Shown: piece by piece, positions 1-64,000 of the stretch | Numbering within the stretch: the first letter of the stretch is position 1 | Layout: each line of letters opens with the position of its first letter | Source: Salibacter halophilus | GTDB taxonomy: Bacteria > Bacteroidota > Bacteroidia > Flavobacteriales_G > Salibacteraceae | Length of the DNA: 64,000 nucleotides | Direction of reading: 5' to 3' | Assembly: GCF_008806325.1 (NCBI RefSeq) | Contig: NZ_WACR01000009.1 | Span: 1 to 64,000 of the forward strand | Translations under genes and position numbers: made by a program | The notes under the pieces: generated by a model | The model's input: the letters and a program-made list of their open reading frames with translations, nothing else | The model's database searches: none | What the model was told of the DNA's origin: nothing

Positions 1-312
1 TGTAGCAAAAGGAGATTCTTCACTCATTTTCCAGGTTTGAAATACTTCAACCGTATTAGAAGTGTAGATGTAGTCCCCGTCATCATTGTAATACGATTCT
101 GTAGCGACCACTTCGCCCTCAAAGATGTAAGGCGCGTTTTCCACCCCGTTCAGGATCTGATTGTGTAAAAAAGTACTGTCGGTGATAACTGATCCGGGAT
201 AACAGAAGTTTGCCATCAACAGGATCATGGCGGTGAGCAGGGTTGTTTGGATGGTGTGCCTGCCCGTCAACTTTTTCGTTGCCGTGTTTTTTGTGCGCAT
301 TGCGTGTTTCAT
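1..312 (-). CDS. Secreted protein, N-terminal part (runs off left edge)
   Basis: A reading frame of 104 codons begins at an ATG at 310-312 on the minus strand and runs out of the window without a stop. The product starts with a long basic stretch, then a hydrophobic segment around residues 22-38 (TTLLTAMILLMANFC), which looks like a signal peptide for export. The following residues include NAPYIFEGEVV and IYTSNTVEVF, similar in style to N-terminal modules of secreted Bacteroidota proteins. The function cannot be told from this piece. Its start faces away from the XRE gene at 402. Confidence 0.7.
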   Translation of the reverse strand, partial: MKHAMRTKNTATKKLTGRHTIQTTLLTAMILLMANFCYPGSVITDSTFLHNQILNGVENAPYIFEGEVVATESYYNDDGDYIYTSNTVEVFQTWKMSEESPFAT

Positions 313-361
313 AAGATATAGAATTTTAGTTGATAAGTTGGAACTAAACTCTCTATTTGCT

Positions 362-398
362 CACACAATTTTGTGTTTTAAAGTTCAGCATTTGAACT
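362..398. promoter_or_regulatory. Two short inverted repeats before the XRE gene
   Basis: ACACAA-tt-TTGTGT (363-376) and AGTTCA-gcatt-TGAACT (382-387/393-398) lie directly in front of the XRE regulator start. Small dyads in this position are typical operators for such regulators. The assignment is inference from position only. Confidence 0.3.
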
Positions 399-401
399 AT
401 T

Positions 402-782
402 ATGACTAATTTTGAAGTAAAACTACTTATCATGATCACAGATGTAGGCAAAAAGCTGAAACACATAAGGGAATTGAAGAACTATTCACAAGAATACATG
501 GCCAAAGAGCTAGGGATTTCCACGCGGGCCTATTCGAAGATTGAGTCGGAAGAAACACAGTTAACGATCAAACGACTCAATGAAATAAGTGAAGTTGTTG
601 ACATTGATCCTCAAGAGATACTGGGCTTTGATTCTAAATTCGTGTTTAATAATAACCCGAATCAAAAAGAGTGTAGTTATGTCGCCTACAACAACACATC
701 CGTTGATCAGATCCAGGCGCTGTACGAGAAGTTATTAGCAGAGAAGGACAAGCGTATTGAGGAGTTGAAGGCAATGAAATAG
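402..782 (+). CDS. XRE-family helix-turn-helix regulator
   Basis: Small DNA-binding regulator of 126 aa, or 116 aa if it starts at the second ATG at 432, which begins right at the HTH domain (MITDVGKKLKHIRELKNYSQ) and is the better start. Residues after that form a classic Cro/CI-type helix-turn-helix (SQEYMAKELGISTRAYSKIE). The C-terminal end (ALYEKLLAEKDKRIEELKAM) looks like a short coiled coil for dimerisation. No cognate toxin is adjacent on the same strand. It lies in an accessory stretch and its targets are unknown. Confidence 0.8.
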   Translation: MTNFEVKLLIMITDVGKKLKHIRELKNYSQEYMAKELGISTRAYSKIESEETQLTIKRLNEISEVVDIDPQEILGFDSKFVFNNNPNQKECSYVAYNNTSVDQIQALYEKLLAEKDKRIEELKAMK

Positions 783-824
783 GTTTCTTTAGCTGTTCGC
801 TATTGCTCACAGTTGTTTCTTAAT

Positions 825-886
825 GTCCTTTGTCCCCGCTGTTATAAGCGGGATTTCGAGTAAACCCTCAACTTGACACAAAGGAC
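825..886 (+). repeat. 62-bp structured repeat, copy A
   Basis: About 90% identical (6 differences) to copy B at 3072-3133, in the same orientation; the two copies bracket the AbiE-like locus. It can fold as a three-way junction. The outer stem is GTCCTT 825-830 with AAGGAC 881-886, continued by 831-833 with 876-878 after a 2-nt CA bulge. Hairpin 1 is CCCGCT/AGCGGG at 835-840/847-852, and hairpin 2 is CGAGT/ACTTG at 857-861/871-875. One outer pair is T-A here and A-T in copy B. CATCAGAGGCG follows both copies after a variable spacer. The rest of the gene-free stretch 783-1158 shows only the hairpin at 1048. Confidence 0.75.
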
Positions 887-1047
887 TCAACCGAGCTGAA
901 AGGCGAGCTCATGAGCACCTTATAAATTATTATTTAGCGAATGAAAGTCAAGACTCATCAGAGGCGATTTTTCTCCGTCCTGTACAATAGTGTATTATCT
1001 AAATCGCGATCCCGTTCCTCACGTCACGCGGATATAAGATTTTCTAA

Positions 1048-1069
1048 AATCTGACAAGAATGTCAGATT
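1048..1069 (-). terminator. Hairpin downstream of the AbiE-like pair
   Basis: Perfect 9-bp inverted repeat AATCTGACA / TGTCAGATT with a 4-nt loop. Read on the minus strand it is followed by ATTTTAG, a short T-rich tract, and it lies about 90 nt beyond the toxin stop codon. It is a plausible but weak terminator for the minus-strand AbiE operon. Confidence 0.45.
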
Positions 1070-1158
1070 GAGAAACTCTAATACTCCGCACAACCGCTAC
1101 CTATCAATGATTGATTAGTCGGGAGCATCGATTGGTGTAGAGTTAGGATCAGTTGAGT

Positions 1159-2217
1159 TTATGATTGATCATGTATTAATGAGGTGTGATACCAGTAAAA
1201 GAAAGCTTCTGGATTTGTTTTCTTTAGTTTATTTAAGCGTGTTTCAAAAGGCTGTTTAATTTCCCATTCAGCAATTTCCTCAGGATTGGAAAAACGATGT
1301 ATTTCTTTCGAATCATTTTTGATCATGGTTGCGAGATAGGCTGATTTTGCTGCCGGGATCATCGCTTTCTCAAGATGGAAACTTTCTGAAAAAATGTAAT
1401 TTTTGATATTTTGAATACCTCTTTGTAGTTCGGGAAAGTTATTTTGTCCTGTTTTTCCTCTTGTAGCTATTGTCATAGCTGCTTCTAAAGTATCTTCCAG
1501 AACGTTATTTGAAGAGAGCCTGAGACCTCTATACGATAATTCTGTTTTGGCAAAGCGATCGAAAACTTCAGATACTATTTCGATGTTTTCAATCATGTCA
1601 AACAAATGGCCTATATCAAATAATTGCTTGATAATTTCCACTTCCTTTCCACGACCGTATGGTACACCAGTTGTTCCCGGAGCAAATGCTGTTAATTTAT
1701 CTCCCAGTATTGCTTCAGCTGTAGGAATGGTTACAGAAGAAGAAAGATCACCATCTTTCGTAAAAGGTGATGAAATTTCTATTTCAGTTGTATGATCTCC
1801 GTAATGACTTTTTTCATACAGGATATCTAGTAAAATATACTCACTTTTTGCCCGTGTATTTGTAGTAGGAGTGTAGTAAAACTTGTAATGGACCTTGTCT
1901 ATATTCGATTTAGTTGTTCTGTTATCTTGCTTGTATTCTGTGAAATCAGAGTTTTCGATGATTTCATCAAAAAGATCTTCGATTTGTTCTGGCTTTTTTG
2001 AAACGATAATATCAATATCAATCGAGAATCTTTTTGGTTTTGGGAGCAATAGCATAAGCGCTGTACCTCCTTTAAAAATAAAATTCAAATCGCTGTTTTG
2101 AATTTGTTCGAGAAGGTAGAGCGCACGCACGACTTTTTCTACCAGTATTGGATCTGACTTTTGTTTTTTTGCAACCTGATTTATCCATTCTTTTGTAAGT
2201 GATTCGGGATGCATCAT
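1159..2217 (-). CDS. AbiEii/AbiGii-family nucleotidyltransferase toxin
   Basis: Toxin half of a type IV-like AbiE toxin-antitoxin pair, 352 aa. The nucleotidyltransferase signature is present near residues 48-72: FKGGTALMLL followed by RFSIDIDI, the G-T/S plus D-x-D metal-binding pattern of the family. A further conserved block, ILGDKLTAF...FDIGHLFDMI, supplies the lysine and aspartate expected of AbiEii proteins. Family members modify an RNA target and stop growth, often as phage defence. It starts 5 nt after the stop of the antitoxin-like gene, so both are one operon. The gene is AT-rich compared with the core genes nearby, which fits horizontal gain. Confidence 0.9.
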   Translation of the reverse strand: MMHPESLTKEWINQVAKKQKSDPILVEKVVRALYLLEQIQNSDLNFIFKGGTALMLLLPKPKRFSIDIDIIVSKKPEQIEDLFDEIIENSDFTEYKQDNRTTKSNIDKVHYKFYYTPTTNTRAKSEYILLDILYEKSHYGDHTTEIEISSPFTKDGDLSSSVTIPTAEAILGDKLTAFAPGTTGVPYGRGKEVEIIKQLFDIGHLFDMIENIEIVSEVFDRFAKTELSYRGLRLSSNNVLEDTLEAAMTIATRGKTGQNNFPELQRGIQNIKNYIFSESFHLEKAMIPAAKSAYLATMIKNDSKEIHRFSNPEEIAEWEIKQPFETRLNKLKKTNPEAFFYWYHTSLIHDQS

Positions 2218-2222
2218 TTTAA

Positions 2223-2966
2223 TTAGATATTATTTTTAGCCTTGCTAATAATTTTCTGTATTTCTGGTTTTTTTGATCTCCGATTAGCATAGCGCAGCAT
2301 TTTTGGTTCATTGATGTGGTACTTTTCTAAAGCAGTTTCATAGATGCGTATCATTTCAGTTCCCTGATATGCTGCAAATAAGTCAGGATCACAGAAGATG
2401 TCTACTAACATCTTCTCGATGGTTATTGTATGAACTTCATTGACCCTTTGAGTAGGAGCTTCGGTTATTAAAGGGACGATAATAATCGGATCTTTAATGT
2501 TCGTTACATATTTGTCGATTATTTCTTTTGAAGGATCTAAAAACACATTCTTTCTTTTGTCTTTTAAGTCATAAAATACCGACTCCATAACTTCTCTGTC
2601 AACTTCCAGTAGTGTGTGAAACTTGCCGGGTTGATGGAGCATAAATTCATTGATCCATTTAGTAGTCCACAGGCTGGCTTTTATATAAGGAAATTGTTTG
2701 TTAACAGTATTGAATAGATGTTTGAGTGATTTATCTATTTCCGGTACGAACGTTTTGACTTTACTTTTTGAAAGGGAGTAGTTTCCTCTCGAAATTCGCT
2801 GAAGTACTCCTCTTTGAGTGAGTTTGTATATTCTCCAGTCAATCGTTGAGCGCTTTGTTTCCTCTTCAAATTGCTTGTAAAAGTCAATCAGATCCTGAAT
2901 GGTGATTTTACTTTTGTTAGTAAAAGTATCTCTCAGCTTATTGATATGTAAAGATCTATCTGTGAT
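2223..2966 (-). CDS. AbiEi-like antitoxin with no canonical start codon
   Basis: The part after the only ATG (2642) is 139 aa, but the same frame stays open upstream to about 3036 and encodes a convincing winged-helix N-terminus. It includes IQDLIDFYKQFEEE, WRIYKLTQRGVLQRISRGNY and LWTTKWINEF. Family relatives have this domain, so the real protein probably starts near 2945-2966. No ATG, GTG or TTG exists in frame between 2643 and 3035; the candidates are ATC at 2964-2966, ATC at 2943-2945 or CTG at 2934-2936. The frame has no stop or shift, which argues for function rather than decay. It probably represses its own operon through the inverted repeat at 2995-3043. The exact start is uncertain. 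Confidence 0.7.
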   Translation of the reverse strand: MTDRSLHINKLRDTFTNKSKITIQDLIDFYKQFEEETKRSTIDWRIYKLTQRGVLQRISRGNYSLSKSKVKTFVPEIDKSLKHLFNTVNKQFPYIKASLWTTKWINEFMLHQPGKFHTLLEVDREVMESVFYDLKDKRKNVFLDPSKEIIDKYVTNIKDPIIIVPLITEAPTQRVNEVHTITIEKMLVDIFCDPDLFAAYQGTEMIRIYETALEKYHINEPKMLRYANRRSKKPEIQKIISKAKNNI

Positions 2967-2983
2967 TTTGTGTTGAGTTTTTA

Positions 2984-2991
2984 CAAATATA
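2984..2991 (-). promoter_or_regulatory. -7 box of the AbiE-like operon
   Basis: TATATTTG on the minus strand matches the Bacteroidota -7 consensus TAnnTTTG exactly. It would place the transcript start near 2978-2980, only about a dozen bases before the probable antitoxin start. Confidence 0.6.
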
Positions 2992-2994
2992 ACA

Positions 2995-3043
2995 AAAACT
3001 AAGATTCGGCAGTAAGTGCACTTTATTGCCGAATCTTAGTTTT
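2995..3043. promoter_or_regulatory. 17-bp perfect inverted repeat, probable AbiE operator
   Basis: Arms 2995-3011 and 3027-3043 are exact complements (core AACTAAGATTCGGCA) around a 15-nt loop. The dyad begins 3 bp upstream of the -7 box of the AbiE-like operon and covers the -33 region. AbiEi antitoxins are known to bind inverted repeats in their own promoter, so this is the likely operator. That step is inference. Confidence 0.65.
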
Positions 3044-3071
3044 CTATCGTTGTTTGGTGCGTTTTTCTGAT

Positions 3072-3133
3072 GTCCTTAGTCCCCGCTGTTAGAAGCGGGG
3101 TTTCGAGTAAACTCTCTACTTGACTCAAAGGAC
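3072..3133 (+). repeat. 62-bp structured repeat, copy B
   Basis: Second copy of the element at 825. Outer stem GTCCTT 3072-3077 pairs with AAGGAC 3128-3133, continued by A3078-T3125 and GT/AC. Hairpins are CCCCGCT/AGCGGGG (3081-3087/3094-3100) and CGAGTA/TACTTG (3104-3109/3117-3122). CATCAGAGGCG follows about 13 nt downstream. The gene-free stretch 2992-3291 holds the operator, this repeat and the terminator at 3236. Confidence 0.75.
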
Positions 3134-3235
3134 CGTATGCAAGAACCATCAGAGGCGGTTTATCTTTTAGATTCAACGCTTGATGGGGTTCAAATTGAGG
3201 GTTCAAGATGAAAACGGGATATGTAAATCAATTAA

Positions 3236-3268
3236 AAAGCCCCGATAGCATTTCGCTGTCGGGGCTTT
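3236..3268 (-). terminator. Rho-independent terminator of the biotin carrier gene
   Basis: 14-bp stem AAAGCCCCGATAGC / GCTGTCGGGGCTTT (one G-T wobble) with loop ATTTC. On the minus strand it is followed by a T run, 24 nt after the stop of the biotin carrier gene. Confidence 0.85.
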
Positions 3269-3291
3269 ATTATTTGAGTTTGTCGTGAGGC

Positions 3292-3801
3292 TTAAACGTC
3301 AAACGAAATGAGCGTGGCATTCTTTTCAACAGCATTGCCTTTATCAACATCAATTGATTTGATAACCGCATCAGTTGGTGACTTGATCACGTTTTCCATT
3401 TTCATGGCTTCCAAAACGACTAAAGGCTCTCCGGTTTTGACTTCCTGTCCGGCTTCAACCTGAATATCAAGTACCATTCCCGGCATTGGCGCTTTTACAT
3501 CAGAAATTTGTTGATTGGCCAAATCGGCAAGTCCCATTTTATCGAGAAGGATATCGAATTTATCGCGGATATCCAGTTCCAGGACCTTTCCGTTGATCTT
3601 GATCTTTGCAGCCTTTTCTTCACTGTCGTAACTCACAATTTCTATGTTGTATGAATTACCTTCGTGAATCAAATGGTAATGCGTGTTGTCAATTTGTATG
3701 AGGTCGAGTTCAAAATCGCTGTCGTTGACTTTACCGCTCAACAAGTCATTTGCTGTGAAATCAACCGAATATGAATTGTCGTTTATTTTTACTTCATGCA
3801 T
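3292..3801 (-). CDS. Biotin carboxyl carrier subunit (acyl-CoA carboxylase type)
   Basis: Carries the biotin that is moved between the biotin carboxylase and carboxyltransferase subunits of an acyl-CoA carboxylase. The C-terminal ~75 residues form a biotinyl domain with the motif EAMKMEN, the second K being the biotinylated lysine. The N-terminal part is a small beta-rich domain. This is distinct from AccB at 26835, and the form resembles stand-alone carrier subunits of propionyl-CoA-type carboxylases. Methylmalonyl-CoA epimerase at 56163 would fit such a pathway. The frame extends upstream, but the ATG at 3799-3801 (MHEVKIN) sits 4 nt behind a perfect -7 box, so it is chosen as the start. 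Confidence 0.85.
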   Translation of the reverse strand: MHEVKINDNSYSVDFTANDLLSGKVNDSDFELDLIQIDNTHYHLIHEGNSYNIEIVSYDSEEKAAKIKINGKVLELDIRDKFDILLDKMGLADLANQQISDVKAPMPGMVLDIQVEAGQEVKTGEPLVVLEAMKMENVIKSPTDAVIKSIDVDKGNAVEKNATLISFDV

Positions 3802-3805
3802 GCCA

Positions 3806-3813
3806 CAAATATA
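3806..3813 (-). promoter_or_regulatory. -7 box 4 nt before the biotin carrier start
   Basis: TATATTTG on the minus strand, then TGGC, then the start codon. Transcription would begin at or within a base or two of the ATG, giving a leaderless mRNA. Confidence 0.6.
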
Positions 3814-3949
3814 ATTTAGTTTTACGCTCTCTAAACCGAAAAACGGAGAAAACAAAAGTAGTGATGAAACCGGCACGATAAAAATTGTCTCAATTGAGGG
3901 TGTTTCTTAATTGTGCGGTTCCATATCAGCTACATCAAAAGCTTAAGAG

Positions 3950-6580
3950 ATGAAAAGAATATTAGCAGTTGCAGCCGTATCGTTGACGTTTACATCTTGT
4001 TCTTTATTGAATATTGGGTCAGAACCGGAGCCTACAAAAGTGGTGGAGCTGGATACGCTTCACGTGGAGGAACCATCTCCACGTCAGCCATACAAGGCCG
4101 CTGAAACACGTGTGGCAGATCTCATTCATACAAAACTCGATGTCAAGTTCGACTGGGAAAAGCAATACCTCTACGGAAAAGCCTGGCTTGATTTTACTCC
4201 GTATTTCTACGACATGGAGTCGTTTAAGATTGACGCCAAGGGCTTCGATGTAAACGAAGTCTCGCTGGTAAGTGGATCTGACCGTAACCCGGTAGACTAC
4301 AACTATGATGGCAGCCAAATTGAAGTTTATCTCGACAGTGCTTATACTCGCAACGATACTTTCAAGCTTTTCATCGAATACACAGCAAAACCCAATGAGC
4401 TGGAACTGGAAGGAAGTTCAGCCATCAGCGATGCAAAAGGACTTTATTTCATCAATCCGCTAGGGGAAGATCCAAACAAACCAAAACAGATTTGGACACA
4501 GGGCGAGCCCGAGTCGAGTTCTTGCTGGTTCCCGACAATCGATTCGCCAAATGAGAAATCGACACAGGAAATCTCGATCACCGTTCAGGAGAAATACAAA
4601 ACGCTTTCTAACGGAAAACTGCAGTTCTCAACAGTAAATGGTGACGGAACCCGCACTGATGTGTGGGCACAGGAAAAGCGTCACGCACCATATCTCTTTA
4701 TGATGGCTGTTGGTGAGTTTGCTGTTGTGGAAGATTCGTGGAGAGACAGCATGCTCGTGGATTATTATGTTGAACCGGAATACGAAGAACACGCACAGGC
4801 AATTTTTGGGGATACGCCAGAGATGATAGAATTTTACAGCGAACTGTTCGATTATCCGTATCCGTGGGCCAAGTACTCGCAAGTTGTTGTGAGAGATTAC
4901 GTATCGGGCGCTATGGAAAACACATCAGCAGTGATCTTTGGTGAATTCGCACAAAAGACAAAACGCGAACTGATTGATGATAGTCCGGAAGATGTTATTG
5001 CACACGAGCTCATTCACCACTGGTTTGGTGACCTCGTAACGTGCGAGTCATGGGCAAACCTGCCGCTCAACGAGAGTTTTGCTACTTACGGAGAATACCT
5101 GTGGCGCGAACACAAATACGGCAGGGCAAGTGCTGATATGCATCTTCACCAGGATTTACAGGGTTACCTGAGAGAATTTAACAGTGGAAAGCATGTGGAT
5201 TTGATTCGTTTCAATCACGACAAACCGGGCGATATGTTCGATGGCCATTCGTATGCAAAAGGTGGTCGCGTTTTACACATGCTCCGCAAGCATTTAGGAG
5301 ATGAAGCGTTCTTTGCCGGACTCAGCCACTACCTCAAAGAAAATAAATACGAGCCGGTAGAAATTCACCAGTTGCGCCTCGCAATGGAAGAAGTTTCCGG
5401 AAGAGATCTAAACTGGTTCTTCAACCAGTGGTTCCTCGATGAGGGTCATCCTCAACTCACCGTTCAGTACGATTACATTGACTCAACAGGCGTTCAAAAA
5501 GTTAAAGTAACGCAAGATCAGGATGCGACAGAATTCCCGATATACAAACTACCCGTCCAGGTTGGATTCTTCATGCCAAATGGAGCGTTGATCGTTCATA
5601 CAATTGAAATTGATAGTTTGGAACAAACATTCAGTTTTGATTTTCGGTCAGAGCCGGAATGGATTAACTTCGACCTGGAGAAAATGTTGCTGGCCGAGAT
5701 CGATGAGCAAAAGCCGGTTGAGGATTGGGTAGCTCAGTACAATGAGAGCTCACTCTTCTACGCGAAGCTCACCGCACTCAACGAGATTCAAAAGCACTTG
5801 CGCAAGAATGATGAAGCCGCTAAAACAGCTATTGCTGCTCTTGAAGATCCAATTTCAGGAATTCAGGAAAAAGCGCTTTCTATGTTGAAGGTGATGCCTG
5901 CAGAATACGACACAATTGTTGTTGGAAAATTGAAAAAGCTGGCTAAAGACGATGAGGATTCTGAGGTGAGATCAACAGCGATCAACCTGTTGCCAAAGTA
6001 CGCTGATGAAGAAGTTGTTCCGCTTTTGGAAAACGCACTTGAAGACAGCAGTTATTACGTTCTTGTTTCGACACTGGACGCACTTTACAAAATCGACCCG
6101 GCAAAAGGACTCGAAAAAGCTGAGAATCTTGAAGACGCTGAAAGTGGCGAAGTTTTGATGACAGTAGCCGGAATTTACCTCGAAGAAGGTGTTAAAAAAG
6201 ACGATTATTTCCTTTCGTTAGACAAGAAAATTAAAGGTTTTTCACGCATTTCGTATATGTCGTTGTTGAGCAACTACGCAGCCGAGATCGGATCTGACCA
6301 GTTCAGAGACAAAACACTGAAAATTCTCGACAAAGAAGCCAATGCTGATCAACAGTGGTTTGTACTTTATTATGCAGTGGACGGAATGGTTCGCATTCGC
6401 GATGCGTACGAAACAGAGCTCGAAACGATCAATGAGAAATACGGTGAAGAAGAGTCAATGGAGCAAGAAGATACTGATCGTGTAAAAGCGATTGAAACGA
6501 AACTCGCTGACATTGAAAGCAAGTTTGAAGTGCTGAGGGAAAAGATCGAGCATCCTCGCGTGCAGATGTTGTTGAACTAA
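3950..6580 (+). CDS. M1-family metallo-aminopeptidase lipoprotein
   Basis: Zinc aminopeptidase that trims N-terminal residues from peptides, 876 aa. A lipoprotein signal (SLTFTSC, lipidated Cys17) places it on a membrane facing the periplasm. It has the exopeptidase GAMEN motif near residue 320 and the zinc site HELIHHW (His352, Glu353, His356) with Glu375 18 residues later (NESF), so it should be active. The C-terminal third is rich in helical pairs (EKALSMLKVMPAEYD, VRSTAINLLPKYADEE) like HEAT repeats. It ends exactly where the convergent rnhA gene ends, with no base between the stop codons. Four copies of the GGTCAGANCC word lie inside it. Confidence 0.92.
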   Translation: MKRILAVAAVSLTFTSCSLLNIGSEPEPTKVVELDTLHVEEPSPRQPYKAAETRVADLIHTKLDVKFDWEKQYLYGKAWLDFTPYFYDMESFKIDAKGFDVNEVSLVSGSDRNPVDYNYDGSQIEVYLDSAYTRNDTFKLFIEYTAKPNELELEGSSAISDAKGLYFINPLGEDPNKPKQIWTQGEPESSSCWFPTIDSPNEKSTQEISITVQEKYKTLSNGKLQFSTVNGDGTRTDVWAQEKRHAPYLFMMAVGEFAVVEDSWRDSMLVDYYVEPEYEEHAQAIFGDTPEMIEFYSELFDYPYPWAKYSQVVVRDYVSGAMENTSAVIFGEFAQKTKRELIDDSPEDVIAHELIHHWFGDLVTCESWANLPLNESFATYGEYLWREHKYGRASADMHLHQDLQGYLREFNSGKHVDLIRFNHDKPGDMFDGHSYAKGGRVLHMLRKHLGDEAFFAGLSHYLKENKYEPVEIHQLRLAMEEVSGRDLNWFFNQWFLDEGHPQLTVQYDYIDSTGVQKVKVTQDQDATEFPIYKLPVQVGFFMPNGALIVHTIEIDSLEQTFSFDFRSEPEWINFDLEKMLLAEIDEQKPVEDWVAQYNESSLFYAKLTALNEIQKHLRKNDEAAKTAIAALEDPISGIQEKALSMLKVMPAEYDTIVVGKLKKLAKDDEDSEVRSTAINLLPKYADEEVVPLLENALEDSSYYVLVSTLDALYKIDPAKGLEKAENLEDAESGEVLMTVAGIYLEEGVKKDDYFLSLDKKIKGFSRISYMSLLSNYAAEIGSDQFRDKTLKILDKEANADQQWFVLYYAVDGMVRIRDAYETELETINEKYGEEESMEQEDTDRVKAIETKLADIESKFEVLREKIEHPRVQMLLN

Positions 6581-7060
6581 CTAAAAAAGCTTCTGCGAAA
6601 AAACATCGGGGTTTTCAAAACCGTGATCTATTTCCAGGTTTTTTCCCGATGCTGCCTCAACGGCTAACTTATCGCAACGCTCGTTTTCAGGGATGTTGGC
6701 GTGTCCTTTTACCCATTGAAAGCGCACATTGTGTTTGGGATAAATTTTGAGAAACCTCGACCATAAGTCGGGGTTTTTCTTGTTTTTGAACCCTTTCTTT
6801 TGCCAGTTGAATACCCATCCTTTTTCTACAGCTTCAACCACATATTTTGAATCGGAATAAATCATTACGCTATGACCGGTTCCCTTGAGCGTTTCAAGTG
6901 CTACGATAACAGCTAAAAGCTCCATACGATTGTTGGTGGTCTTGCGAAATCCTTCACTGATTTCCCTGCGGTGATGGCCGCTCATCAATACAATGCCATA
7001 TCCACCCGGCCCCGGGTTTCCCAATGAAGAACCATCGGTGTAAACGGTGATTTTCGCCAT
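6581..7060 (-). CDS. rnhA: Ribonuclease HI
   Basis: Cleaves the RNA strand of RNA-DNA hybrids, as in R-loops and Okazaki primers. At 159 aa it matches the usual length. The catalytic acids are visible: Asp in TDGSSLGNPGPGG (residue 9), Glu in NNRMELL, Asp in YSDSKYVV and Asp in NERCDKLA near the end. The WVKGHANIPENE segment carries the conserved histidine. It begins 1 nt after the stop of the M23 peptidase gene, so the two are co-transcribed. Confidence 0.96.
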   Translation of the reverse strand: MAKITVYTDGSSLGNPGPGGYGIVLMSGHHRREISEGFRKTTNNRMELLAVIVALETLKGTGHSVMIYSDSKYVVEAVEKGWVFNWQKKGFKNKKNPDLWSRFLKIYPKHNVRFQWVKGHANIPENERCDKLAVEAASGKNLEIDHGFENPDVFSQKLF

Positions 7061-7061
7061 A

Positions 7062-7937
7062 CTAAAAGTTGATGTACAATTCCGGATTCAGAGCGCTGCC
7101 ATTTTCCCACAACTCAAAGTGAAGGTGAGGTCCGGTCGTGTTTTCGCCTGTGTTTCCCACAATGGCAATTGCGTCCCCGGCTTTGACAGATTCGCCCGAT
7201 TTTTTGAGTAAAACAGAACAGTGTTTGTAAACAGAAACGAGATTGTTGCGGTGCTGAATTTGCAAGACGTAACCGTCATCTGTTGTCCAACCTGAAAAAA
7301 TAACCGTACCATCGAGAACGGCCTTAATCGATTCGTTGTCTTTAGTGGCCACATCAACGCCAAAATGCTCCTCGTCTGTATTGTAAGATGCAGTTACTGT
7401 TCCTTTTACCGGGGTAAAGAAAAGATAAGCTCCTCCAGTGTTGTTCGGACTCAGAGCCGAGTTGATCGTGTATTTTTCCGCTTTTTCCACGTTTTGCCGA
7501 AGGCTGCTATCGGCCGGGGTGCGGGTATCTTCGATTGATTCCACGTTGATATTGGTGTCCTGAGCTTGTGAAACCGAATCAACTGGGACACCTCCTGATA
7601 AAATGATGCGCAAATTGCTGATGTAGCTCTCGCGCATATTCAATTCTTGCTGGAGAGAGTCGGCTTTTAAAACGGCATAAGCAGCGTTGCGTTTTGTTTT
7701 AATATCAGAGTAACCGGGAATATATTCGCGTAGTGGCGTAAAAGCGATAATTGTAGTAACGGCTGTAATGAGAATGATAACCAACAACCCCACGTATGTA
7801 AATACGTTCAATGGAGTGAGCCGGAATGAGAGCCGCTCCTCAAATGTATCGTCATTGAGGATAACAAGACGGTACTTGTTCTTCAGCTTTTTATAAACCT
7901 TTTTTTTGGGTTTGTCGTCTTCTGTATCCTGATTCAT
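7062..7937 (-). CDS. M23/LytM-family peptidoglycan peptidase, membrane anchored
   Basis: Cell-wall endopeptidase or regulator, 291 aa. A basic cytoplasmic N-terminus is followed by one transmembrane segment at about residues 45-67 (VFTYVGLLVIILITAVTTIIAF). A short coiled region (LKADSLQQELNMRESYI) then leads to the LytM domain. The zinc ligands HxxxD (HFGVD) and HLHFE (GPHLHFEL), plus the intermediate His in VYKHCS, are all present, so the enzyme should be active outside the inner membrane. It is the first gene of a two-gene operon with rnhA. Confidence 0.9.
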   Translation of the reverse strand: MNQDTEDDKPKKKVYKKLKNKYRLVILNDDTFEERLSFRLTPLNVFTYVGLLVIILITAVTTIIAFTPLREYIPGYSDIKTKRNAAYAVLKADSLQQELNMRESYISNLRIILSGGVPVDSVSQAQDTNINVESIEDTRTPADSSLRQNVEKAEKYTINSALSPNNTGGAYLFFTPVKGTVTASYNTDEEHFGVDVATKDNESIKAVLDGTVIFSGWTTDDGYVLQIQHRNNLVSVYKHCSVLLKKSGESVKAGDAIAIVGNTGENTTGPHLHFELWENGSALNPELYINF

Positions 7938-8027
7938 AACTGCGTTGCGAAAGGCAAATATCGAAAAATATAGACAGCCAAAGGTTACATTATTTAGAAA
8001 TACGCTCGTTTAGTTAATGAAATAAAA

Positions 8028-8035
8028 TATTTTTG
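8028..8035 (+). promoter_or_regulatory. -7 box upstream of the PorW/SprE gene
   Basis: TATTTTTG, an exact TAnnTTTG match, 39 nt before the GTG start at 8075. Confidence 0.5.
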
Positions 8036-8074
8036 GCTCTTTTGAGTTAACGCAAGCAAGAGCAAGCTAATTTA

Positions 8075-10741
8075 GTGACAATCAATCAACGCATACAGAG
8101 TTTTATAATTGTGGTTCTGACCGTAACGGCAGTAAGTGTGTTTTTTTCGCACTGTTCTACCGAAAAAACGGGTTGGGCACACCGCACATTTCACAATGTG
8201 AACGCACGATTCAATGGCTATTTCAACGCTAAAGAGCTTATGCGTTTTGATGAAATTGATCTCCGCGAAACAGAAGATAACTACGATGATTTGTTGCCTG
8301 TTTTTAAAGGATCGGTTGAGGAGAACAGGCAGCCGATGCTGGGCGACATGGAAACTGTGATTGAAAAATGTACCAAAGTCATCAACTATCACTCGATTGA
8401 AAAGCGCGGCAAACAGTATGTGAAATGGATTGACAACTGCTATTTCCTCATGGGGAAAGCCAATTATTACAAGAGTGAGTATGTTGAAGCTCACAATTTT
8501 TTCGACTACGTTTCAAAAAAATTCAAAGACGAAGACTCTCAGATTCCGGCTATGCTGTGGCTCGCGCGAAACAACCTGGAACGTAAGCGATACGAGGATG
8601 CAGAAAAAGTCTTAAGGCTTGCCGAGAGCAAACCCAAAATCACTGAGGAGCAACTCATCACGTTGAGGCTCATCTATGCCGATCTCTACATCAGGCAAGA
8701 AAACTACCTGCTCGCCATACCAGAGGTTCGTTATGCCATCGTCAAATCAAAGGATAAAGATCGCAAAGCGAGGTTGTCGTTTTTGCTAGGTCAGTTGTAC
8801 CAGAAAGTAGGCGAGCACCAAAACGCCAGCGATAAATTCAAGGAAGTTATTGAATACAACCGCGATTACCGTCAGGTTTTTTACGCCAGAATTGAGCGTG
8901 CTATGTCCTACAGTGGCGGTTACGGAGCTTCATCTGTAAAAGAGGAACTCAATGACATGCTCGTTGATGAAAAATACATCGAGTTCCGCGATCAAATATA
9001 TTACGCCCTCGCTGAGGTTGCACTCAAGGAAGGTGATAAAGAAAAAGGAATTGAGCTGTTGAAGAAATCGGCCAGTGTGAGCCAAAACAACAACAAGCAA
9101 AAAGGGAAATCCTTCATGAAGCTTGCCAAGATCTATTTTGGCGATTTGGAGTACCAAAATGCGCAGCGCTATTACGACAGTACGCTGGCTTTTATTTCTT
9201 CAGAACACCCCGAGTACGAGTCCACAGTCAAGCTTTCAAACAACCTGAATGAGCTGGTTACGCAAATCGAAATCATCGAGACACAGGATAGCTTGTTGAG
9301 AGTTGCCAATATGCCTGAAAAGGAAAGGCTCTCTTTGCTGGATGACATCATAGAAGCTCGCAGGGAAAAAGAGCGCGAAAAAGAAGAATTCAATACGAAA
9401 AATGATTTCGGTCAGAACCAAACGGCAATGGACCAGGGACCAAAAACCCCGGGAATGGGCGGAAACAAGTGGTACTTCTACAGTCCCACTGCTAAAGGTT
9501 TGGGAGCGTCAGAGTTTAAACGGATTTGGGGATCGCGTAAAAATGAAGATAACTGGAGGCGATCTGACAAAAGCACAGTTCAGGTTGATTTTGCTAAAGA
9601 CAATAGTCAGAACCAGAATGACTCGGCCGGAGTTTTTGTCAACGCATCAGGCGATACAGTAAAGGCTTCAAATGATTGGGAAGAGTACGAATACTACCTG
9701 AAAGATCTTCCATTTTCAGAAGAGAAGAAAGAAGCGGCAAATGAAAAAATCATCGATGCGTATTATGAGCTCGCCATCATTTACAAAGAGAAGTTACAGG
9801 ATGAGCTCAAGTCTATCGAAACCCTCGAAAAACTAAACAGCCGCTTTCCAGATCACAAACACCTTGTGGGTTCGTACTTCAGGTTGTACCGCATGCATGA
9901 ATCGGTTGGTAACAGTGCGCGATCTGAAGAGTACAAACAAAAAATTCTCAATCAATTCCCTGACTCTGATTACGCCAAAGTAATTGAAGATCCGTACTAC
10001 CTGGAGCGTGAAAGTGAGTTGACAAAAGAAGCAAAAGAGTTTTACAAAAAAACATACGGCTATTACAACCGAGAGCTTTATCTGCAAACAATGCGTAGCA
10101 GTCAAAAAGGAATAGACCTTTACAGTGAAACAGAGTACGGTCCCAAGTTTGAATTGCTCCATGCCCTGGCGGTTGGAAAAGAAGAAGGGCGTAAAACAAT
10201 GATCAGTGAGTTGCAAACGCTCAGTAATAAATACGACACCACTGAAATTGGTAAAGAAGCTGCGGAGTTGATTGCCGCGGTACAGTCTGTTGAAAAGCGC
10301 GAAGAGGAAGCAAAAGCAGCCGAGGCGAGGAAAGAGCAGCAGGAAGAAGCTAAGAAAAACACAAACTACAATTACAATCCAGGTGAGCGTCACTTGTTTG
10401 TCGTATTCCTACCAACAGGCGGAGGTGCCAATCCGCGTACTTTACGGATCGGAATATCGAATTTCAACAGGCAAAATTACAGCAGCAGTGAATTGGAATT
10501 ACAGCCAATTCAGCTCAAGCCCGACACGCAAATGGTGAGCGTCAAGGATTTTGAGTCTGCTGAAAAAGCCATGACCTATTACCGCACCTTCAGCAATGAC
10601 AAAATAAAACTCGCGATGATCAACCAGGCCGAATTGCCCCGGTTTGTTATCAGCTATAGCAATTACGCCACTTTTTACAAGCGTAAAGACATACAGGAAT
10701 ATTTAGAATTCTTTAATAAAAAATATGCTGAGTATTTATAG
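8075..10741 (+). CDS. PorW/SprE-like T9SS and gliding TPR lipoprotein
   Basis: A large (888 aa) lipoprotein of tetratricopeptide repeats, matching the PorW/SprE family needed for type IX secretion and gliding. It starts with GTG; signal segment FIIVVLTVTAVSVFFSHC ends in the lipidated Cys. The segment after it (RTFHNVNARFNGYFNAKE) is characteristic of this family. Successive TPR-like helices fill about residues 60-370, and a Glu/Lys/Ala-rich linker precedes the C-terminal region. It presumably acts in the periplasm on the secretion motor or channel complex. The secreted proteins at 20113, 52455, 57733 and 62313 would be clients of this machinery. Confidence 0.85.
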   Translation: MTINQRIQSFIIVVLTVTAVSVFFSHCSTEKTGWAHRTFHNVNARFNGYFNAKELMRFDEIDLRETEDNYDDLLPVFKGSVEENRQPMLGDMETVIEKCTKVINYHSIEKRGKQYVKWIDNCYFLMGKANYYKSEYVEAHNFFDYVSKKFKDEDSQIPAMLWLARNNLERKRYEDAEKVLRLAESKPKITEEQLITLRLIYADLYIRQENYLLAIPEVRYAIVKSKDKDRKARLSFLLGQLYQKVGEHQNASDKFKEVIEYNRDYRQVFYARIERAMSYSGGYGASSVKEELNDMLVDEKYIEFRDQIYYALAEVALKEGDKEKGIELLKKSASVSQNNNKQKGKSFMKLAKIYFGDLEYQNAQRYYDSTLAFISSEHPEYESTVKLSNNLNELVTQIEIIETQDSLLRVANMPEKERLSLLDDIIEARREKEREKEEFNTKNDFGQNQTAMDQGPKTPGMGGNKWYFYSPTAKGLGASEFKRIWGSRKNEDNWRRSDKSTVQVDFAKDNSQNQNDSAGVFVNASGDTVKASNDWEEYEYYLKDLPFSEEKKEAANEKIIDAYYELAIIYKEKLQDELKSIETLEKLNSRFPDHKHLVGSYFRLYRMHESVGNSARSEEYKQKILNQFPDSDYAKVIEDPYYLERESELTKEAKEFYKKTYGYYNRELYLQTMRSSQKGIDLYSETEYGPKFELLHALAVGKEEGRKTMISELQTLSNKYDTTEIGKEAAELIAAVQSVEKREEEAKAAEARKEQQEEAKKNTNYNYNPGERHLFVVFLPTGGGANPRTLRIGISNFNRQNYSSSELELQPIQLKPDTQMVSVKDFESAEKAMTYYRTFSNDKIKLAMINQAELPRFVISYSNYATFYKRKDIQEYLEFFNKKYAEYL

Positions 10742-10769
10742 TCTCTCAACCAAGAGTGTTGTGAATCAC

Positions 10770-10777
10770 TATATTTG
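10770..10777 (+). promoter_or_regulatory. -7 box before the bactofilin gene
   Basis: TATATTTG, exact TAnnTTTG match, 18 nt before the ATG at 10796. A TTG inside this box is in frame with the gene but is not taken as the start. Confidence 0.6.
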
Positions 10778-10795
10778 CACCAAATAACCAGCTCA

Positions 10796-11221
10796 ATGTT
10801 TAAAAGTAAGAACGAAATGGCAAAAGGGAAGAACGAAGGAGATCTGGGTTCCAGAAATCATATTGCGCAAGGGACTTCCATCAAAGGAGATGTTATTACT
10901 GAAGGCGATATTCGCATTGACGGTAAACTCGAGGGAACTGTCGTTTCTAAAGGAAAAGTCGTGGTCGGAACCACGGGCCATATTGAAGGAGAGATTAAAT
11001 GCGATAAAGCGAATTTCTCTGGCCGTGTAAAAGGGAAAGCCACCGTTTCAGAAATGGTTTCTATTCAATCATCAGGATCATTTAGTGGAGAGCTCGTTTA
11101 TGGTAAGCTTGGTGTTGAGCCGGGTGCCGAGCTGGAAGGCACATTCGTGATTGCAGGAAAAGTAAAAGATATGAAGCGCAATGACGAAAAAGAACAAAAA
11201 CGATCAGAAAAATCCGCTTGA
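10796..11221 (+). CDS. Bactofilin (polymer-forming cytoskeletal protein)
   Basis: Bactofilins polymerise without nucleotides into filaments that position cell-wall or motility machinery. The product is 141 aa, with a right-handed beta-helix of short glycine-spaced repeats between about residues 25 and 120 (IKGDVITEGDIRIDGKLEGT, GHIEGEIKCDKANFSGRVKG). It has charged, disordered ends rich in Lys and Glu. The ATG at 10796 is chosen because the earlier in-frame TTG lies within the promoter box. The last 41 nt overlap the start of the AtpZ-like gene in another frame, linking bactofilin to the ATP synthase region. Confidence 0.9.
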   Translation: MFKSKNEMAKGKNEGDLGSRNHIAQGTSIKGDVITEGDIRIDGKLEGTVVSKGKVVVGTTGHIEGEIKCDKANFSGRVKGKATVSEMVSIQSSGSFSGELVYGKLGVEPGAELEGTFVIAGKVKDMKRNDEKEQKRSEKSA

Positions 11222-11402
11222 TTCCTTTATAAGGTATTCGGCAAGTGCCATTCAAATGGGAGCTGCCATAGCGATTTGCGCTTATGGCGGTGTCAAGCTC
11301 GATGAATGGCTTGATACCGAACCATGGTTTACAGTGGGGCTTTCGTTATTCGGTGTATTTGGCGGACTGTACCTGGTTCTGAAAGACCTGATTAAACAGT
11401 GA
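11181..11402 (+). CDS. AtpZ/AtpI-family ATP synthase accessory protein
   Basis: Small membrane protein of 73 aa with two transmembrane helices at about residues 22-38 and 48-67. The signature GGVKLDEWLDTEPWFTVGLS fits AtpZ-type proteins found next to atpB. Family members assist assembly of the c-ring or transport magnesium or calcium. It overlaps bactofilin by 41 nt and the next gene by 4 nt, so translation is probably coupled. Confidence 0.85.
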   Translation: MTKKNKNDQKNPLDSFIRYSASAIQMGAAIAICAYGGVKLDEWLDTEPWFTVGLSLFGVFGGLYLVLKDLIKQ

Positions 11403-11788
11403 AACAGCATTTAACTTTTTCGATAAAGCTCACCATCCTTGGAGCAGTTCTCTATTTTGGCAGCGACCTGTTCTTATTATCACTGTCAGATCCAAACTTC
11501 AAAGCGCCATCATTCGCTGATCATCTGTTTCTCTGGGTTATCTCGGTGTTGACGATCAATGTTTGCATTATTCTGAGCAAAAGATTGCCAAAATCGGTTG
11601 GCTTTGGGTATGTAGGTCTCGGAATGCTAAAGATCATCGCGATTCCACTTTTTCTTTTAGATGAATTCATGAATCAAACAGATGCAACCGTTCCGTTTCT
11701 ATTGCACTTTATGGTGCTCTATTTCATTTACATGATAGCGGAAATAATCTTGCTCAAAAAGCTCCTCGATAAGCAGTCGTTTTCATGA
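11399..11788 (+). CDS. Four-helix membrane protein upstream of atpB
   Basis: 129 aa with four predicted transmembrane helices (ILGAVLYFGSDLFLL, LFLWVISVLTINVCIIL, VGLGMLKIIAIPLFLL, FMVLYFIYMIAEIILL). The GTG start overlaps the TGA of the AtpZ-like gene. Genes of this kind sit between atpZ and atpB in flavobacteria and occupy the place of AtpI (DUF6168-like). Its role in ATP synthase assembly is inferred from position only. Confidence 0.75.
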   Translation: MKQHLTFSIKLTILGAVLYFGSDLFLLSLSDPNFKAPSFADHLFLWVISVLTINVCIILSKRLPKSVGFGYVGLGMLKIIAIPLFLLDEFMNQTDATVPFLLHFMVLYFIYMIAEIILLKKLLDKQSFS

Positions 11789-11823
11789 AAAATGAGCCTT
11801 AAATTTTTTCCTTTAGAAAAAGG

Positions 11824-11853
11824 TTTGCGGGTAAAACTTTATAGCTAAATTTG
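11824..11853 (+). promoter_or_regulatory. Promoter of the ATP synthase operon
   Basis: TTG at 11824-11826 and TAAATTTG at 11846-11853 are separated by 19 bp, matching both Bacteroidota promoter elements (-33 TTG and -7 TAnnTTTG). It is 37 nt before atpB. Confidence 0.65.
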
Positions 11854-11890
11854 CAGCAATTTTTGAGAGGGATACGTCCAACCAGGATAA

Positions 11891-12976
11891 ATGTACAAAA
11901 TGCAATATTTCAAGGGTTTACTTAAGTCGCTGGTACTTATTTTTTTGTCTGCAACCGTAGCTATTCAGGCTCAGGCAAGTCAGGATGAGGGAAAAGAATT
12001 CAATCCGGGAGATGTAATCATGCATCACATTGCCGATTCTCACGGTTGGCACTTGTGGGATTATACAGATGAAAACGGAGAAAAGCATGCTGTAAGTATC
12101 CCGCTCCCCGTTATTTTATTTCATAATGGCGGATTAGACATGTTCATGTCGAGCGCTTTTCATCACGGTGAAGAGCCTGTTACAAAAGGTGATGTTACCT
12201 ATATAATGCATCACAGTGACATTTACATAGCCAATGAAGCAGGTGGGTTAGATTTCGATGAAGAGCATCACCCAACCAATGCACAACCTTTAGATCTTTC
12301 TATTACCAAGAATGTATTCATGATGTTGTTATCTGGCGTGTTGCTGCTCGTTCTATTTGGCGGAGCTGCACGATCTTACAGGAAATCGACAAACGGTTCG
12401 CCAAGAGGCCTTGCTTCTTTCCTGGAACCACTTGTGGTTTTTGTTCGTGATGACATTGCTAAACCAAACATCGGTGATAAATACCACAGATTTATGCCTT
12501 ACCTGTTGACCATTTTCTTCTTTATATGGATCAACAACCTGATAGGGCTTATTCCATTTTTCCCGGGCGGAGCTAACGTAACAGGAAATATCGCTTTCAC
12601 ACTAACCTTATCAGTTTTTACATTCATCGTGACGAATGTAAACGGAAACAAGCACTACTGGAGACATATTTTTGCAACTCCGGGTGTGCCTATAGCAGTA
12701 TTGCCGATTATGGCGCTCGTTGAGTTCATCGGAATATTTACAAAGCCTTTCGCGTTGATGGTTCGTTTGTTTGCGAACATCACAGCAGGGCACATTATTA
12801 TATTGTCACTGGTTTCATTGATCTTTGTTTTTGAATCAGTGTTTATTTCGCCTATCTCGATAGGTTTTGGATTGTTTATGAACGTGTTGGAGCTACTTGT
12901 AGCTGCTTTGCAGGCTTACATCTTTACATTGCTTTCTGCGATGTTTATAGGTGGAGCTGTAGAGGAACACCATTAA
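11891..12976 (+). CDS. atpB: ATP synthase F0 subunit a
   Basis: Forms the proton half-channels beside the c-ring. At 361 aa it is longer than the E. coli protein because of an N-terminal signal-like segment (LLKSLVLIFLSATVAIQAQA) and a His- and acid-rich domain (IMHHIADSHGWHLWDY), both usual in Bacteroidota. The conserved channel helix with the essential arginine is visible (FALMVRLFANITAGHI). An ATG at 11900 is an alternative start three codons in. It is the first gene of atpB-E-F-H-A-G. Confidence 0.95.
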   Translation: MYKMQYFKGLLKSLVLIFLSATVAIQAQASQDEGKEFNPGDVIMHHIADSHGWHLWDYTDENGEKHAVSIPLPVILFHNGGLDMFMSSAFHHGEEPVTKGDVTYIMHHSDIYIANEAGGLDFDEEHHPTNAQPLDLSITKNVFMMLLSGVLLLVLFGGAARSYRKSTNGSPRGLASFLEPLVVFVRDDIAKPNIGDKYHRFMPYLLTIFFFIWINNLIGLIPFFPGGANVTGNIAFTLTLSVFTFIVTNVNGNKHYWRHIFATPGVPIAVLPIMALVEFIGIFTKPFALMVRLFANITAGHIIILSLVSLIFVFESVFISPISIGFGLFMNVLELLVAALQAYIFTLLSAMFIGGAVEEHH

Positions 12977-13009
12977 TTGTGGATTTATTTGTTAAACTAT
13001 AAATTGTAA

Positions 13010-13228
<219 letters not shown>

Positions 13229-13315
13229 AAACCAAAAAGCAACAAACTTTTAAAAGTAGAGGATGTCAACGATTGGTTGCAGCCTCTACTTTTTCTTACG
13301 AAACAGTAATTTACC

Positions 13316-13810
13316 ATGAATTTAGTTACACCAGATATAGGATTGATCTTTTGGACAACGCTCACGTTTCTCATCTTACTTTTTCTTTTGAAAAAGTTTG
13401 CATGGAAGCCGATCTTGAACATGGTTAAAGAACGTGACGAGTCTATCGAAAATGCGTTGAACGCAGCTGAAGAAGCCAAAAAAGAAATGGCAGTTCTCAA
13501 TGCTAAAAACGAAGAGTTGCTTCAGGAAGCTCGTGAAGAACGTGACAAAATGTTGAAAGAAGCACGTGACACTAAAGATAAAATGATTAGTGAAGCGAAG
13601 TCACAGGCTCGTGAAGAAGGAGATAAGCTAATTAGGAATGCACGTCAATCAATTGAAACTGAGAAAAAGGCTGCATTAGCTGATATTAAGAATCAGGTAG
13701 CTACACTTTCTGTCGAGGTTGCTGAACGTATCCTCAAAGAAAAGCTCTCTGAAGGTGATGGGCAGGAAAAGCTCGTTGAAAAGTATATTCAAGACATCAA
13801 CCTGAACTGA
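13316..13810 (+). CDS. atpF: ATP synthase F0 subunit b
   Basis: Peripheral stalk subunit of 164 aa. One N-terminal membrane helix (IGLIFWTTLTFLILLFLL) is followed by a long charged coiled coil to the C-terminus. The rigid stalk holds F1 still against the rotor. It follows atpE after 87 nt and precedes atpH by 9 nt. Confidence 0.95.
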   Translation: MNLVTPDIGLIFWTTLTFLILLFLLKKFAWKPILNMVKERDESIENALNAAEEAKKEMAVLNAKNEELLQEAREERDKMLKEARDTKDKMISEAKSQAREEGDKLIRNARQSIETEKKAALADIKNQVATLSVEVAERILKEKLSEGDGQEKLVEKYIQDINLN

Positions 13811-13819
13811 TAGTAGGTA

Positions 13820-14377
13820 ATGAAAATTACAAAAGCAGCATCACGTTATTCTAAATCTCTGCTCGAGTTAGCAGTTGAAAAGGATCAGCTCGAAAAAGTG
13901 CTCGAAGATATCAACTCGATTTCTGCACTTTTATCAGAGTCAAGAGACCTTTCGACCTTTCTCGTGAGCAAGGTTGTGAATGACGACAAAAAAGAAGAGA
14001 TAATGCGCTCCCTGTTCAGCGGGAAAGTTACGGATCTGACCATGAATTTCATTTCTCTGCTTGCCCGTAATAAACGAGCCAATATTCTTGCTGAGGTTTT
14101 TGAAGACTTCAAAGAACGTTATAAAATACACAAGCGTATTCTTACAGTTCAGGTGACAAGTGCAGCTGAGCTGAGTGATGATATGCGCAAAAAGATCAAA
14201 GACGCGATCAAAGCAGAAAACTGGAATGAGATCGTAATTGAGGAAACAGTTAATCCCGATATTATTGGCGGATTCATCCTCAAGACAAACGATTTACAGT
14301 TTGACGCAAGCGTAAGCGCACAATTACAGGAAATTAAACAGTCATTTTCAAACAAAGATTATATCGCCCGTCTTTAA
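13820..14377 (+). CDS. atpH: ATP synthase F1 subunit delta
   Basis: Links the peripheral stalk to the F1 head. It has the usual length (185 aa), helical N-terminal domain (ASRYSKSLLELAVEKDQLEK) and C-terminal motif NPDIIGGFILKTNDLQFDAS typical of delta/OSCP proteins. One GGTCAGANCC copy lies inside (14032). Confidence 0.95.
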   Translation: MKITKAASRYSKSLLELAVEKDQLEKVLEDINSISALLSESRDLSTFLVSKVVNDDKKEEIMRSLFSGKVTDLTMNFISLLARNKRANILAEVFEDFKERYKIHKRILTVQVTSAAELSDDMRKKIKDAIKAENWNEIVIEETVNPDIIGGFILKTNDLQFDASVSAQLQEIKQSFSNKDYIARL

Positions 14378-14405
14378 GGGCCTGAAATATTAAAGTTCAT
14401 TAACG

Positions 14406-15980
14406 ATGGCAGAACTAAATCCAGCAGAAGTTTCAGCAATATTAAGGGAACAACTTTCCGGTTTCAAAAGCGATGCTGAACTCGAAGAAGTAGGAACGGT
14501 ATTGCAAGTAGGTGACGGTATCGCTCGTATCTACGGTTTAACTAACGTTCAATCTGGTGAGCTGATTGAATTTGAAGGAGGCAAAAAAGGTATTGCACTC
14601 AACCTCGAAGAGGACAATGTGGGTGCTGTATTGCTCGATTCTTCAAACGATATCAACGAAGGCGACACTGTAAAACGTACAAAGCAAATTGCTTCGGTCA
14701 GAACCGGAGAAGGCATTGTAGGTCGTGTTGTAAACACACTCGGTGAGCCGATTGACGGAAAAGGCCCTATTGAAGGCGAAACTTATGAAATGCCACTCGA
14801 GCGTAAAGCACCGGGTGTTATCTATCGTCAACCGGTTGATGAACCTATGCAAACAGGTATCAAGTCGATTGATGCGATGATCCCGGTAGGTCGTGGACAG
14901 CGTGAGTTGGTTATCGGTGACCGTCAAACAGGTAAAACAACTGTTACGATTGATACGATCATCAACCAAAAGGAATTTTACGATAGGGGAGAGCCTGTTT
15001 TCTGTATTTACGTTGCAATTGGTCAAAAAGCATCAACTGTAGCGCAAATCGTGAATACTCTCGAAGAAGCAGGAGCAATGGACTACACAGTAGTTGTTGC
15101 TGCTAACGCTTCAGATCCGGCTCCAATGCAGGTTTACGCTCCATTTGCCGGTGCGGCAATCGGTGAGTATTTCAGAGATACTGGTCGTCCAGCATTGATC
15201 GTTTACGATGATCTTTCAAAACAAGCGGTTGCTTACCGTGAGGTATCACTTCTTTTGAGAAGACCTCCGGGACGTGAGGCATTCCCGGGTGATGTATTCT
15301 ACCTTCACTCTCGTTTGCTCGAGCGTTCAGCAAAAGTCATCGACAATGATGAAATCGCTTCTCAAATGAACGACCTCCCTGATGTATTAAAAGACAAAGT
15401 AAAGGGTGGCGGTTCATTGACTGCACTTCCAATTATTGAAACTCAGGCAGGTGATGTTTCTGCATACATTCCGACAAACGTAATTTCGATTACTGACGGA
15501 CAGATCTTCCTCGAGTCTAACCTGTTTAACTCAGGTGTTCGTCCAGCGATTAACGTGGGTATTTCAGTATCACGTGTTGGTGGATCGGCTCAAATTAAAT
15601 CGATGAAGAAAGTTGCCGGTACATTGAAGCTCGATCAGGCCCAGTACCGTGAGCTCGAAGCTTTCGCCAAGTTTGGATCTGACCTTGATGCAGCTACTAA
15701 AGCTGTTCTCGATAAAGGTGCGAGAAACGTTGAGTTGTTGAAACAACCTCAAAACTCTCCTCTCCCAGTTGAAGAGCAAGTTGCCATTATGTATTGTGGT
15801 ACAAAAGGACTTCTTCAAAAAGTGCCGGTTAATAAAGTACGTGAGTTTGAAGGTGAATTCCTCTCGCTTATGCGCAACCAGCACCAGGATGCACTCAGCG
15901 ATCTCAAGTCAGGAAAACTGACTGATGAGGCTGTTGGTACTATCGAAAAAGTTTGTGCTGATATTGCAGCAAAGTATTAA
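14406..15980 (+). CDS. atpA: ATP synthase F1 subunit alpha
   Basis: Non-catalytic nucleotide-binding subunit of F1, 524 aa. The P-loop GDRQTGKT is near residue 172 and the alpha signature [17 protein letters not shown] lies near residue 380. Two copies of the GGTCAGANCC word occur here (14696 and 15675) in different codon frames. Confidence 0.97.
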
Positions 15981-16030
15981 TTGAATGATGAGACTATCGC
16001 TTTTGGCGGTAGTCTTTAAAATGATATTAG

Positions 16031-16909
16031 ATGCCTAATTTAAAAGAGGTTCGTAACAGGATCACTTCGGTAAACTCCACCAAGCAGATTACTTCTGCTA
16101 TGAAAATGGTGGCGGCTGCCAAGCTCAAAAGAGCTCAGGATGCTATTACACAAATGCGTCCTTACGCTGAGAAACTCAGTGAGATTTTGGGTAATGTAAG
16201 TGCCAGCCTTGATGTATCTGAGAATGCTTACGCTGAAGAACGCGAAGTGAAAAAGGTTTTGATCGTTGGTGTAACATCAAACCGCGGGCTTTGTGGTTCT
16301 TTCAATGCTCAAATCAACAAGAAGATCGATAAGTTCATCAAAAATGAACTCAAGGATGTACATGTTGATGTTGTGACTGTAGGGAAAAAGGCTCAGGATT
16401 ATTTCAGAAAACAGCAATTGCTTCTCGAAGAGGGTGGTTCTATTCCTCAGGAATCGAATGACATCTTTGATAATCTCGAGTTTGGTGTTGTTTCAGAACT
16501 CGCTGAAAAGATCATGGATGCTTTTTTAAATGGCGAGTACGACAAAGTTTACATCGGGTACAACCAGTTTAAGAATGCCGCTACTCAAGTATCGACAATT
16601 GAACAGTTCTTACCTGTTGTTACTCCTGAAACGGATGAAGCGTCATCAGAATACATCTTTGAGCCTAATAAGAAGGACATCTTAGATGAGATGATTCCCA
16701 AGTCGCTCAAGACTCAGCTCTTCAAAGCGATTTTGGACTCTAACGCATCAGAGCACGGTGCCCGAATGACTGCGATGCACCAGGCGACTGAGAATGCGAC
16801 AGACTTGTTGAAAGAACTCAAGCTTTCTTACAACAAAGCGCGTCAGGCAGCTATTACAAAAGAAATTTTGGAGATTACTTCCGGTGCCGAAGCACTCGCG
16901 GCAGATTAA
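16031..16909 (+). CDS. atpG: ATP synthase F1 subunit gamma
   Basis: Central rotor shaft, 292 aa. The conserved N-terminal helix (RNRITSVNSTKQITSAMKMV) and C-terminal helix with MTAMHQATENA are clear. It is the last gene before a strong terminator. The beta and epsilon genes (atpD, atpC) are not in the window; Bacteroidota usually keep them in a separate operon. Confidence 0.96.
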   Translation: MPNLKEVRNRITSVNSTKQITSAMKMVAAAKLKRAQDAITQMRPYAEKLSEILGNVSASLDVSENAYAEEREVKKVLIVGVTSNRGLCGSFNAQINKKIDKFIKNELKDVHVDVVTVGKKAQDYFRKQQLLLEEGGSIPQESNDIFDNLEFGVVSELAEKIMDAFLNGEYDKVYIGYNQFKNAATQVSTIEQFLPVVTPETDEASSEYIFEPNKKDILDEMIPKSLKTQLFKAILDSNASEHGARMTAMHQATENATDLLKELKLSYNKARQAAITKEILEITSGAEALAAD

Positions 16910-16932
16910 TCTTTCAAAAAACGATTCAATAC

Positions 16933-16966
16933 AAAAAAGCCCATTCCGAAAGGATTGGGCTTTTTT
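16933..16966 (+). terminator. Terminator of the ATP synthase operon
   Basis: Stem AAAAAAGCCCAtTCC / GGAtTGGGCTTTTTT with a GAAA loop (one mismatch) and a T run, 24 nt after atpG. Confidence 0.9.
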
Positions 16967-17136
16967 AATATCTAACTAAATTACGGTTGGATATGAATAG
17001 CTTAATGAAATATAAACCATTAAGAAGTTAAGGTTCATTAAGCATAGATTAATGCTCTGAACAAGGAGATCTATTGATAGGTTTTTGATTGTATTACATT
17101 CTCGCTAGTTTTATAATCAATCTTAACCACTGATCA

Positions 17137-17547
17137 ATGACTAAGCGAGAAGTAACTCAGTTATCATATGAAGTAACAGGATCTGCTATCAAAGTCCATA
17201 AAGAGTTGGGCCCCGGCCTGCTTGAAAGTGTCTATGAAAAATGCCTAAAGTTTGAATTAGAGCTAAACGGATATGATGTTAAACAGCAGCTTAATATACC
17301 TGTGAAATACTCCGGAGCTACTATTGAAACAGATTTAAAACTTGACTTACTGGTCAACAATACGATTATAGTAGAGCTAAAAGCTGTGGAAAGACTTTTA
17401 CCTGTCCATGAGGCACAAATTCTGACTTATATGAAACTTCTTGGAAAACCTCAGGGACTGTTGATTAATTTTTTTACGAATAATATATCATCATCCATGA
17501 AGCCTTTTGTAAATGACTTTTTTACTGAGCTCCCAGATGATGGATAA
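17137..17547 (+). CDS. GxxExxY-family protein (PD-(D/E)XK-like)
   Basis: A 136-aa member of the GxxExxY family, named for the motif seen here as GLLESVY within HKELGPGLLESVYEKCL. Downstream, LDLLVNNTIIVELKAVE has the spacing D...E-x-K of PD-(D/E)XK nuclease folds. The biological role of the family is not established. It stands alone between the atp terminator and a hairpin, and the 227 nt before it hold only that terminator. Confidence 0.85.
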   Translation: MTKREVTQLSYEVTGSAIKVHKELGPGLLESVYEKCLKFELELNGYDVKQQLNIPVKYSGATIETDLKLDLLVNNTIIVELKAVERLLPVHEAQILTYMKLLGKPQGLLINFFTNNISSSMKPFVNDFFTELPDDG

Positions 17548-17564
17548 TCCAATTAAAGCAAAGG

Positions 17565-17588
17565 GAATTGCTCTCCTGAGAGCAATTC
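17565..17588. terminator. Perfect hairpin between convergent genes
   Basis: GAATTGCTCT / AGAGCAATTC with a 4-nt loop (10 bp). It lies between the GxxExxY gene and the end of lepA and could stop transcription from both sides, although neither side has a long T run. Confidence 0.45.
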
Positions 17589-17643
17589 TTAATGACTCTT
17601 CATCTCTTAATGGTCAAAAAATAAACACTCTCTTTACAGTTCA

Positions 17644-19446
17644 CTAATTATCCAGTTGCAGAACAGCCATAAATGCACTTTGCGGAACTTCGACATTTCC
17701 TACCTGGCGCATTTTCTTTTTCCCTTTTTTCTGTTTTTCAAGGAGCTTTCGCTTTCGTGAAATATCACCACCGTAACATTTAGCGGTAACGTCTTTTCTC
17801 AGGGCTCTGACCGTTTCCCTCGCGATAATCTTACTTCCCACAGCAGCCTGAATAGCGATTTCAAATTGCTGGCGCGGAATCAATTCACGCAACTTGGCAC
17901 AAATCTTTTTACCGAGTGTGAATGCATTGTCTTTGTGGATGAGTGCGCTGAGTGCATCGACCTGGTCTCCATTGAGCAGGATGTCCAGTTTAACGAGGTT
18001 TGACGCGTGCAAACCGATCGGGTAGTAGTCGAATGAAGCATAACCTTTTGAAACCGTTTTGAGCCTGTCGTAGAAGTCAAAAACGATTTCAGCGAGCGGT
18101 AGTTCAAAAATGATTTCTACGCGATCCTGCGTGAGATATGTCTGATTTTTCATAATACCGCGCTTCTCGATACAAAGGTTCATCACCTGGCCTACAAAAT
18201 CTGCCTTTGTAATGATTTGGGCCGAGATAAACGGTTCTTCGATGTAATCGATATCTGCAGGATCGGGAAAGTCTGATGGGTTAGTAATGGCTTGCTCTTC
18301 ACCACTTTTGAGGTGAGCCATGTACGACACGTTTGGAACGGTAGTGATCACAGTCATATCGAACTCGCGTTCGAGACGTTCCTGGATGATTTCCATGTGC
18401 AACATACCCAGGAATCCACATCTGAAACCAAAGCCAAGCGCTGCTGAAGACTCCGGTTCAAATGTGAGTGAGGCATCGTTGAGTTGAAGTTTTTCCAGCG
18501 ATTCGCGCAGTTCTTCGTATTCATCAGTATTGACTGGATAAATCCCTGCGAAGACCATTGGTTTTACATCCTCAAAGCCTTTTACTATTTTATTCGTAGG
18601 ACGGTCAACGTGCGTGATTGTATCACCCACTTTCACCTCTTTGGCGACTTTAATTCCGGAAATAATGTATCCCACATCACCGGCTGATATTTTGTCTTTA
18701 GCTTCAGGCTTGAGTTTGAGTACGCCAATTTCATCGGCATCGTACTGTTTTCCGGTGTTGACGAACTTTACTTTGTCGCCTTTTTTGAGTTCACCGTTAT
18801 AAACCCTGAAATACGCTTCAATTCCGCGGTATGGATTAAAAACCGAGTCGAAGATCATTGCCTGCAACGGTTCTGACGGATCACCTTCAGGAGCCGGAAC
18901 TCGTTTAATGATCGCATTGAGCACATCGAGTACGCCTTCACCTGTTTTACCGCTGGCTTTTAAAATGTCTTCGTATTCGCAACCGATCAGATCCACAATT
19001 TGATCAGCTACTTCCTCTGGCATGGCACTAGGCAAGTCCATTTTGTTCAGAACCGGAATTATCTCCAGGTCGTGTTCAAGAGCGAGGTAGAGGTTTGAAA
19101 TCGTTTGAGCCTGGATTCCCTGTGTGGCATCCACAATAAGGAGTGCTCCTTCGCAAGCTGCAATGGAACGCGAAACTTCGTAAGAAAAATCAACGTGACC
19201 GGGCGTATCAATAAGGTTGAGCTTATAGGTTTCGCCATTGAAGTCATAGTTCATTTGGATAGCGTGCGACTTAATGGTAATGCCGCGTTCGCGTTCGAGA
19301 TCCATATCATCGAGGAGCTGTTCCTGCATCTCGCGCTCGGTAACCGTTTTGGTTTCTTGTAAAAGGCGATCAGCAAGTGTACTTTTACCGTGATCGATAT
19401 GTGCGATGATGCAAAAATTGCGGATGTTCTTCATATCACTCTTCAT
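17644..19446 (-). CDS. lepA: Elongation factor 4 (LepA)
   Basis: Ribosome-bound GTPase that back-translocates or aids biogenesis of stalled ribosomes; 600 aa as expected. G1 motif [10 protein letters not shown]3 DTPGHVDF and G4 NKMDLP are intact. The LepA-specific C-terminal domain ends in [21 protein letters not shown] second ATG four codons in (MKNIRNF) is an alternative start. One GGTCAGANCC copy lies at 17803. Confidence 0.97.
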
Positions 19447-19454
19447 AATTCCCG

Positions 19455-19462
19455 CAAAGATA
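19455..19462 (-). promoter_or_regulatory. -7 box of lepA
   Basis: TATCTTTG on the minus strand, an exact TAnnTTTG match, 8 nt before the lepA ATG. Confidence 0.55.
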
Positions 19463-19503
19463 GGTTGAAAACAGGAGCTTGTATAATTTCTGTAATATGT
19501 GTG

Positions 19504-20106
19504 TCAGGAATTTTGAGACTGCTCCAAATAAGAAGCAACGTATTTCCCGATTATATCGAATTCGAGGTTGACAACAGTGCCTTTTTTAAAGCTTTTAAAG
19601 TTGGTGTGCTCGTAAGTGTACGGAATTATAGCTACTGAAAAAGCGCCTTTTTCTGATTTGACTACTGTTAAGCTTGTTCCGTTGATTGTGATTGATCCTT
19701 TTTCAACAGTAATTAAGTTGTCTTTTGGTTCGTATTCAAAATGAAACTCCCAACTTCCGTCAACTTCATTAATATCGGTAACTGTTGCTGTTTGATCTAC
19801 GTGACCCTGAACGATATGGCCATCTAACCTGCCGTTCATTTGCATGCAGCGTTCAAGGTTGACGAGGTCGCCTATTTTCAACAACCCGATATTGGATCTG
19901 TCCAACGTCTCTTTTATAGCCGTCACGGTGTAGCGGTTCTGACCGTTATCGAGATCAACCACTGTGAGGCAAACGCCATTGTGCGCTATACTCTGGTCAA
20001 TCTTGAGTTCTGGCGTCATTTCAGCCTCTAAAGTAATGTGTAAATTTTCTCCCTCTCGCTCCAGCCCGGTTACTTTACCGAGCTCTTCAATAATTCCTGT
20101 AAACAT
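19504..20106 (-). CDS. ribE: Riboflavin synthase alpha chain
   Basis: Final step of vitamin B2 synthesis: two lumazine molecules give riboflavin and a pyrimidine. The N-terminus MFTGIIEELG and the duplicated barrel (IAHNGVCLTVV near residue 40, ITINGTSLTVV near residue 138) are diagnostic. 200 aa is normal. It follows the large T9SS gene by 6 nt, so the two are probably co-transcribed, an unusual partner for a vitamin gene. Confidence 0.95.
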   Translation of the reverse strand: MFTGIIEELGKVTGLEREGENLHITLEAEMTPELKIDQSIAHNGVCLTVVDLDNGQNRYTVTAIKETLDRSNIGLLKIGDLVNLERCMQMNGRLDGHIVQGHVDQTATVTDINEVDGSWEFHFEYEPKDNLITVEKGSITINGTSLTVVKSEKGAFSVAIIPYTYEHTNFKSFKKGTVVNLEFDIIGKYVASYLEQSQNS

Positions 20107-20112
20107 ATTGTG

Positions 20113-22818
20113 TTAATCCGTTGGATATGTTTGTTCCTGACGGAGCAAAGTTACGTGACCTTTTATTAATCGCGGTTGAATACCGGATAATCTAATTTCA
20201 TATACCGTACAGGTGTAATAATAGACTCCTGGTGGGCAGTCGCCTCCCTGCATTTCGTTAGTTCCATCCCAGCGAATATTTGGGTCATTAGTCTCAAATA
20301 CTTTTTCTCCCCAGCGGTTGAAGATTTCCATTTCAACACTTTCTACATATCGGTAAGGGAAAGGAACCAGGTAATCATTAGAACCGTCACCACCTGGCGT
20401 GAAAACATTTGGAAGTCGATATTCAGGACAGTTATCCACACAAACCGAATCTGTCATCGGGCTTTCATTCCCAAACGAGTCAATTGCTGTGATGGCGTAG
20501 CAACCGGCTACACTCTCGAGATTATCAAATCGAACGGATGTGTTTTCAGGCCCCGGAACATTTTCAAGGATCTGAAAGTCTCCTTCATTTCTGAATGGTT
20601 TGAAGTAAACATTGTAGCTCACTACATCATCAACCGTATCGCAAAGGTTATTTGGATTTTCCCATTCAACAATATTGGTAAACAATTCGCAATCACTGTC
20701 TATCATGGCATCACCTGGAGGACATGGTGGCTGATTGTCTTCAGGTATAATGCATGCTTGCTGAGAATAGTTTTTCAGCGGAGACAAAATATTATCAATA
20801 GAATAATCACCAATGGTCAGAACCCGGTAGCAATACTCGCTTCCATTAGCCAGGCCGGTATCGACATAAGTGAGAACTGATGTAGTGTCTAGCGTATCAT
20901 AAGATCCTGTGTTGTCGTTGAAGCGATAGAAAACGTACTGATTATTGATCCATGGAACGCGCTCATCGAAAGAGAGAATAACTTTGTTATCCTGCCCTGT
21001 TCCTTCGAGGAAAACTGACGAAGCGATTGATGAACCACCAACACGCTGCCCATTACTGTAAATGTCAATTCGGTAAGTATGTTGGTTGTCTCGTGTATTC
21101 AGGTTTGAATCCACAAAAATGGTATCCAGGTCGCTGAGACTGTTTTCAGTAGGAGTTGTGTAAATTTCACTAAAATCATTGATCAATGTGCTCCTGAAAA
21201 CTTTGTAGCTGTAAGGACCAGTGTACTGAGTTGTGTCGAGTTCAGTTGGAGTGGACCACATCACTGTATCAGATCCACTTTGGTTGTCCGTGTTATTTAC
21301 ACTAACTCGCGTAATAATAGGAACTTCTCGTTTAAGCTGAGAACAAAATTCATTTGATACAATACTTTCAGATCCGTCTTCAAAGTAAGCGTAAACCAAA
21401 TAACAGTAACGAATCCCGTTTTTGAGTCCGTTCCCGTTATCGTCATCGTAGTAATTTGTAATTGATGGATCTTCAATGTCAGCTATTTCTTGATATCCGA
21501 GTGATGCAGGTACCCCTGTTTCACAAGAGGAAGGCGAGTAGCCTAGACTGTCTACATTTCGGTAAATTCTGTAACCAACAGCATTATTACAGGAGTTGTA
21601 ATCCCAACCGAGTTGAATGCCATTACCCATTGGTTCTGCCTGCTCATTTGTAGGAGGAGGACCAATAACACTTATTTTCCAAGTTTCGTAGTTTGCCAGT
21701 GAAATGTGAGTTGGGTTGAAAGGATTGTCGTCAACGGCTCTGAATACAACATCATAATCCTTTTTTCTGATGTGTTGACATTGAGTGTTCCACCTAAAAC
21801 TTCCACTGGTTGATGGAGAAGGAGCAGGCGGACTAAAGCTCGCTTTATTACCCTGCACTAAAAATGGATCTCCCGTAGCAGTAATTGTCACTTCATGTCC
21901 TGTGTTAGGGTCGCTTGCAAAAACAGTTCGGTTTAAAACAGCTCCGGCAATCACGCAGGTATCGTCAGTATTCGTAATCACAGGAGGATCATTTAAGCAA
22001 TCGAGCACCGTGATCTGAATATCACGAAGAACACTTCCCACTTTTCTTATTCTACCATTGACCTCGCGGTATTCTTCGATTAAAACAGCCACATTGTACT
22101 CACCACTCCTTTGAGGAACAATCCACTGAATAGTTCCCGTTTCAGGGTCTACCGAAATATTATTGTTAGGCCCCGGATTAATTTCATCCGGAAACACAAA
22201 GTTTGGAAGTGCTTTTGCACTGTCACCAAGGCTTACAGCAAGAGAGTAAACTAAACTATCACTCGTTCCGCTGTTGCTTATGTCAGCATCTACTGCTCCG
22301 GGGTTGTGTTCGTAAACCTCTCTAAGGCAGGCATCGTCAACAGGAGGGTTGGTCAGAACCGGAGAAGAGTTTGGTACACCGCTAGCGTAGATGAAAAGCT
22401 CACTCTTGAGGGCAAATTGTTGAAGGACAGAATTATCGATGTTTTCAATTCCTTCGTTACGGTTTGGGTCAACCATTGTGATTTCATACTGCCCTACTGA
22501 AGGATACGTGTGCTGAGTAGTGTACTTATTCATTTTGATATCGCCACCCAGTGACACTCCGATGTAGCAATTTCGCTGTTGATCGAAGTTTCCGTTGACA
22601 CGAGAAACAGTTTCCATTGTGCCATCACCAAAATAAACATCCAGTGCGCACCTGTCAGCAGGGCGAGAAGATTCTTTCGTGTAAGTAGTTACCGTAATTT
22701 CATACGTAAAACCACTTATATGGCGATAGGTGATTTCTCCTGCACGGTTGTGAGTAGCCCATGCAGCAGAAACTGTCATGAATAAAATCGAGAATAAGAG
22801 ATAAAACTTTTTCAACAT
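20113..22818 (-). CDS. Secreted protein with type B T9SS (CHU_C) C-terminus
   Basis: Exported 901-aa surface protein. Signal peptide LLFSILFMTVSAAWA, then an N-terminal module starting THNRAGEITYRHISGF that is frequent in flavobacterial gliding-associated proteins. The middle (about residues 390-800) contains several fibronectin type III-like domains (GIQLGWDYNSCNNAVGYRIY). The end is the gliding motility-associated C-terminal domain (PNVFTPGGDGSNDYLVP...IFNRWGEKVFET), which directs type IX secretion. The ligand is unknown. Two GGTCAGANCC copies lie inside (20815 and 22351). Confidence 0.9.
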   Translation of the reverse strand: MLKKFYLLFSILFMTVSAAWATHNRAGEITYRHISGFTYEITVTTYTKESSRPADRCALDVYFGDGTMETVSRVNGNFDQQRNCYIGVSLGGDIKMNKYTTQHTYPSVGQYEITMVDPNRNEGIENIDNSVLQQFALKSELFIYASGVPNSSPVLTNPPVDDACLREVYEHNPGAVDADISNSGTSDSLVYSLAVSLGDSAKALPNFVFPDEINPGPNNNISVDPETGTIQWIVPQRSGEYNVAVLIEEYREVNGRIRKVGSVLRDIQITVLDCLNDPPVITNTDDTCVIAGAVLNRTVFASDPNTGHEVTITATGDPFLVQGNKASFSPPAPSPSTSGSFRWNTQCQHIRKKDYDVVFRAVDDNPFNPTHISLANYETWKISVIGPPPTNEQAEPMGNGIQLGWDYNSCNNAVGYRIYRNVDSLGYSPSSCETGVPASLGYQEIADIEDPSITNYYDDDNGNGLKNGIRYCYLVYAYFEDGSESIVSNEFCSQLKREVPIITRVSVNNTDNQSGSDTVMWSTPTELDTTQYTGPYSYKVFRSTLINDFSEIYTTPTENSLSDLDTIFVDSNLNTRDNQHTYRIDIYSNGQRVGGSSIASSVFLEGTGQDNKVILSFDERVPWINNQYVFYRFNDNTGSYDTLDTTSVLTYVDTGLANGSEYCYRVLTIGDYSIDNILSPLKNYSQQACIIPEDNQPPCPPGDAMIDSDCELFTNIVEWENPNNLCDTVDDVVSYNVYFKPFRNEGDFQILENVPGPENTSVRFDNLESVAGCYAITAIDSFGNESPMTDSVCVDNCPEYRLPNVFTPGGDGSNDYLVPFPYRYVESVEMEIFNRWGEKVFETNDPNIRWDGTNEMQGGDCPPGVYYYTCTVYEIRLSGIQPRLIKGHVTLLRQEQTYPTD

Positions 22819-22954
22819 AAAAATAGAGTAAGCGCTATAAAAACTTCTGGCTCCGAATATTTAGAACGGTAAAGTTACAAATATGTTGGCTTTTAGGAAA
22901 GACGAAAATTAGTATTGAATCGTTTGCTGTCATGAAAAGAAGTTTTTGATGTGT

Positions 22955-22962
22955 TAACTTTG
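22955..22962 (+). promoter_or_regulatory. -7 box 4 nt before pdxA
   Basis: TAACTTTG, exact TAnnTTTG, followed by TGGC and the ATG. The same TTTGTGGCATG arrangement occurs before the biotin carrier gene at 3801, pointing to leaderless transcripts. Confidence 0.6.
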
Positions 22963-22966
22963 TGGC

Positions 22967-24016
22967 ATGCCAACAAAAAAGAGCAAACTCAAAATAGGAA
23001 TTTCTTGTGGAGACATAAACGGGATAGGTCTTGAAGTCGCACTAAAAGCCCTTGCTGATTCACGAATGCTGGATATGTGCATTCCTGTTATTTACGGGTC
23101 AGTCAAAGCTGCAACCTTTTACAAGAACAGGGTCGACATGAAAGATCTCGTCTTTAATATTACTGACAGTGCCGAAAACCTCAATAAGAGAAAGATCAAT
23201 TTTGTCAATTGCTACAAGGATGAAGTTCGCGTGGAATTTGGTGAATCCACTCGTGAGGCAGGAGATTTGGCATTTCGATCGTTGAAAGCAGCAACTGAAG
23301 ATTTAGCAGCAACGAATATTGACGTCCTAGTTACAGCACCAATCAATAAAGATAATATTCAATCGAAGGACTTTGATTTTCCCGGGCATACGGAGTTTTT
23401 AGCCAATTATGCAAATGAGGAAAACCCACTCATGTTGCTCGTGCACGAAAACTTTCGCGTAGGAGTAGTCACAGGTCACATTCCACTCAAAGAAGTTCCG
23501 GAAAAAATATCGAAAGAACTGATTTTGAAAAAGCTTGAAATCATGAATAAGTCTTTGATTCAGGATTTCAGTTGCACAAAACCAAAAATAGCTGTTTTAG
23601 GACTCAATCCACATGCAGGCGATAATGGTCTTCTCGGGGATGAAGAAAACAAAGTGATCAAGCCGGCCGTAGATCAGGCAATGGATAACGATATTTATGC
23701 ATTTGGTCCATTCCCCGCTGACGGTTTCTTTGGCTCAGGAATGCATCACAAATACGATGGCGTTTTAGCTATGTATCATGATCAGGGGCTCGTTCCGTTT
23801 AAAACCGTTTCGTTTGGCGGAGGAGTCAATTTTACAGCGGGATTGCCAATAGTCAGAACCTCACCTGATCACGGAACAGCATACGACATTGCCGGTAAAG
23901 GAGTGGCAGATGAAAGTTCGTTTAGAGCGGCCATTTATGAGGCAACCGATATTTACAATAGCCGAAAACGCTATCGTGAAGCAGCTTCAAACCCGCTACA
24001 GCCACAGAAGATGTAG
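22967..24016 (+). CDS. pdxA: 4-hydroxythreonine-4-phosphate dehydrogenase
   Basis: Vitamin B6 synthesis: oxidises 4-phosphohydroxy-threonine; PdxJ then joins the product to deoxyxylulose 5-phosphate. 349 aa. Family motifs are visible: FPGHTEFLA near residue 140, GLNPHAGDNGLLGDEE near residue 212, YHDQGLVPFK and TSPDHGTAYDIAG towards the end. It heads the conserved series leading to accC. Its need for deoxyxylulose phosphate gives a reason for the dxs gene at 30345. Confidence 0.95.
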   Translation: MPTKKSKLKIGISCGDINGIGLEVALKALADSRMLDMCIPVIYGSVKAATFYKNRVDMKDLVFNITDSAENLNKRKINFVNCYKDEVRVEFGESTREAGDLAFRSLKAATEDLAATNIDVLVTAPINKDNIQSKDFDFPGHTEFLANYANEENPLMLLVHENFRVGVVTGHIPLKEVPEKISKELILKKLEIMNKSLIQDFSCTKPKIAVLGLNPHAGDNGLLGDEENKVIKPAVDQAMDNDIYAFGPFPADGFFGSGMHHKYDGVLAMYHDQGLVPFKTVSFGGGVNFTAGLPIVRTSPDHGTAYDIAGKGVADESSFRAAIYEATDIYNSRKRYREAASNPLQPQKM

Positions 24017-24053
24017 AAGTTTGAATAAAAAGCGTTATTTCTCAAAAAGTTTT

Positions 24054-24061
24054 TAATTTTG
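24054..24061 (+). promoter_or_regulatory. -7 box before the DUF177 gene
   Basis: TAATTTTG, exact TAnnTTTG, 9 nt before the ATG at 24071. A TTG inside the box is in frame but is not taken as the start. Confidence 0.55.
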
Positions 24062-24070
24062 CAGTCCTTT

Positions 24071-24601
24071 ATGGAAAAGCGGCAAATGCTTAAAGAATTT
24101 GAAATTCAATTTGCTGGCCTTAAGGTAGGTGAGCATAATTTTGATTTTCAAATCGACAGGTTGTTCTTTGATTGCATTGAATACAGCGATATTGATGATG
24201 GTGAATTTACCGTTTCATTGAAAATGCAAAAGGAAGCGAATATGCTTCTGCTGGATTTTGAAATAAACGGAGATCTCATCTCAACGTGTGACAGGTGTTT
24301 AGATCCTGTTCGTTACCCCGTTGAACTGGAAGAACAATTAATTGTGAAGTTCAGTGACGAGGAAGAACAGCCAGATGACGAGCACCTTTATCTCATACCC
24401 ACTGATGAGCACACATTAAACGTGTCGCAAATGATTTACGAGCTTATTCGTGTGCATGTCCCATTGACTGTGACTCATGAAGAAGGCGAGTGCAATCAAA
24501 AAATGATCGAGCAGCTCGAAAGAGCAAAACCGCAAAAAGAGGATGATGTAGATCCTCGCTGGAACAAATTGAAAGAATTGATAAACAAGGAAAATAAATA
24601 A
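24071..24601 (+). CDS. DUF177/YceD-family protein
   Basis: 176 aa from the ATG at 24071. The C-x2-C pair in ISTCDRCLDPV and a later Cys in EEGECNQ match the YceD/DUF177 family. That family always neighbours rpmF and is linked to 23S rRNA and L32 accumulation. It lies 3 nt before rpmF, and a short leader is predicted from the -7 box. Confidence 0.9.
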   Translation: MEKRQMLKEFEIQFAGLKVGEHNFDFQIDRLFFDCIEYSDIDDGEFTVSLKMQKEANMLLLDFEINGDLISTCDRCLDPVRYPVELEEQLIVKFSDEEEQPDDEHLYLIPTDEHTLNVSQMIYELIRVHVPLTVTHEEGECNQKMIEQLERAKPQKEDDVDPRWNKLKELINKENK

Positions 24602-24604
24602 GCT

Positions 24605-24796
24605 ATGGCACATCCAAAGCGCAGACAATCGAAAACACGCAGAGACAAGCGAAGAACTCATTATAAAGCAGAAGCGCCAACAGTAGCTGTATGTCCAACT
24701 ACAGGACAGCCGCACCTCTATCACCGTGCTCACTGGCACGAAGGCAAACTTTACTACAAAGGTAAAGTCGTGATGGAAAAAGACGTACTCGTGTAA
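24605..24796 (+). CDS. rpmF: 50S ribosomal protein L32
   Basis: 63 aa with the typical start [20 protein letters not shown]. Only one Cys is visible (VAVCPTTGQ), so it is the zinc-free form. Its position between DUF177 and plsX is conserved across bacteria. Confidence 0.96.
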
Positions 24797-24811
24797 TTCG
24801 GAACACTTGTG

Positions 24812-24819
24812 TAAATTTG
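24812..24819 (+). promoter_or_regulatory. -7 box before plsX
   Basis: TAAATTTG, exact TAnnTTTG, 31 nt before the plsX start, giving the lipid genes a possible promoter of their own. Confidence 0.45.
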
Positions 24820-24850
24820 GTTTTCGTAACCAATCCCGAATTACATATAC

Positions 24851-25792
24851 ATGGTGAAAGTCGCATTAGATATTCATGGTGGTGATCATGCGCCCGATGT
24901 AAACATTATCGGAGCCGTTAATGCCATAAGTGAATCGAAAGACAACTTACATGTTTGTCTTGTAGGTGATAAAGACCAGGCGATAAAAGTTTTGGAAAGA
25001 GAAGGAGTAGACCCTTCTCTTTTTTCGTTTGAACACTGTGACGATTGCATCACAATGGGCGATCATCCTGTTCGAGCTTTTATGACCAAGCCGAATTCCA
25101 GTATCTCAAAAGGCTTCAGTCTTCTCAAAAACAGAGAAGTAGATGCTTTTGCGAGTACCGGAAACACAGGAGCTATGCTCGTTGGGGCTATGCAAACAGT
25201 AAAATCGATACCGGGCATAATCAGACCCTGCATCTCTTCTATTTTGCCTCATACTGATGGCTCCGTAGGACTGTTACTCGATGTGGGCACCAATGCCGAT
25301 TGCAAGCCTGACGTCCTCTATCAGTTCGGAATTTTAGGGTCGATCTTTGCCAGCGAAGTCTACAAGATTGAAAAACCAAGAGTGGCTCTGCTCAACATAG
25401 GCGAAGAAGAGGAAAAAGGCAACCTGCTCACCAAAGCAGCCTATCAACTCATGAGCGATAACCAACTGTTTAATTTCATAGGAAATATTGAAGGAAGCGA
25501 TTTGTTTTCATCAAAAGCCGATGTGGTTATTTGTGATGGATTCACCGGAAATGTTGTTCTCAAACAGGCTGAAGGTTTTTACGAGCTCATCAAAGAGCGC
25601 AATATCGAAGACGATTATTTCAATCAGTTCAATTACGAAGAGTACGGTGGCACCCCGATTTTAGGAGTCAACGGCAACGTGTTAATAGGTCATGGTAAAT
25701 CGAGTGATGTAGCCGTGAAAAAAATGCTTAAACTTGCCACAGAGGTAAGTGATGCAAATTTACCTGAAAAAATAAGTAAGGTCTTTATTTAA
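24851..25792 (+). CDS. plsX: Phosphate acyltransferase PlsX
   Basis: Converts acyl-ACP to acyl-phosphate, the acyl donor for phospholipid synthesis on the inner membrane. 313 aa. The N-terminus [12 protein letters not shown], the stretch [13 protein letters not shown] and [14 protein letters not shown] are family hallmarks. It is 1 nt from fabH and so translationally linked to fatty-acid initiation. Confidence 0.95.
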
Positions 25793-25793
25793 G

Positions 25794-26783
25794 ATGAGTC
25801 AAAAACTGCAAGCAGCAATCACAGGAGTAGCCGGTTATGTGCCGGAAAAGGTTCTGACCAACAAGGATTTGGAAAAAATGGTTGATACCAACGATGAGTG
25901 GATAACAACCAGAACCGGAATCAAAGAAAGAAGAATACTCGAAGATGGAAAGGGCCCAAGCGACATGGCCGTTCCAGCTATTAAAGATCTACTCAAAAAA
26001 ACGAATACAAAACCCGAAGAAGTTGACCTCATACTTTTTGCTACAGTTACACCGGATCTTGTGTTTCCGGCTACAGCAAATATCACGGCCGATAAGGCGG
26101 GGTTGGTTAACGCTTTTGGTTACGATATAAACGCTGCTTGTTCAGGCTTCATTTACGCTCTCACTACTGGAGCAAAATTCGTGGAGTCAGGATCACATAA
26201 AAAAGTAATCGTTGTTGGGATGGATAAAATGTCCTCAATAATTGATTATCAGGATCGTGCAACCTGTATCATCTTTGGAGATGGTGGAGGTGCCGTTATG
26301 CTCGAGCCAAATGAGGAGGGTTACGGAGTTTGCGATTCCATCTTAAAAAGTGATGGGTCTGGCCGTAAATACCTTCACCAAAAAGCAGGAGGATCTGTGA
26401 AACCTCCATCTATTGAAACAATACAGGCTAGAGAACACTATGTTTATCAAGAAGGAAAACAGGTGTTTAAAGCAGCAGTGAGCAATATGGCAGATGTTTC
26501 TCGCAGAATAATGGAACGAAATAATCTCAAAGCTGAGGACGTGGCATATTTAGTTGCTCACCAGGCAAACCTCAGGATTATAGACGCTACCCGCAACGCG
26601 ATGAACCTCGATGAGGAAAAAGTAATGATCAACATCCAGCGTTACGGAAATACGACAAACGGAACTATTCCACTATGTTTATGGGAGTGGGAAGACAAAC
26701 TCAAAAAAGGAGATAATTTGATTTTGGCAGCTTTCGGAGGTGGGTTCACCTGGGGAAGTATTTACGTTAAATGGGCGTATTAG
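25794..26783 (+). CDS. fabH: 3-oxoacyl-ACP synthase III
   Basis: Starts fatty-acid chains by condensing an acyl-CoA with malonyl-ACP. 329 aa. The catalytic triad is visible: Cys in [11 protein letters not shown] (about residue 115), His in VAHQANLRI and Asn in [10 protein letters not shown]. One GGTCAGANCC copy lies near the start (25850). Confidence 0.96.
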
Positions 26784-26834
26784 TAGAATCACACGATAAA
26801 ATTTTACCTTTACAAGTCATAAAAACAACAGGCT

Positions 26835-27389
26835 ATGGATTTGAATGAAATTCAATCACTGATAAAATTTGTTTCTAAGTCAGGAGCAAACGAGGTAGAA
26901 CTTGAAACGAAAGATTTTAAGATCACGATCAAGTCAGGACCTAAAGGAAAAAGAGGAAAACAGGCAGAAGAACCACAGCAGGTTGTTCACACGCAAATGC
27001 CAATGGCCGCGATGCCACAGCAAATGCCAATGCCTCAACAGCCGATGCCACAACAACAGCAAGCGGCTCCTCAACAACAGTCAGAACCGGCACAGCAGTC
27101 GCAGGGATCTGACCAAAAGAAAGACGAAAAAACTGAAGACGATTCAAAATACGTGACTATTAAGTCGCCAATGATCGGTACGTTCTACCGCTCTGCTTCG
27201 CCTGATAAACCACCTTATGTTGAGGTTGGCGACAGTATAAAAGAAGGAGACGTGACGTGTATCATTGAAGCGATGAAGCTGTTCAACGAGATCGAATCTG
27301 AAGTGAACGGTAAAATCGTGAAGGTACTCGTTGATGACGCTACTCCGGTAGAATACGATCAGCCGCTATTCCTGGTTGATCCTTCTTAA
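26835..27389 (+). CDS. accB: Acetyl-CoA carboxylase biotin carrier protein
   Basis: Carries biotin for acetyl-CoA carboxylase, 184 aa. The N-terminal region (residues 1-40) is followed by a long Gln/Pro/Met-rich flexible linker (about residues 45-95). The biotinyl domain carries EAMKLFNEIE with the target Lys. A TACCTTTA near-match to the -7 box lies about 20 nt upstream. A copy of GGTCAGANCC falls in the linker (27105). Confidence 0.95.
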   Translation: MDLNEIQSLIKFVSKSGANEVELETKDFKITIKSGPKGKRGKQAEEPQQVVHTQMPMAAMPQQMPMPQQPMPQQQQAAPQQQSEPAQQSQGSDQKKDEKTEDDSKYVTIKSPMIGTFYRSASPDKPPYVEVGDSIKEGDVTCIIEAMKLFNEIESEVNGKIVKVLVDDATPVEYDQPLFLVDPS

Positions 27390-27413
27390 TTTACTCACGT
27401 AAAAGGATTTGTT

Positions 27414-28781
27414 TTGGCTAAAAAATTGAAACTTTTCGACAAGATTTTGATTGCCAACAGGGGGGAGATTGCACTGCGTGTGATCAGAACCGCTAAAGAA
27501 ATGGGCATCAAAACAGTAGCTGTTTATTCAACGGCTGATAAAGACAGCCTCCACGTTCGTTTTGCTGATGAGGCGGTATGTATCGGTCCGGCTTCGAGTA
27601 CTGATTCATACCTGAACATTCCCAACATAATGGCAGCGGCAGAGATCACAAATGCTGATGCTATTCACCCGGGATATGGCTTTTTATCAGAAAATTCGAA
27701 ATTCTCTAAAATTTGTTCAGATCACGGTGTCAAGTTCATCGGTGCAACACCTGAGCAAATTGACGGAATGGGAGACAAGGCTACTGCCAAGTCAACTATG
27801 AAGGATGCTGGTGTTCCCTGTGTTCCCGGTTCTGAAGGTGTCATTGACACACTGGAGGAAGCGAAGAAAACAGGGAAAGAAATCGGTTACCCGGTAATGA
27901 TCAAAGCCACTGCTGGCGGTGGAGGTCGCGGAATGCGTGTTATTCGCAAAGACGAAGACCTCGATGAATACTGGGACAAAGCGAAGAAAGAGGCCGGAGC
28001 TGCATTTGGGAATGACGGTATGTACATGGAGAAATTCATCGAAGAACCACGTCATATCGAGATTCAGATTGCCGGTGATCAATACGGAAATGCCTGTCAC
28101 CTTTCTGAACGCGATTGCTCAATCCAGCGCAGACACCAAAAACTGGTTGAAGAAACGCCTTCACCTTTCATGACGGATGCACTCCGCAAAAAAATGGGTG
28201 AAGCAGCGATTAAAGCTGCCAAAGCGATTGGCTATGAAGGTGTGGGAACGGTTGAATTCCTGGTGGATAAAGACCGAAATTTCTACTTCATGGAAATGAA
28301 TACGCGTATCCAGGTTGAGCACACGATTACGGAAGAAGTGATCAACTACGATCTCGTAAAAGAACAGATCAAGCTGGCTGCCGGAGACAAGATCTCGAAG
28401 AAAGAATACTTCCCCAAGATGCATGCTATACAGTGTCGTATCAATGCTGAAGACCCTGATAATGATTGGCGTCCTTCGCCTGGTAAGATTCAGTCTTATC
28501 ACGAACCGGGCGGACACGGAATTAGAATTGATACGCATGTTTATGCGGGATATTCGATCCCTCCTCACTACGATAGTATGATCTCAAAATTGATCGCTGT
28601 TGCGCAAACTCGCGAAGAGGCGATCCTCAAAATGAGAAGAGCGCTAGATGAGTATATTATTGAAGGAATTAAAACAACAGTTCCGTTCCATCAAAAACTC
28701 ATGCGCAATGAGAACTTCATCAAAGGAAACTTTACAACCAAGTTTCTCGAAGAGTGGGATTACAAAGCTGAAGAGCTTTAA
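27414..28781 (+). CDS. accC: Acetyl-CoA carboxylase biotin carboxylase subunit
   Basis: ATP-dependent carboxylation of biotin on AccB, 455 aa. The N-terminus [17 protein letters not shown], glycine-rich ATP loop [13 protein letters not shown] and catalytic [15 protein letters not shown] are all present. The start is an unusual TTG at 27414; no ATG is in frame before the conserved domain. A terminator follows 24 nt after the stop. Confidence 0.96.
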
Positions 28782-28805
28782 TGAAAACTAAAATTTAGAA
28801 TATGG

Positions 28806-28834
28806 AAGCCGGTTTTTAAGACCGGCTTTTTTTA
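28806..28834 (+). terminator. Terminator after accC
   Basis: AAGCCGGT / ACCGGCTT stem with a 7-nt loop and a T7 run. The downstream gene's near-consensus -7 box overlaps the end of this T run. Confidence 0.9.
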
Positions 28835-28843
28835 TTTTGTACC

Positions 28844-30355
28844 ATGAAACTGATCAACAGACTATGGAATGATAAGCCGCTCGCGCTTATCTTGTTTGCC
28901 GGAGCTCTCTTTAGAATAATCTCGGCAATCTTCTCTGAGGGTTATGGAATGCACGATGATCATTTCTTAGTCCTTGAACCTGCACAAAGCTTTTTAGAAG
29001 GCGAAGATTATAATGATTGGTTACCAGAGAATCAGACGAATCCTATTCCTAGCGGACACAGTTGGTTTTACGTAGGTATTCATTATGTATTGCTCTATTT
29101 ACTTGAATTCGTTGGAGTACTAGATCCTAAAATCAAAATGCTTGTTATTAGGATTATTCATGCAGCCTATAGCATGTTGATCATTTCGATGGGTTATAAG
29201 ATAGTGCGCACAATGAGTTCATTTCACAATGCGCGCCTTGCAGGGCTTATACTGGCTTTGCTATGGTTCTTTCCAATTCTCTCAGTGCGCAATCTGGTGG
29301 AGATGGTTTGTATTCCTCCATTGATGGCGGCTACTTACCAGATGCTGAAATTTGAAGAAAAGAAAAAGTTCACGTTCGTTATACTTGCTGCTGTGTTTGC
29401 CGGACTTGCAACTGGCATTCGCTACCAAGCTGCATTATTCACACTCGGCTTTGGTCTTCTGCTGGTTATACGGCAAAAGTGGATTCCCGCTATTGTATTC
29501 AGCGTTTTTTGGGCGCTTGCCTTTTTTGCTACTCAAATCGGGGATCTGATCATTTGGCACAAGCCATTTGCAGAGTTTTCAGAATACGTTCGCTACAACA
29601 TCGAGAACAAAACAACTTATTTTGACAGACCGTGGTATATGTACCTGGGAACGGTTGCCGGGTTACTGATTCCACCAGTGAGCGTCATGCTCATGTTCGG
29701 TTTTGGCTACGGAGCAAAAAAGTACCTTGCCGTTTTTCTGCCAGCATTCGTATTCTTCGTATTTCACTCTTATTTCCCAAACAAGCAGGAACGCTTTATC
29801 CTTCCTGTTTTTCCGTTTGTGATAATGCTTGGAGTTGTAGGCTGGAGCATGTGGAAATCACGATCATCGTTTTGGCAAAAACGAAACGGACTGTACCGTG
29901 GAATGTGGGTTTTCTTTTGGATCGTCAATAGCGTTTTATTGCTCTTCTTTACACCGGCTAGTACAAAAGAAAGTCGCGTTGAGGCAGCTTACTGGTTGGG
30001 GCAACAACCCGATTTTAACAATCTAATTGTAGAATCCTCACACAGTGACAGTTATGTTTCGCCTCCCACTTTTTATTTTGGTTCATGGCCAAACTATTAC
30101 TACACGACAAAGAAAAAGCCGGCTGAGAGACTCGCGAATTCTGAAGATGTTCAGAACCCAAAAAACAAACCGAATTACGTGTTCTTTATGACGGAAGAGC
30201 ATTTAGATGAACGGATTAAGCGCTTTGAAGAAGGCTATGGAAAAGAGATTGAACTTGTGAAAACTTTTGAGCCCAGCTACATTGATGAGTTGCTCCACGA
30301 ACTCAATCCGCACAACAACAATCAAACGGTAAGGGTCTACAAGATCAAGGAGTAA
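28844..30355 (+). CDS. GT22-like mannosyltransferase, multi-pass membrane protein
   Basis: A 503-aa integral membrane glycosyltransferase with about ten hydrophobic segments, likely using a polyprenyl-phosphate sugar donor. The first external loop has an acidic pair (GMHDDHFLVLEPA), and SVRNLVEM and PNKQERFILPVFPF resemble the conserved blocks of the GT22/PIG-B/Alg9 family. The acceptor is unknown. A near-consensus -7 box ending at 28839 lies 4 nt before the ATG. The last 11 nt overlap the end of the convergent dxs gene. Confidence 0.8.
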   Translation: MKLINRLWNDKPLALILFAGALFRIISAIFSEGYGMHDDHFLVLEPAQSFLEGEDYNDWLPENQTNPIPSGHSWFYVGIHYVLLYLLEFVGVLDPKIKMLVIRIIHAAYSMLIISMGYKIVRTMSSFHNARLAGLILALLWFFPILSVRNLVEMVCIPPLMAATYQMLKFEEKKKFTFVILAAVFAGLATGIRYQAALFTLGFGLLLVIRQKWIPAIVFSVFWALAFFATQIGDLIIWHKPFAEFSEYVRYNIENKTTYFDRPWYMYLGTVAGLLIPPVSVMLMFGFGYGAKKYLAVFLPAFVFFVFHSYFPNKQERFILPVFPFVIMLGVVGWSMWKSRSSFWQKRNGLYRGMWVFFWIVNSVLLLFFTPASTKESRVEAAYWLGQQPDFNNLIVESSHSDSYVSPPTFYFGSWPNYYYTTKKKPAERLANSEDVQNPKNKPNYVFFMTEEHLDERIKRFEEGYGKEIELVKTFEPSYIDELLHELNPHNNNQTVRVYKIKE

Positions 30356-32171
30356 ATGCGTTATCAATTTGGGTTCGAATCGTGGCAGGATTCGAACCTA
30401 TAACTGAGTAGAGTTCCTCTTGTGTGCCGTGCTCGATCACTTCATCCGGAATTCCCAGGATCTTTACCCTGATGCCGGGATGATGCTCAGCCACGTATTC
30501 CGCAACTGCGGAGCCGAATCCGCCTTTTTTAGCACCATCTTCCACGGTGATGAACACTTTGTGGTCTTTTGCCAGATCATCGATCAGAGCCGTGTCTAAC
30601 GGCTTCACAAAGCGCATATCAGCGTGAGTAGGATTGTGCTTTGTTTCGGTCAGAGCCTTTTCCACGAGCCTACTCGTTGTACCGATCGAAAGCACAGCAA
30701 CACGCTCTCCATCTTTGAGGATTTCTCCCTTCCCGATTTCCACCTTTTCAAAATCATTTTTCCAGTCGATCAGTGAGCCTCTTCCACGTGGGTAGCGGAT
30801 CAGGAAACTCTGTTTTACTTCATCGAGCTGAGCGGTATAGAGTAGGTTGCGCAATTCGTGCTCGTTTCGTGGAGCGGCAATGATGAGGTTCGGGATGCAA
30901 CGCGAATATGCGATATCGTAAGCTCCGTGGTGAGTGGGGCCGTCAGCTCCAACCAGTCCGGCACGGTCGATGCAGAAGATCACTTTGAGGTTCTGAATCG
31001 CCACATCGTGGATGAGCTGGTCGTAAGCTCGCTGCAAAAAGGTAGAGTAAATGGCGACTACCGGCAACAGACCTTGCGTGGCCATTCCGGCTGCGAGAGT
31101 CACTGCGTGTTGTTCGGCAATGCCCACGTCAAAAGTGCGTTGCGGAAATTCATCCATCATAAAAGTGAGCGAACTGCCCGTTGGCATGGCGGGTGTAATT
31201 CCCACCAGTTTTTCGTTTTGGTGAGCCAGCTCAACAAGGCTCTGACCAAAAACATCCTGGAATTTAGGAGCTTTTTCGCCCGGTTTTTCCTTTTTGAGCA
31301 CCTTGCCTGTTGCCGCATCAAAAATTCCGGGAGCGTGCCATTTCGTTGGATTTCCCGTTTCGGCCGGTTCGTAACCCTTGCCCTTTTTCGTGATGACATG
31401 AATGAGCTTGGGTCCTTCGAGCTGTTGCGTTTTTTCAAAAACGTGATTCAACAATTCGATATCGTGCCCGTCAATAGGCCCAAAATAGCTGAAGTGCAAA
31501 TCTTCAAAGAGGTTTGAATCGGGTTGTGGTTTTCCCGCAAAAGCCCGCTCAAGTTGGTCGTAAATACGGTTCGGTTCTGACCGGTACCTATCGACTGAAG
31601 ATTTGAGGAACTGGTTGAGTGCCCCAACGCTGGGGTCGATGCTCATGCAGTTGTCGTTGAGCACAACGGTAAGGTTAGTCCCGGCAGTTCCAGCGTGGTT
31701 GAGTGCCTCAAACGCCATTCCCGCCTGCATCGCGGCATCGCCAATAACGGCCACGTGTTGGCGCTGCTTTTTTTGGAGCTTATCGGCCAGGGCCATTCCC
31801 AGCGCTGCGCTGATGGATGTTGAGGAATGCCCAACACCAAAGGTATCGTATTCGCTCTCGGCTCGCTTTGGAAAGCCCGATAGTCCGTGCAGTTTGCGGT
31901 TCGTGTGAAATTGCTCTCTCCGTTCCGTGAGTATCTTGTGTCCGTAAGCCTGGTGACCCACATCCCAAACGAGTAAATCATTTGGCGTTTGGTAGATGTA
32001 GTGCAGTGCCACGGTAAGTTCCACGGTTCCCAGGCTGGCTCCGAGGTGACCGCCATGTTCTGCCACGATGGAAATGATGAATTCCCGCAACTCGCGGGCC
32101 AGTTCATCGAGATCTGACCGTTGCAGTTTTCGCAAATCCTGTGGATTGTCGATGGACGATAACAATTTCAT
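30345..32171 (-). CDS. dxs: 1-deoxy-D-xylulose-5-phosphate synthase
   Basis: Thiamine-dependent condensation of pyruvate and glyceraldehyde phosphate. 608 aa from the ATG at 32171. Conserved blocks include GHLGASLGTVELTVALHY, WDVGHQAYGHKIL, the catalytic Glu in GIAEQHAVT and GADGPTHHGAYD. The thiamine-binding GDG...NDN motif reads GDAAMQAG...NDN here, the second Gly being Ala (codon GCC). The mevalonate genes alongside should make isoprenoids, so this enzyme probably serves vitamin B6 and thiamine synthesis. The start is picked because an upstream in-frame TTG is inside the -7 box. It ends in an 11-nt overlap with the mannosyltransferase gene. Confidence 0.93.
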   Translation of the reverse strand: MKLLSSIDNPQDLRKLQRSDLDELARELREFIISIVAEHGGHLGASLGTVELTVALHYIYQTPNDLLVWDVGHQAYGHKILTERREQFHTNRKLHGLSGFPKRAESEYDTFGVGHSSTSISAALGMALADKLQKKQRQHVAVIGDAAMQAGMAFEALNHAGTAGTNLTVVLNDNCMSIDPSVGALNQFLKSSVDRYRSEPNRIYDQLERAFAGKPQPDSNLFEDLHFSYFGPIDGHDIELLNHVFEKTQQLEGPKLIHVITKKGKGYEPAETGNPTKWHAPGIFDAATGKVLKKEKPGEKAPKFQDVFGQSLVELAHQNEKLVGITPAMPTGSSLTFMMDEFPQRTFDVGIAEQHAVTLAAGMATQGLLPVVAIYSTFLQRAYDQLIHDVAIQNLKVIFCIDRAGLVGADGPTHHGAYDIAYSRCIPNLIIAAPRNEHELRNLLYTAQLDEVKQSFLIRYPRGRGSLIDWKNDFEKVEIGKGEILKDGERVAVLSIGTTSRLVEKALTETKHNPTHADMRFVKPLDTALIDDLAKDHKVFITVEDGAKKGGFGSAVAEYVAEHHPGIRVKILGIPDEVIEHGTQEELYSVIGSNPATIRTQIDNAFTP

Positions 32172-32177
32172 TGGGTA

Positions 32178-32185
32178 CAAAGGTA
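32178..32185 (-). promoter_or_regulatory. -7 box of dxs
   Basis: TACCTTTG on the minus strand, exact TAnnTTTG, 6 nt before the dxs ATG and within the 23-nt gap after the upstream ubiA-like gene. Confidence 0.6.
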
Positions 32186-32194
32186 ATGATGCGG

Positions 32195-33079
32195 TTAAAC
32201 CAGCGGGATACTCAAAATGCCGAGTGCCAGAATTATTTTATAAAGCGTGTTGATGACCTTGAAATCGGCTTGTTTTTTGGCACGGTAAACGAGTATTGAG
32301 CTCATTAAAACCATGATGATCGCAGCTCCAAAGTAAATTGCAACTTTATCGATGGCGTAGGTGAGGTAGAGCAAAACGGGCGGAATGGGAGTGAGCGCCA
32401 TTGCGGTGTAGAGCAATCGCTTTGTTTTTTTGATCCCGAAATCGATGGGAACTGTGTGGTAACCGTAAATGACATCGCCTTTTTCGCCCAGGATGTCTTT
32501 GATAATCTCCCTGATAAATTCAATGATGGCGATGAACGCCACGTAAAAGAAAATAGCGTAGTTGATGTTGTCGAAGTAAACTACGATAATGAGGAACGGG
32601 GCAATGGTCAGAGCCACAGCTGCAATATCGTTCAGAACCGAGATCTTGCGCATTTTGTGACTGTAGAACCACAGCGCGATGGAAAACAAAAAGTTGAAGA
32701 GCATGATCCGCTTGGAAACGTAAAAACTGGTGATCATGCCTAGCGTGTTGAACAGAAAGTAGAAATTGAGTGCTGTTTTTTCGCTGATGAGCCGGTGAAT
32801 GACGACTTCTCCCGGTTTGTTGATGATGTCGCGCTCCACATCGTAAAAGGCGTTGATGATAAATCCCGAAGCGATTATGAACGAAGAAGAGAGAACCACC
32901 AAAAATAATTCCGGATCGAGGATCACGGTGAGCCAGTCTTTATCGGGGTTTAAAATAAATACCGATGCGAGATACTGAGCCAGTATTAAAATGAGGATGT
33001 TGTACCACCTGACGAGAGACAGAAGGGCGAAAAACTTAAATAGTGCAACACGCTGGCGCCTATTTAAGATCCTTTTCAA
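32195..33079 (-). CDS. UbiA-family prenyltransferase
   Basis: Transfers a prenyl chain to an acceptor inside the membrane. 294 aa with about eight hydrophobic helices. The first Asp-rich motif is NAFYDVERD (about residue 87) and the second region is IIKDILGEKGDVIYGY. Flavobacterial relatives next to mevalonate genes are often named geranylgeranylglycerol-phosphate transferases, but the acceptor cannot be read from sequence. Its start overlaps the mevalonate kinase stop by 4 nt, so all three genes from mvaD are one operon. Confidence 0.85.
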   Translation of the reverse strand: MKRILNRRQRVALFKFFALLSLVRWYNILILILAQYLASVFILNPDKDWLTVILDPELFLVVLSSSFIIASGFIINAFYDVERDIINKPGEVVIHRLISEKTALNFYFLFNTLGMITSFYVSKRIMLFNFLFSIALWFYSHKMRKISVLNDIAAVALTIAPFLIIVVYFDNINYAIFFYVAFIAIIEFIREIIKDILGEKGDVIYGYHTVPIDFGIKKTKRLLYTAMALTPIPPVLLYLTYAIDKVAIYFGAAIIMVLMSSILVYRAKKQADFKVINTLYKIILALGILSIPLV

Positions 33080-34026
33080 AACTTGTAAATTACCTCGAGT
33101 TCGTGATTTTTAAGGAGCGATTTGGCTTTTTCCAGGTCTTGCGTAAAACCGAGGACAAACCCTCCGCCACCTGAGCCACACAATTTGAGATAGTAAGCGT
33201 TCGACTCCAATCCCTGCTTCCAAATTTTGTGGAATGCTTTAGGAATCATCGGCTTGAAATTATCGAGGATCAGACCCGATAAATTCTTGAGGTTTTTGAA
33301 TAGCGGCTTGGTATCGCCTTTCAGGAATGCGTTGATGCATTCATCGTTGTATTTTTTGAACTGCGATTTGATCATGTTGCGAAAACCTTCCTGCTTCATC
33401 TTTTCCATAAAGATGTTCACCATCGGTTGAGTTTCGCCAGGTGTACCGGAGTTGAGGAGGAAGATCGCGCCTTCTTCAGCCGAGCTGTCATTTGAGGCGG
33501 GAATTCCCACTGTGCCCAAATCCCCTTTTCCTTTGATGAGGATGGGAAGCTTGAGGTAGCATATTAGCGGATCAATACCCGAGCTCTTGCCGTGAAAGAA
33601 CGATTCCATCTTACCGAAAATCTCTTTCAACTCAACAATTTCATTTTTCCCGATTTCTTCTTCTGACTGACCAAATTTATCGATCGCGTATTTGTCGTAA
33701 ATGGCTGCTACGATAGCTCCTGAACTGCCCACTCCGAATCCCTGCGGAATGGTAGAGTCGAAATACATACCCTTTTCGATGTCTTTTTTGAAAGCTTCCA
33801 CATCGATTTTCGCATGAAAATCCGGCTCGTTCACCAGGTTCTGAAGGTGAGTGGCGTATTCATTGAGCGCTTTTTGTGATTTTTCTTTCGCTTCAAAGTT
33901 TTCTGATGAAAATTTGAGTTCACCGCGAAATGCTTTGTAGGGAATAGACAACCCCATTGAGTCCTGGATGATGCCGTACTCACCGAACAAGAGAATCTTA
34001 GAATAAAATAGCGCCTCTTTAATCAT
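33076..34026 (-). CDS. Mevalonate kinase-like GHMP kinase
   Basis: Phosphorylates mevalonate (inferred substrate), 316 aa. GHMP features: N-terminal YSKILLFGEYGI, the ATP loop GFGVGSSGAIVAAIYD near residue 102, and C-terminal LCGSGGGGFVLGF. It lies between the decarboxylase (4-nt overlap) and the UbiA protein (4-nt overlap). Context makes mevalonate kinase the best call. Confidence 0.87.
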   Translation of the reverse strand: MIKEALFYSKILLFGEYGIIQDSMGLSIPYKAFRGELKFSSENFEAKEKSQKALNEYATHLQNLVNEPDFHAKIDVEAFKKDIEKGMYFDSTIPQGFGVGSSGAIVAAIYDKYAIDKFGQSEEEIGKNEIVELKEIFGKMESFFHGKSSGIDPLICYLKLPILIKGKGDLGTVGIPASNDSSAEEGAIFLLNSGTPGETQPMVNIFMEKMKQEGFRNMIKSQFKKYNDECINAFLKGDTKPLFKNLKNLSGLILDNFKPMIPKAFHKIWKQGLESNAYYLKLCGSGGGGFVLGFTQDLEKAKSLLKNHELEVIYKF

Positions 34027-35114
34027 GGCATTAATTGTTGAGGGCCTTCACCCACATTGTCGCAAATATAATTTTTGTCTTCACAATAAACAATGAGTTC
34101 ATTCTGAATAAACTCGAGAACTATTGGTTCAGCGCTCTCAGGGTAGAGGAGATGAACGTTTGCTCCCGCGTCTAAAGTGAAGAACAACTGAGTACCTGTT
34201 TCTGTTCGCCAGTTGCGCACTTTTTCAATGACAGCGAGTGTGTTGGGCTTCATGAGGATGAATGATTCAGGCCCGCTCATCATGAGTGCGTGAAGCATTA
34301 ACGCTTCTTGTTCAACAAGGTTTCCAAAGGCTTCAATATCACCTTTTTCCAGGATGTGTTTGAGTTCTGTAATGTTGTTGTTGGCGGTTTGGTAGCGCTC
34401 ATCACGAAAAGGGTGTTTGTCGAGCAAACTGTGACCAACTGTGCTGGAAACTGATTTCTTTCCCTGATCGATGAGAAGTATGGTATCGCGAAAAGTGTGA
34501 AAGTCTTTGTGGACTTCCTTTTCGGGAACTTGAATAGCGTAGAGGTCAGATCCGTTGGCGTACTCGTGATGCTGACCCCACATGGCGAATTTCGAGTAAA
34601 CTGAACGGCTTGCACTTCCCGACCCGATGCGGGCGAGGAAAGAGGCTTTTTCGTAAAAGAAGTCGCTGTCAACATTTCCGTTGAGTTCTTTCTCGAGCGA
34701 CATGCAGCAAAGTGCCAGCGCGCTCATCCCTGATGCTGACGATGCGATTCCGCTCGAATGGGGAAACGAGTTTTTGGTGTGGATCTGAATGTGGTAATCC
34801 TGCAAAAACGGCTGAAAGCCACGAATTTTATCCAAAAAGGAAAATGCTTTTTGTCCGAACGCTTTTTGCTCTTCGCCATCGAGGAAGAGCTGAAGGTTTT
34901 GGCGATCGCTGCCTCGTTTTCCAAATATTACCGTTGTGGTTGTTACGCATTGTGATAGCGTAAAACTGAGCGAAGCGTTTGCCGGCAACTGATCGCCTTT
35001 TTTGCCCCAGTATTTTACCAGCGCAATATTGGAGGGCGACTGCCAGGTGTATTCTGCCTGCTCAACGGGGCTGTTGATTCCCCTGAAAATAAAATCTGCC
35101 GTTTCCTTCATCAT
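34023..35114 (-). CDS. mvaD: Diphosphomevalonate decarboxylase
   Basis: Makes isopentenyl diphosphate from mevalonate diphosphate with ATP. About 363 aa from the ATG at 35114. SPSNIALVKYWGKKGDQLPA and PHSSGIASSASGMSAL are the family signatures. The frame is open for 27 more codons, but the chosen ATG (two adjacent ATGs) sits 11 nt behind an exact -7 box at 35126-35133. It is the first gene of the mvaD-kinase-ubiA operon. Confidence 0.94.
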   Translation of the reverse strand: MMKETADFIFRGINSPVEQAEYTWQSPSNIALVKYWGKKGDQLPANASLSFTLSQCVTTTTVIFGKRGSDRQNLQLFLDGEEQKAFGQKAFSFLDKIRGFQPFLQDYHIQIHTKNSFPHSSGIASSASGMSALALCCMSLEKELNGNVDSDFFYEKASFLARIGSGSASRSVYSKFAMWGQHHEYANGSDLYAIQVPEKEVHKDFHTFRDTILLIDQGKKSVSSTVGHSLLDKHPFRDERYQTANNNITELKHILEKGDIEAFGNLVEQEALMLHALMMSGPESFILMKPNTLAVIEKVRNWRTETGTQLFFTLDAGANVHLLYPESAEPIVLEFIQNELIVYCEDKNYICDNVGEGPQQLMP

Positions 35115-35125
35115 TATGAGTTGTG

Positions 35126-35133
35126 CAAAAGTA
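35126..35133 (-). promoter_or_regulatory. -7 box of the mvaD operon
   Basis: TACTTTTG on the minus strand, exact TAnnTTTG, 11 nt before the ATG. Confidence 0.55.
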
Positions 35134-35282
35134 CGGATTTGGTTTTGTTGATGAAGTGGTTCAACAGATGAATTGAGGATTGGTTTAGGAAGCAATTTAA
35201 AAATAAACCAGAGTGAAAAATAATCTATAACGTATCATTATACAAACAAAAATGACTATTATTGTTTTAATAAATAAACATT

Positions 35283-35612
35283 ATGGCGAATAAGAGTCCT
35301 GTTTTATTACCGAAAATGCAACGACTTTTAGCTGAAGTTGGAGAAAATATAAGACTTGCCCGGTTGAGGAGAAAGCTCAGTAGTGAGCAAATGGCTGAGC
35401 GCTCAGGTATGGGACGGTCAACTTATGTGAAAATTGAAAAAGGAAATCCTGGAGTGAGTATTGGGTATTACTTAAATGTCCTCAACGTGTTAGGGTTGGA
35501 GAAAGATTTTTTACAACTTGCTAAAGATGATGTATTGGGCCGTAAGTTACAGGATGCTAACCTAAGTACGAAAGAAAGAGCTCCAAAGAGAAAGAAAAAT
35601 AGCAATGAGTAA
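35283..35612 (+). CDS. HipB-like XRE antitoxin
   Basis: Antitoxin and autorepressor of 109 aa. The HTH (SSEQMAERSGMGRSTYVKIEKG) is followed by a basic tail ending KERAPKRKKNSNE. It overlaps the HipA gene by 8 nt, the usual coupling of such pairs. A small dyad GTAT-catt-ATAC at 35232-35243 lies in the promoter region and may be an operator. The pair is AT-rich and lacks any GGTCAGANCC copy. Confidence 0.88.
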   Translation: MANKSPVLLPKMQRLLAEVGENIRLARLRRKLSSEQMAERSGMGRSTYVKIEKGNPGVSIGYYLNVLNVLGLEKDFLQLAKDDVLGRKLQDANLSTKERAPKRKKNSNE

Positions 35613-36885
35613 GCGGGAAACCAAAAGGGACGTATTCGTATTTGCAGATTGGAGAGGAATGGAAGAACCTACTCTAATGGGGGTGTTACATTCAGAATTG
35701 CTTCGGGGGAAAGAGGTGTTCGCATTTGAATATGCTAATGACTGGTTGCAATCGGAACACGCTTCGTGGTTAGACCCTGATCTGGGGTTGTTTTCAGGAC
35801 CTCAACACATTAGAGGTGAAAAGCCGAATTTTGGTTTGTTTCTGGACTCTTCTCCTGATCGATGGGGACAACTTTTGATGCGAAGACGGGAGGCAGCTTT
35901 GGCCAGAAAAGAAGAACGCTCTCCTCAAACACTTTTTCAAACAGATTATTTGCTTGGTGTTTATGACGAACACCGGATGGGAGCTTTGCGCTACAAGCTC
36001 GATATTAATGGCTCATTTTTAAATGATAATAAAGAGATGGCTGCTCCCCCGTGGACATCAATTAGGGAGCTGGAAGAAATCAGTTTACGTTTAGAAGATG
36101 ACGAGATAATCAATGACCCTCATTATTTAAAGTGGTTAAATATGTTAGTTGCTCCAGGCTCATCCCTGGGTGGAGCTAGACCTAAGGCAAGTATTCTTGA
36201 TTCAAATGGTCACCTTTGGATTGCTAAGTTTCCAAGTCGTAATGATGAATTTGATATAGGGGCATGGGAGAGATTGACCTACGAAATGGCTATTGATGCC
36301 GGAATAAATATGGCAGAGTCAAAAGCAAAAAAATTCTCGAGTAGACACCATACTTTTTTAACAAAGCGTTTTGACCGAACAGATAAAGGCGAAAGGATTC
36401 ATTTTGCTTCAGCCATGACTCTATTGGGATATTCAGATGGTCAAAATTATCAGTATGGAGTAAGTTATTTAGACCTTGTTGAATTCATAATGGAAAAGGG
36501 AGCAAATGTGGATGAAGATATGGAAGAGCTGTGGAGGAGAATTATTTTCAGTATATGTGTTTCAAATACAGATGATCATTTGCGAAACCATGGTTTCATA
36601 TTAACTCCTGATGGCTGGGAATTGTCACCTGCCTACGATATAAATCCTGTTGAAACAGGTTCAGGGCTGAGTTTGAATATTTCTGAAGATGATAACTCAT
36701 TGAACTTAGATTTGGCTATAGATGTGTGTGAGTATTTCCGCTTATCTAAAGATCGGGCTTATGAGATTATCAAAGAAGTTAAAAAAGCTGTTTCAAGTTG
36801 GAGAATAAAAGCAAAGCGATACGGAATATCAAAAGCAGAACAAGAACTAAAAGAACGAGCTTTTCTAGCTACAGAAACAAAATGA
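35605..36885 (+). CDS. HipA-family serine/threonine kinase toxin
   Basis: Kinase toxin of 426 aa that in known cases inactivates a target such as glutamyl-tRNA synthetase and causes persistence. The N-terminal HipA coupling domain (GVLHSELLRGKEVFAFEYA; GLFLDSSPDRWGQLLM) is followed by the kinase core. That core carries the loop SSLGGARPKAS, catalytic SNTDDHLRNHGF and metal-binding LSPAYDINP. All key motifs are intact. The target here is unknown. Confidence 0.92.
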   Translation: MSKRETKRDVFVFADWRGMEEPTLMGVLHSELLRGKEVFAFEYANDWLQSEHASWLDPDLGLFSGPQHIRGEKPNFGLFLDSSPDRWGQLLMRRREAALARKEERSPQTLFQTDYLLGVYDEHRMGALRYKLDINGSFLNDNKEMAAPPWTSIRELEEISLRLEDDEIINDPHYLKWLNMLVAPGSSLGGARPKASILDSNGHLWIAKFPSRNDEFDIGAWERLTYEMAIDAGINMAESKAKKFSSRHHTFLTKRFDRTDKGERIHFASAMTLLGYSDGQNYQYGVSYLDLVEFIMEKGANVDEDMEELWRRIIFSICVSNTDDHLRNHGFILTPDGWELSPAYDINPVETGSGLSLNISEDDNSLNLDLAIDVCEYFRLSKDRAYEIIKEVKKAVSSWRIKAKRYGISKAEQELKERAFLATETK

Positions 36886-37106
36886 ATAGATATGAGTATT
36901 TTGTATTCATTCCTTACACACCTGCAAGTATTTTACAAGTTTAATCATTAAGGATAATCACAATTTGAGAAAAACTGATCACGCGCTTTTAAATTGGATT
37001 CAGGGTCAGGCCATTTTAATTCTCTAGCCAATACTATTTGATCGGTTTAACCAACCCATTTAGCAACTTATTCCAAATCTTCTTATCTTCCCCAAAACAA
37101 AAGCAC

Positions 37107-37559
37107 ATGAAATTCAAGATGATGCAGACGAAACGGGAGGTTGAGTTGAAATCTTACTTACTCTCGTTTTTGGCTAATAAATGGGATTACACGATTCATG
37201 TAGGTTGTGATAGTCAGAATTTTTCATCTAAAACGGTTTACGTCACTACGGTGGTGATTCGCTTTCAGAACCGTGGGGCCCATGTGCTTTACAAAAAGGA
37301 AGTTGTTCCCAAGATTTTGGATATGTGGACGCGCCTGTGGGCTGAGATCGAACGATCTGTTGAACTGGCTACTTATCTGGAGGAAGAGTGCGGAGTGGAG
37401 GTGAGCCAGGTCGACATGGATTTCAACGAAGACCCTCAATTCCCGAGCAACAAGGTGTTAAAAGCCGCAAGCGGCTATGTGAGCAGTTTGGGTTTTATCG
37501 TGAAAGCCAAACCGAATTTGCTTATGGCTACTTGGGCTGCGAATGTGTTGTGTCATTGA
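37107..37559 (+). CDS. YkuK/DUF458-family RNase H-like protein
   Basis: 150 aa from the ATG at 37107 (MKFKMMQTKREVE); the 23 codons before it would start from a TTG in untranslated-looking sequence. VGCDSQNF (Asp) and VDMDFNEDPQFPSNK resemble the RNase H-like YkuK family, whose activity is unproven. It lies inside the toxin-antitoxin stretch. The 221-nt gap before it shows nothing definite. Confidence 0.8.
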   Translation: MKFKMMQTKREVELKSYLLSFLANKWDYTIHVGCDSQNFSSKTVYVTTVVIRFQNRGAHVLYKKEVVPKILDMWTRLWAEIERSVELATYLEEECGVEVSQVDMDFNEDPQFPSNKVLKAASGYVSSLGFIVKAKPNLLMATWAANVLCH

Positions 37560-37579
37560 GTTGTTAGGGAAATAGGTTG

Positions 37580-37660
37580 CTTTTGCTAAAGCAAAAGAAT
37601 GAGATAGGTTTTTCGCATTTGCGAAAAACGATATAGATTTCTCGCTTTGCTCGAAATGAG
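37580..37660. repeat. Three tandem hairpin units
   Basis: Consecutive units of about 30 bp each begin ATAG and carry a different hairpin. CTTTTGCT-aa-AGCAAAAG is at 37580-37597 and GTTTTTCGCA-tt-TGCGAAAAAC at 37608-37629. A third, imperfect one (TTTCTCG ctttg CTCGAAA) is near 37639-37657. Only the hairpin position is conserved between units, not the arm sequence. Confidence 0.6.
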
Positions 37661-37716
37661 GTATGTTCTCTCGTTGTGGCTCATGAGTCGTTTTACTCAA
37701 GAACGTGGATTGGACT

Positions 37717-38058
37717 TCAGGAGGAGACTGATATGTTTTCCTTTATTTGTGATATCAGCTTTTGTAGAGTGGCTTTTTTGAACTGGGTGATTTTCTTGAT
37801 AATAAGAGAGCGGTGAACAGTAAATAATTCATTTGTTCTCACTTCACTTTCTTTTCTGAGTTTAATGTCAATTTCATTCTGATTGATGTGAAAGGACAAT
37901 TCGTCATTCCTGATGACAGATGTTATTTTAGCGACAATCAAATTTTGCCTGTTTATAGAATCCTTTGAAATGATGACAACTGGTCTTTTTTTAGATCTCG
38001 ATAGATCAGTGTAAGGATAAGGAAGTAGTACAATATCACCCTGATTAAAGTTTTTCAT
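37717..38058 (-). CDS. PemK/MazF-family toxin
   Basis: Likely ribosome-independent mRNA endonuclease, 113 aa. Typical MazF/PemK features are NQGDIVLLPYPYTDLS and KKRPVVIIS at the N-terminus, and the conserved segment RTNELFTVHRSLI. It lies 15 nt after an acidic protein that should be its antitoxin, transcribed on the same strand. Confidence 0.9.
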   Translation of the reverse strand: MKNFNQGDIVLLPYPYTDLSRSKKRPVVIISKDSINRQNLIVAKITSVIRNDELSFHINQNEIDIKLRKESEVRTNELFTVHRSLIIKKITQFKKATLQKLISQIKENISVSS

Positions 38059-38073
38059 CGGTGGAGAACAATT

Positions 38074-38505
38074 TTAGTAATTATCCCAGTGATCATCTTC
38101 TTCAGAATCCCAGTCTTCTGACAAAACCGGGGTTGAGATTTTGTAATGATGGTGTTTATCTGCTAATTCTTCCAGTGTTTTGTGGAGCTCTTTAACTGAG
38201 GCAAGGAAAGTTTGAAAACTGTCTTTTATTGCTCTAAATTTTTCATCGTTTGAAGATTCCAGTGATTTTTCAAATTGATTAATTACAGGAATCATTTTTT
38301 CAAGCAAGAGAAGTTCTTTTTCTGCTTCTGAATTTTTTAGGTTTCTTGATTGAGAAACAGCTCCGCGTATTCTGAGGTTAGCATCTTCGATTTTTGAAAT
38401 AGCAAACTCTTCGTAGTCGTTCCACACTGAATCAGTGTATTGGAGGGAAGACATTATTCCGAGTGTTTCAAAAATGAAATGGTTATATACATGACCGTAA
38501 CTCAT
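38074..38505 (-). CDS. Unrecognised acidic protein, putative antitoxin of the MazF-like toxin
   Basis: 143 aa, not assignable to a family I know. The central region is helical and charged (AEKELLLLEKMIPVINQFEK), and the C-terminus is strongly acidic (SEDWDSEEDDHWDNY), which fits a flexible toxin-neutralising tail. No DNA-binding motif is evident. Position directly upstream of the toxin suggests the antitoxin role. An exact -7 box (TAATTTTG, 38510-38517) ends 4 nt before the ATG at 38505, so the start is well supported and the transcript would be leaderless. Confidence 0.6.
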   Translation of the reverse strand: MSYGHVYNHFIFETLGIMSSLQYTDSVWNDYEEFAISKIEDANLRIRGAVSQSRNLKNSEAEKELLLLEKMIPVINQFEKSLESSNDEKFRAIKDSFQTFLASVKELHKTLEELADKHHHYKISTPVLSEDWDSEEDDHWDNY

Positions 38506-38509
38506 ATTT

Positions 38510-38517
38510 CAAAATTA
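38510..38517 (-). promoter_or_regulatory. -7 box of the MazF-like operon
   Basis: TAATTTTG on the minus strand, 4 nt before the ATG of the putative antitoxin. Confidence 0.55.
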
Positions 38518-38582
38518 CGGAAATATTTGGAGATTGATTCTTGAGCCGGATCATCGATCGTTTTTGGTGCCTGAAACAGTAT

Positions 38583-39485
38583 TTAAATCACCATTTCCTC
38601 AAATGGAATAATGGTATCAAAGCCTTTATTTGAAAAGTAATTGAGGGCTTCTTTGCGGGTGGCGAGGATGAAATCTCCGCCCCAGGCGCCAAGTGATTTT
38701 ATCGCTCCGGGATAATCGCTGAATTGTTTTTCTCTGATAGGTTGTTTTCCGATAGCTTTTCCGGTTGTTTCCTCGAGTTGATTGAGGGTTTCCTCAAAAC
38801 TGTTAAGATCATCAACCTGTGTTAGTTTATCGGTCAGAGCCGTGATGTGATTAGCGGTCACTTCACGATCGAATTCGAGTTTGTGGTAATTCCCCACCTC
38901 TTTTTGACTGTCTTGTTTTTGGTTGAGGTAAACGAAAAAGAGTTCGTCAGCAAACGGTGGGTTGAACGCTACTTCTTCAACTTTTGGCTCGTTGTTTTGG
39001 AGCTGGTAGAAGATGGGTGAATTATGTTGTGCGCAGGCTACATCGTAGCCGCTTCCGCCCATTGTTTGGCGAAGTAACTCGAAAGAATTTACTCCCGCCC
39101 ATTGAGCCACACAGGAGATCAGGGTTGAGCTTGATCCTAGCCCCCACTTTCTATTGAAATCGAGCCGTGTGGTGATTTCGTAATGCTTTTGACTGGTTAA
39201 AAATGAGGGATTCAGGATAGAAGCGTAGCGGAGAATGCTCTGTAAATTTCGGGCTGCTTGTTCGTCACTGGCACTGAGGATTTGGAAGTTCTTGTCGAAC
39301 CACACTTCAAGCCATATACGGTCGTTTTCGTCCATCGCGCGCCATTCAACTTTACGCTGATTGGCATCGCGGGTTTGTACGTCCAGGCTCTGACCGTAAC
39401 GAGTGGGAACAGCCAGTGCTTTGGCACCGTCTAAAACGAGGTACTCGCCCGATATCAGGAGCTTGCCGTTTGCCCTGAATTGCAT
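38583..39485 (-). CDS. GYDIA-family GHMP kinase (candidate phosphomevalonate kinase)
   Basis: 300 aa. It has GHMP-kinase motifs KLLISGEYLVLDGAKALAVP and WGLGSSSTLISCVAQWAG, plus the GYDIA-family signature, here GGSGYDVACAQ near residue 156. It begins 3 nt after the HMG-CoA reductase stop. The mevalonate kinase and decarboxylase genes nearby leave the phosphomevalonate step unfilled, so this is the natural candidate. The substrate is inference. Confidence 0.82.
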   Translation of the reverse strand: MQFRANGKLLISGEYLVLDGAKALAVPTRYGQSLDVQTRDANQRKVEWRAMDENDRIWLEVWFDKNFQILSASDEQAARNLQSILRYASILNPSFLTSQKHYEITTRLDFNRKWGLGSSSTLISCVAQWAGVNSFELLRQTMGGSGYDVACAQHNSPIFYQLQNNEPKVEEVAFNPPFADELFFVYLNQKQDSQKEVGNYHKLEFDREVTANHITALTDKLTQVDDLNSFEETLNQLEETTGKAIGKQPIREKQFSDYPGAIKSLGAWGGDFILATRKEALNYFSNKGFDTIIPFEEMVI

Positions 39486-39488
39486 GCT

Positions 39489-40829
39489 TTACTTTTTTAG
39501 CTCTTCAACTGATGAAACGCCACGCATCTCGCAAAACTTGTTCACGATCATGTTGTAGTGGGGAACTTTGTCCTTGAAGAACTTTTTCATTTCTTCTTTT
39601 TCTTCGTTAGTGGCTTCCAGCTTATTGAGAATGTTGAGCAGGTGCATTTTCATGTGTCCCTGCTGAATGCCGGTAGTCACGAGAGCACGCAACGCACCAA
39701 AGTTTTGTGCGAGTCCGCTAGCGGCCACAATACCCATCAATTCTTTAGCCGATGGATTATCGAGAAGCTCATGAGCCAACTTTACAACCGGATGCAGGTT
39801 TGTGAGTCCGCCCACAGTGCCGAGCGCCATCGGAACCTCGATCCAGAACTTGAACATGCCATCCTCCACAGAGCAATCTGTGAGTGATCGGTACTGTCCG
39901 CTACGTGATGCGTAAGTGTGACAGGCAGCTTCAATTGCGCGGAAATCATTTCCGGTTGCAATTACCACTGCATCGATTCCATTCATAATGCCTTTGTTGT
40001 GCGTGGTAGCACGGTAAGGTTCAATGCGGGCAACGTGAACAGCACGCTCAAATTTTTCCACAAATTCTTCGGCTGAAACACCATCGGTTTCGAGAAACTC
40101 TACCGGGCAGGAGACTTCAGATCTTACCAAACACTCAGGCGTGTAGTTCGAGAGAATACACATGATGATTTGGATGTCCTTTTCTTTTTCGGTGAAAATA
40201 TCAGATTCGCTAACTGCTTCCTGTAACGTGTTGGCAAACTGCTCCAGGCAGGTATTGATGAAGTTGGCTCCCATGGAGTCAACCGTTTCAAAAGTCGCTT
40301 TAATCTGGTAGTAGTTGGGTTCTTCAAATGTCTTGTTAATGAGCATGAGATCCACAATTCCGCCACCGCGCTTGCGCATGTTTTTGGTGATCTCAGCAGT
40401 ATCGGCATAAAAACGGTCTTTTACCGAGTTGAAGAATTCCCAAAGCTTGTTGTAGTCGCCATAGTATGCAAAATGAACGTGACCTACTTTTTTGGTGGAT
40501 ACCACTTCGCTTTTGAAGCCTCCGCGGTCATACCAAAAGCTGGCTGCCTTAGCGGCTGCTGCAACAACTGAGCTCTCCTCAATTGCCATGGGCATAGCGT
40601 AAACCTTATCGTTGATCTTAAAGTTTGGCGCCACTCCAAAAGGCAGGAAGTAATTCGTGAGCGTATTCTCGATGAATTCATCGTGAAGCTGCTGTGTTTT
40701 TGGGTCGTTGTGCCAGTATTTTTGAAGCGTTTGTCGCGCCTCATCGGGATTGTTGAAATAGTTATTCGTGAGCCATTCGATCTTGGCTTCTTTCGTCATT
40801 TTGGAAAATCCCTGTACTCTCTTTGACAT
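39489..40829 (-). CDS. Hydroxymethylglutaryl-CoA reductase
   Basis: Reduces HMG-CoA to mevalonate, the committed step of the pathway. At 446 aa without membrane helices it looks like a class II soluble enzyme. Catalytic elements: Glu in MAIEESSVVAAA (about residue 83), Lys in THNKGIMNGIDAV, Asp in ATGNDFRA, the GTVGGLTNLHP segment and the C-terminal His in GHMKMHLLN. HMG-CoA synthase is not in the window. Confidence 0.95.
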   Translation of the reverse strand: MSKRVQGFSKMTKEAKIEWLTNNYFNNPDEARQTLQKYWHNDPKTQQLHDEFIENTLTNYFLPFGVAPNFKINDKVYAMPMAIEESSVVAAAAKAASFWYDRGGFKSEVVSTKKVGHVHFAYYGDYNKLWEFFNSVKDRFYADTAEITKNMRKRGGGIVDLMLINKTFEEPNYYQIKATFETVDSMGANFINTCLEQFANTLQEAVSESDIFTEKEKDIQIIMCILSNYTPECLVRSEVSCPVEFLETDGVSAEEFVEKFERAVHVARIEPYRATTHNKGIMNGIDAVVIATGNDFRAIEAACHTYASRSGQYRSLTDCSVEDGMFKFWIEVPMALGTVGGLTNLHPVVKLAHELLDNPSAKELMGIVAASGLAQNFGALRALVTTGIQQGHMKMHLLNILNKLEATNEEKEEMKKFFKDKVPHYNMIVNKFCEMRGVSSVEELKK

Positions 40830-40926
40830 GGTCGTTCTTTTTGCGAAATATACTGCGAAAGTAACGCATGTAAAATGAAATTAGTTTACATGAAAAGGGA
40901 TTTAAGTTTTTTTAGCTGATGGGTAA

Positions 40927-40967
40927 TAACGGTCAGAGCCGGGACTTCACTCCGGCTCTGACTGTTA
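40927..40967. terminator. Stem-loop built from an inverted GGTCAGANCC pair
   Basis: GTCAGAGCCGG (40932-40942) pairs perfectly with CCGGCTCTGAC (40952-40962) around a 9-nt loop, and AAC/GTT extends it. It contains the exact 10-mer at 40931 and a near-copy at 40954 in opposite orientation. It lies just past the stop of the RND transporter gene and before the HMG-CoA reductase start, so a terminator role is plausible, but no T run follows on either strand. Confidence 0.6.
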
Positions 40968-40969
40968 AT

Positions 40970-43900
40970 TTATTCACCACTCAACTTGTACTTGGCTTTG
41001 TTGAGCAAGAAGTACATTACAGGTACGATAATGAGTGTGAGGAACGTGGCAAACGTGAGACCAAAAATGATGGTCCACGAGATAGGTCCCCAGAACATTA
41101 CGTTATCACCACCCACATAAATATTGGGATCGAGTGTTTTAAAGAAACTGAAAAAGTCGATGTTCAAACCGATTGCGAGCGGAATCAACCCAAATATGGT
41201 CGTGATTGCCGTTAGCAATACCGGACGCAAACGCGTTTTACCGCCTTCTTCAATTGCTTTTACCACTTCATTAAATGGAAGTTTTTCATCGTCTTCGAGT
41301 TCCAGTTCTTCTCTCCTTCTATCGATGATGAGGTTGGTGTAGTCGATCAGTACGATCGCGTTGTTCACCACGATACCGGCCAGCGAGATAATCCCGATCA
41401 TGGTCATGATCACGATGAAGTCCATCTGGAAGATTACAAGTCCAAGGAGTACGCCAATCAAACTGAAAAGTACCGAAGTACCGATAATAAACGGAGTACT
41501 CACCGAGTTGAACTGCATCACAATGATCATGATGATGAGGAAGAACGCGATAGCTAGAGCCGTGGTGAGGAAGTTCATCTCCTCGGCCTGCTCTTCCTGC
41601 TGACCAGTAAACTTGTACGTAATGCCTTCGCTCATGTCGTAATCCTTGAGGTGGGTCTTGATGTTGTTTACCACTTCAGTAGGGTTGTAACCATCGAGTA
41701 CGTTTGACGAAATTGTGATAATACGCTCTAAGTCTTTGCGCTTCACCGCACTAAAAGTCGATGTTTTCTTTGCTGTTGCAACTGAAGAAATTGGAACCTG
41801 CACAATTCTACCCGTTGAAGGATCTCTGAAAGTGATGCGTTGGTTCATCAATATTTCTGAGTTGTTGCGCAACTCTTCTTTCAACCTGATATTGATCGGG
41901 TAGTCGTCTTCACCTTCTTTGTAGGTGGAAACTTCTTGTCCGTACACGGCCGTACGCAGCGCATTACCTATTTGGCCGGTTGACAATCCCAGTCTGCGCG
42001 CTTTAGCCCTGTCGATATTTACTTCGAGCTGCGGTTTACCCTGTTCTACATCTAATTTTAATTCTTCAATACCTTCAATGTTGGCATCTTTGATGTACGA
42101 TTTTATGCTCTCAGTTTCCTGCATGAGCGCGAGGTAATCGTCACCCTGCACCTCGATGTTAATCGGTTTACCCTGAGGTGGACCAGCCTGGTTTTTATCG
42201 ACTGATATTTTAGTTCCCGGGTATCCTTTGAGCGAGTTACGGATCTCTGTTTGTACATCGCTTGTCAAAATTCCTCTACGCAACTGGAACTTTTCAAATG
42301 AAACTGTAATCCGTGCTTTGTGTGGTGTACTTCCCATTTGTGGACCTTGCATAGGGTCTGATGTTCCTTCACCTACCTGTGCGATCACTGACTCTACGAG
42401 GAAGTCTTCTTTTTCACCCGTTTCAGGGTTTACAGCCTGGTATTGTTCAAGCACTTTCAGAACCTTTTTCTCGATGTCTTTCGTGATCTCATTCGTGTAT
42501 TCAATATCAGTCCCAATCGGTTTTTCGATGTAGATATTGAGGTACTGCGGTTCATTCTCAGGGAAGAACAGGATCTTTGGCGTAAACTTGATAATGAGTA
42601 CGATCGAAAGGATTAGAGCCAAAGTGGTTCCGACCAAAAATGCAACCGGCTTTTTGCCGCTTAGCGCATATTTGATAAAGCTGTCGTAGAAGTTTTCCAT
42701 TGCCGGGATGATGCGGTTTTGAAAAAAGACAGTTCCCGGATAAATCACAAAACTGTTCAACAACAGGAATGTGCCGGTTATACCGATGAAGTTGGCCGAT
42801 ACGTTTTGGCCTGTTACAAAGAAAATTCCGGAAAGAATCAACAGCCCGATTGCCGGCTTTATGACTTTCTTTCGGTTGGTGTTTTTCGATATAAACGCGT
42901 AGTCTTTAAGTGTCAAGATGAGAATTACTGAAACGATTGCACCCGCAATATAATTGAGTGCTCCGGCTTCAGGTTGGTCACCCGCAATGTCAATGAGCAT
43001 TGCCACAATAATGACTACTCCGTAAATGATGAGTCGCTTCGTTGGGATCTTTACATCTTGTTCATCGATCTTCATAAATTTAGAAGTGAGCACGGGGTTG
43101 ATAACCAGTGCTACAAATAATGATGATGACAAAACAATGATGAGCGTAATAGGAAGATATTGCATGAAGTTCCCCACAACGCCAGGCCATAAACCGAGCG
43201 GAATAAAGGCTGCCAACGTAGTGGCTGTTGAGGCGATAATTGGGAGTGCAACTTCTCCAACACCTGCTTTTGCTGCCTTGAGTGGCGGATAGCCTTCATC
43301 CATCAATCGGTAGATGTTTTCAACTACTACAATTCCGTTATCCACTAACATCCCGAGTGCGAGTACGAGCGAGAACAACACAATTGTATTCAGGGTTACG
43401 CCCATCGCGTTGAGGATAAAAAATGACAGGAACATCGAGAGCGGAATGGCAACTCCCACGAAAAGTGCGTTTCGTAACCCGAGGAAGAACAAGAGCACAG
43501 CAACAACGAGAATCACACCAAAAATGATGTTGTTGGCGAGTTCGTCAACCTGTGTTCTGGTTTGGTCACTTTGGTCACCGGTTATCGAAACCTGGAGGTT
43601 TTCAGGGAATTCGTTATTCTGTGCTTTTCCAACGATTTCATTGATCGCATCAGAAGCTTCTAGTAGATTGGCACCACTTCGCTTCATTACATCAACCATC
43701 ACAACTGTCTCGGTGTACTGGCGAGCGTAGCTTTCTTTTTCTTTTTGCTGGAAAGTAACATTAGCAATATCGTTGAGGTAAACGATATTCCCGCTTTCGT
43801 GCTTGACAACAATGTCCTCAATTTGTTTGTAGTCTTTGAATTCACCCAAAACACGAATTGAGCGCTCAAAGTTATCAGTGTTGATCTCACCTCCAGAGAT

Positions 43901-44575
43901 TGTGAGGTTTTCGTTTGAGATGGCTCCGGCTACGTCATTGAAGCTGACTTGCATCGCGTTCATTCGATGAATGTCGAGATTTACAGCTACTTCTTTTTCA
44001 GTGTACCCGCGGATATCTACACTTGTGATTTGCGGAAGATCTTCGATTTCTTCCTGTAGGTATTCAGCGTAATCCTTGAGCTGATCCTGTGAGAACTCTC
44101 CTGAAAGGTTGATGTTCATGATCGGAACCAGTTCTGAGAAGTTCATCTCGAACACATTCGGTTCTGACGGTAGATCATCTGGGAAGTCTGAGTCGGCTTT
44201 TGCTTTATCAACTTCGTCTTTGACTTTTCGCAGAGCTTCATCAGGCGTTATGCTGAAATCGAACTTTACCTGGATAGATGAATACCCCTGAATGGATGTA
44301 CTGTTAATTTCATCGATACCGGAAATCGTGTTGATCTCTTTCTCGAGTGGTCTGGTGATCAGTTTCTCAATATCGAGGGCTGAGTTTCCGGGATATGGTG
44401 TGCCAACGTAAATCTCCGGTGTTACAACCTCTGGGAAACTCTCCTTGGGCATGCTCGTGTATGAAATGATACCCGCAATCAGGATGATGGCGGTGAGGAC
44501 AAATACTGTCACTCTGTTCTCTACAGAGAGTGAGGAGAGTTTAAACTCTTTTATTTTTTCTTTTAGGTTACTCAT
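40970..44575 (-). CDS. RND-family efflux permease (HAE1 type)
   Basis: Proton-driven pump of a tripartite efflux system, 1201 aa against about 1050 in AcrB. Standard features: first helix (VTVFVLTAIILIAGIISY), periplasmic domains and the TM4 proton site, read here as LVDNGIVVVEN, so AcrB Asp408 is Asn. The surplus is mainly an insert after TM6 (about residues 510-625) with four further hydrophobic segments (LIIYGVVIIVAMLI, YIAGAIVSVILILTL, IGLLILSGIFFVTG, FIGITGTFLLLNSFVIY). It is the last gene of the tetR-tolC-hlyD-RND operon. Confidence 0.93.
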   Translation of the reverse strand: MSNLKEKIKEFKLSSLSVENRVTVFVLTAIILIAGIISYTSMPKESFPEVVTPEIYVGTPYPGNSALDIEKLITRPLEKEINTISGIDEINSTSIQGYSSIQVKFDFSITPDEALRKVKDEVDKAKADSDFPDDLPSEPNVFEMNFSELVPIMNINLSGEFSQDQLKDYAEYLQEEIEDLPQITSVDIRGYTEKEVAVNLDIHRMNAMQVSFNDVAGAISNENLTISGGEINTDNFERSIRVLGEFKDYKQIEDIVVKHESGNIVYLNDIANVTFQQKEKESYARQYTETVVMVDVMKRSGANLLEASDAINEIVGKAQNNEFPENLQVSITGDQSDQTRTQVDELANNIIFGVILVVAVLLFFLGLRNALFVGVAIPLSMFLSFFILNAMGVTLNTIVLFSLVLALGMLVDNGIVVVENIYRLMDEGYPPLKAAKAGVGEVALPIIASTATTLAAFIPLGLWPGVVGNFMQYLPITLIIVLSSSLFVALVINPVLTSKFMKIDEQDVKIPTKRLIIYGVVIIVAMLIDIAGDQPEAGALNYIAGAIVSVILILTLKDYAFISKNTNRKKVIKPAIGLLILSGIFFVTGQNVSANFIGITGTFLLLNSFVIYPGTVFFQNRIIPAMENFYDSFIKYALSGKKPVAFLVGTTLALILSIVLIIKFTPKILFFPENEPQYLNIYIEKPIGTDIEYTNEITKDIEKKVLKVLEQYQAVNPETGEKEDFLVESVIAQVGEGTSDPMQGPQMGSTPHKARITVSFEKFQLRRGILTSDVQTEIRNSLKGYPGTKISVDKNQAGPPQGKPINIEVQGDDYLALMQETESIKSYIKDANIEGIEELKLDVEQGKPQLEVNIDRAKARRLGLSTGQIGNALRTAVYGQEVSTYKEGEDDYPINIRLKEELRNNSEILMNQRITFRDPSTGRIVQVPISSVATAKKTSTFSAVKRKDLERIITISSNVLDGYNPTEVVNNIKTHLKDYDMSEGITYKFTGQQEEQAEEMNFLTTALAIAFFLIIMIIVMQFNSVSTPFIIGTSVLFSLIGVLLGLVIFQMDFIVIMTMIGIISLAGIVVNNAIVLIDYTNLIIDRRREELELEDDEKLPFNEVVKAIEEGGKTRLRPVLLTAITTIFGLIPLAIGLNIDFFSFFKTLDPNIYVGGDNVMFWGPISWTIIFGLTFATFLTLIIVPVMYFLLNKAKYKLSGE

Positions 44576-44593
44576 TACCTGTTCGTTTGAGTG

Positions 44594-45736
44594 TTATTGC
44601 TGTAGTGTTACAACCTGGTCTTCTTTCACGCTTCTCGCTCCTTTTGAAATCACGAGCTCATCACCTTTAAGGCCTTCTTTGATGTGCGTTTTGCCACCGT
44701 AGCTCAGTCCTGAAGTGATGTACTTGCGCTTCACTTTATAAGTATTGTCTTTGTGTGGCTTGAGCGTGTAAACGTAGTCTTTACCTTCAGCCGTTTGCTG
44801 GACGAGATTCGACTCAATGACAACTGCAGAATCTTGCTGGAAGTCTTTAATCATTAGTCTTGCCAAAAGATTTGGCTTAAGCTGGTCTTTTGGGTTCTGA
44901 ATGTTGACACGCGCCATGAATGTACGGTTATTGGGGTTGATGTACTGACCGGTACGTGCAATCGTTGTGTCGATTTCAAGATTGAGAGCATCGAACTGAG
45001 CGATCACTTGCGTTCCTTTGTCAACAGTTCCTATGTAGCGCTCTGATACATCAGCTTCAATGTACATATCACCGAGGTTGATGATACGCATGAGCGGCAT
45101 TCCCGGAGATGCCATTTCACCTTCTTTCGGGAAAATTTTATCGATGGTTCCGTTGATTGGCGATTTGAGGTTAGCCATATCGAGCTGACTATTGAGCGTA
45201 TTGAGTCGGCTTTCTAGGTTTTCTTTTCTGTTTTTTGCTTCGAGATAGCTCACTTCAGAACCGATATTTTTGTCCCACAGTCTCTTTTGGCGCTTATAAA
45301 TTTCTTCAGCCAAAGAGAGTTGTGACTGAACTTCTTTGATGTTGTTGCGAACAACTTCTGCATCAATTTTGAGTAATAGTTGTCCTTTTATTACATCGTC
45401 ACCTTCATTCACTAAAATGCTCAGGATCTCGCCAGATGTTTCTGCATACACCTGGATGTTTTCTTTAGCTTCAACATTACCGTATACTTCAATGAAGTGC
45501 TTGAAAGTTTCGCGATGAGCACTTACAGCTGCAACACGGTTTAGCTTTTTGGTAGAATCGAGCTTAACGATTTCCTTTTGAATTGAGTCGAGTGTTGTTT
45601 TGATCTTGTCGTACTCTTTTGTGAGGCTGTCCTTTTGAGTTGTTAGTTCACTCAATACAGGGTCTTTTGCCGTTTGGTCAGATCCGCACGAATACAAGAG
45701 TAAGGCCGTACTTAAAATTGCTAGATAAGCTCTCAT
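44594..45736 (-). CDS. Efflux periplasmic adaptor (HlyD/MFP family), lipoprotein
   Basis: Joins the RND pump to the outer-membrane channel. 380 aa. Lipoprotein signal AILSTALLLYSC is followed by a coiled coil (LTTQKDSLTKEYDKIKTTLD). The split lipoyl/barrel domain (VYAETSGEILSILVNEGDDV; LKSPINGTIDKIFPKEGEM) and beta-barrel follow. It starts 2 nt after the tolC-like gene. One GGTCAGANCC copy overlaps the lipobox region (45676). Confidence 0.93.
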   Translation of the reverse strand: MRAYLAILSTALLLYSCGSDQTAKDPVLSELTTQKDSLTKEYDKIKTTLDSIQKEIVKLDSTKKLNRVAAVSAHRETFKHFIEVYGNVEAKENIQVYAETSGEILSILVNEGDDVIKGQLLLKIDAEVVRNNIKEVQSQLSLAEEIYKRQKRLWDKNIGSEVSYLEAKNRKENLESRLNTLNSQLDMANLKSPINGTIDKIFPKEGEMASPGMPLMRIINLGDMYIEADVSERYIGTVDKGTQVIAQFDALNLEIDTTIARTGQYINPNNRTFMARVNIQNPKDQLKPNLLARLMIKDFQQDSAVVIESNLVQQTAEGKDYVYTLKPHKDNTYKVKRKYITSGLSYGGKTHIKEGLKGDELVISKGARSVKEDQVVTLQQ

Positions 45737-45738
45737 GA

Positions 45739-47130
45739 TTATAAGTTGTTAAGAATTTGATCTAAATTGGTTTTGGATTCTATAAGGCTGTTAATGCTAT
45801 TGATATATTGTGCCTGGGTTTGGAAAAACTGTCTCTGAGCCTGAGCTAGGTCGAGGCTAGATGAAACACCTTCTTTGTACTTGAAGGTTTGCTTGTTGAG
45901 TATTTTACGGGAAAGCTCCAGACTTTCTTTGTTGTTTTGAAACTCGTTCAAAGTTGTAAGGTAGTTAGACTTGGCCTGTAGGAACTCGACTGAAAGCTGT
46001 TGAGAAGTTTGTCTCAGATCAACTTCAGCTTTTTCCATCTCAATTTTGGCTTGTTGTATTTTGTAGTGGCGCATCAGGCTTGAAAAAATAGGAACCTGCA
46101 AACTAAGACCCCATACTGTTGATGGATACCAAAAATTATCATTACTCACTTCGAGTTCATTACTCAGGTAGTTTTGATTGTAATTGAAGAAAGCATTGAG
46201 TTTTGGAAGAGCTTTTGCCTGCTCGTTTTTGTAATTCAAATATTGTATTTCTTTGTTAGTGGCTGCAATACGGTAATCGATATTGGCTGCCGGATTGAAA
46301 TCCTGGTTTTTGGCATCGGGTGAGTTGCCGTAAGCGAGAATAGCATCCAGGCTATCAGTTAGCGTGACTGTTGTGTCAACCGGTAATCCCATTTGATATT
46401 TGAGGAGGTGTAGCGAAATATCGGTGAGTCGTTTCGCTCGCTGAACCTGGTTCTGAGTAGATTGAAGCAAGATTTTCAGTTGGTCTACGTCTTCTTCTGC
46501 TGTAAAACCTTCTTCATAGAGAGCGTTTGTTTCGTTGTATGTTTTCTCAAGTGTTTCGAGGTTGCTCTCAAGAGTCTTGAGGTTTTCAGTTGAAACGATA
46601 ACGCCAGTATAGGCCTGAGTAACCCCCGATACAATTTCCTGTTCGGTTTTAACCTTTGCGTTTTTGCTTAGTTCACGATAGGTTTTGGCAGCTCTCAACC
46701 CAACAATATAAGAACCATCAAATATTAATTGATTAGCTGATACACCAGCACTCATGTTGTATTTCGTTCCAAATTGAGCCGGGATATATTCAGGGTTTGG
46801 CGGCTGAACCTGTGACGGTTCAATGACATCGTAATCGACAAGCGAACCACCAACAACGGGCGAAATAAAGTTAGGAACTACCTGAGTTGGAATGTCGATG
46901 AAATCATTGAACTCTGCCGAGCCACTTATTTGTGGAAGGCCAATAGCAGTCGTCTCGCGAACACGGTCACGAGCAGCCTCAACATCCATTTGCGCTTTTT
47001 TGCTAAAATAGCTGTGTTCTAAAGCGTATTTTTTCGCTTCTTCAAGACTGAACTCCTGTTGACTAAACCCCGCTAACGCAGCTGTAACGGTAATTATAGT
47101 AAGCGATATAGCCTTTAAATAATTCATCAT
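45739..47130 (-). CDS. TolC-family outer-membrane efflux channel
   Basis: 463 aa with a signal peptide (AISLTIITVTAALAGFSQQ) and two homologous halves of long helices and barrel strands, as in TolC/OprM (for example QEFSLEEAKKYALEHSY, and later NKQTFKYKEGVSSSLDLAQAQ). It exports substrates through the outer membrane for the pump encoded downstream. It overlaps the tetR stop by 4 nt. Confidence 0.92.
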   Translation of the reverse strand: MMNYLKAISLTIITVTAALAGFSQQEFSLEEAKKYALEHSYFSKKAQMDVEAARDRVRETTAIGLPQISGSAEFNDFIDIPTQVVPNFISPVVGGSLVDYDVIEPSQVQPPNPEYIPAQFGTKYNMSAGVSANQLIFDGSYIVGLRAAKTYRELSKNAKVKTEQEIVSGVTQAYTGVIVSTENLKTLESNLETLEKTYNETNALYEEGFTAEEDVDQLKILLQSTQNQVQRAKRLTDISLHLLKYQMGLPVDTTVTLTDSLDAILAYGNSPDAKNQDFNPAANIDYRIAATNKEIQYLNYKNEQAKALPKLNAFFNYNQNYLSNELEVSNDNFWYPSTVWGLSLQVPIFSSLMRHYKIQQAKIEMEKAEVDLRQTSQQLSVEFLQAKSNYLTTLNEFQNNKESLELSRKILNKQTFKYKEGVSSSLDLAQAQRQFFQTQAQYINSINSLIESKTNLDQILNNL

Positions 47131-47771
47131 TTATCGTTATTTTCCGGTAATAATTGTTTCTTAATTTTCTTGAGATACTGAAATCCTTTTTCACTAGCTA
47201 TTCCTCTCATGTGGTAACGGAAAGCTTCAACCTGTACTCTTGGGATGGCTTCATTGCAATCCTTTGAATGCTGGGAGTGTAGGACAGCATCTATTAAAGT
47301 GCTGTAGAAATACCCAATCAGTTGTGGATTGGCATCCTTGCGGTAAAGACCCTCTTCTATTCCTTTATTAATATTCTCAACAATGCATTTGCTTATAAAT
47401 TCACCTTTGAACTCATTGAAGGATTTAAAGGCCTCAGGGTAATATTTTTCCAGATCGTAAAAGATAGATGGGTGTATTTCGAGAAGCATATTAATGACAA
47501 AATCTGTAATTGCGTACATCTCATCAATAGCGTTGAGATTTTTGCTCATTATTGCTTCAACATGATCAATGTGCTGGCATTCTCTATGAATGGCGCACTG
47601 TTTTACAAGGTCGTGCTTGTTATCGACAAATTTGTAAAGTGTTTTCTTGGAAATACTGAGTTCGCGAGCAATGTCATCCATCGTCATGCTCTTGATCCCG
47701 TTTTTCATAAACAGCTCAGTAATAGCAGGAACAGTGCTTTCTTTCCAGTCTTTTTCTTCTCCTTTTGCCAT
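47127..47771 (-). CDS. TetR-family repressor of the efflux operon
   Basis: 214 aa from the ATG at 47771. The TetR HTH is clear (ELFMKNGIKSMTMDDIARELSISKKTLYKFVDNKHDLV). The C-terminal ligand domain is unassigned. The frame is open to a TTG inside the -7 box at 47781, which is rejected as a start. It heads the operon it probably represses, likely through the palindrome at 47801-47810. Confidence 0.9.
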   Translation of the reverse strand: MAKGEEKDWKESTVPAITELFMKNGIKSMTMDDIARELSISKKTLYKFVDNKHDLVKQCAIHRECQHIDHVEAIMSKNLNAIDEMYAITDFVINMLLEIHPSIFYDLEKYYPEAFKSFNEFKGEFISKCIVENINKGIEEGLYRKDANPQLIGYFYSTLIDAVLHSQHSKDCNEAIPRVQVEAFRYHMRGIASEKGFQYLKKIKKQLLPENNDK

Positions 47772-47780
47772 AATTCGCGA

Positions 47781-47810
47781 CAAATTTAAGTGAAACTTTA
47801 TACGTACGTA
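47781..47810 (-). promoter_or_regulatory. tetR promoter with palindromic operator candidate
   Basis: On the minus strand TAAATTTG (47781-47788) is an exact -7 box. A perfect 10-bp palindrome TACGTACGTA (47801-47810) lies about 12 bp further upstream, over the -33 region. A TetR dimer bound there would block the promoter. Confidence 0.5.
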
Positions 47811-47914
47811 GGAAACGAAATAAGTAAAAAATGTTTCCGTGGTTTTTTATCTTGACAAGTGGTCAGCTGGTTAAATGAATAAATCGAGTAGTTTCAAAAG
47901 GCAAAATCAATAGC

Positions 47915-47922
47915 TACTTTTG
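47915..47922 (+). promoter_or_regulatory. -7 box of asnS
   Basis: TACTTTTG, exact TAnnTTTG, 34 nt before the ATG at 47957. Confidence 0.5.
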
Positions 47923-47956
47923 CGCTTCTTAAAATCGTTTATTGAAGGAATTGAAA

Positions 47957-49399
47957 ATGGAACGAATAAAAATTGATGCTTTATTAAAGTCGGAGCCGGT
48001 AGGTGAAAAAAAACTCGTAAAGGGTTGGGTCAGAACCAAAAGAGGTAGCAAAAGTGTGAATTTCATCGCGCTGAATGACGGTTCTTGTATCCACAACCTG
48101 CAAATCGTTGCCGATACTGAGAATTTCAGTGAAGAAGTTTTGCGCAAGGTCACAACCGGAGCTGCTATTTCAGTAGTTGGTGAGATCAGTGAATCTAAAG
48201 GATCTGGTCAAAGCGTTGAGATGATTGCTGAGGAAATCGAAATTCTTGGCGTTGCTGATTCTGAAAAGTATCCACTACAACCTAAAAAACACTCGCTAGA
48301 GTTCTTGCGTGAAATCGCTCACCTGAGGTTTAGGACAAGTACATTTGGTGCTGTTTTCAGGATTCGCCATGCACTTTCATTTGCCATTCATGATTACTTC
48401 AATAAAAACGGTTTTTACTACTTAAATACGCCAATCATCACCGGATCTGATGCTGAAGGAGCCGGAGAAATGTTTCGCGTAACAAACTTTGACCTGGATA
48501 ATATTCCAAAAAACGAAGAGGGGAAAATTGACTTCAAAGAAGACTTCTTTGGTCGTGAAACGAACCTAACTGTTTCGGGTCAGCTCGAAGCTGAACTTGG
48601 AGCTATGGCACTTTCTCAGGTTTATACTTTTGGCCCCACATTCAGAGCCGAAAACAGCAATACATCACGTCACCTGGCTGAATTTTGGATGGTTGAGCCC
48701 GAGGTTGCTTTTGCAGATCTAAAAGATGATATGGATTTGGCTGAGGATTTCCTCAAGTACATTGTGCAGTATGCTCTAGACAATTGCGCTGATGACCTTG
48801 CGTTTTTAGAGAACCGTATTGAGCAGGAGGATAAGCAAAAACCAAAAGATCAACGCCAACCGATGTCGCTCACTGAAAAACTCAAATTCATCGTTGAAAA
48901 TGAATTTGAGCGTGTTACTTACACTGATGCGATTGATATTTTGAGAAATTCAAAACCCAATAAAAAGAAGAAGTTCAATTACCTCATTGAAGAATGGGGA
49001 GCTGACTTGCAGAGTGAACACGAGCGCTTTTTGGTAGAGAAACATTTCAAAAAACCAGTTATCCTTTATGATTACCCTGCTGATATCAAAGCATTTTACA
49101 TGCGCCAAAATGATGACGATAAAACTGTGGCGGCTATGGATATTTTGTTCCCGGGAATCGGGGAGATTGTTGGTGGTTCACAACGTGAGGAACGCCTTTC
49201 GGTTCTGACCGAAAAAATGAAAGATTTCAATATTCCTGAAGAAGAAATGTGGTGGTACCTCGATACGCGTAAATATGGAACGGCACCTCACAGCGGTTTT
49301 GGACTGGGTTTTGAACGACTCGTTCTCTTTGTAACCGGGATGAGTAATATTAGAGATGTTATTGCTTTTCCAAGAACTCCAGGAAGTGCAGAATTTTAA
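47957..49399 (+). CDS. asnS: Asparaginyl-tRNA synthetase
   Basis: Charges tRNA-Asn. 480 aa from the ATG at 47957, with a TTG five codons earlier as an alternative. The N-terminal OB-fold anticodon domain includes [20 protein letters not shown]. Class II motif 2 is [20 protein letters not shown] and motif 3 is [20 protein letters not shown]. Two GGTCAGANCC copies lie near its two ends (48028 and 49201). Confidence 0.96.
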
Positions 49400-49423
49400 A
49401 CTTAGAAAACGTTAGAGATAATT

Positions 49424-49457
49424 AAGGGATGCTAAAATTTTTTGGCATCCCTTTTTT
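49424..49457 (+). terminator. Terminator of asnS
   Basis: AAGGGATGC / GCATCCCTT stem with a 12-nt AT-rich loop and T run, 24 nt after the stop. Confidence 0.85.
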
Positions 49458-49539
49458 ATGCAATGAGAATTGGTTACTTTTCAATCAAAATTCGTGCCAC
49501 TGCTTTTTCGGCTGCACGTTTAGGGGAAATTGAATCGTC

Positions 49540-51003
49540 ATGTTAGAGCAAAAACTACAGCAAAAGTTACTTCAAAAGCTATCTCCACAACAAATTCAGT
49601 TGATGAAGTTGTTGCAGGTTCCCACAGTTGCTATTGAGCAGCGGGTGAAAGAGGAGATGGAGCAAAACCCGGCTCTCGAAGAAGGTACCGCATCTGAAAA
49701 CAATCAGGAGGATGGCGAAGAGTACAGTGATGTTTACGAAGAACGCAGTGAGGCTGAGCAGGATTTTGATTTCTCAGATTATACGGATGATGATACTCCG
49801 GCTTACAAATACACTATCAAGAATAAAGGCCGGGATGATGATGAGAAGGGTGTTCCGTTAAGTGGTGGGTCAACTTTCCACGATAGATTAACTGAACAAC
49901 TAGGGTTGCAGTCAATCGATGAAAGGGAACACAGAATAGCTACTCACCTGATCGGTAACATAGATGATGCGGGGTATTTGAGACGAGAACTCATTGCAAT
50001 TGTAGATGATTTGGCTTTTACTCAGAACCTCATGACAGATGAGAGCGAACTTGAAAAGTTGCTGATGATTATTCAGGACTTTGACCCTCCTGGTGTTGGA
50101 GCGCGGGATTTGCAGGAGTGTTTACTTCTGCAAGTTGAGCGTAAAATCAAGAAACGGCCTAATGACGAAGGTCTATTGCTGGCAGAGTCAATTCTGGACA
50201 AAACGTTTAAAGAGTTTACCAAAAAGCACTATGACAAAATTCTGGCTAAGCTCGATATTGAGGAAGAGGAACTCAAAGAGGGACTGGATGAGATTTTAAA
50301 ATTAAATCCAAAGCCGGGGAATAGTCTCAGCAACAACGCTGAACCTGTAGAACATATCGTTCCTGATTTTACTATAACCAACGATGACGATGAGTTGCAA
50401 CTTCAACTCAACGGACGAAATGCTCCTGAGCTCCGTGTGAGTCCGCAATACAGCGAGATGTTTGACGCCTACAACAAAAACAAGAAAGCCGCTACAAAAG
50501 AACAAAAAGATGCTCTGGTTTTTGTCAAGCAAAAGCTCGACTCTGCTAAATGGTTCATTGATGCCATCAAACAACGTCAACAAACTTTACTGATGACGAT
50601 GGAGGCAATTATGGAGCGCCAGCGAGAGTATTTTTTGACTGGGGATGAAACCAAGTTGAAGCCGATGATCCTTAAAGATATTGCCGAAAAGGTACATCTG
50701 GATATCAGCACGATTTCACGTGTGGTAAACAGTAAGTATGTAGAAACTCCCTACGGAACTTTTCTTCTAAAGAGTTTTTTCAGTGAAAGTATTTCTACTG
50801 ATAGCGGAGAGGAAGTGAGTACGCGAGAGGTGAAGAAAAAACTACAGGATTTGATCGATGAGGAAGATTCACAGAAACCACTTACCGATGATCGCCTTGC
50901 TAAATTGTTGAAGGATCAGGGGTATAACATAGCCAGGAGAACAGTTGCGAAATACCGCGAGCAACTTCAAATTCCGGTTGCCAGATTGAGAAAAAGTTTA
51001 TGA
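49540..51003 (+). CDS. rpoN: RNA polymerase sigma-54 factor
   Basis: Alternative sigma factor that needs an ATPase activator. 487 aa. The glutamine-rich region I (QKLLQKLSPQQIQLMKLLQ) binds activators, an acidic region II follows, and the C-terminal RpoN box ARRTVAKYREQL recognises -24 promoters. No activator or -24/-12 site was seen in the window. It overlaps the next gene by 4 nt. Confidence 0.96.
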   Translation: MLEQKLQQKLLQKLSPQQIQLMKLLQVPTVAIEQRVKEEMEQNPALEEGTASENNQEDGEEYSDVYEERSEAEQDFDFSDYTDDDTPAYKYTIKNKGRDDDEKGVPLSGGSTFHDRLTEQLGLQSIDEREHRIATHLIGNIDDAGYLRRELIAIVDDLAFTQNLMTDESELEKLLMIIQDFDPPGVGARDLQECLLLQVERKIKKRPNDEGLLLAESILDKTFKEFTKKHYDKILAKLDIEEEELKEGLDEILKLNPKPGNSLSNNAEPVEHIVPDFTITNDDDELQLQLNGRNAPELRVSPQYSEMFDAYNKNKKAATKEQKDALVFVKQKLDSAKWFIDAIKQRQQTLLMTMEAIMERQREYFLTGDETKLKPMILKDIAEKVHLDISTISRVVNSKYVETPYGTFLLKSFFSESISTDSGEEVSTREVKKKLQDLIDEEDSQKPLTDDRLAKLLKDQGYNIARRTVAKYREQLQIPVARLRKSL

Positions 51004-51620
51004 GTCAAAAAATAGCAAAGTTCATCTCAGTGTTATTTCATCCGCTAATCATGCCAACGTATGGCGTGCTCTTGCTTTTTAATTTCGTTGATGCATACTT
51101 TGTTTACACGATTAATGAAACTGCACGAACATTCATTTTATCAATCGTTTTTCTCAATACTTTTCTGCTTCCTGTTGGGTTGATTCTCTACCTCCTCAGA
51201 ACCAAAAGAATTACCGATATTCAAGTGACAAACAGGGAGGAGCGCTGGCTCCCGATTATCCTCACCACACTATTTTACGTGACAACCTATTATCTCCTCG
51301 ATGAATTTGGAATGAACCGTATTGTAATGTTGATGCTGGGAGCGGGAATTCTATCGATAATTGCTGCATTTTTCATCAATTTGGTGTGGAAAATCAGCAT
51401 GCACATGGTTGGACTGGGAGGCTTAGCCGGAGTGTTTTACGGTATGGCACAAATGTTAAATGTCCCTGTTGTTCTGGTATTGCTCGCACTTATTTTGATT
51501 GGTGGCATAGTTGGTTATGCCAGACTTGTTCTAAAGCAACATACGCTCAACCAATTATTGGTCGGAGCCGTTTTGGGCTTCGTAGTGAGCTATTTAGTAT
51601 TTGAATTTGGTGTTGGTTAA
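51000..51620 (+). CDS. Multi-pass membrane protein, PAP2-like
   Basis: 206 aa with about six hydrophobic helices, starting inside the rpoN stop codon (ATGA overlap). SMHMVGLGGLAGV and ARLVLKQHTLNQLLVGAVLG occupy places similar to the second and third motifs of PAP2 phosphatases, but the usual PSGH is missing, so lipid phosphatase activity is doubtful. The gene ends in a TTAA shared with the convergent gene. Confidence 0.6.
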   Translation: MSQKIAKFISVLFHPLIMPTYGVLLLFNFVDAYFVYTINETARTFILSIVFLNTFLLPVGLILYLLRTKRITDIQVTNREERWLPIILTTLFYVTTYYLLDEFGMNRIVMLMLGAGILSIIAAFFINLVWKISMHMVGLGGLAGVFYGMAQMLNVPVVLVLLALILIGGIVGYARLVLKQHTLNQLLVGAVLGFVVSYLVFEFGVG

Positions 51621-52351
51621 AATGGCGTTATCGTTACACCAATTGATAGTTGAGTAGCTTCTGGGCCGTGTCCTTCATTAAACAAAGGACTTAAACCGTA
51701 GTAAGCATTTAAGCCAACTTTCCCGTATCCGGCTCTAAAGTAAGCACCATAACGAAATTCGTGAAGATCAGGGAAGATGTACGTTTTGTACTTGTCTTTT
51801 CTGTTGTTATCGATCACTAGTTTGTCGTGAACGTCAAATTGCCAACCAGCTTTGAAACCCAATGTGAGTTTCCAGCGGTGTCCGCGATTGTCTTCGTTAG
51901 ATCTGTAGCGTAACTCTAAGGGTATATCGAGGTAAGTGAGAGCAACTTTATTATTGCGGTAATCTACTGAATCTGGGAGTTTTTGGAAAGTAGAATAATC
52001 CTCTTTCTCATCATTTCCCACTCTTCTTATTTGTGAGTTGCTGTAGTAGCTCTGACTACTGATACCTCCACCAATAGCAATGGCAAAATTGCTAGTCATG
52101 ATTGGCCTGTCGTAGAGGAGATAAAAACTCATGCCATTATTCCATGGTTTGAAATCAAGGCCATTGGGTTTGTTTTCAAACATGAGCATTTCATAACCGA
52201 GGTCAACCACAAAGTTGTCCATTTTTTCCATCGGTTCTTTCGGTTGTGTTGTGGTTTTAGTACTAGTTGGTTGTTGATTTTGGCTCTGACCAAAAATGGA
52301 AACAGAAATCGCCAACATTGATATAGTGAAAGTTATTACCTTTATCCTCAT
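51617..52351 (-). CDS. Outer-membrane beta-barrel protein (PorT-like)
   Basis: 244 aa with signal peptide (VITFTISMLAISVSIFGQ). A Thr/Lys/Pro-rich linker precedes alternating strands ending in an aromatic residue (SIGVTITPF), as in outer-membrane barrels. It resembles the broad PorT/porin-like family of Bacteroidota but cannot be given a specific role. An exact -7 box (TAGCTTTG, 52371-52378, minus strand) lies 19 nt upstream. A GGTCAGANCC copy sits near the signal peptide (52282). Confidence 0.65.
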   Translation of the reverse strand: MRIKVITFTISMLAISVSIFGQSQNQQPTSTKTTTQPKEPMEKMDNFVVDLGYEMLMFENKPNGLDFKPWNNGMSFYLLYDRPIMTSNFAIAIGGGISSQSYYSNSQIRRVGNDEKEDYSTFQKLPDSVDYRNNKVALTYLDIPLELRYRSNEDNRGHRWKLTLGFKAGWQFDVHDKLVIDNNRKDKYKTYIFPDLHEFRYGAYFRAGYGKVGLNAYYGLSPLFNEGHGPEATQLSIGVTITPF

Positions 52352-52454
52352 TTAATTGAAAATTTGGCCACAAAGCTATAATAATTGTAGCTGAGTAATT
52401 GTAACCAACTTAATGCTTTTTTATTGCGTTTATACTACAAGAGAATAACCTGTT

Positions 52455-54782
52455 ATGAAAAACTTAATATACTTCCCACTTCTTTTCTTGTCTATCATTG
52501 TTAATGGTCAGAGCCTTAGTGATTATCAAAAAATTGACTCAACGAAAGTTTTCAATTTTGGTGTAGAGCGCGATTATCCTTGGGCAGGTGGCTTTAACAA
52601 TCCTCAGTTTTCACAAATAGACCTTAATAAAGATGGGTTTGATGACATTGCTGTTTTCGATAAAACAGGTGACAGGGTTTATACATTTTTGAATGATGGT
52701 GTTCAGGGGCAGGCTGATTATAGTTATGCGCCTGAATATGAGAGATTCTTCCCTGATACATTGCGTAACATGATGTTGATGCGAGACATGAATTGTGATG
52801 GGAAAATGGATATTTTCACTCAACGTCCTAATGGTGGTGGGATTCGTGTTTATGAAAATATTACACCATCTAGCATTAATGATTCATTGAGCTTTGAATT
52901 GATTCATTCTGACCTGGAAGCGACCTTCTCTGGCGGACAGACCTTTGTTTATTTATTATCCAGCGATATACCAATTATTGAGGATATGGATGGAGATGGA
53001 GATCTCGATATTGTTTCAGGACATAATTTTGGAACTTATTTCACCCTCTACGAAAATGTAGCCCCAAATTGTGATACACTTATTTATGATAAAGTTACAG
53101 GAAATGCTTGCTGGGCAGGCTTTTTTGAAAATGTTTACGGAGAAGTTATTCTGAACGATTCTTTTTGTCAAACCTATCGATTGGGCAATCATATACCGCC
53201 TTTATATGATCACAATCAACATAGAGGAGCTGAAAGACATGCCGGTTCTGCTCTATCAGCTTTTGATTTGAATGCAGATGGATTAATGGATATTGTGCTA
53301 AGTGATGTTGACCGGCCCGGTGTAAAAGGGGTTTTCAATGGAGGAACCCCTGATTCTGCTTACATGGTTTCTGTCGATACAGCTTTTCCTTCAAACTCAT
53401 TGCCGGTAGATCTTCCTAACATGAGTGCTATTTCCTTTATGGATGTTAACAATGATGGTTTGGAAGATTTCATTGCAGGGCCAACTCAGCGCGATCAAAG
53501 TAAAGATGTTGAAAATGCCTGGTTGTACCTAAACACAGGAACATCAACGAATCCGGTTTTTACTTTTAATAGAAAGGATTTTCTTTCACGACAGATGATT
53601 GATCACGGTACTGGGTCTTATCCAAAATTTATTGATGTAGATAAGGATGGATTGAAAGACGTCCTGGTAGGGAACACAGGGTTTTTTCAGAACTACAATA
53701 GTTTAGCTTTTAAAACGGTGTGGAAAAGCCAATTGGCTTATTTTAAGAATACAGGTGATTCAATACACCCAAAGTTTGATTTTATTACAGATGACTTTGA
53801 AAATATTGGGCAACACAATATGGAAGGACTTTATCCTGCATTTGGAGACTTGGATGGAGATGGTGATCTAGACATGTTAGCTGGAAAAATCAACGGTGAA
53901 GTAGCATTTTTCAGGAATACATCACCAGTGGGGTCACCAATTCAGTTTACATTGGTTGATTCATCTTTTATGAAGATCCAGGGTTCACCATTTTTTACTC
54001 CTGAGCTATATGACTTAGATCAGGATGGAGATTTAGATATCCTGGCGGGAAACAATAATGGCTCTATTAACTATTATGAGAACATTGGCAGTAGTTCCAA
54101 TCCACAATTTCAATCTTCAGTGACTCAGCAAAACCTCGGTGGAGTATTTCATAAGAGGCCTGCATATCCCGGTAATTTAGCATTGTCTATAATTCCATAT
54201 CCTACTGTTAATTCCAGTGAAAAGCTTATTGTTTCATCTTATGAATATGGTGTTTTTGTTTATGACTTTTTAAACCCTGATACATCAGGCAATTACCCTG
54301 TGATAGACTCAATGATGGTTAAAGGAAGGCAAATTGCAATGACTGGAGATGTCGTTACTTACGCAAATGACTCTATTGAACTTATATATGGAGAAAAGAC
54401 TGGAGGATTGACTTATTTAGCATTGCCACATACTTTTCAGGATACTACTTCAAACGATACTCTACCTGATGATACTATTCCTGGTGATACAACTGATACT
54501 ACCGGGATTTGGATAAATAACATCAATCAGTATGTAAAGGTTGATGTATATCCAAACCCAACGAATGATGTTTTCTACATTGACGTAGCTACTAAGGGAA
54601 GAGAAACGGTGCTACTCTCCGTTTATGATATAAAAGGTGTTTTGGTTAAAGAGCGCAGGCTTACAGTTAACAAAAAGTTGACTAGAGAAGAATTTGATTT
54701 AAGTGGTTACGAATCTGGGGTTTATTTGGTTAGGCTATTGTCTCAAGAGGGAGTGGTTACCAAAAGAATCACAAAAAAATGA
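52455..54782 (+). CDS. Secreted FG-GAP/VCBS repeat protein with type A T9SS signal
   Basis: 775 aa. Signal peptide NLIYFPLLFLSIIVNGQ. Repeated Ca-binding-type blades DxNxDGxxD occur throughout (IDLNKDGFDDIAVFD, MDGDGDLDIVSG, LDGDGDLDMLAG), giving a beta-propeller like integrin alpha. A Thr/Asp/Pro-rich linker (TSNDTLPDDTIPGDTTDTT) is followed by the type A sorting domain VDVYPNPTNDVFYI...GVYLVRL...KRITKK. It should be exported by T9SS and attached to the cell surface or released. Confidence 0.92.
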   Translation: MKNLIYFPLLFLSIIVNGQSLSDYQKIDSTKVFNFGVERDYPWAGGFNNPQFSQIDLNKDGFDDIAVFDKTGDRVYTFLNDGVQGQADYSYAPEYERFFPDTLRNMMLMRDMNCDGKMDIFTQRPNGGGIRVYENITPSSINDSLSFELIHSDLEATFSGGQTFVYLLSSDIPIIEDMDGDGDLDIVSGHNFGTYFTLYENVAPNCDTLIYDKVTGNACWAGFFENVYGEVILNDSFCQTYRLGNHIPPLYDHNQHRGAERHAGSALSAFDLNADGLMDIVLSDVDRPGVKGVFNGGTPDSAYMVSVDTAFPSNSLPVDLPNMSAISFMDVNNDGLEDFIAGPTQRDQSKDVENAWLYLNTGTSTNPVFTFNRKDFLSRQMIDHGTGSYPKFIDVDKDGLKDVLVGNTGFFQNYNSLAFKTVWKSQLAYFKNTGDSIHPKFDFITDDFENIGQHNMEGLYPAFGDLDGDGDLDMLAGKINGEVAFFRNTSPVGSPIQFTLVDSSFMKIQGSPFFTPELYDLDQDGDLDILAGNNNGSINYYENIGSSSNPQFQSSVTQQNLGGVFHKRPAYPGNLALSIIPYPTVNSSEKLIVSSYEYGVFVYDFLNPDTSGNYPVIDSMMVKGRQIAMTGDVVTYANDSIELIYGEKTGGLTYLALPHTFQDTTSNDTLPDDTIPGDTTDTTGIWINNINQYVKVDVYPNPTNDVFYIDVATKGRETVLLSVYDIKGVLVKERRLTVNKKLTREEFDLSGYESGVYLVRLLSQEGVVTKRITKK

Positions 54783-54862
54783 TAAGTGCGTGCAACCTAT
54801 TTTGATTGCGATGTATCATAATTAGTGAAAGGTTCGCACGATTTACTTTCAAAGGGTAAAAT

Positions 54863-54891
54863 AAAAAAAGCCGCAATTTGCGGCTTTTTTT
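54863..54891. terminator. Bidirectional terminator
   Basis: AAAAAAAGCCGC / GCGGCTTTTTTT with loop AATTT. It has T runs on both strands and lies between convergent genes. Confidence 0.92.
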
Positions 54892-54916
54892 GTTGTTGTA
54901 TGAGGAGAGCGAACGC

Positions 54917-55114
54917 TTATGCTTCAGCGTTCTTTTGGTCGAATTTCTTTTTTATTCCATAAGCTGCTCCAGCAGCGAGTAATAATTCAACTCCCGGGAT
55001 AGGTGCGTAAGGCGTGTTATTTCCTGATCCGGGTGGTGGAGGTGGAGCAAAGAGCAAGTGACCACTGAAAGTGAAAACTGCTATCGCGATGGTTGTTTTA
55101 AGTAGTTGTTTCAT
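54917..55114 (-). CDS. Small secreted protein with PID-CTERM-like sorting tail
   Basis: 65 aa from the ATG at 55114 (MKQLLKTTIAIAV), preferred because a signal peptide follows at once. After a proline run (FAPPPPPGSGNN) comes APIPGVELLLAAGAAYGIKK, a short hydrophobic helix and basic end. This resembles the PID-CTERM predicted sorting signal of Bacteroidota, with PIPG in place of PIDG. Such proteins are almost only signal, linker and tail. The cognate processing enzyme is not in the window. The following ~285 nt up to the tRNA show no gene. Confidence 0.65.
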   Translation of the reverse strand: MKQLLKTTIAIAVFTFSGHLLFAPPPPPGSGNNTPYAPIPGVELLLAAGAAYGIKKKFDQKNAEA

Positions 55115-55400
55115 AATTCCCCTTATTATTCCCTTATTTTCTGTTATCAAAAGTATTGTAACAGTATGCTGTAGAAGGGCTTAATACCCGAGCTAGGCTA
55201 TCAGTTGAGATAAGAGGAGCATAAGAAGTGTGAAATGCGGAATAAAGTGCAATTTGTTTTTTTATAAACTGCTTTTCATTATGAATTCGATCACTAGTGA
55301 ACTGCAACAGGATGGTTGTTTCTGGATATTGACTTTAGGAGAAATAATTATGCTTTGCAAAATGGTTGAGAAAAACTATTGAAAAGCATAAGGGAAAAAG

Positions 55401-55474
55401 TGGGCCCAGCTGGGCTCGAACCAGCGACCACCTGATTATGAGTCAGGTGCTCTAACCAACTGAGCTATGGGCCC
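55401..55474 (-). tRNA. tRNA with CAT anticodon (Met or Ile2)
   Basis: 74-nt cloverleaf on the minus strand. Acceptor GGGCCCA/TGGGCCC with discriminator A, D arm AGCTCAGTTGGTTAGAGC, anticodon stem CCTGA/TCAGG with loop CTCATAA, T arm GCTGG-TTCGAGC-CCAGC. CCA is not encoded. The CAT anticodon fits elongator Met or, if lysidine-modified, minor tRNA-Ile2. The GGGCC acceptor start recalls tRNA-Ile, but I cannot settle it by eye. It is not an initiator type, as the 1-72 pair is intact. Confidence 0.95.
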
Positions 55475-55539
55475 AAGTGAAAGTGATTTTCACTTTTGAA
55501 GGGCGACAAAAGTAATAAAACAAAATGGAATTATTGAAT

Positions 55540-55547
55540 TAAGTTTG
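55540..55547 (+). promoter_or_regulatory. -7 box of the HAD hydrolase gene
   Basis: TAAGTTTG, exact TAnnTTTG, 6 nt before the ATG at 55554. An in-frame TTG inside it is rejected as the start. Confidence 0.55.
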
Positions 55548-55553
55548 TCCACC

Positions 55554-56195
55554 ATGGCCATAGAACAGAGTAAACCGACAGTAATAATTGATTTTGGAGG
55601 TGTTTTATATGCCATTAATTTTAACAGGTGTGTGGATTCCTTTAAAGAACTTGGAATAGCCGATTTTGAAAACCATTATTCAAAAGCATCCCAAAGTGGT
55701 TTGTTTCAGGATTTTGAAAAGGGCTTGTTAAAAGTAGACCAGTTTTTGAATAAACTCAATACTCAAATTGAAGTTCAGCTCGATAAAGAAAAGGTGATAT
55801 CAGCATGGAACTCGCTGTTAGTTGGCTATTTGGATGAAAATCTTTCGGTTCTGACCGAAATGTCAAAGGACTACAACTTGATTTTACTCAGCAATACAAA
55901 TGAGATCCACCATGCTCAGTTTTCCCTTGAATTGGTTGAGTTACACAACAAAAAGTTTGAGGAATTATTTGATGAGGTTGTTTTTTCTCATCAGGTAAAA
56001 ATGAGGAAGCCTGATGTTGAGGTGTATGATTTAGTAAAATCACATATTCCACAGAATTCAAAAGTCGTTTTTATCGATGACTCCATTCAAAATGTAGAAT
56101 CGGCAGAGAAAATGGGAATAAGCAGCTTTCATTTTGCCCAAAACCAGTCGTTAAAAGATCAATTACCCGGCATCCTGGCAAAGCTCAACGAGTAA
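55554..56195 (+). CDS. HAD-superfamily hydrolase
   Basis: 213 aa from the ATG at 55554. The four HAD motifs are visible: IIDFGGVL (the nucleophile Asp is D of IID), LLSNTNE, the Lys of MRKPDVEVY, and FIDDSIQN. A helical cap lies between motifs I and II, as in subclass IA phosphatases. The substrate is unknown. Its last 33 nt overlap the end of the convergent epimerase gene, so both C-termini are encoded by the same bases. Confidence 0.88.
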   Translation: MAIEQSKPTVIIDFGGVLYAINFNRCVDSFKELGIADFENHYSKASQSGLFQDFEKGLLKVDQFLNKLNTQIEVQLDKEKVISAWNSLLVGYLDENLSVLTEMSKDYNLILLSNTNEIHHAQFSLELVELHNKKFEELFDEVVFSHQVKMRKPDVEVYDLVKSHIPQNSKVVFIDDSIQNVESAEKMGISSFHFAQNQSLKDQLPGILAKLNE

Positions 56196-56564
56196 GCCGT
56201 TTGCAGATTTTGGATGAATAAACACGATGAGTTTGTTATCGGCTCCCTTTTTGGGTATTTCGTTGATGAACTGAAAACCTTCCTTTTTTAATCTGTCTAT
56301 TTCGGCATAAATATCATCAACCGCAATGGCCACATGGTGAATTCCTTCCCTGTTTTTTGATAAATACTTTTCAATTGCACTGTCTCCGCTTATACCGGCC
56401 AATAGTTCAATTTTATTTTCTCCCAACTTGAAAAAAGAGGTCTTCACTCCCTCACTGTCAACTACTTCTTCCTTGTAGGCTGGTTCGCCCAGTAGCCTGG
56501 AAAAAACCTCATTTGATTTATCAATGTCTTTTACCGCTATGCCAAGGTGTTCTATTTTATTCAT
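56163..56564 (-). CDS. mce: Methylmalonyl-CoA epimerase
   Basis: Interconverts the R and S forms of methylmalonyl-CoA in propionyl-CoA metabolism. 133 aa from the ATG at 56564. Metal ligands are visible: His in IEHLGIAV (start), Glu/Gln region NKIELLAG, His in GIHHVAIAVDD and Glu near the end (LLVELCQ). It fits with the stand-alone biotin carrier at 3292 if that serves propionyl-CoA carboxylase. A GTG one codon earlier is possible as a start. Confidence 0.92.
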   Translation of the reverse strand: MNKIEHLGIAVKDIDKSNEVFSRLLGEPAYKEEVVDSEGVKTSFFKLGENKIELLAGISGDSAIEKYLSKNREGIHHVAIAVDDIYAEIDRLKKEGFQFINEIPKKGADNKLIVFIHPKSANGLLVELCQDAG

Positions 56565-56583
56565 CACGCAAAGTTTGATACAA

Positions 56584-57636
56584 TTATAAAAACCTTTTTA
56601 CATCTACTTCAGAGTCTATTTGACTTTTGTTTTCAATGTGATCAACTAGTTGTTCAGCGAGTAAAGGCGCCATCAAAATAGCTTTTGATCCCATTCCGCT
56701 GAAAGCAAATGTATTTTCATAGTGTGGGTGCGGACCTATCACCGGCCTTCTTCCTTTGATAGCCGGCCTTATACCTACTTTGTGATCCACGATTTCAAAT
56801 TCCGTATCACCAATAAGCTCTTTTAGTTTATCGATTAACTCTGACTTCCCCTTTTCGGTCAAATCCGTTGTCATGTCAGTATTTGAGTACGTAGCTCCTA
56901 TCTTAAAGGTGAGCTCGCCAACAGGTAACATGAAAAATCCTTTTGAAAGGATTTTGTCAACTTTTAGGGTTTTACTTTTAATGGTCAGAACCTCACCTTT
57001 AACAGGCTGAAATGGTAAGTCCTCAAATGGTTGAAAATCTCTTATGTTTAATCCGTTGGCGAATATCAGCGCATCGAATTCTTCGGTTTGGTTGCTGTGA
57101 TTGACTTGGACTTTCTTTCCGAATGACACCTGGCTCTGACCGATATTGACTTCCAGCAATTGATTTCTTTTTTTGAGTTCTTCCCTAAAGTCATTGAGCA
57201 TTTTATTGGTATCGACATAGCCGGCATGAAATAATTCAGCTCCTCCGAATCTGTTACGGATTTTTCTATCGAGGTTTCCTTTATATAAGGTATTGTTCAT
57301 GAAATTGGAAAACGGTTCATCAGCTGCTTTTGAGAACCAGTTGTTTTGTTCCTCAGCTGATGAGAATATCCTGAGATAATTCATAGGGTAGTAGAACTTA
57401 GAATTGGAAAAAATTTCAATTCCTTTATAAGTAGGTCCTAATGACTCTATGAATTTTTCAGCATTCCATGAAAGTGAAGGCCTGCGAAAAGTGACCGGAT
57501 TCCAAATACCGGCAGCTACACGGGAAGGTGAATTTGGGTTGATTTGGTCAAAAACTGTTGGTTTGAAACCTTTTTTTATTAATTGGAAGGTGATTATTGT
57601 ACCTGAAATTCCCTGTCCTAACACGGCTATTTTCAT
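56584..57636 (-). CDS. FAD-dependent oxidoreductase (DAO family)
   Basis: 350 aa. The N-terminal dinucleotide motif KIAVLGQGISGTIITFQLI binds FAD. SRVAAGIWNPVTFRR near residue 40 and GKSELIDKLKEL...VGIRPAIKGRRPVIGPH near residue 290 match the glycine/D-amino-acid oxidase family. The C-terminal FSGMGSKAILMAPLLAEQLVDH is also typical. The substrate is unknown. Two GGTCAGANCC copies lie 149 bp apart in opposite orientation (56983 and 57132). Confidence 0.88.
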   Translation of the reverse strand: MKIAVLGQGISGTIITFQLIKKGFKPTVFDQINPNSPSRVAAGIWNPVTFRRPSLSWNAEKFIESLGPTYKGIEIFSNSKFYYPMNYLRIFSSAEEQNNWFSKAADEPFSNFMNNTLYKGNLDRKIRNRFGGAELFHAGYVDTNKMLNDFREELKKRNQLLEVNIGQSQVSFGKKVQVNHSNQTEEFDALIFANGLNIRDFQPFEDLPFQPVKGEVLTIKSKTLKVDKILSKGFFMLPVGELTFKIGATYSNTDMTTDLTEKGKSELIDKLKELIGDTEFEIVDHKVGIRPAIKGRRPVIGPHPHYENTFAFSGMGSKAILMAPLLAEQLVDHIENKSQIDSEVDVKRFL

Positions 57637-57732
57637 GCTGTTGCTAATTAATCGTTAAAAAAATTTAAACCATGTACAACGAAAATATTACCTTTCGCGT
57701 CTTCAAAGAGGAAACAAAGAAATTATATTCTT

Positions 57733-60700
57733 ATGAAAAGGTTATTGTTAGCGTTAATTATTGGGTTTTTTACTCTTTTGAGTAGTAATGAGGTAAAAGC
57801 TTCTCACTTTTCTGGAGCTGATATCAGCATTGAATGTATTGGGAATGATTCGTTTTTGGTTACAATGAATTTGTTCAGGTATTGTGGAGGTGCTTCTATG
57901 CCAAACTCTGCAACTTTTCAATTTGATAGTCCCTGTGGGTCATTTTCACAGAATGTTCAACGAGACACAATTTTTGAAGTTTCTCAGCTTTGTCCGCAGG
58001 CATTGTCGCAAAGTAACTGTAATACTCCACCCGGAACCCTTCCGGGGATGCAACAGGGTATATTTGAAACTATTGTAGTTTTACCTCCATGTAGTTCTGG
58101 AGGATGGACAGCTTCATGGTCGAGTTGCTGCCGAAATTCAACGGATAATATGCAAGGACAGGATGGGTTTTATATTTCTTCTGAAATTGATAATGATGAG
58201 GCTCCTTGTAATAACTTGCCCATATTTAACGCTCAGCCAATTCCTTATGTATGCGCAAACCAACAGGTGGTTTACAACTTTGGCGTTTCAGAAATTGATG
58301 GAGATTCATTAGATTTTTATCTAAGTCACCCATTAGATGGTGCAACGGCTCAAGTTCCTTATCAGGCAGGGTACACTCCTACAAGTCCTATTAATGTACC
58401 TGTTGTTTTAGACTCTCAAACAGGGCAGCTTACTTTTACTCCTCAATTATTAACTCCATCAGATGATATTTGGGTGTTGAAAGTATGTGTGGATGAGTAT
58501 AGAAATGGCGTTGTCATTGGAACAACTTGTAGAGATGTTCAGTTCGTTGTTCAAGATTGTGATAATTATCAGCCTTATCTAATTAGCCCTGGTATTCAAA
58601 ATTTCACGGGTTCAGGGTCTCAACTAGATTCTAATTCAGTTATCGCTTGCATAGGTCAGTCGTATTCATTTGATATTCAGTTTTCAGATTCGTTACACCC
58701 TCTTCAATCTTTTGGTGATTCTGTAACGTTGAATACAAATGCTGGAGCTGTATTACCTGGCGCAACTGTAACTGTTACTAATGGTGATACTGCAACTATG
58801 AATATTTCCGGAACAGTGCCTCAGAATGCGGCTCCATTCACTAGTTTTTCGATAAATGCAGTAGATGATGCCTGTAATATATCAGGTATAGCGAGTGTGC
58901 AATTTGATATAACAGCAATACCAAACACTTATGCTGGTCCAGATCAAATTCTTTGTAACGGTGTTGATACAGCAAATATAACTGTTGTAGGTGGTGATAC
59001 ATTCACGTGGTCTGTTATTTCAGGGGATCCTATAAATCCAGGTGTTAACTTTAAAGATACAACGGGCACAAACGGTAAAAATGTATGGGCTTTCCCAAAT
59101 ACTACAACTACTTATCAAGTCGTATCGAATCTTGCTTCTGGATGCGGTAATACAGATACTATAACTATTATTTCAGCACCGAACTTTAATTTATCAGCAG
59201 TTGGTGATACGGCAGTTTGTCCGGCAGATTCATTCTACAACTTCCCACTTGACGCCAGTACAGATAGTAACTTTGTTTATTCTTATCAATGGTCTAATGG
59301 GGCATTCCTCAATAATGATACAATACAAACTCCTACAGCTACTATAACTGAAACGCAAACTTTTGGCGTTACAGTTGAGAGTGATTCAGGTTGTATTAAA
59401 GAGGACGATCTTACTGTAACATTTACACCTCCGTTCCCTACCAATGCAACTGTTGATTTTGCTGATAGCGTATTGTGTAATGGAGATTCAACAGCTGCGT
59501 TTATCGATTTTGGAGCACAGATAAACAATAACTGTGGTCCTGCATCTACTCCCTGCCCTGGTAATGTTAATCAAGGAGTAATTGGAACCGGAACAAATGC
59601 AATTGGTGGTACAACTTATCCGGCACCATATGGTAACTGGTTTTGGGGAGCAAGGCACCAGATGCTTTATACTGCAGCTGAGCTTCAAACAATGACAGGT
59701 ACTGCACCCGGGGCTGGAGCCAAACTGACAAGTTTTGGTTTAGATGTAGCTCAACTTGGCTCTCAAACAAATTATCAAAACTTTGAGATTTATATCACTT
59801 GTACAAGTTCAAATGATTTAAATAGTGGTTGGGCCACAGGCTTGACTCAAGTTTACAATTCAGCGGGTGAAACTATCTCCACAGGATGGAACGACTATAC
59901 ATTCTCTCAAGCTTATGATTGGGACGGAACTTCTAATCTTGTGGTTCAGGTTTGCTTTAATAATTCATCCTTTGTTACTAATGGTAACGCTTATACAAAC
60001 ACGACAGCAACTCCATTTACAAGTGTAAGGTATTCAAGAGCTGACCAGTCAGGTGTATGTGCGAATAATGGGCTCTTTCAATCAACATCATCTGACCGTC
60101 CTAACGGGAGATTTGGATATTGCACAGGATTTGATCCTGCGTCTTTCAACTATCAGTGGTCACCAAACGTGGCTATTTCAAACACCGGTATTTACAGTCC
60201 TGATGTATATCCTGGGGCTACAACGACTTATGAAGTGATTTACAATGATACTTTTGGAGCTTGTGTTGATACTGTTTCAGGAACTATTCCAGTTGTGAAT
60301 TCTTATAATCCTTCATTTGAATTGGATTCTGCATATTGTGTAACCGAAGATCCTGATACTGCACTTCCATTTACACCGGGCGGTGTTTGGACAGGAGATG
60401 GTATCACTGATTCACTAGGGGGTGTATTTGCACCGGGAGTTGCTGGTGACGGAACAGCATTTGTAACTTATACACTTGCAAGTCCAGCCGGTAACTGTGT
60501 TACAGATACAACTTATGAGATTGAGGTAATCCCATTGCCTGATGCAACTTTAACATCACCAGACTCATTGTGTTATACTGGTGGCCCATACACTTTACAA
60601 GCTGCAACACCAGGTGGAATTTGGTCAGGCCCGGCAATTGTCGACTCTCTTACTGGTGAAATCGATCCGAATGAGGTTCAACCTGGTCAAACATTTATTG

Positions 60701-62154
60701 AGTATGAAATTTTTGAGCCATGTTATATAAATGAGGTAACGAGTGTTTTCCTCTACGAAGCTTACGAGTTCAACTTTGTAGATACTCCCAAAACAGTATG
60801 TATAAACGATACTCTAATCCTCAATAACTATAATAGAGTAACAACAGGTAATGCCGGTCCGGGGCCAATCGAGTATACCTGGAATGGACCTGGTATAACG
60901 AATACTGATAGTGGGTTCTTTGACCCTTCATCGCTCAGTCCGGGTAGGTTTACACTTTCATTAACTGCTGCTGACCCTAACGGGGCTTGTGCAACTACTG
61001 ATAGCATGGGAGTGGTTATCTACCCAGTAGATACTCCAAAAGTTGTGAATAACCTGATTTATTGTGATAATACCGACAAGGGGAACATTAATATCAATAC
61101 AGGTTTTGGTCAGGGTAATTGGACTATCAATCCTATTCCTCCAACGACTGCAACGTTACTGCCTAACCAAACAACAGGTAGGTTTAACCCTCAACAAATA
61201 GGTCCGGGTATGTGGTATCTTGAGTATACTTACCAAAACATTAACGGATGTATTGGTGAGTTGAATGACACAATTGTGATTCAAAACACTCCAGACAAAC
61301 CTCAGTTTGATGATACAACATATTGTGTAGGTGACTTTATCACTGTTACTGGAGAGTATGATAATCCTGATAGTGTCCTTTGGTATAGCGATGCACCAAT
61401 AAACAGTTCAAACTTTATTGGAAGCGGAATGCCTTTTGAATACGGAAGTGCACTAGATCCAACAAGTGTTAATGAAGTTACGATTTACGCCAGAGAAACC
61501 AACGGTGAATGTAAGAGTGGACTAGCTACTTACACACTGCCAATCTCTGAGACACCAAACTCTAATTTCTATAGAACATATGTTGACAGTAACAATGTAG
61601 AGCAGGTTGCTGATACATTTGACTTTATTAAAGGGAGGTCTCCTTTCTCTATTACATATGATCCTGTAGCACCGCTTGATCAGTATGATTTTGAATGGGA
61701 TCTTTGGTTGGGTTGCGACCCGTCTCAATCTGCTGATGGACAGTATGGCTGCCCGATCGTAAATACAGAGGATCCTGTTGTTTCATTTACTTATGAGAAG
61801 GAAGGTCTTTACAGAGCTCGTTTAGTCGTTACAAATGACTTTGGCTGTTCTGATACGTCATTCTCTAATCATGAAGTGTTGTTCTCTGGAGAAATACCAA
61901 ACGTATTTACTCCAAATGGTGACGGTGTAAATGATGAGTTCATTATTCCGGGTGCTGGTGCACTCAGAGACTTTAGAGTTGAAATTTACAACCGTTGGGG
62001 ACGCAAAGTGTACGAATGGACAGATCCTCAGGCCGGCTGGGATGGTGAAGGCCATAATGACGGAGTTTATTTCTACGTTGTAACAGCCAAGAGAGGAAAC
62101 GGAGAAGATTATATTGAAAAAGGAAATGTTACACTTGTAGGTAACGGAAACTAG
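57733..62154 (+). CDS. Giant secreted protein with type B T9SS (CHU_C) C-terminus
   Basis: 1473 aa. Signal peptide LLLALIIGFFTLLSSNEVKA, then a Cys-rich N-terminal module (residues ~24-280) shared with the next gene. A chain of Ig/PKD-like beta domains follows (for example PNTYAGPDQILCNGVD near residue 400). Residues about 595-815 contain an extra domain (GNWFWGARHQMLYTAAELQT) that interrupts an Ig-like repeat. The end is the gliding motility-associated C-terminal domain (IPNVFTPNGDGVNDEFIIP...IYNRWGRKVYEW). It is probably a cell-surface adhesin or structural protein. It lacks any GGTCAGANCC copy. Confidence 0.92.
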   Translation: MKRLLLALIIGFFTLLSSNEVKASHFSGADISIECIGNDSFLVTMNLFRYCGGASMPNSATFQFDSPCGSFSQNVQRDTIFEVSQLCPQALSQSNCNTPPGTLPGMQQGIFETIVVLPPCSSGGWTASWSSCCRNSTDNMQGQDGFYISSEIDNDEAPCNNLPIFNAQPIPYVCANQQVVYNFGVSEIDGDSLDFYLSHPLDGATAQVPYQAGYTPTSPINVPVVLDSQTGQLTFTPQLLTPSDDIWVLKVCVDEYRNGVVIGTTCRDVQFVVQDCDNYQPYLISPGIQNFTGSGSQLDSNSVIACIGQSYSFDIQFSDSLHPLQSFGDSVTLNTNAGAVLPGATVTVTNGDTATMNISGTVPQNAAPFTSFSINAVDDACNISGIASVQFDITAIPNTYAGPDQILCNGVDTANITVVGGDTFTWSVISGDPINPGVNFKDTTGTNGKNVWAFPNTTTTYQVVSNLASGCGNTDTITIISAPNFNLSAVGDTAVCPADSFYNFPLDASTDSNFVYSYQWSNGAFLNNDTIQTPTATITETQTFGVTVESDSGCIKEDDLTVTFTPPFPTNATVDFADSVLCNGDSTAAFIDFGAQINNNCGPASTPCPGNVNQGVIGTGTNAIGGTTYPAPYGNWFWGARHQMLYTAAELQTMTGTAPGAGAKLTSFGLDVAQLGSQTNYQNFEIYITCTSSNDLNSGWATGLTQVYNSAGETISTGWNDYTFSQAYDWDGTSNLVVQVCFNNSSFVTNGNAYTNTTATPFTSVRYSRADQSGVCANNGLFQSTSSDRPNGRFGYCTGFDPASFNYQWSPNVAISNTGIYSPDVYPGATTTYEVIYNDTFGACVDTVSGTIPVVNSYNPSFELDSAYCVTEDPDTALPFTPGGVWTGDGITDSLGGVFAPGVAGDGTAFVTYTLASPAGNCVTDTTYEIEVIPLPDATLTSPDSLCYTGGPYTLQAATPGGIWSGPAIVDSLTGEIDPNEVQPGQTFIEYEIFEPCYINEVTSVFLYEAYEFNFVDTPKTVCINDTLILNNYNRVTTGNAGPGPIEYTWNGPGITNTDSGFFDPSSLSPGRFTLSLTAADPNGACATTDSMGVVIYPVDTPKVVNNLIYCDNTDKGNININTGFGQGNWTINPIPPTTATLLPNQTTGRFNPQQIGPGMWYLEYTYQNINGCIGELNDTIVIQNTPDKPQFDDTTYCVGDFITVTGEYDNPDSVLWYSDAPINSSNFIGSGMPFEYGSALDPTSVNEVTIYARETNGECKSGLATYTLPISETPNSNFYRTYVDSNNVEQVADTFDFIKGRSPFSITYDPVAPLDQYDFEWDLWLGCDPSQSADGQYGCPIVNTEDPVVSFTYEKEGLYRARLVVTNDFGCSDTSFSNHEVLFSGEIPNVFTPNGDGVNDEFIIPGAGALRDFRVEIYNRWGRKVYEWTDPQAGWDGEGHNDGVYFYVVTAKRGNGEDYIEKGNVTLVGNGN

Positions 62155-62181
62155 ACATACATCTTCAAATATTATATTGAG

Positions 62182-62216
62182 CAAAACCCTCCGCAATAGC
62201 GGGGGGTTTTGTTTTT
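62182..62216 (+). terminator. Terminator between the two giant secreted protein genes
   Basis: CAAAACCCTCCGC / GCGGGGGGTTTTG with an AATA loop and one mismatch, followed by a T-rich tract. It lies 28 nt after the stop. Confidence 0.85.
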
Positions 62217-62312
62217 GTTAAAGTTTTAATGCATTTTTGATTAGATATGACCCAACCAGTTTCAAGCAGTTGCGTCTATTAGGTGATTTTACCCTAATAA
62301 TTAGTGTCAATT

Positions 62313-64000
62313 ATGAAAAAAATAATATTTCTATTTGTTTTAATGCTGTCAATGGCAGCTTTTAATAACAAAGCAAAAGCTTCTCACGCTGCTGGTGTTG
62401 AGTTGAGTTTGTCTTGTCTAGGAAATAATCAATACCTGGTTACTTTAAGTTTTTTTAGGGACTGTAGTGGTATTTCTGCTCCTGCAGGTCCGGAACAAGT
62501 CGATTTTACCAGCCCCTGCGGTAATACTACCGTGAATATACCGCTTGACACCATGTATGAAGTTTCTCAAATTTGTGATTTACAGATTGGTAATACGACC
62601 TGTCAAAATGGTAGTTTGCCTGGTATTGAGAGATATATTTATGAGGGGGTTGTAACTTTATCTCCATGTCCGGCCGGTAACTGGGTTGGTTCATGGTCTT
62701 TAAATGCCAGAAACCCAAACAACAATACAAATGGTGGTAATCTTTACATAGAAACTACAATCAATACTAATGTTACACCATGTAACAATTTGCCGGTATT
62801 TACGGCAGATCCAATACCGTATTATTGTGCCGGCTCACCAGTTAACTTTAACCCGGGAGTAGTTGAACCGGATGGTGATTCATTAGATTTCTATTTTGGA
62901 ATGCCGTTAACAAATGCAAATCAACCTATTGTCTATACGGGTGGATATAGTAACACAAACCCATTTCCTGTTCCTGTGACTATAAATAATCAAACAGGGC
63001 AAATATCTTTCAATCCTACAGCAGCAATGACATCTTTTCCAAATCCTTTTTGGGTGTTGAAATTCTGTGTGGATGAATACCGAAATGGAGTTTTAATTGG
63101 GACTACTTGTAGGGATATTCAATTTAGTATTTTACCGGCTGCTAACTGTGGTAACACACCTCCCTATATGTTAGACCCGGGGATTCAAAACTTTAGCGGT
63201 TCAGGAACTCAAATTGATTCGAATTCTATTCAGGCTTGTTATGGTCAGTCTTTCTCGTTTGATATTCAATTTGCTGATTCATTATTGCCGACTCAATTGT
63301 TTGGAGATTCTGTAGAGTTGACAACTAACGCGTTATCTGTTTTCCCTAACCTGACAATTACAACTAGTACTAATGCACCCGTTGGTGATACTGCTACAAT
63401 GCATTTTTCTGGTACAGTTCCGGTAGGAGCACCACCATTCAATGTATTTACAATCTTTGCCTCAGATAATGCCTGCCCGTTATCGGGTATTGCAAGTGTT
63501 CAGTTCGATATAACCGCCATACCATCAACGAATACAGGTCCTGATGATACTTTATGTGGTTTCCTAGATACTCTATTCCTCAATCCAATTGGAGGTGATA
63601 CTTTTACTTGGGAGGTTCTTTCAGGGGACTCGATGATCATGGGACAAAACTTTAGTGATACCACGGGCACTGATGGTGGTAATGTATGGGTAAAACCCAC
63701 AAATCAAACAACTTATAAAGTTACTTCCAACTTACCGGGCTCGTGTCAAAATACCGACACGATCACTGTTAGTGTTCGCCAAATTGACTTAGGTCCAGAT
63801 ACTATGCTTTGTAGAGGCGATACTTTAACACTCGGTGCAACAGGGACAGTCCCGTGTGGATCAGGAACACCAGTTTACAGTTGGTCTCCTACAACAGGGC
63901 TAGATAACCCATCATCGCCCAATCCGGTTCTGACCGTGGGGAGTTCACAACAAACCACAACTTATCAATTGATTTACGATGATGGTTGTGGATGTCAAAC
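62313..64000 (+). CDS. Second giant secreted protein, N-terminal part (runs off right edge)
   Basis: Open from an ATG at 62313 to the end of the window (562 codons) without a stop. Signal peptide IIFLFVLMLSMAAFNNKAKA is followed by a Cys-rich module strongly similar to the gene at 57733. Shared blocks include SFRDC/LFRYC-type openings, DGDSLDFY, WVLKFCVDEYRNGVLIGTTC and GIASVQFDITAIPS. It is a tandem paralogue. The C-terminus is not visible, so type B sorting is only expected. An exact GGTCAGANCC copy lies near the edge (63926). Confidence 0.85.
   Translation, partial: MKKIIFLFVLMLSMAAFNNKAKASHAAGVELSLSCLGNNQYLVTLSFFRDCSGISAPAGPEQVDFTSPCGNTTVNIPLDTMYEVSQICDLQIGNTTCQNGSLPGIERYIYEGVVTLSPCPAGNWVGSWSLNARNPNNNTNGGNLYIETTINTNVTPCNNLPVFTADPIPYYCAGSPVNFNPGVVEPDGDSLDFYFGMPLTNANQPIVYTGGYSNTNPFPVPVTINNQTGQISFNPTAAMTSFPNPFWVLKFCVDEYRNGVLIGTTCRDIQFSILPAANCGNTPPYMLDPGIQNFSGSGTQIDSNSIQACYGQSFSFDIQFADSLLPTQLFGDSVELTTNALSVFPNLTITTSTNAPVGDTATMHFSGTVPVGAPPFNVFTIFASDNACPLSGIASVQFDITAIPSTNTGPDDTLCGFLDTLFLNPIGGDTFTWEVLSGDSMIMGQNFSDTTGTDGGNVWVKPTNQTTYKVTSNLPGSCQNTDTITVSVRQIDLGPDTMLCRGDTLTLGATGTVPCGSGTPVYSWSPTTGLDNPSSPNPVLTVGSSQQTTTYQLIYDDGCGCQ

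Follow-up and report, generated by a model that had tools for sequence, protein, structure and literature searches.

An intergenic hairpin of Salibacter halophilus whose arms are inverted copies of a dispersed, genus-specific word resembling DNA uptake sequences

The window analysed here, i.e., the whole stretch of 64,000 nucleotides, carries on its minus strand a gene for an RND transporter of the AcrB/AcrD/AcrF family (40970..44575; PF00873, E = 2e-180) and, as the next gene downstream, that for HMG-CoA reductase (39489..40829, minus strand; PF00368, E = 2e-89). Between the two genes an inverted-repeat hairpin, assigned to neither strand, was located by a pattern scan at 40927..40967. It has 17 pairs, two of them G-T, and a 7-nt loop (TAACGGTCAGAGCCGGG-ACTTCAC-TCCGGCTCTGACTGTTA); the arm at 40927-40943 is paired with that at 40951-40967, and the perfect 11-bp core of the stem is formed by GTCAGAGCCGG (40932-40942) and CCGGCTCTGAC (40952-40962). 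The left arm contains, on the plus strand at 40931..40940, an exact copy of a dispersed word, GGTCAGANCC, with G at the position N (reading GGTCAGAGCC), and the right arm contains, on the minus strand at 40954..40963 and 23 bp away from the exact copy, a second copy with one mismatch (AGTCAGAGCC, given as the reverse copy GGCTCTGACT). The mismatch consists of an A at position 1, where no other variant exceeds its expected number as strongly (33 seen, 1.9 expected). The original prediction had described an inverted pair of a 10-mer, with a one-mismatch reverse copy 23 bp on, as the stem of a hairpin between the end of the RND gene and the start of HMG-CoA reductase; pair, offset and setting were all found as claimed, and the 11-bp perfect part proved to lie within a longer stem.

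The stem stands only 2-3 nt from the stop codon of the RND gene and 97 bp from the start of HMG-CoA reductase. Because a promoter-like sequence, a weak match to the consensus only, is present upstream of the latter gene (40847..40874, minus strand), the hairpin appears to separate the end of one gene from a site at which a new transcript probably begins. When the 91-nt region was folded as RNA, the gene (minus) strand reached -35.1 kcal/mol (z = -7.2, with 0/200 shuffles as good) and the plus strand a z of -5.6. The Rfam search gave no match above the gathering score, its one chance hit scoring 19.1 vs 100 bits, and HMG-CoA reductase, looked for in viral contigs, gave one weak hit only. In a sister genome two opposed words are found 83 bp apart upstream of HMG-CoA reductase (L001:4753-4845), where the neighbouring gene is a different one. 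Elsewhere in the window, a small ORF at 37717-38058 (minus strand), that by eye resembles MazF/PemK-type toxins, adjoins a 143-aa ORF (38074-38505).

Between the called genes of the window the copy at 40931 is, as had been stated, the sole exact GGTCAGAGCC. The word in this form was too narrow, since with N allowed at position 8 the window holds 32 exact copies, none being expected under an order-3 model. Further counts come from whole-genome pattern searches and from 464 kb that were read directly (G000 denotes the genome under study, G001 and G002 the two sister genomes of the genus that were examined). In the 3.12 Mb of G000 the word GGTCAGANCC is present in 1,482 copies, about 1 per 2.1 kb, divided evenly between the strands (739 forward, 743 reverse), and the control, the word read backwards, in 4 copies. 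The sister genomes contain 824 and 486 copies, and the other 57 genomes of the class 1-38 copies each, which is background. Abundance of the word is thus restricted to 3 of the 60 whole genomes counted, and all three belong to one genus; the counts covered all 35 available genomes of the family. In 18 other genomes, sampled for up to 20 kb each, no similarly dense word was convincing, the weaker candidates being protein or simple repeats. The one strong candidate, in G019, a relative from the same family, was set aside, as it resembles an attC-type cassette array: eight same-direction copies of TAACGCCCCG..GCCAAGGCAAGT stand about 0.4-1.3 kb apart (G019:C1 60-5700), like integron attC sites.

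The extended consensus of the word approximates TWWY-GGTCAGADCC-RRAA. Among 207 copies of G000 the flanks are T-rich from -4 to -1 and purine/A-rich from +10 to +13, the positions singled out being T at -4 and A at +12, and position 8 is occupied by A, G or T and almost never by C. Over-represented mismatches are found mainly at positions 1, 2 and 5; positions 3, 4, 6, 7 and 9 are nearly invariant. The form in G002 is TTTT-GGTCAGA-A-CC with A at +12, that in G001, seen in 21 copies only, is TTTT-GGTCAGA-A-CC-C.AA, and in these sister species the flank signal is stronger than in G000. A fixed core is therefore set in species-specific surroundings (flanks and position 8), in the manner of uptake-sequence dialects. 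Genome-wide, the likeness to uptake sequences noticed in the original prediction holds: the word is extremely abundant and confined to the genus, its copies are balanced between the strands, and the species differ in dialect.

The placement of the copies was determined on gene calls from a simple codon-usage script rather than a full gene finder. Inside genes lie 173 of the 207 copies, in five of the six reading frames, and the frame that is never used is the one that would force a TGA stop; a protein-coding origin of the word was rejected on account of this frame use. Within 400 kb of contig C1 the orientation of the copies is 89/86 although nine of ten 40-kb blocks have a negative GC skew, and the spacing of the word equals random placement (CV 1.02). 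Within 38.8 kb of G000 and G002 that could be aligned at 70% identity, no positionally shared copies were found. Taken together, the use of five frames, the strand balance, the random spacing and the lack of shared sites imply a non-polar DNA element with turnover. Chi, KOPS and nucleoid sites are likewise frequent, short and DNA-level, and a bound chromosomal protein could also account for the flanks, so the word might be a signal for recombination or chromosome handling (Chi-like, KOPS-like or a nucleoid protein site), with the pairs as by-products. Yet no orientation bias is seen over 400 kb of mostly constant GC skew, unlike Chi or KOPS, for which reason a replication-polar signal was rejected, and random spacing, confinement to one genus and species-specific flanks also speak against this explanation, which we regard as unlikely. 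The word is neither a protein motif nor a Chi- or KOPS-like polar signal, and it may be a non-polar protein-binding site.

The dispersal of the copies, and the palindromic form that pairs sometimes take, could also be expected from repeats of a transposon-borne or REP-like kind that a transposase has spread. However, no conserved sequence is found past about 18 bp in the G000 copies, which are mostly single and intragenic, placed at random and without common sites between species, and this origin is highly improbable. Intergenic copies in G002 number 44 against 14 expected, and up to 60 nt past stop codons 19 copies are present vs 2.7 expected. In G000, 29 intergenic copies vs 27 expected amount to no enrichment, and enrichment after stops is not clear there, the first set of gene calls giving 7 copies vs 5.8 expected and the second set 8 vs 4.8. 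A strong intergenic and stop-proximal bias is accordingly seen in G002 and not in G000, though the word is numerous in both; the uneven intergenic enrichment speaks against the uptake reading proposed below.

Expected numbers of inverted pairs were obtained by extrapolating the word density of sampled stretches. For the exact word, at distances of up to 30 bp, G000 contains 12 tail-in and 4 head-in pairs (5.5 expected each). For an 8-base core it contains 37 tail-in and 20 head-in pairs vs 20.3 expected, and G002 contains 26 and 3 vs 6.9 expected, so that the head-in controls are at or below expectation in both genomes and the tail-in pairs exceed chance by roughly 17-20 in each. Since pairs exceed expectation across the genome, the pair at 40927-40967 is not the isolated case whose finding would have spoken against the original prediction. 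About 10 of the 37 tail-in pairs of G000 sit 3-37 nt past a stop codon, where chance would place 1-2. A near twin of the hairpin, at C1:77678-77718, likewise follows directly on the stop codon of a gene on the minus strand, and its CTGACTGTTAATTT arm is the same. The pair excess, the stop-proximal cases and the twin together indicate that the pair at 40927-40967 belongs to a real, if modest, class. It could still be argued that the two copies face each other here by coincidence, given how common the word is, as random placement would already yield about 20 tail-in core pairs; but the stem runs well beyond the word and is very stable (the z of -7.2), the site is immediately past a stop codon, and stop-near pairs are above chance, all of which makes coincidence a rather improbable account. 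In the loop of several word-pair hairpins of G000 the sequence AGCCGGCT was noticed (C1:77680, C4:37608, C5:29914, C5:126371, C5:144166); it occurs 15 times in 464 kb, and three similar palindromes 1-6 times.

A further question is whether the hairpin ends transcription. The DUS is part of about 55% of the high-confidence terminators of Neisseria, the Pasteurellaceae counterpart being 17-29% (PMC1852404), and the original prediction had suggested a paired terminator of the Neisseria type. By this reading the hairpin would end the RND transcript as an intrinsic terminator of dual use, built of two uptake-like words like those of Neisseria and Haemophilus. The site just past the stop and ahead of a likely promoter, the very stable fold, the stop-near pairs and the twin in the same setting are in keeping with it, and, like the intrinsic terminators of G000, the hairpin has a stable, GC-rich stem that comes after a stop codon. 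What it lacks is the U-tract on the transcript of the gene: past the stem the RND transcript continues with CCGUUAUUACCC, in which 3 U are found among the first 8 nucleotides, the twin is followed by CCGAAAAAUUAG, and the remaining stop-proximal word pairs are likewise without a clear U-tract. The absence of a U-tract is what the flanks of the word would predict, as they give a tail-in pair T before and A after the stem. Behind 192 gene ends (464 kb) 53 strong hairpins were found, mostly classical terminators with A-tract, stem and U-tract; the word pair is present in 2 of the 53, both without U-tract. Ordinary terminators of G000 also stand mostly 10-35 nt past the stop, whereas the hairpin follows it at 2-3 nt. 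In sister G001 no word hairpin is present behind the RND gene, and in G002 the end of this gene falls off the contig. Of the original suggestion, the likeness to uptake sequences therefore stands, while its terminator part is weak, and a dual-use intrinsic terminator seems doubtful. Some other role at the 3' end, i.e., protection of mRNA or a weak or factor-dependent termination, is possible. In G002 some single words past stops precede a separate ordinary terminator, e.g., at L191 and L194.

Genes for DNA uptake were also surveyed. G000 and G002 both have ComEC, as does every tested relative of at least 90% completeness. G000 contains a complete-looking T2SS/type IV pilus-like cluster (C13:5339-15880) of pseudopilins, prepilin peptidase, a PilB/GspE ATPase, secretin, GspL/M/C-like proteins, the GspF platform protein and minor pseudopilins, named by PF00437 and PF00263 matches and for the other members by reading translations. 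The word-free genomes G003 and G006 also have the ATPase and secretin of this cluster, neither of which was found in the word-bearing drafts G001 and G002 (83% and 94% completeness), thus the cluster as a shared uptake machine is unsupported, its distribution not tracking the word. Riemerella anatipestifer is reported to transform by means of ComEC, DprA, ComF and RecA together with four proteins that do not resemble known machinery, a TonB-receptor-like barrel and a DUF5689 protein among them (PMC8459023). DUF5689 was found in G001 and G002 and not in G000, which leaves it unsupported as a shared receptor, and among the pilus-like cluster, DUF5689 and ComEC no candidate receptor tracks the word, a result that likewise speaks against the uptake reading.

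The word has the sequence marks of uptake sequences (DUS/USS), namely abundance, both orientations, frame independence, clade restriction with dialects and an excess of inverted pairs; by this anatomy it may be called DUS/USS-like, a term of likeness that makes no claim of membership in the class. We infer that this word, whose inverted copies form the hairpin, probably functions in the manner of a DNA uptake sequence. With slightly less confidence, though still as the favoured view, an independently evolved uptake-sequence system in Bacteroidota is proposed, with dialects around GGTCAGANCC; its receptor could be something other than a type IV pilus protein. In such a system a surface DNA receptor of these Flavobacteriales would bind the word in duplex DNA and so favour self DNA during natural transformation, biased uptake and recombination would spread the word and keep it frequent, and a shifting receptor preference would give each species its own dialect. 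Two facing copies just past a stop would then form a stable hairpin in the transcript, possibly protecting the end of the mRNA or acting as its punctuation, and the best reading is that some word pairs are used as 3'-end hairpins beside a self-tag role of the uptake type. Neisseriaceae and Pasteurellaceae, both proteobacterial, are the two families for which uptake words have been documented, and hairpins of paired words are on record for Neisseria and relatives of Haemophilus. A literature search that left many subscription papers outside its scope found no uptake word in Bacteroidetes, nor a description of such a pattern from this phylum. If the proposal is true, the genus word and its dialects would be a third, independent case, allowing a direct test of how such words originate and spread, and could serve as bait for the DNA receptor of transformation systems that have no type IV pili; the hairpin would mean that abundant words also come to pair close to the ends of genes in lineages other than the known families, even where the classic terminator form is missing.

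Of the known systems, that of Riemerella is close in lineage, as it belongs to the Flavobacteriales, ComEC is found in G000 and G002, and R. columbina is reported to prefer self-DNA, a k-mer count having listed only A-rich words there (PMC8459023; PMC7965970). It differs in having no known uptake word and in its DUF5689 component, not found in G000. The pasteurellacean USS (AAGTGCGGT) has another core, and the flanks of the present word, for which uptake is a proposed role, are two-sided and weaker; in both, a core with weaker AT-rich flanks is mostly intragenic and takes part in a minority of terminators (17-29% for the USS, PMC1852404). The neisserial DUS (GCCGTCTGAA and its dialects; PMC3630211) is a different word of a different phylum; the common TCTGA stretch is not counted as homology, and here no genus-wide link to pili was found, pairs are rarely intrinsic terminators and G000 copies are not enriched between genes. 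Nevertheless, both are short non-palindromic words with hundreds to thousands of copies on both strands, restricted to a clade, with TGA in one frame and an excess of inverted pairs, and the dialects of Neisseriaceae, like those described here, keep a fixed core in species-specific surroundings (PMC3630211).
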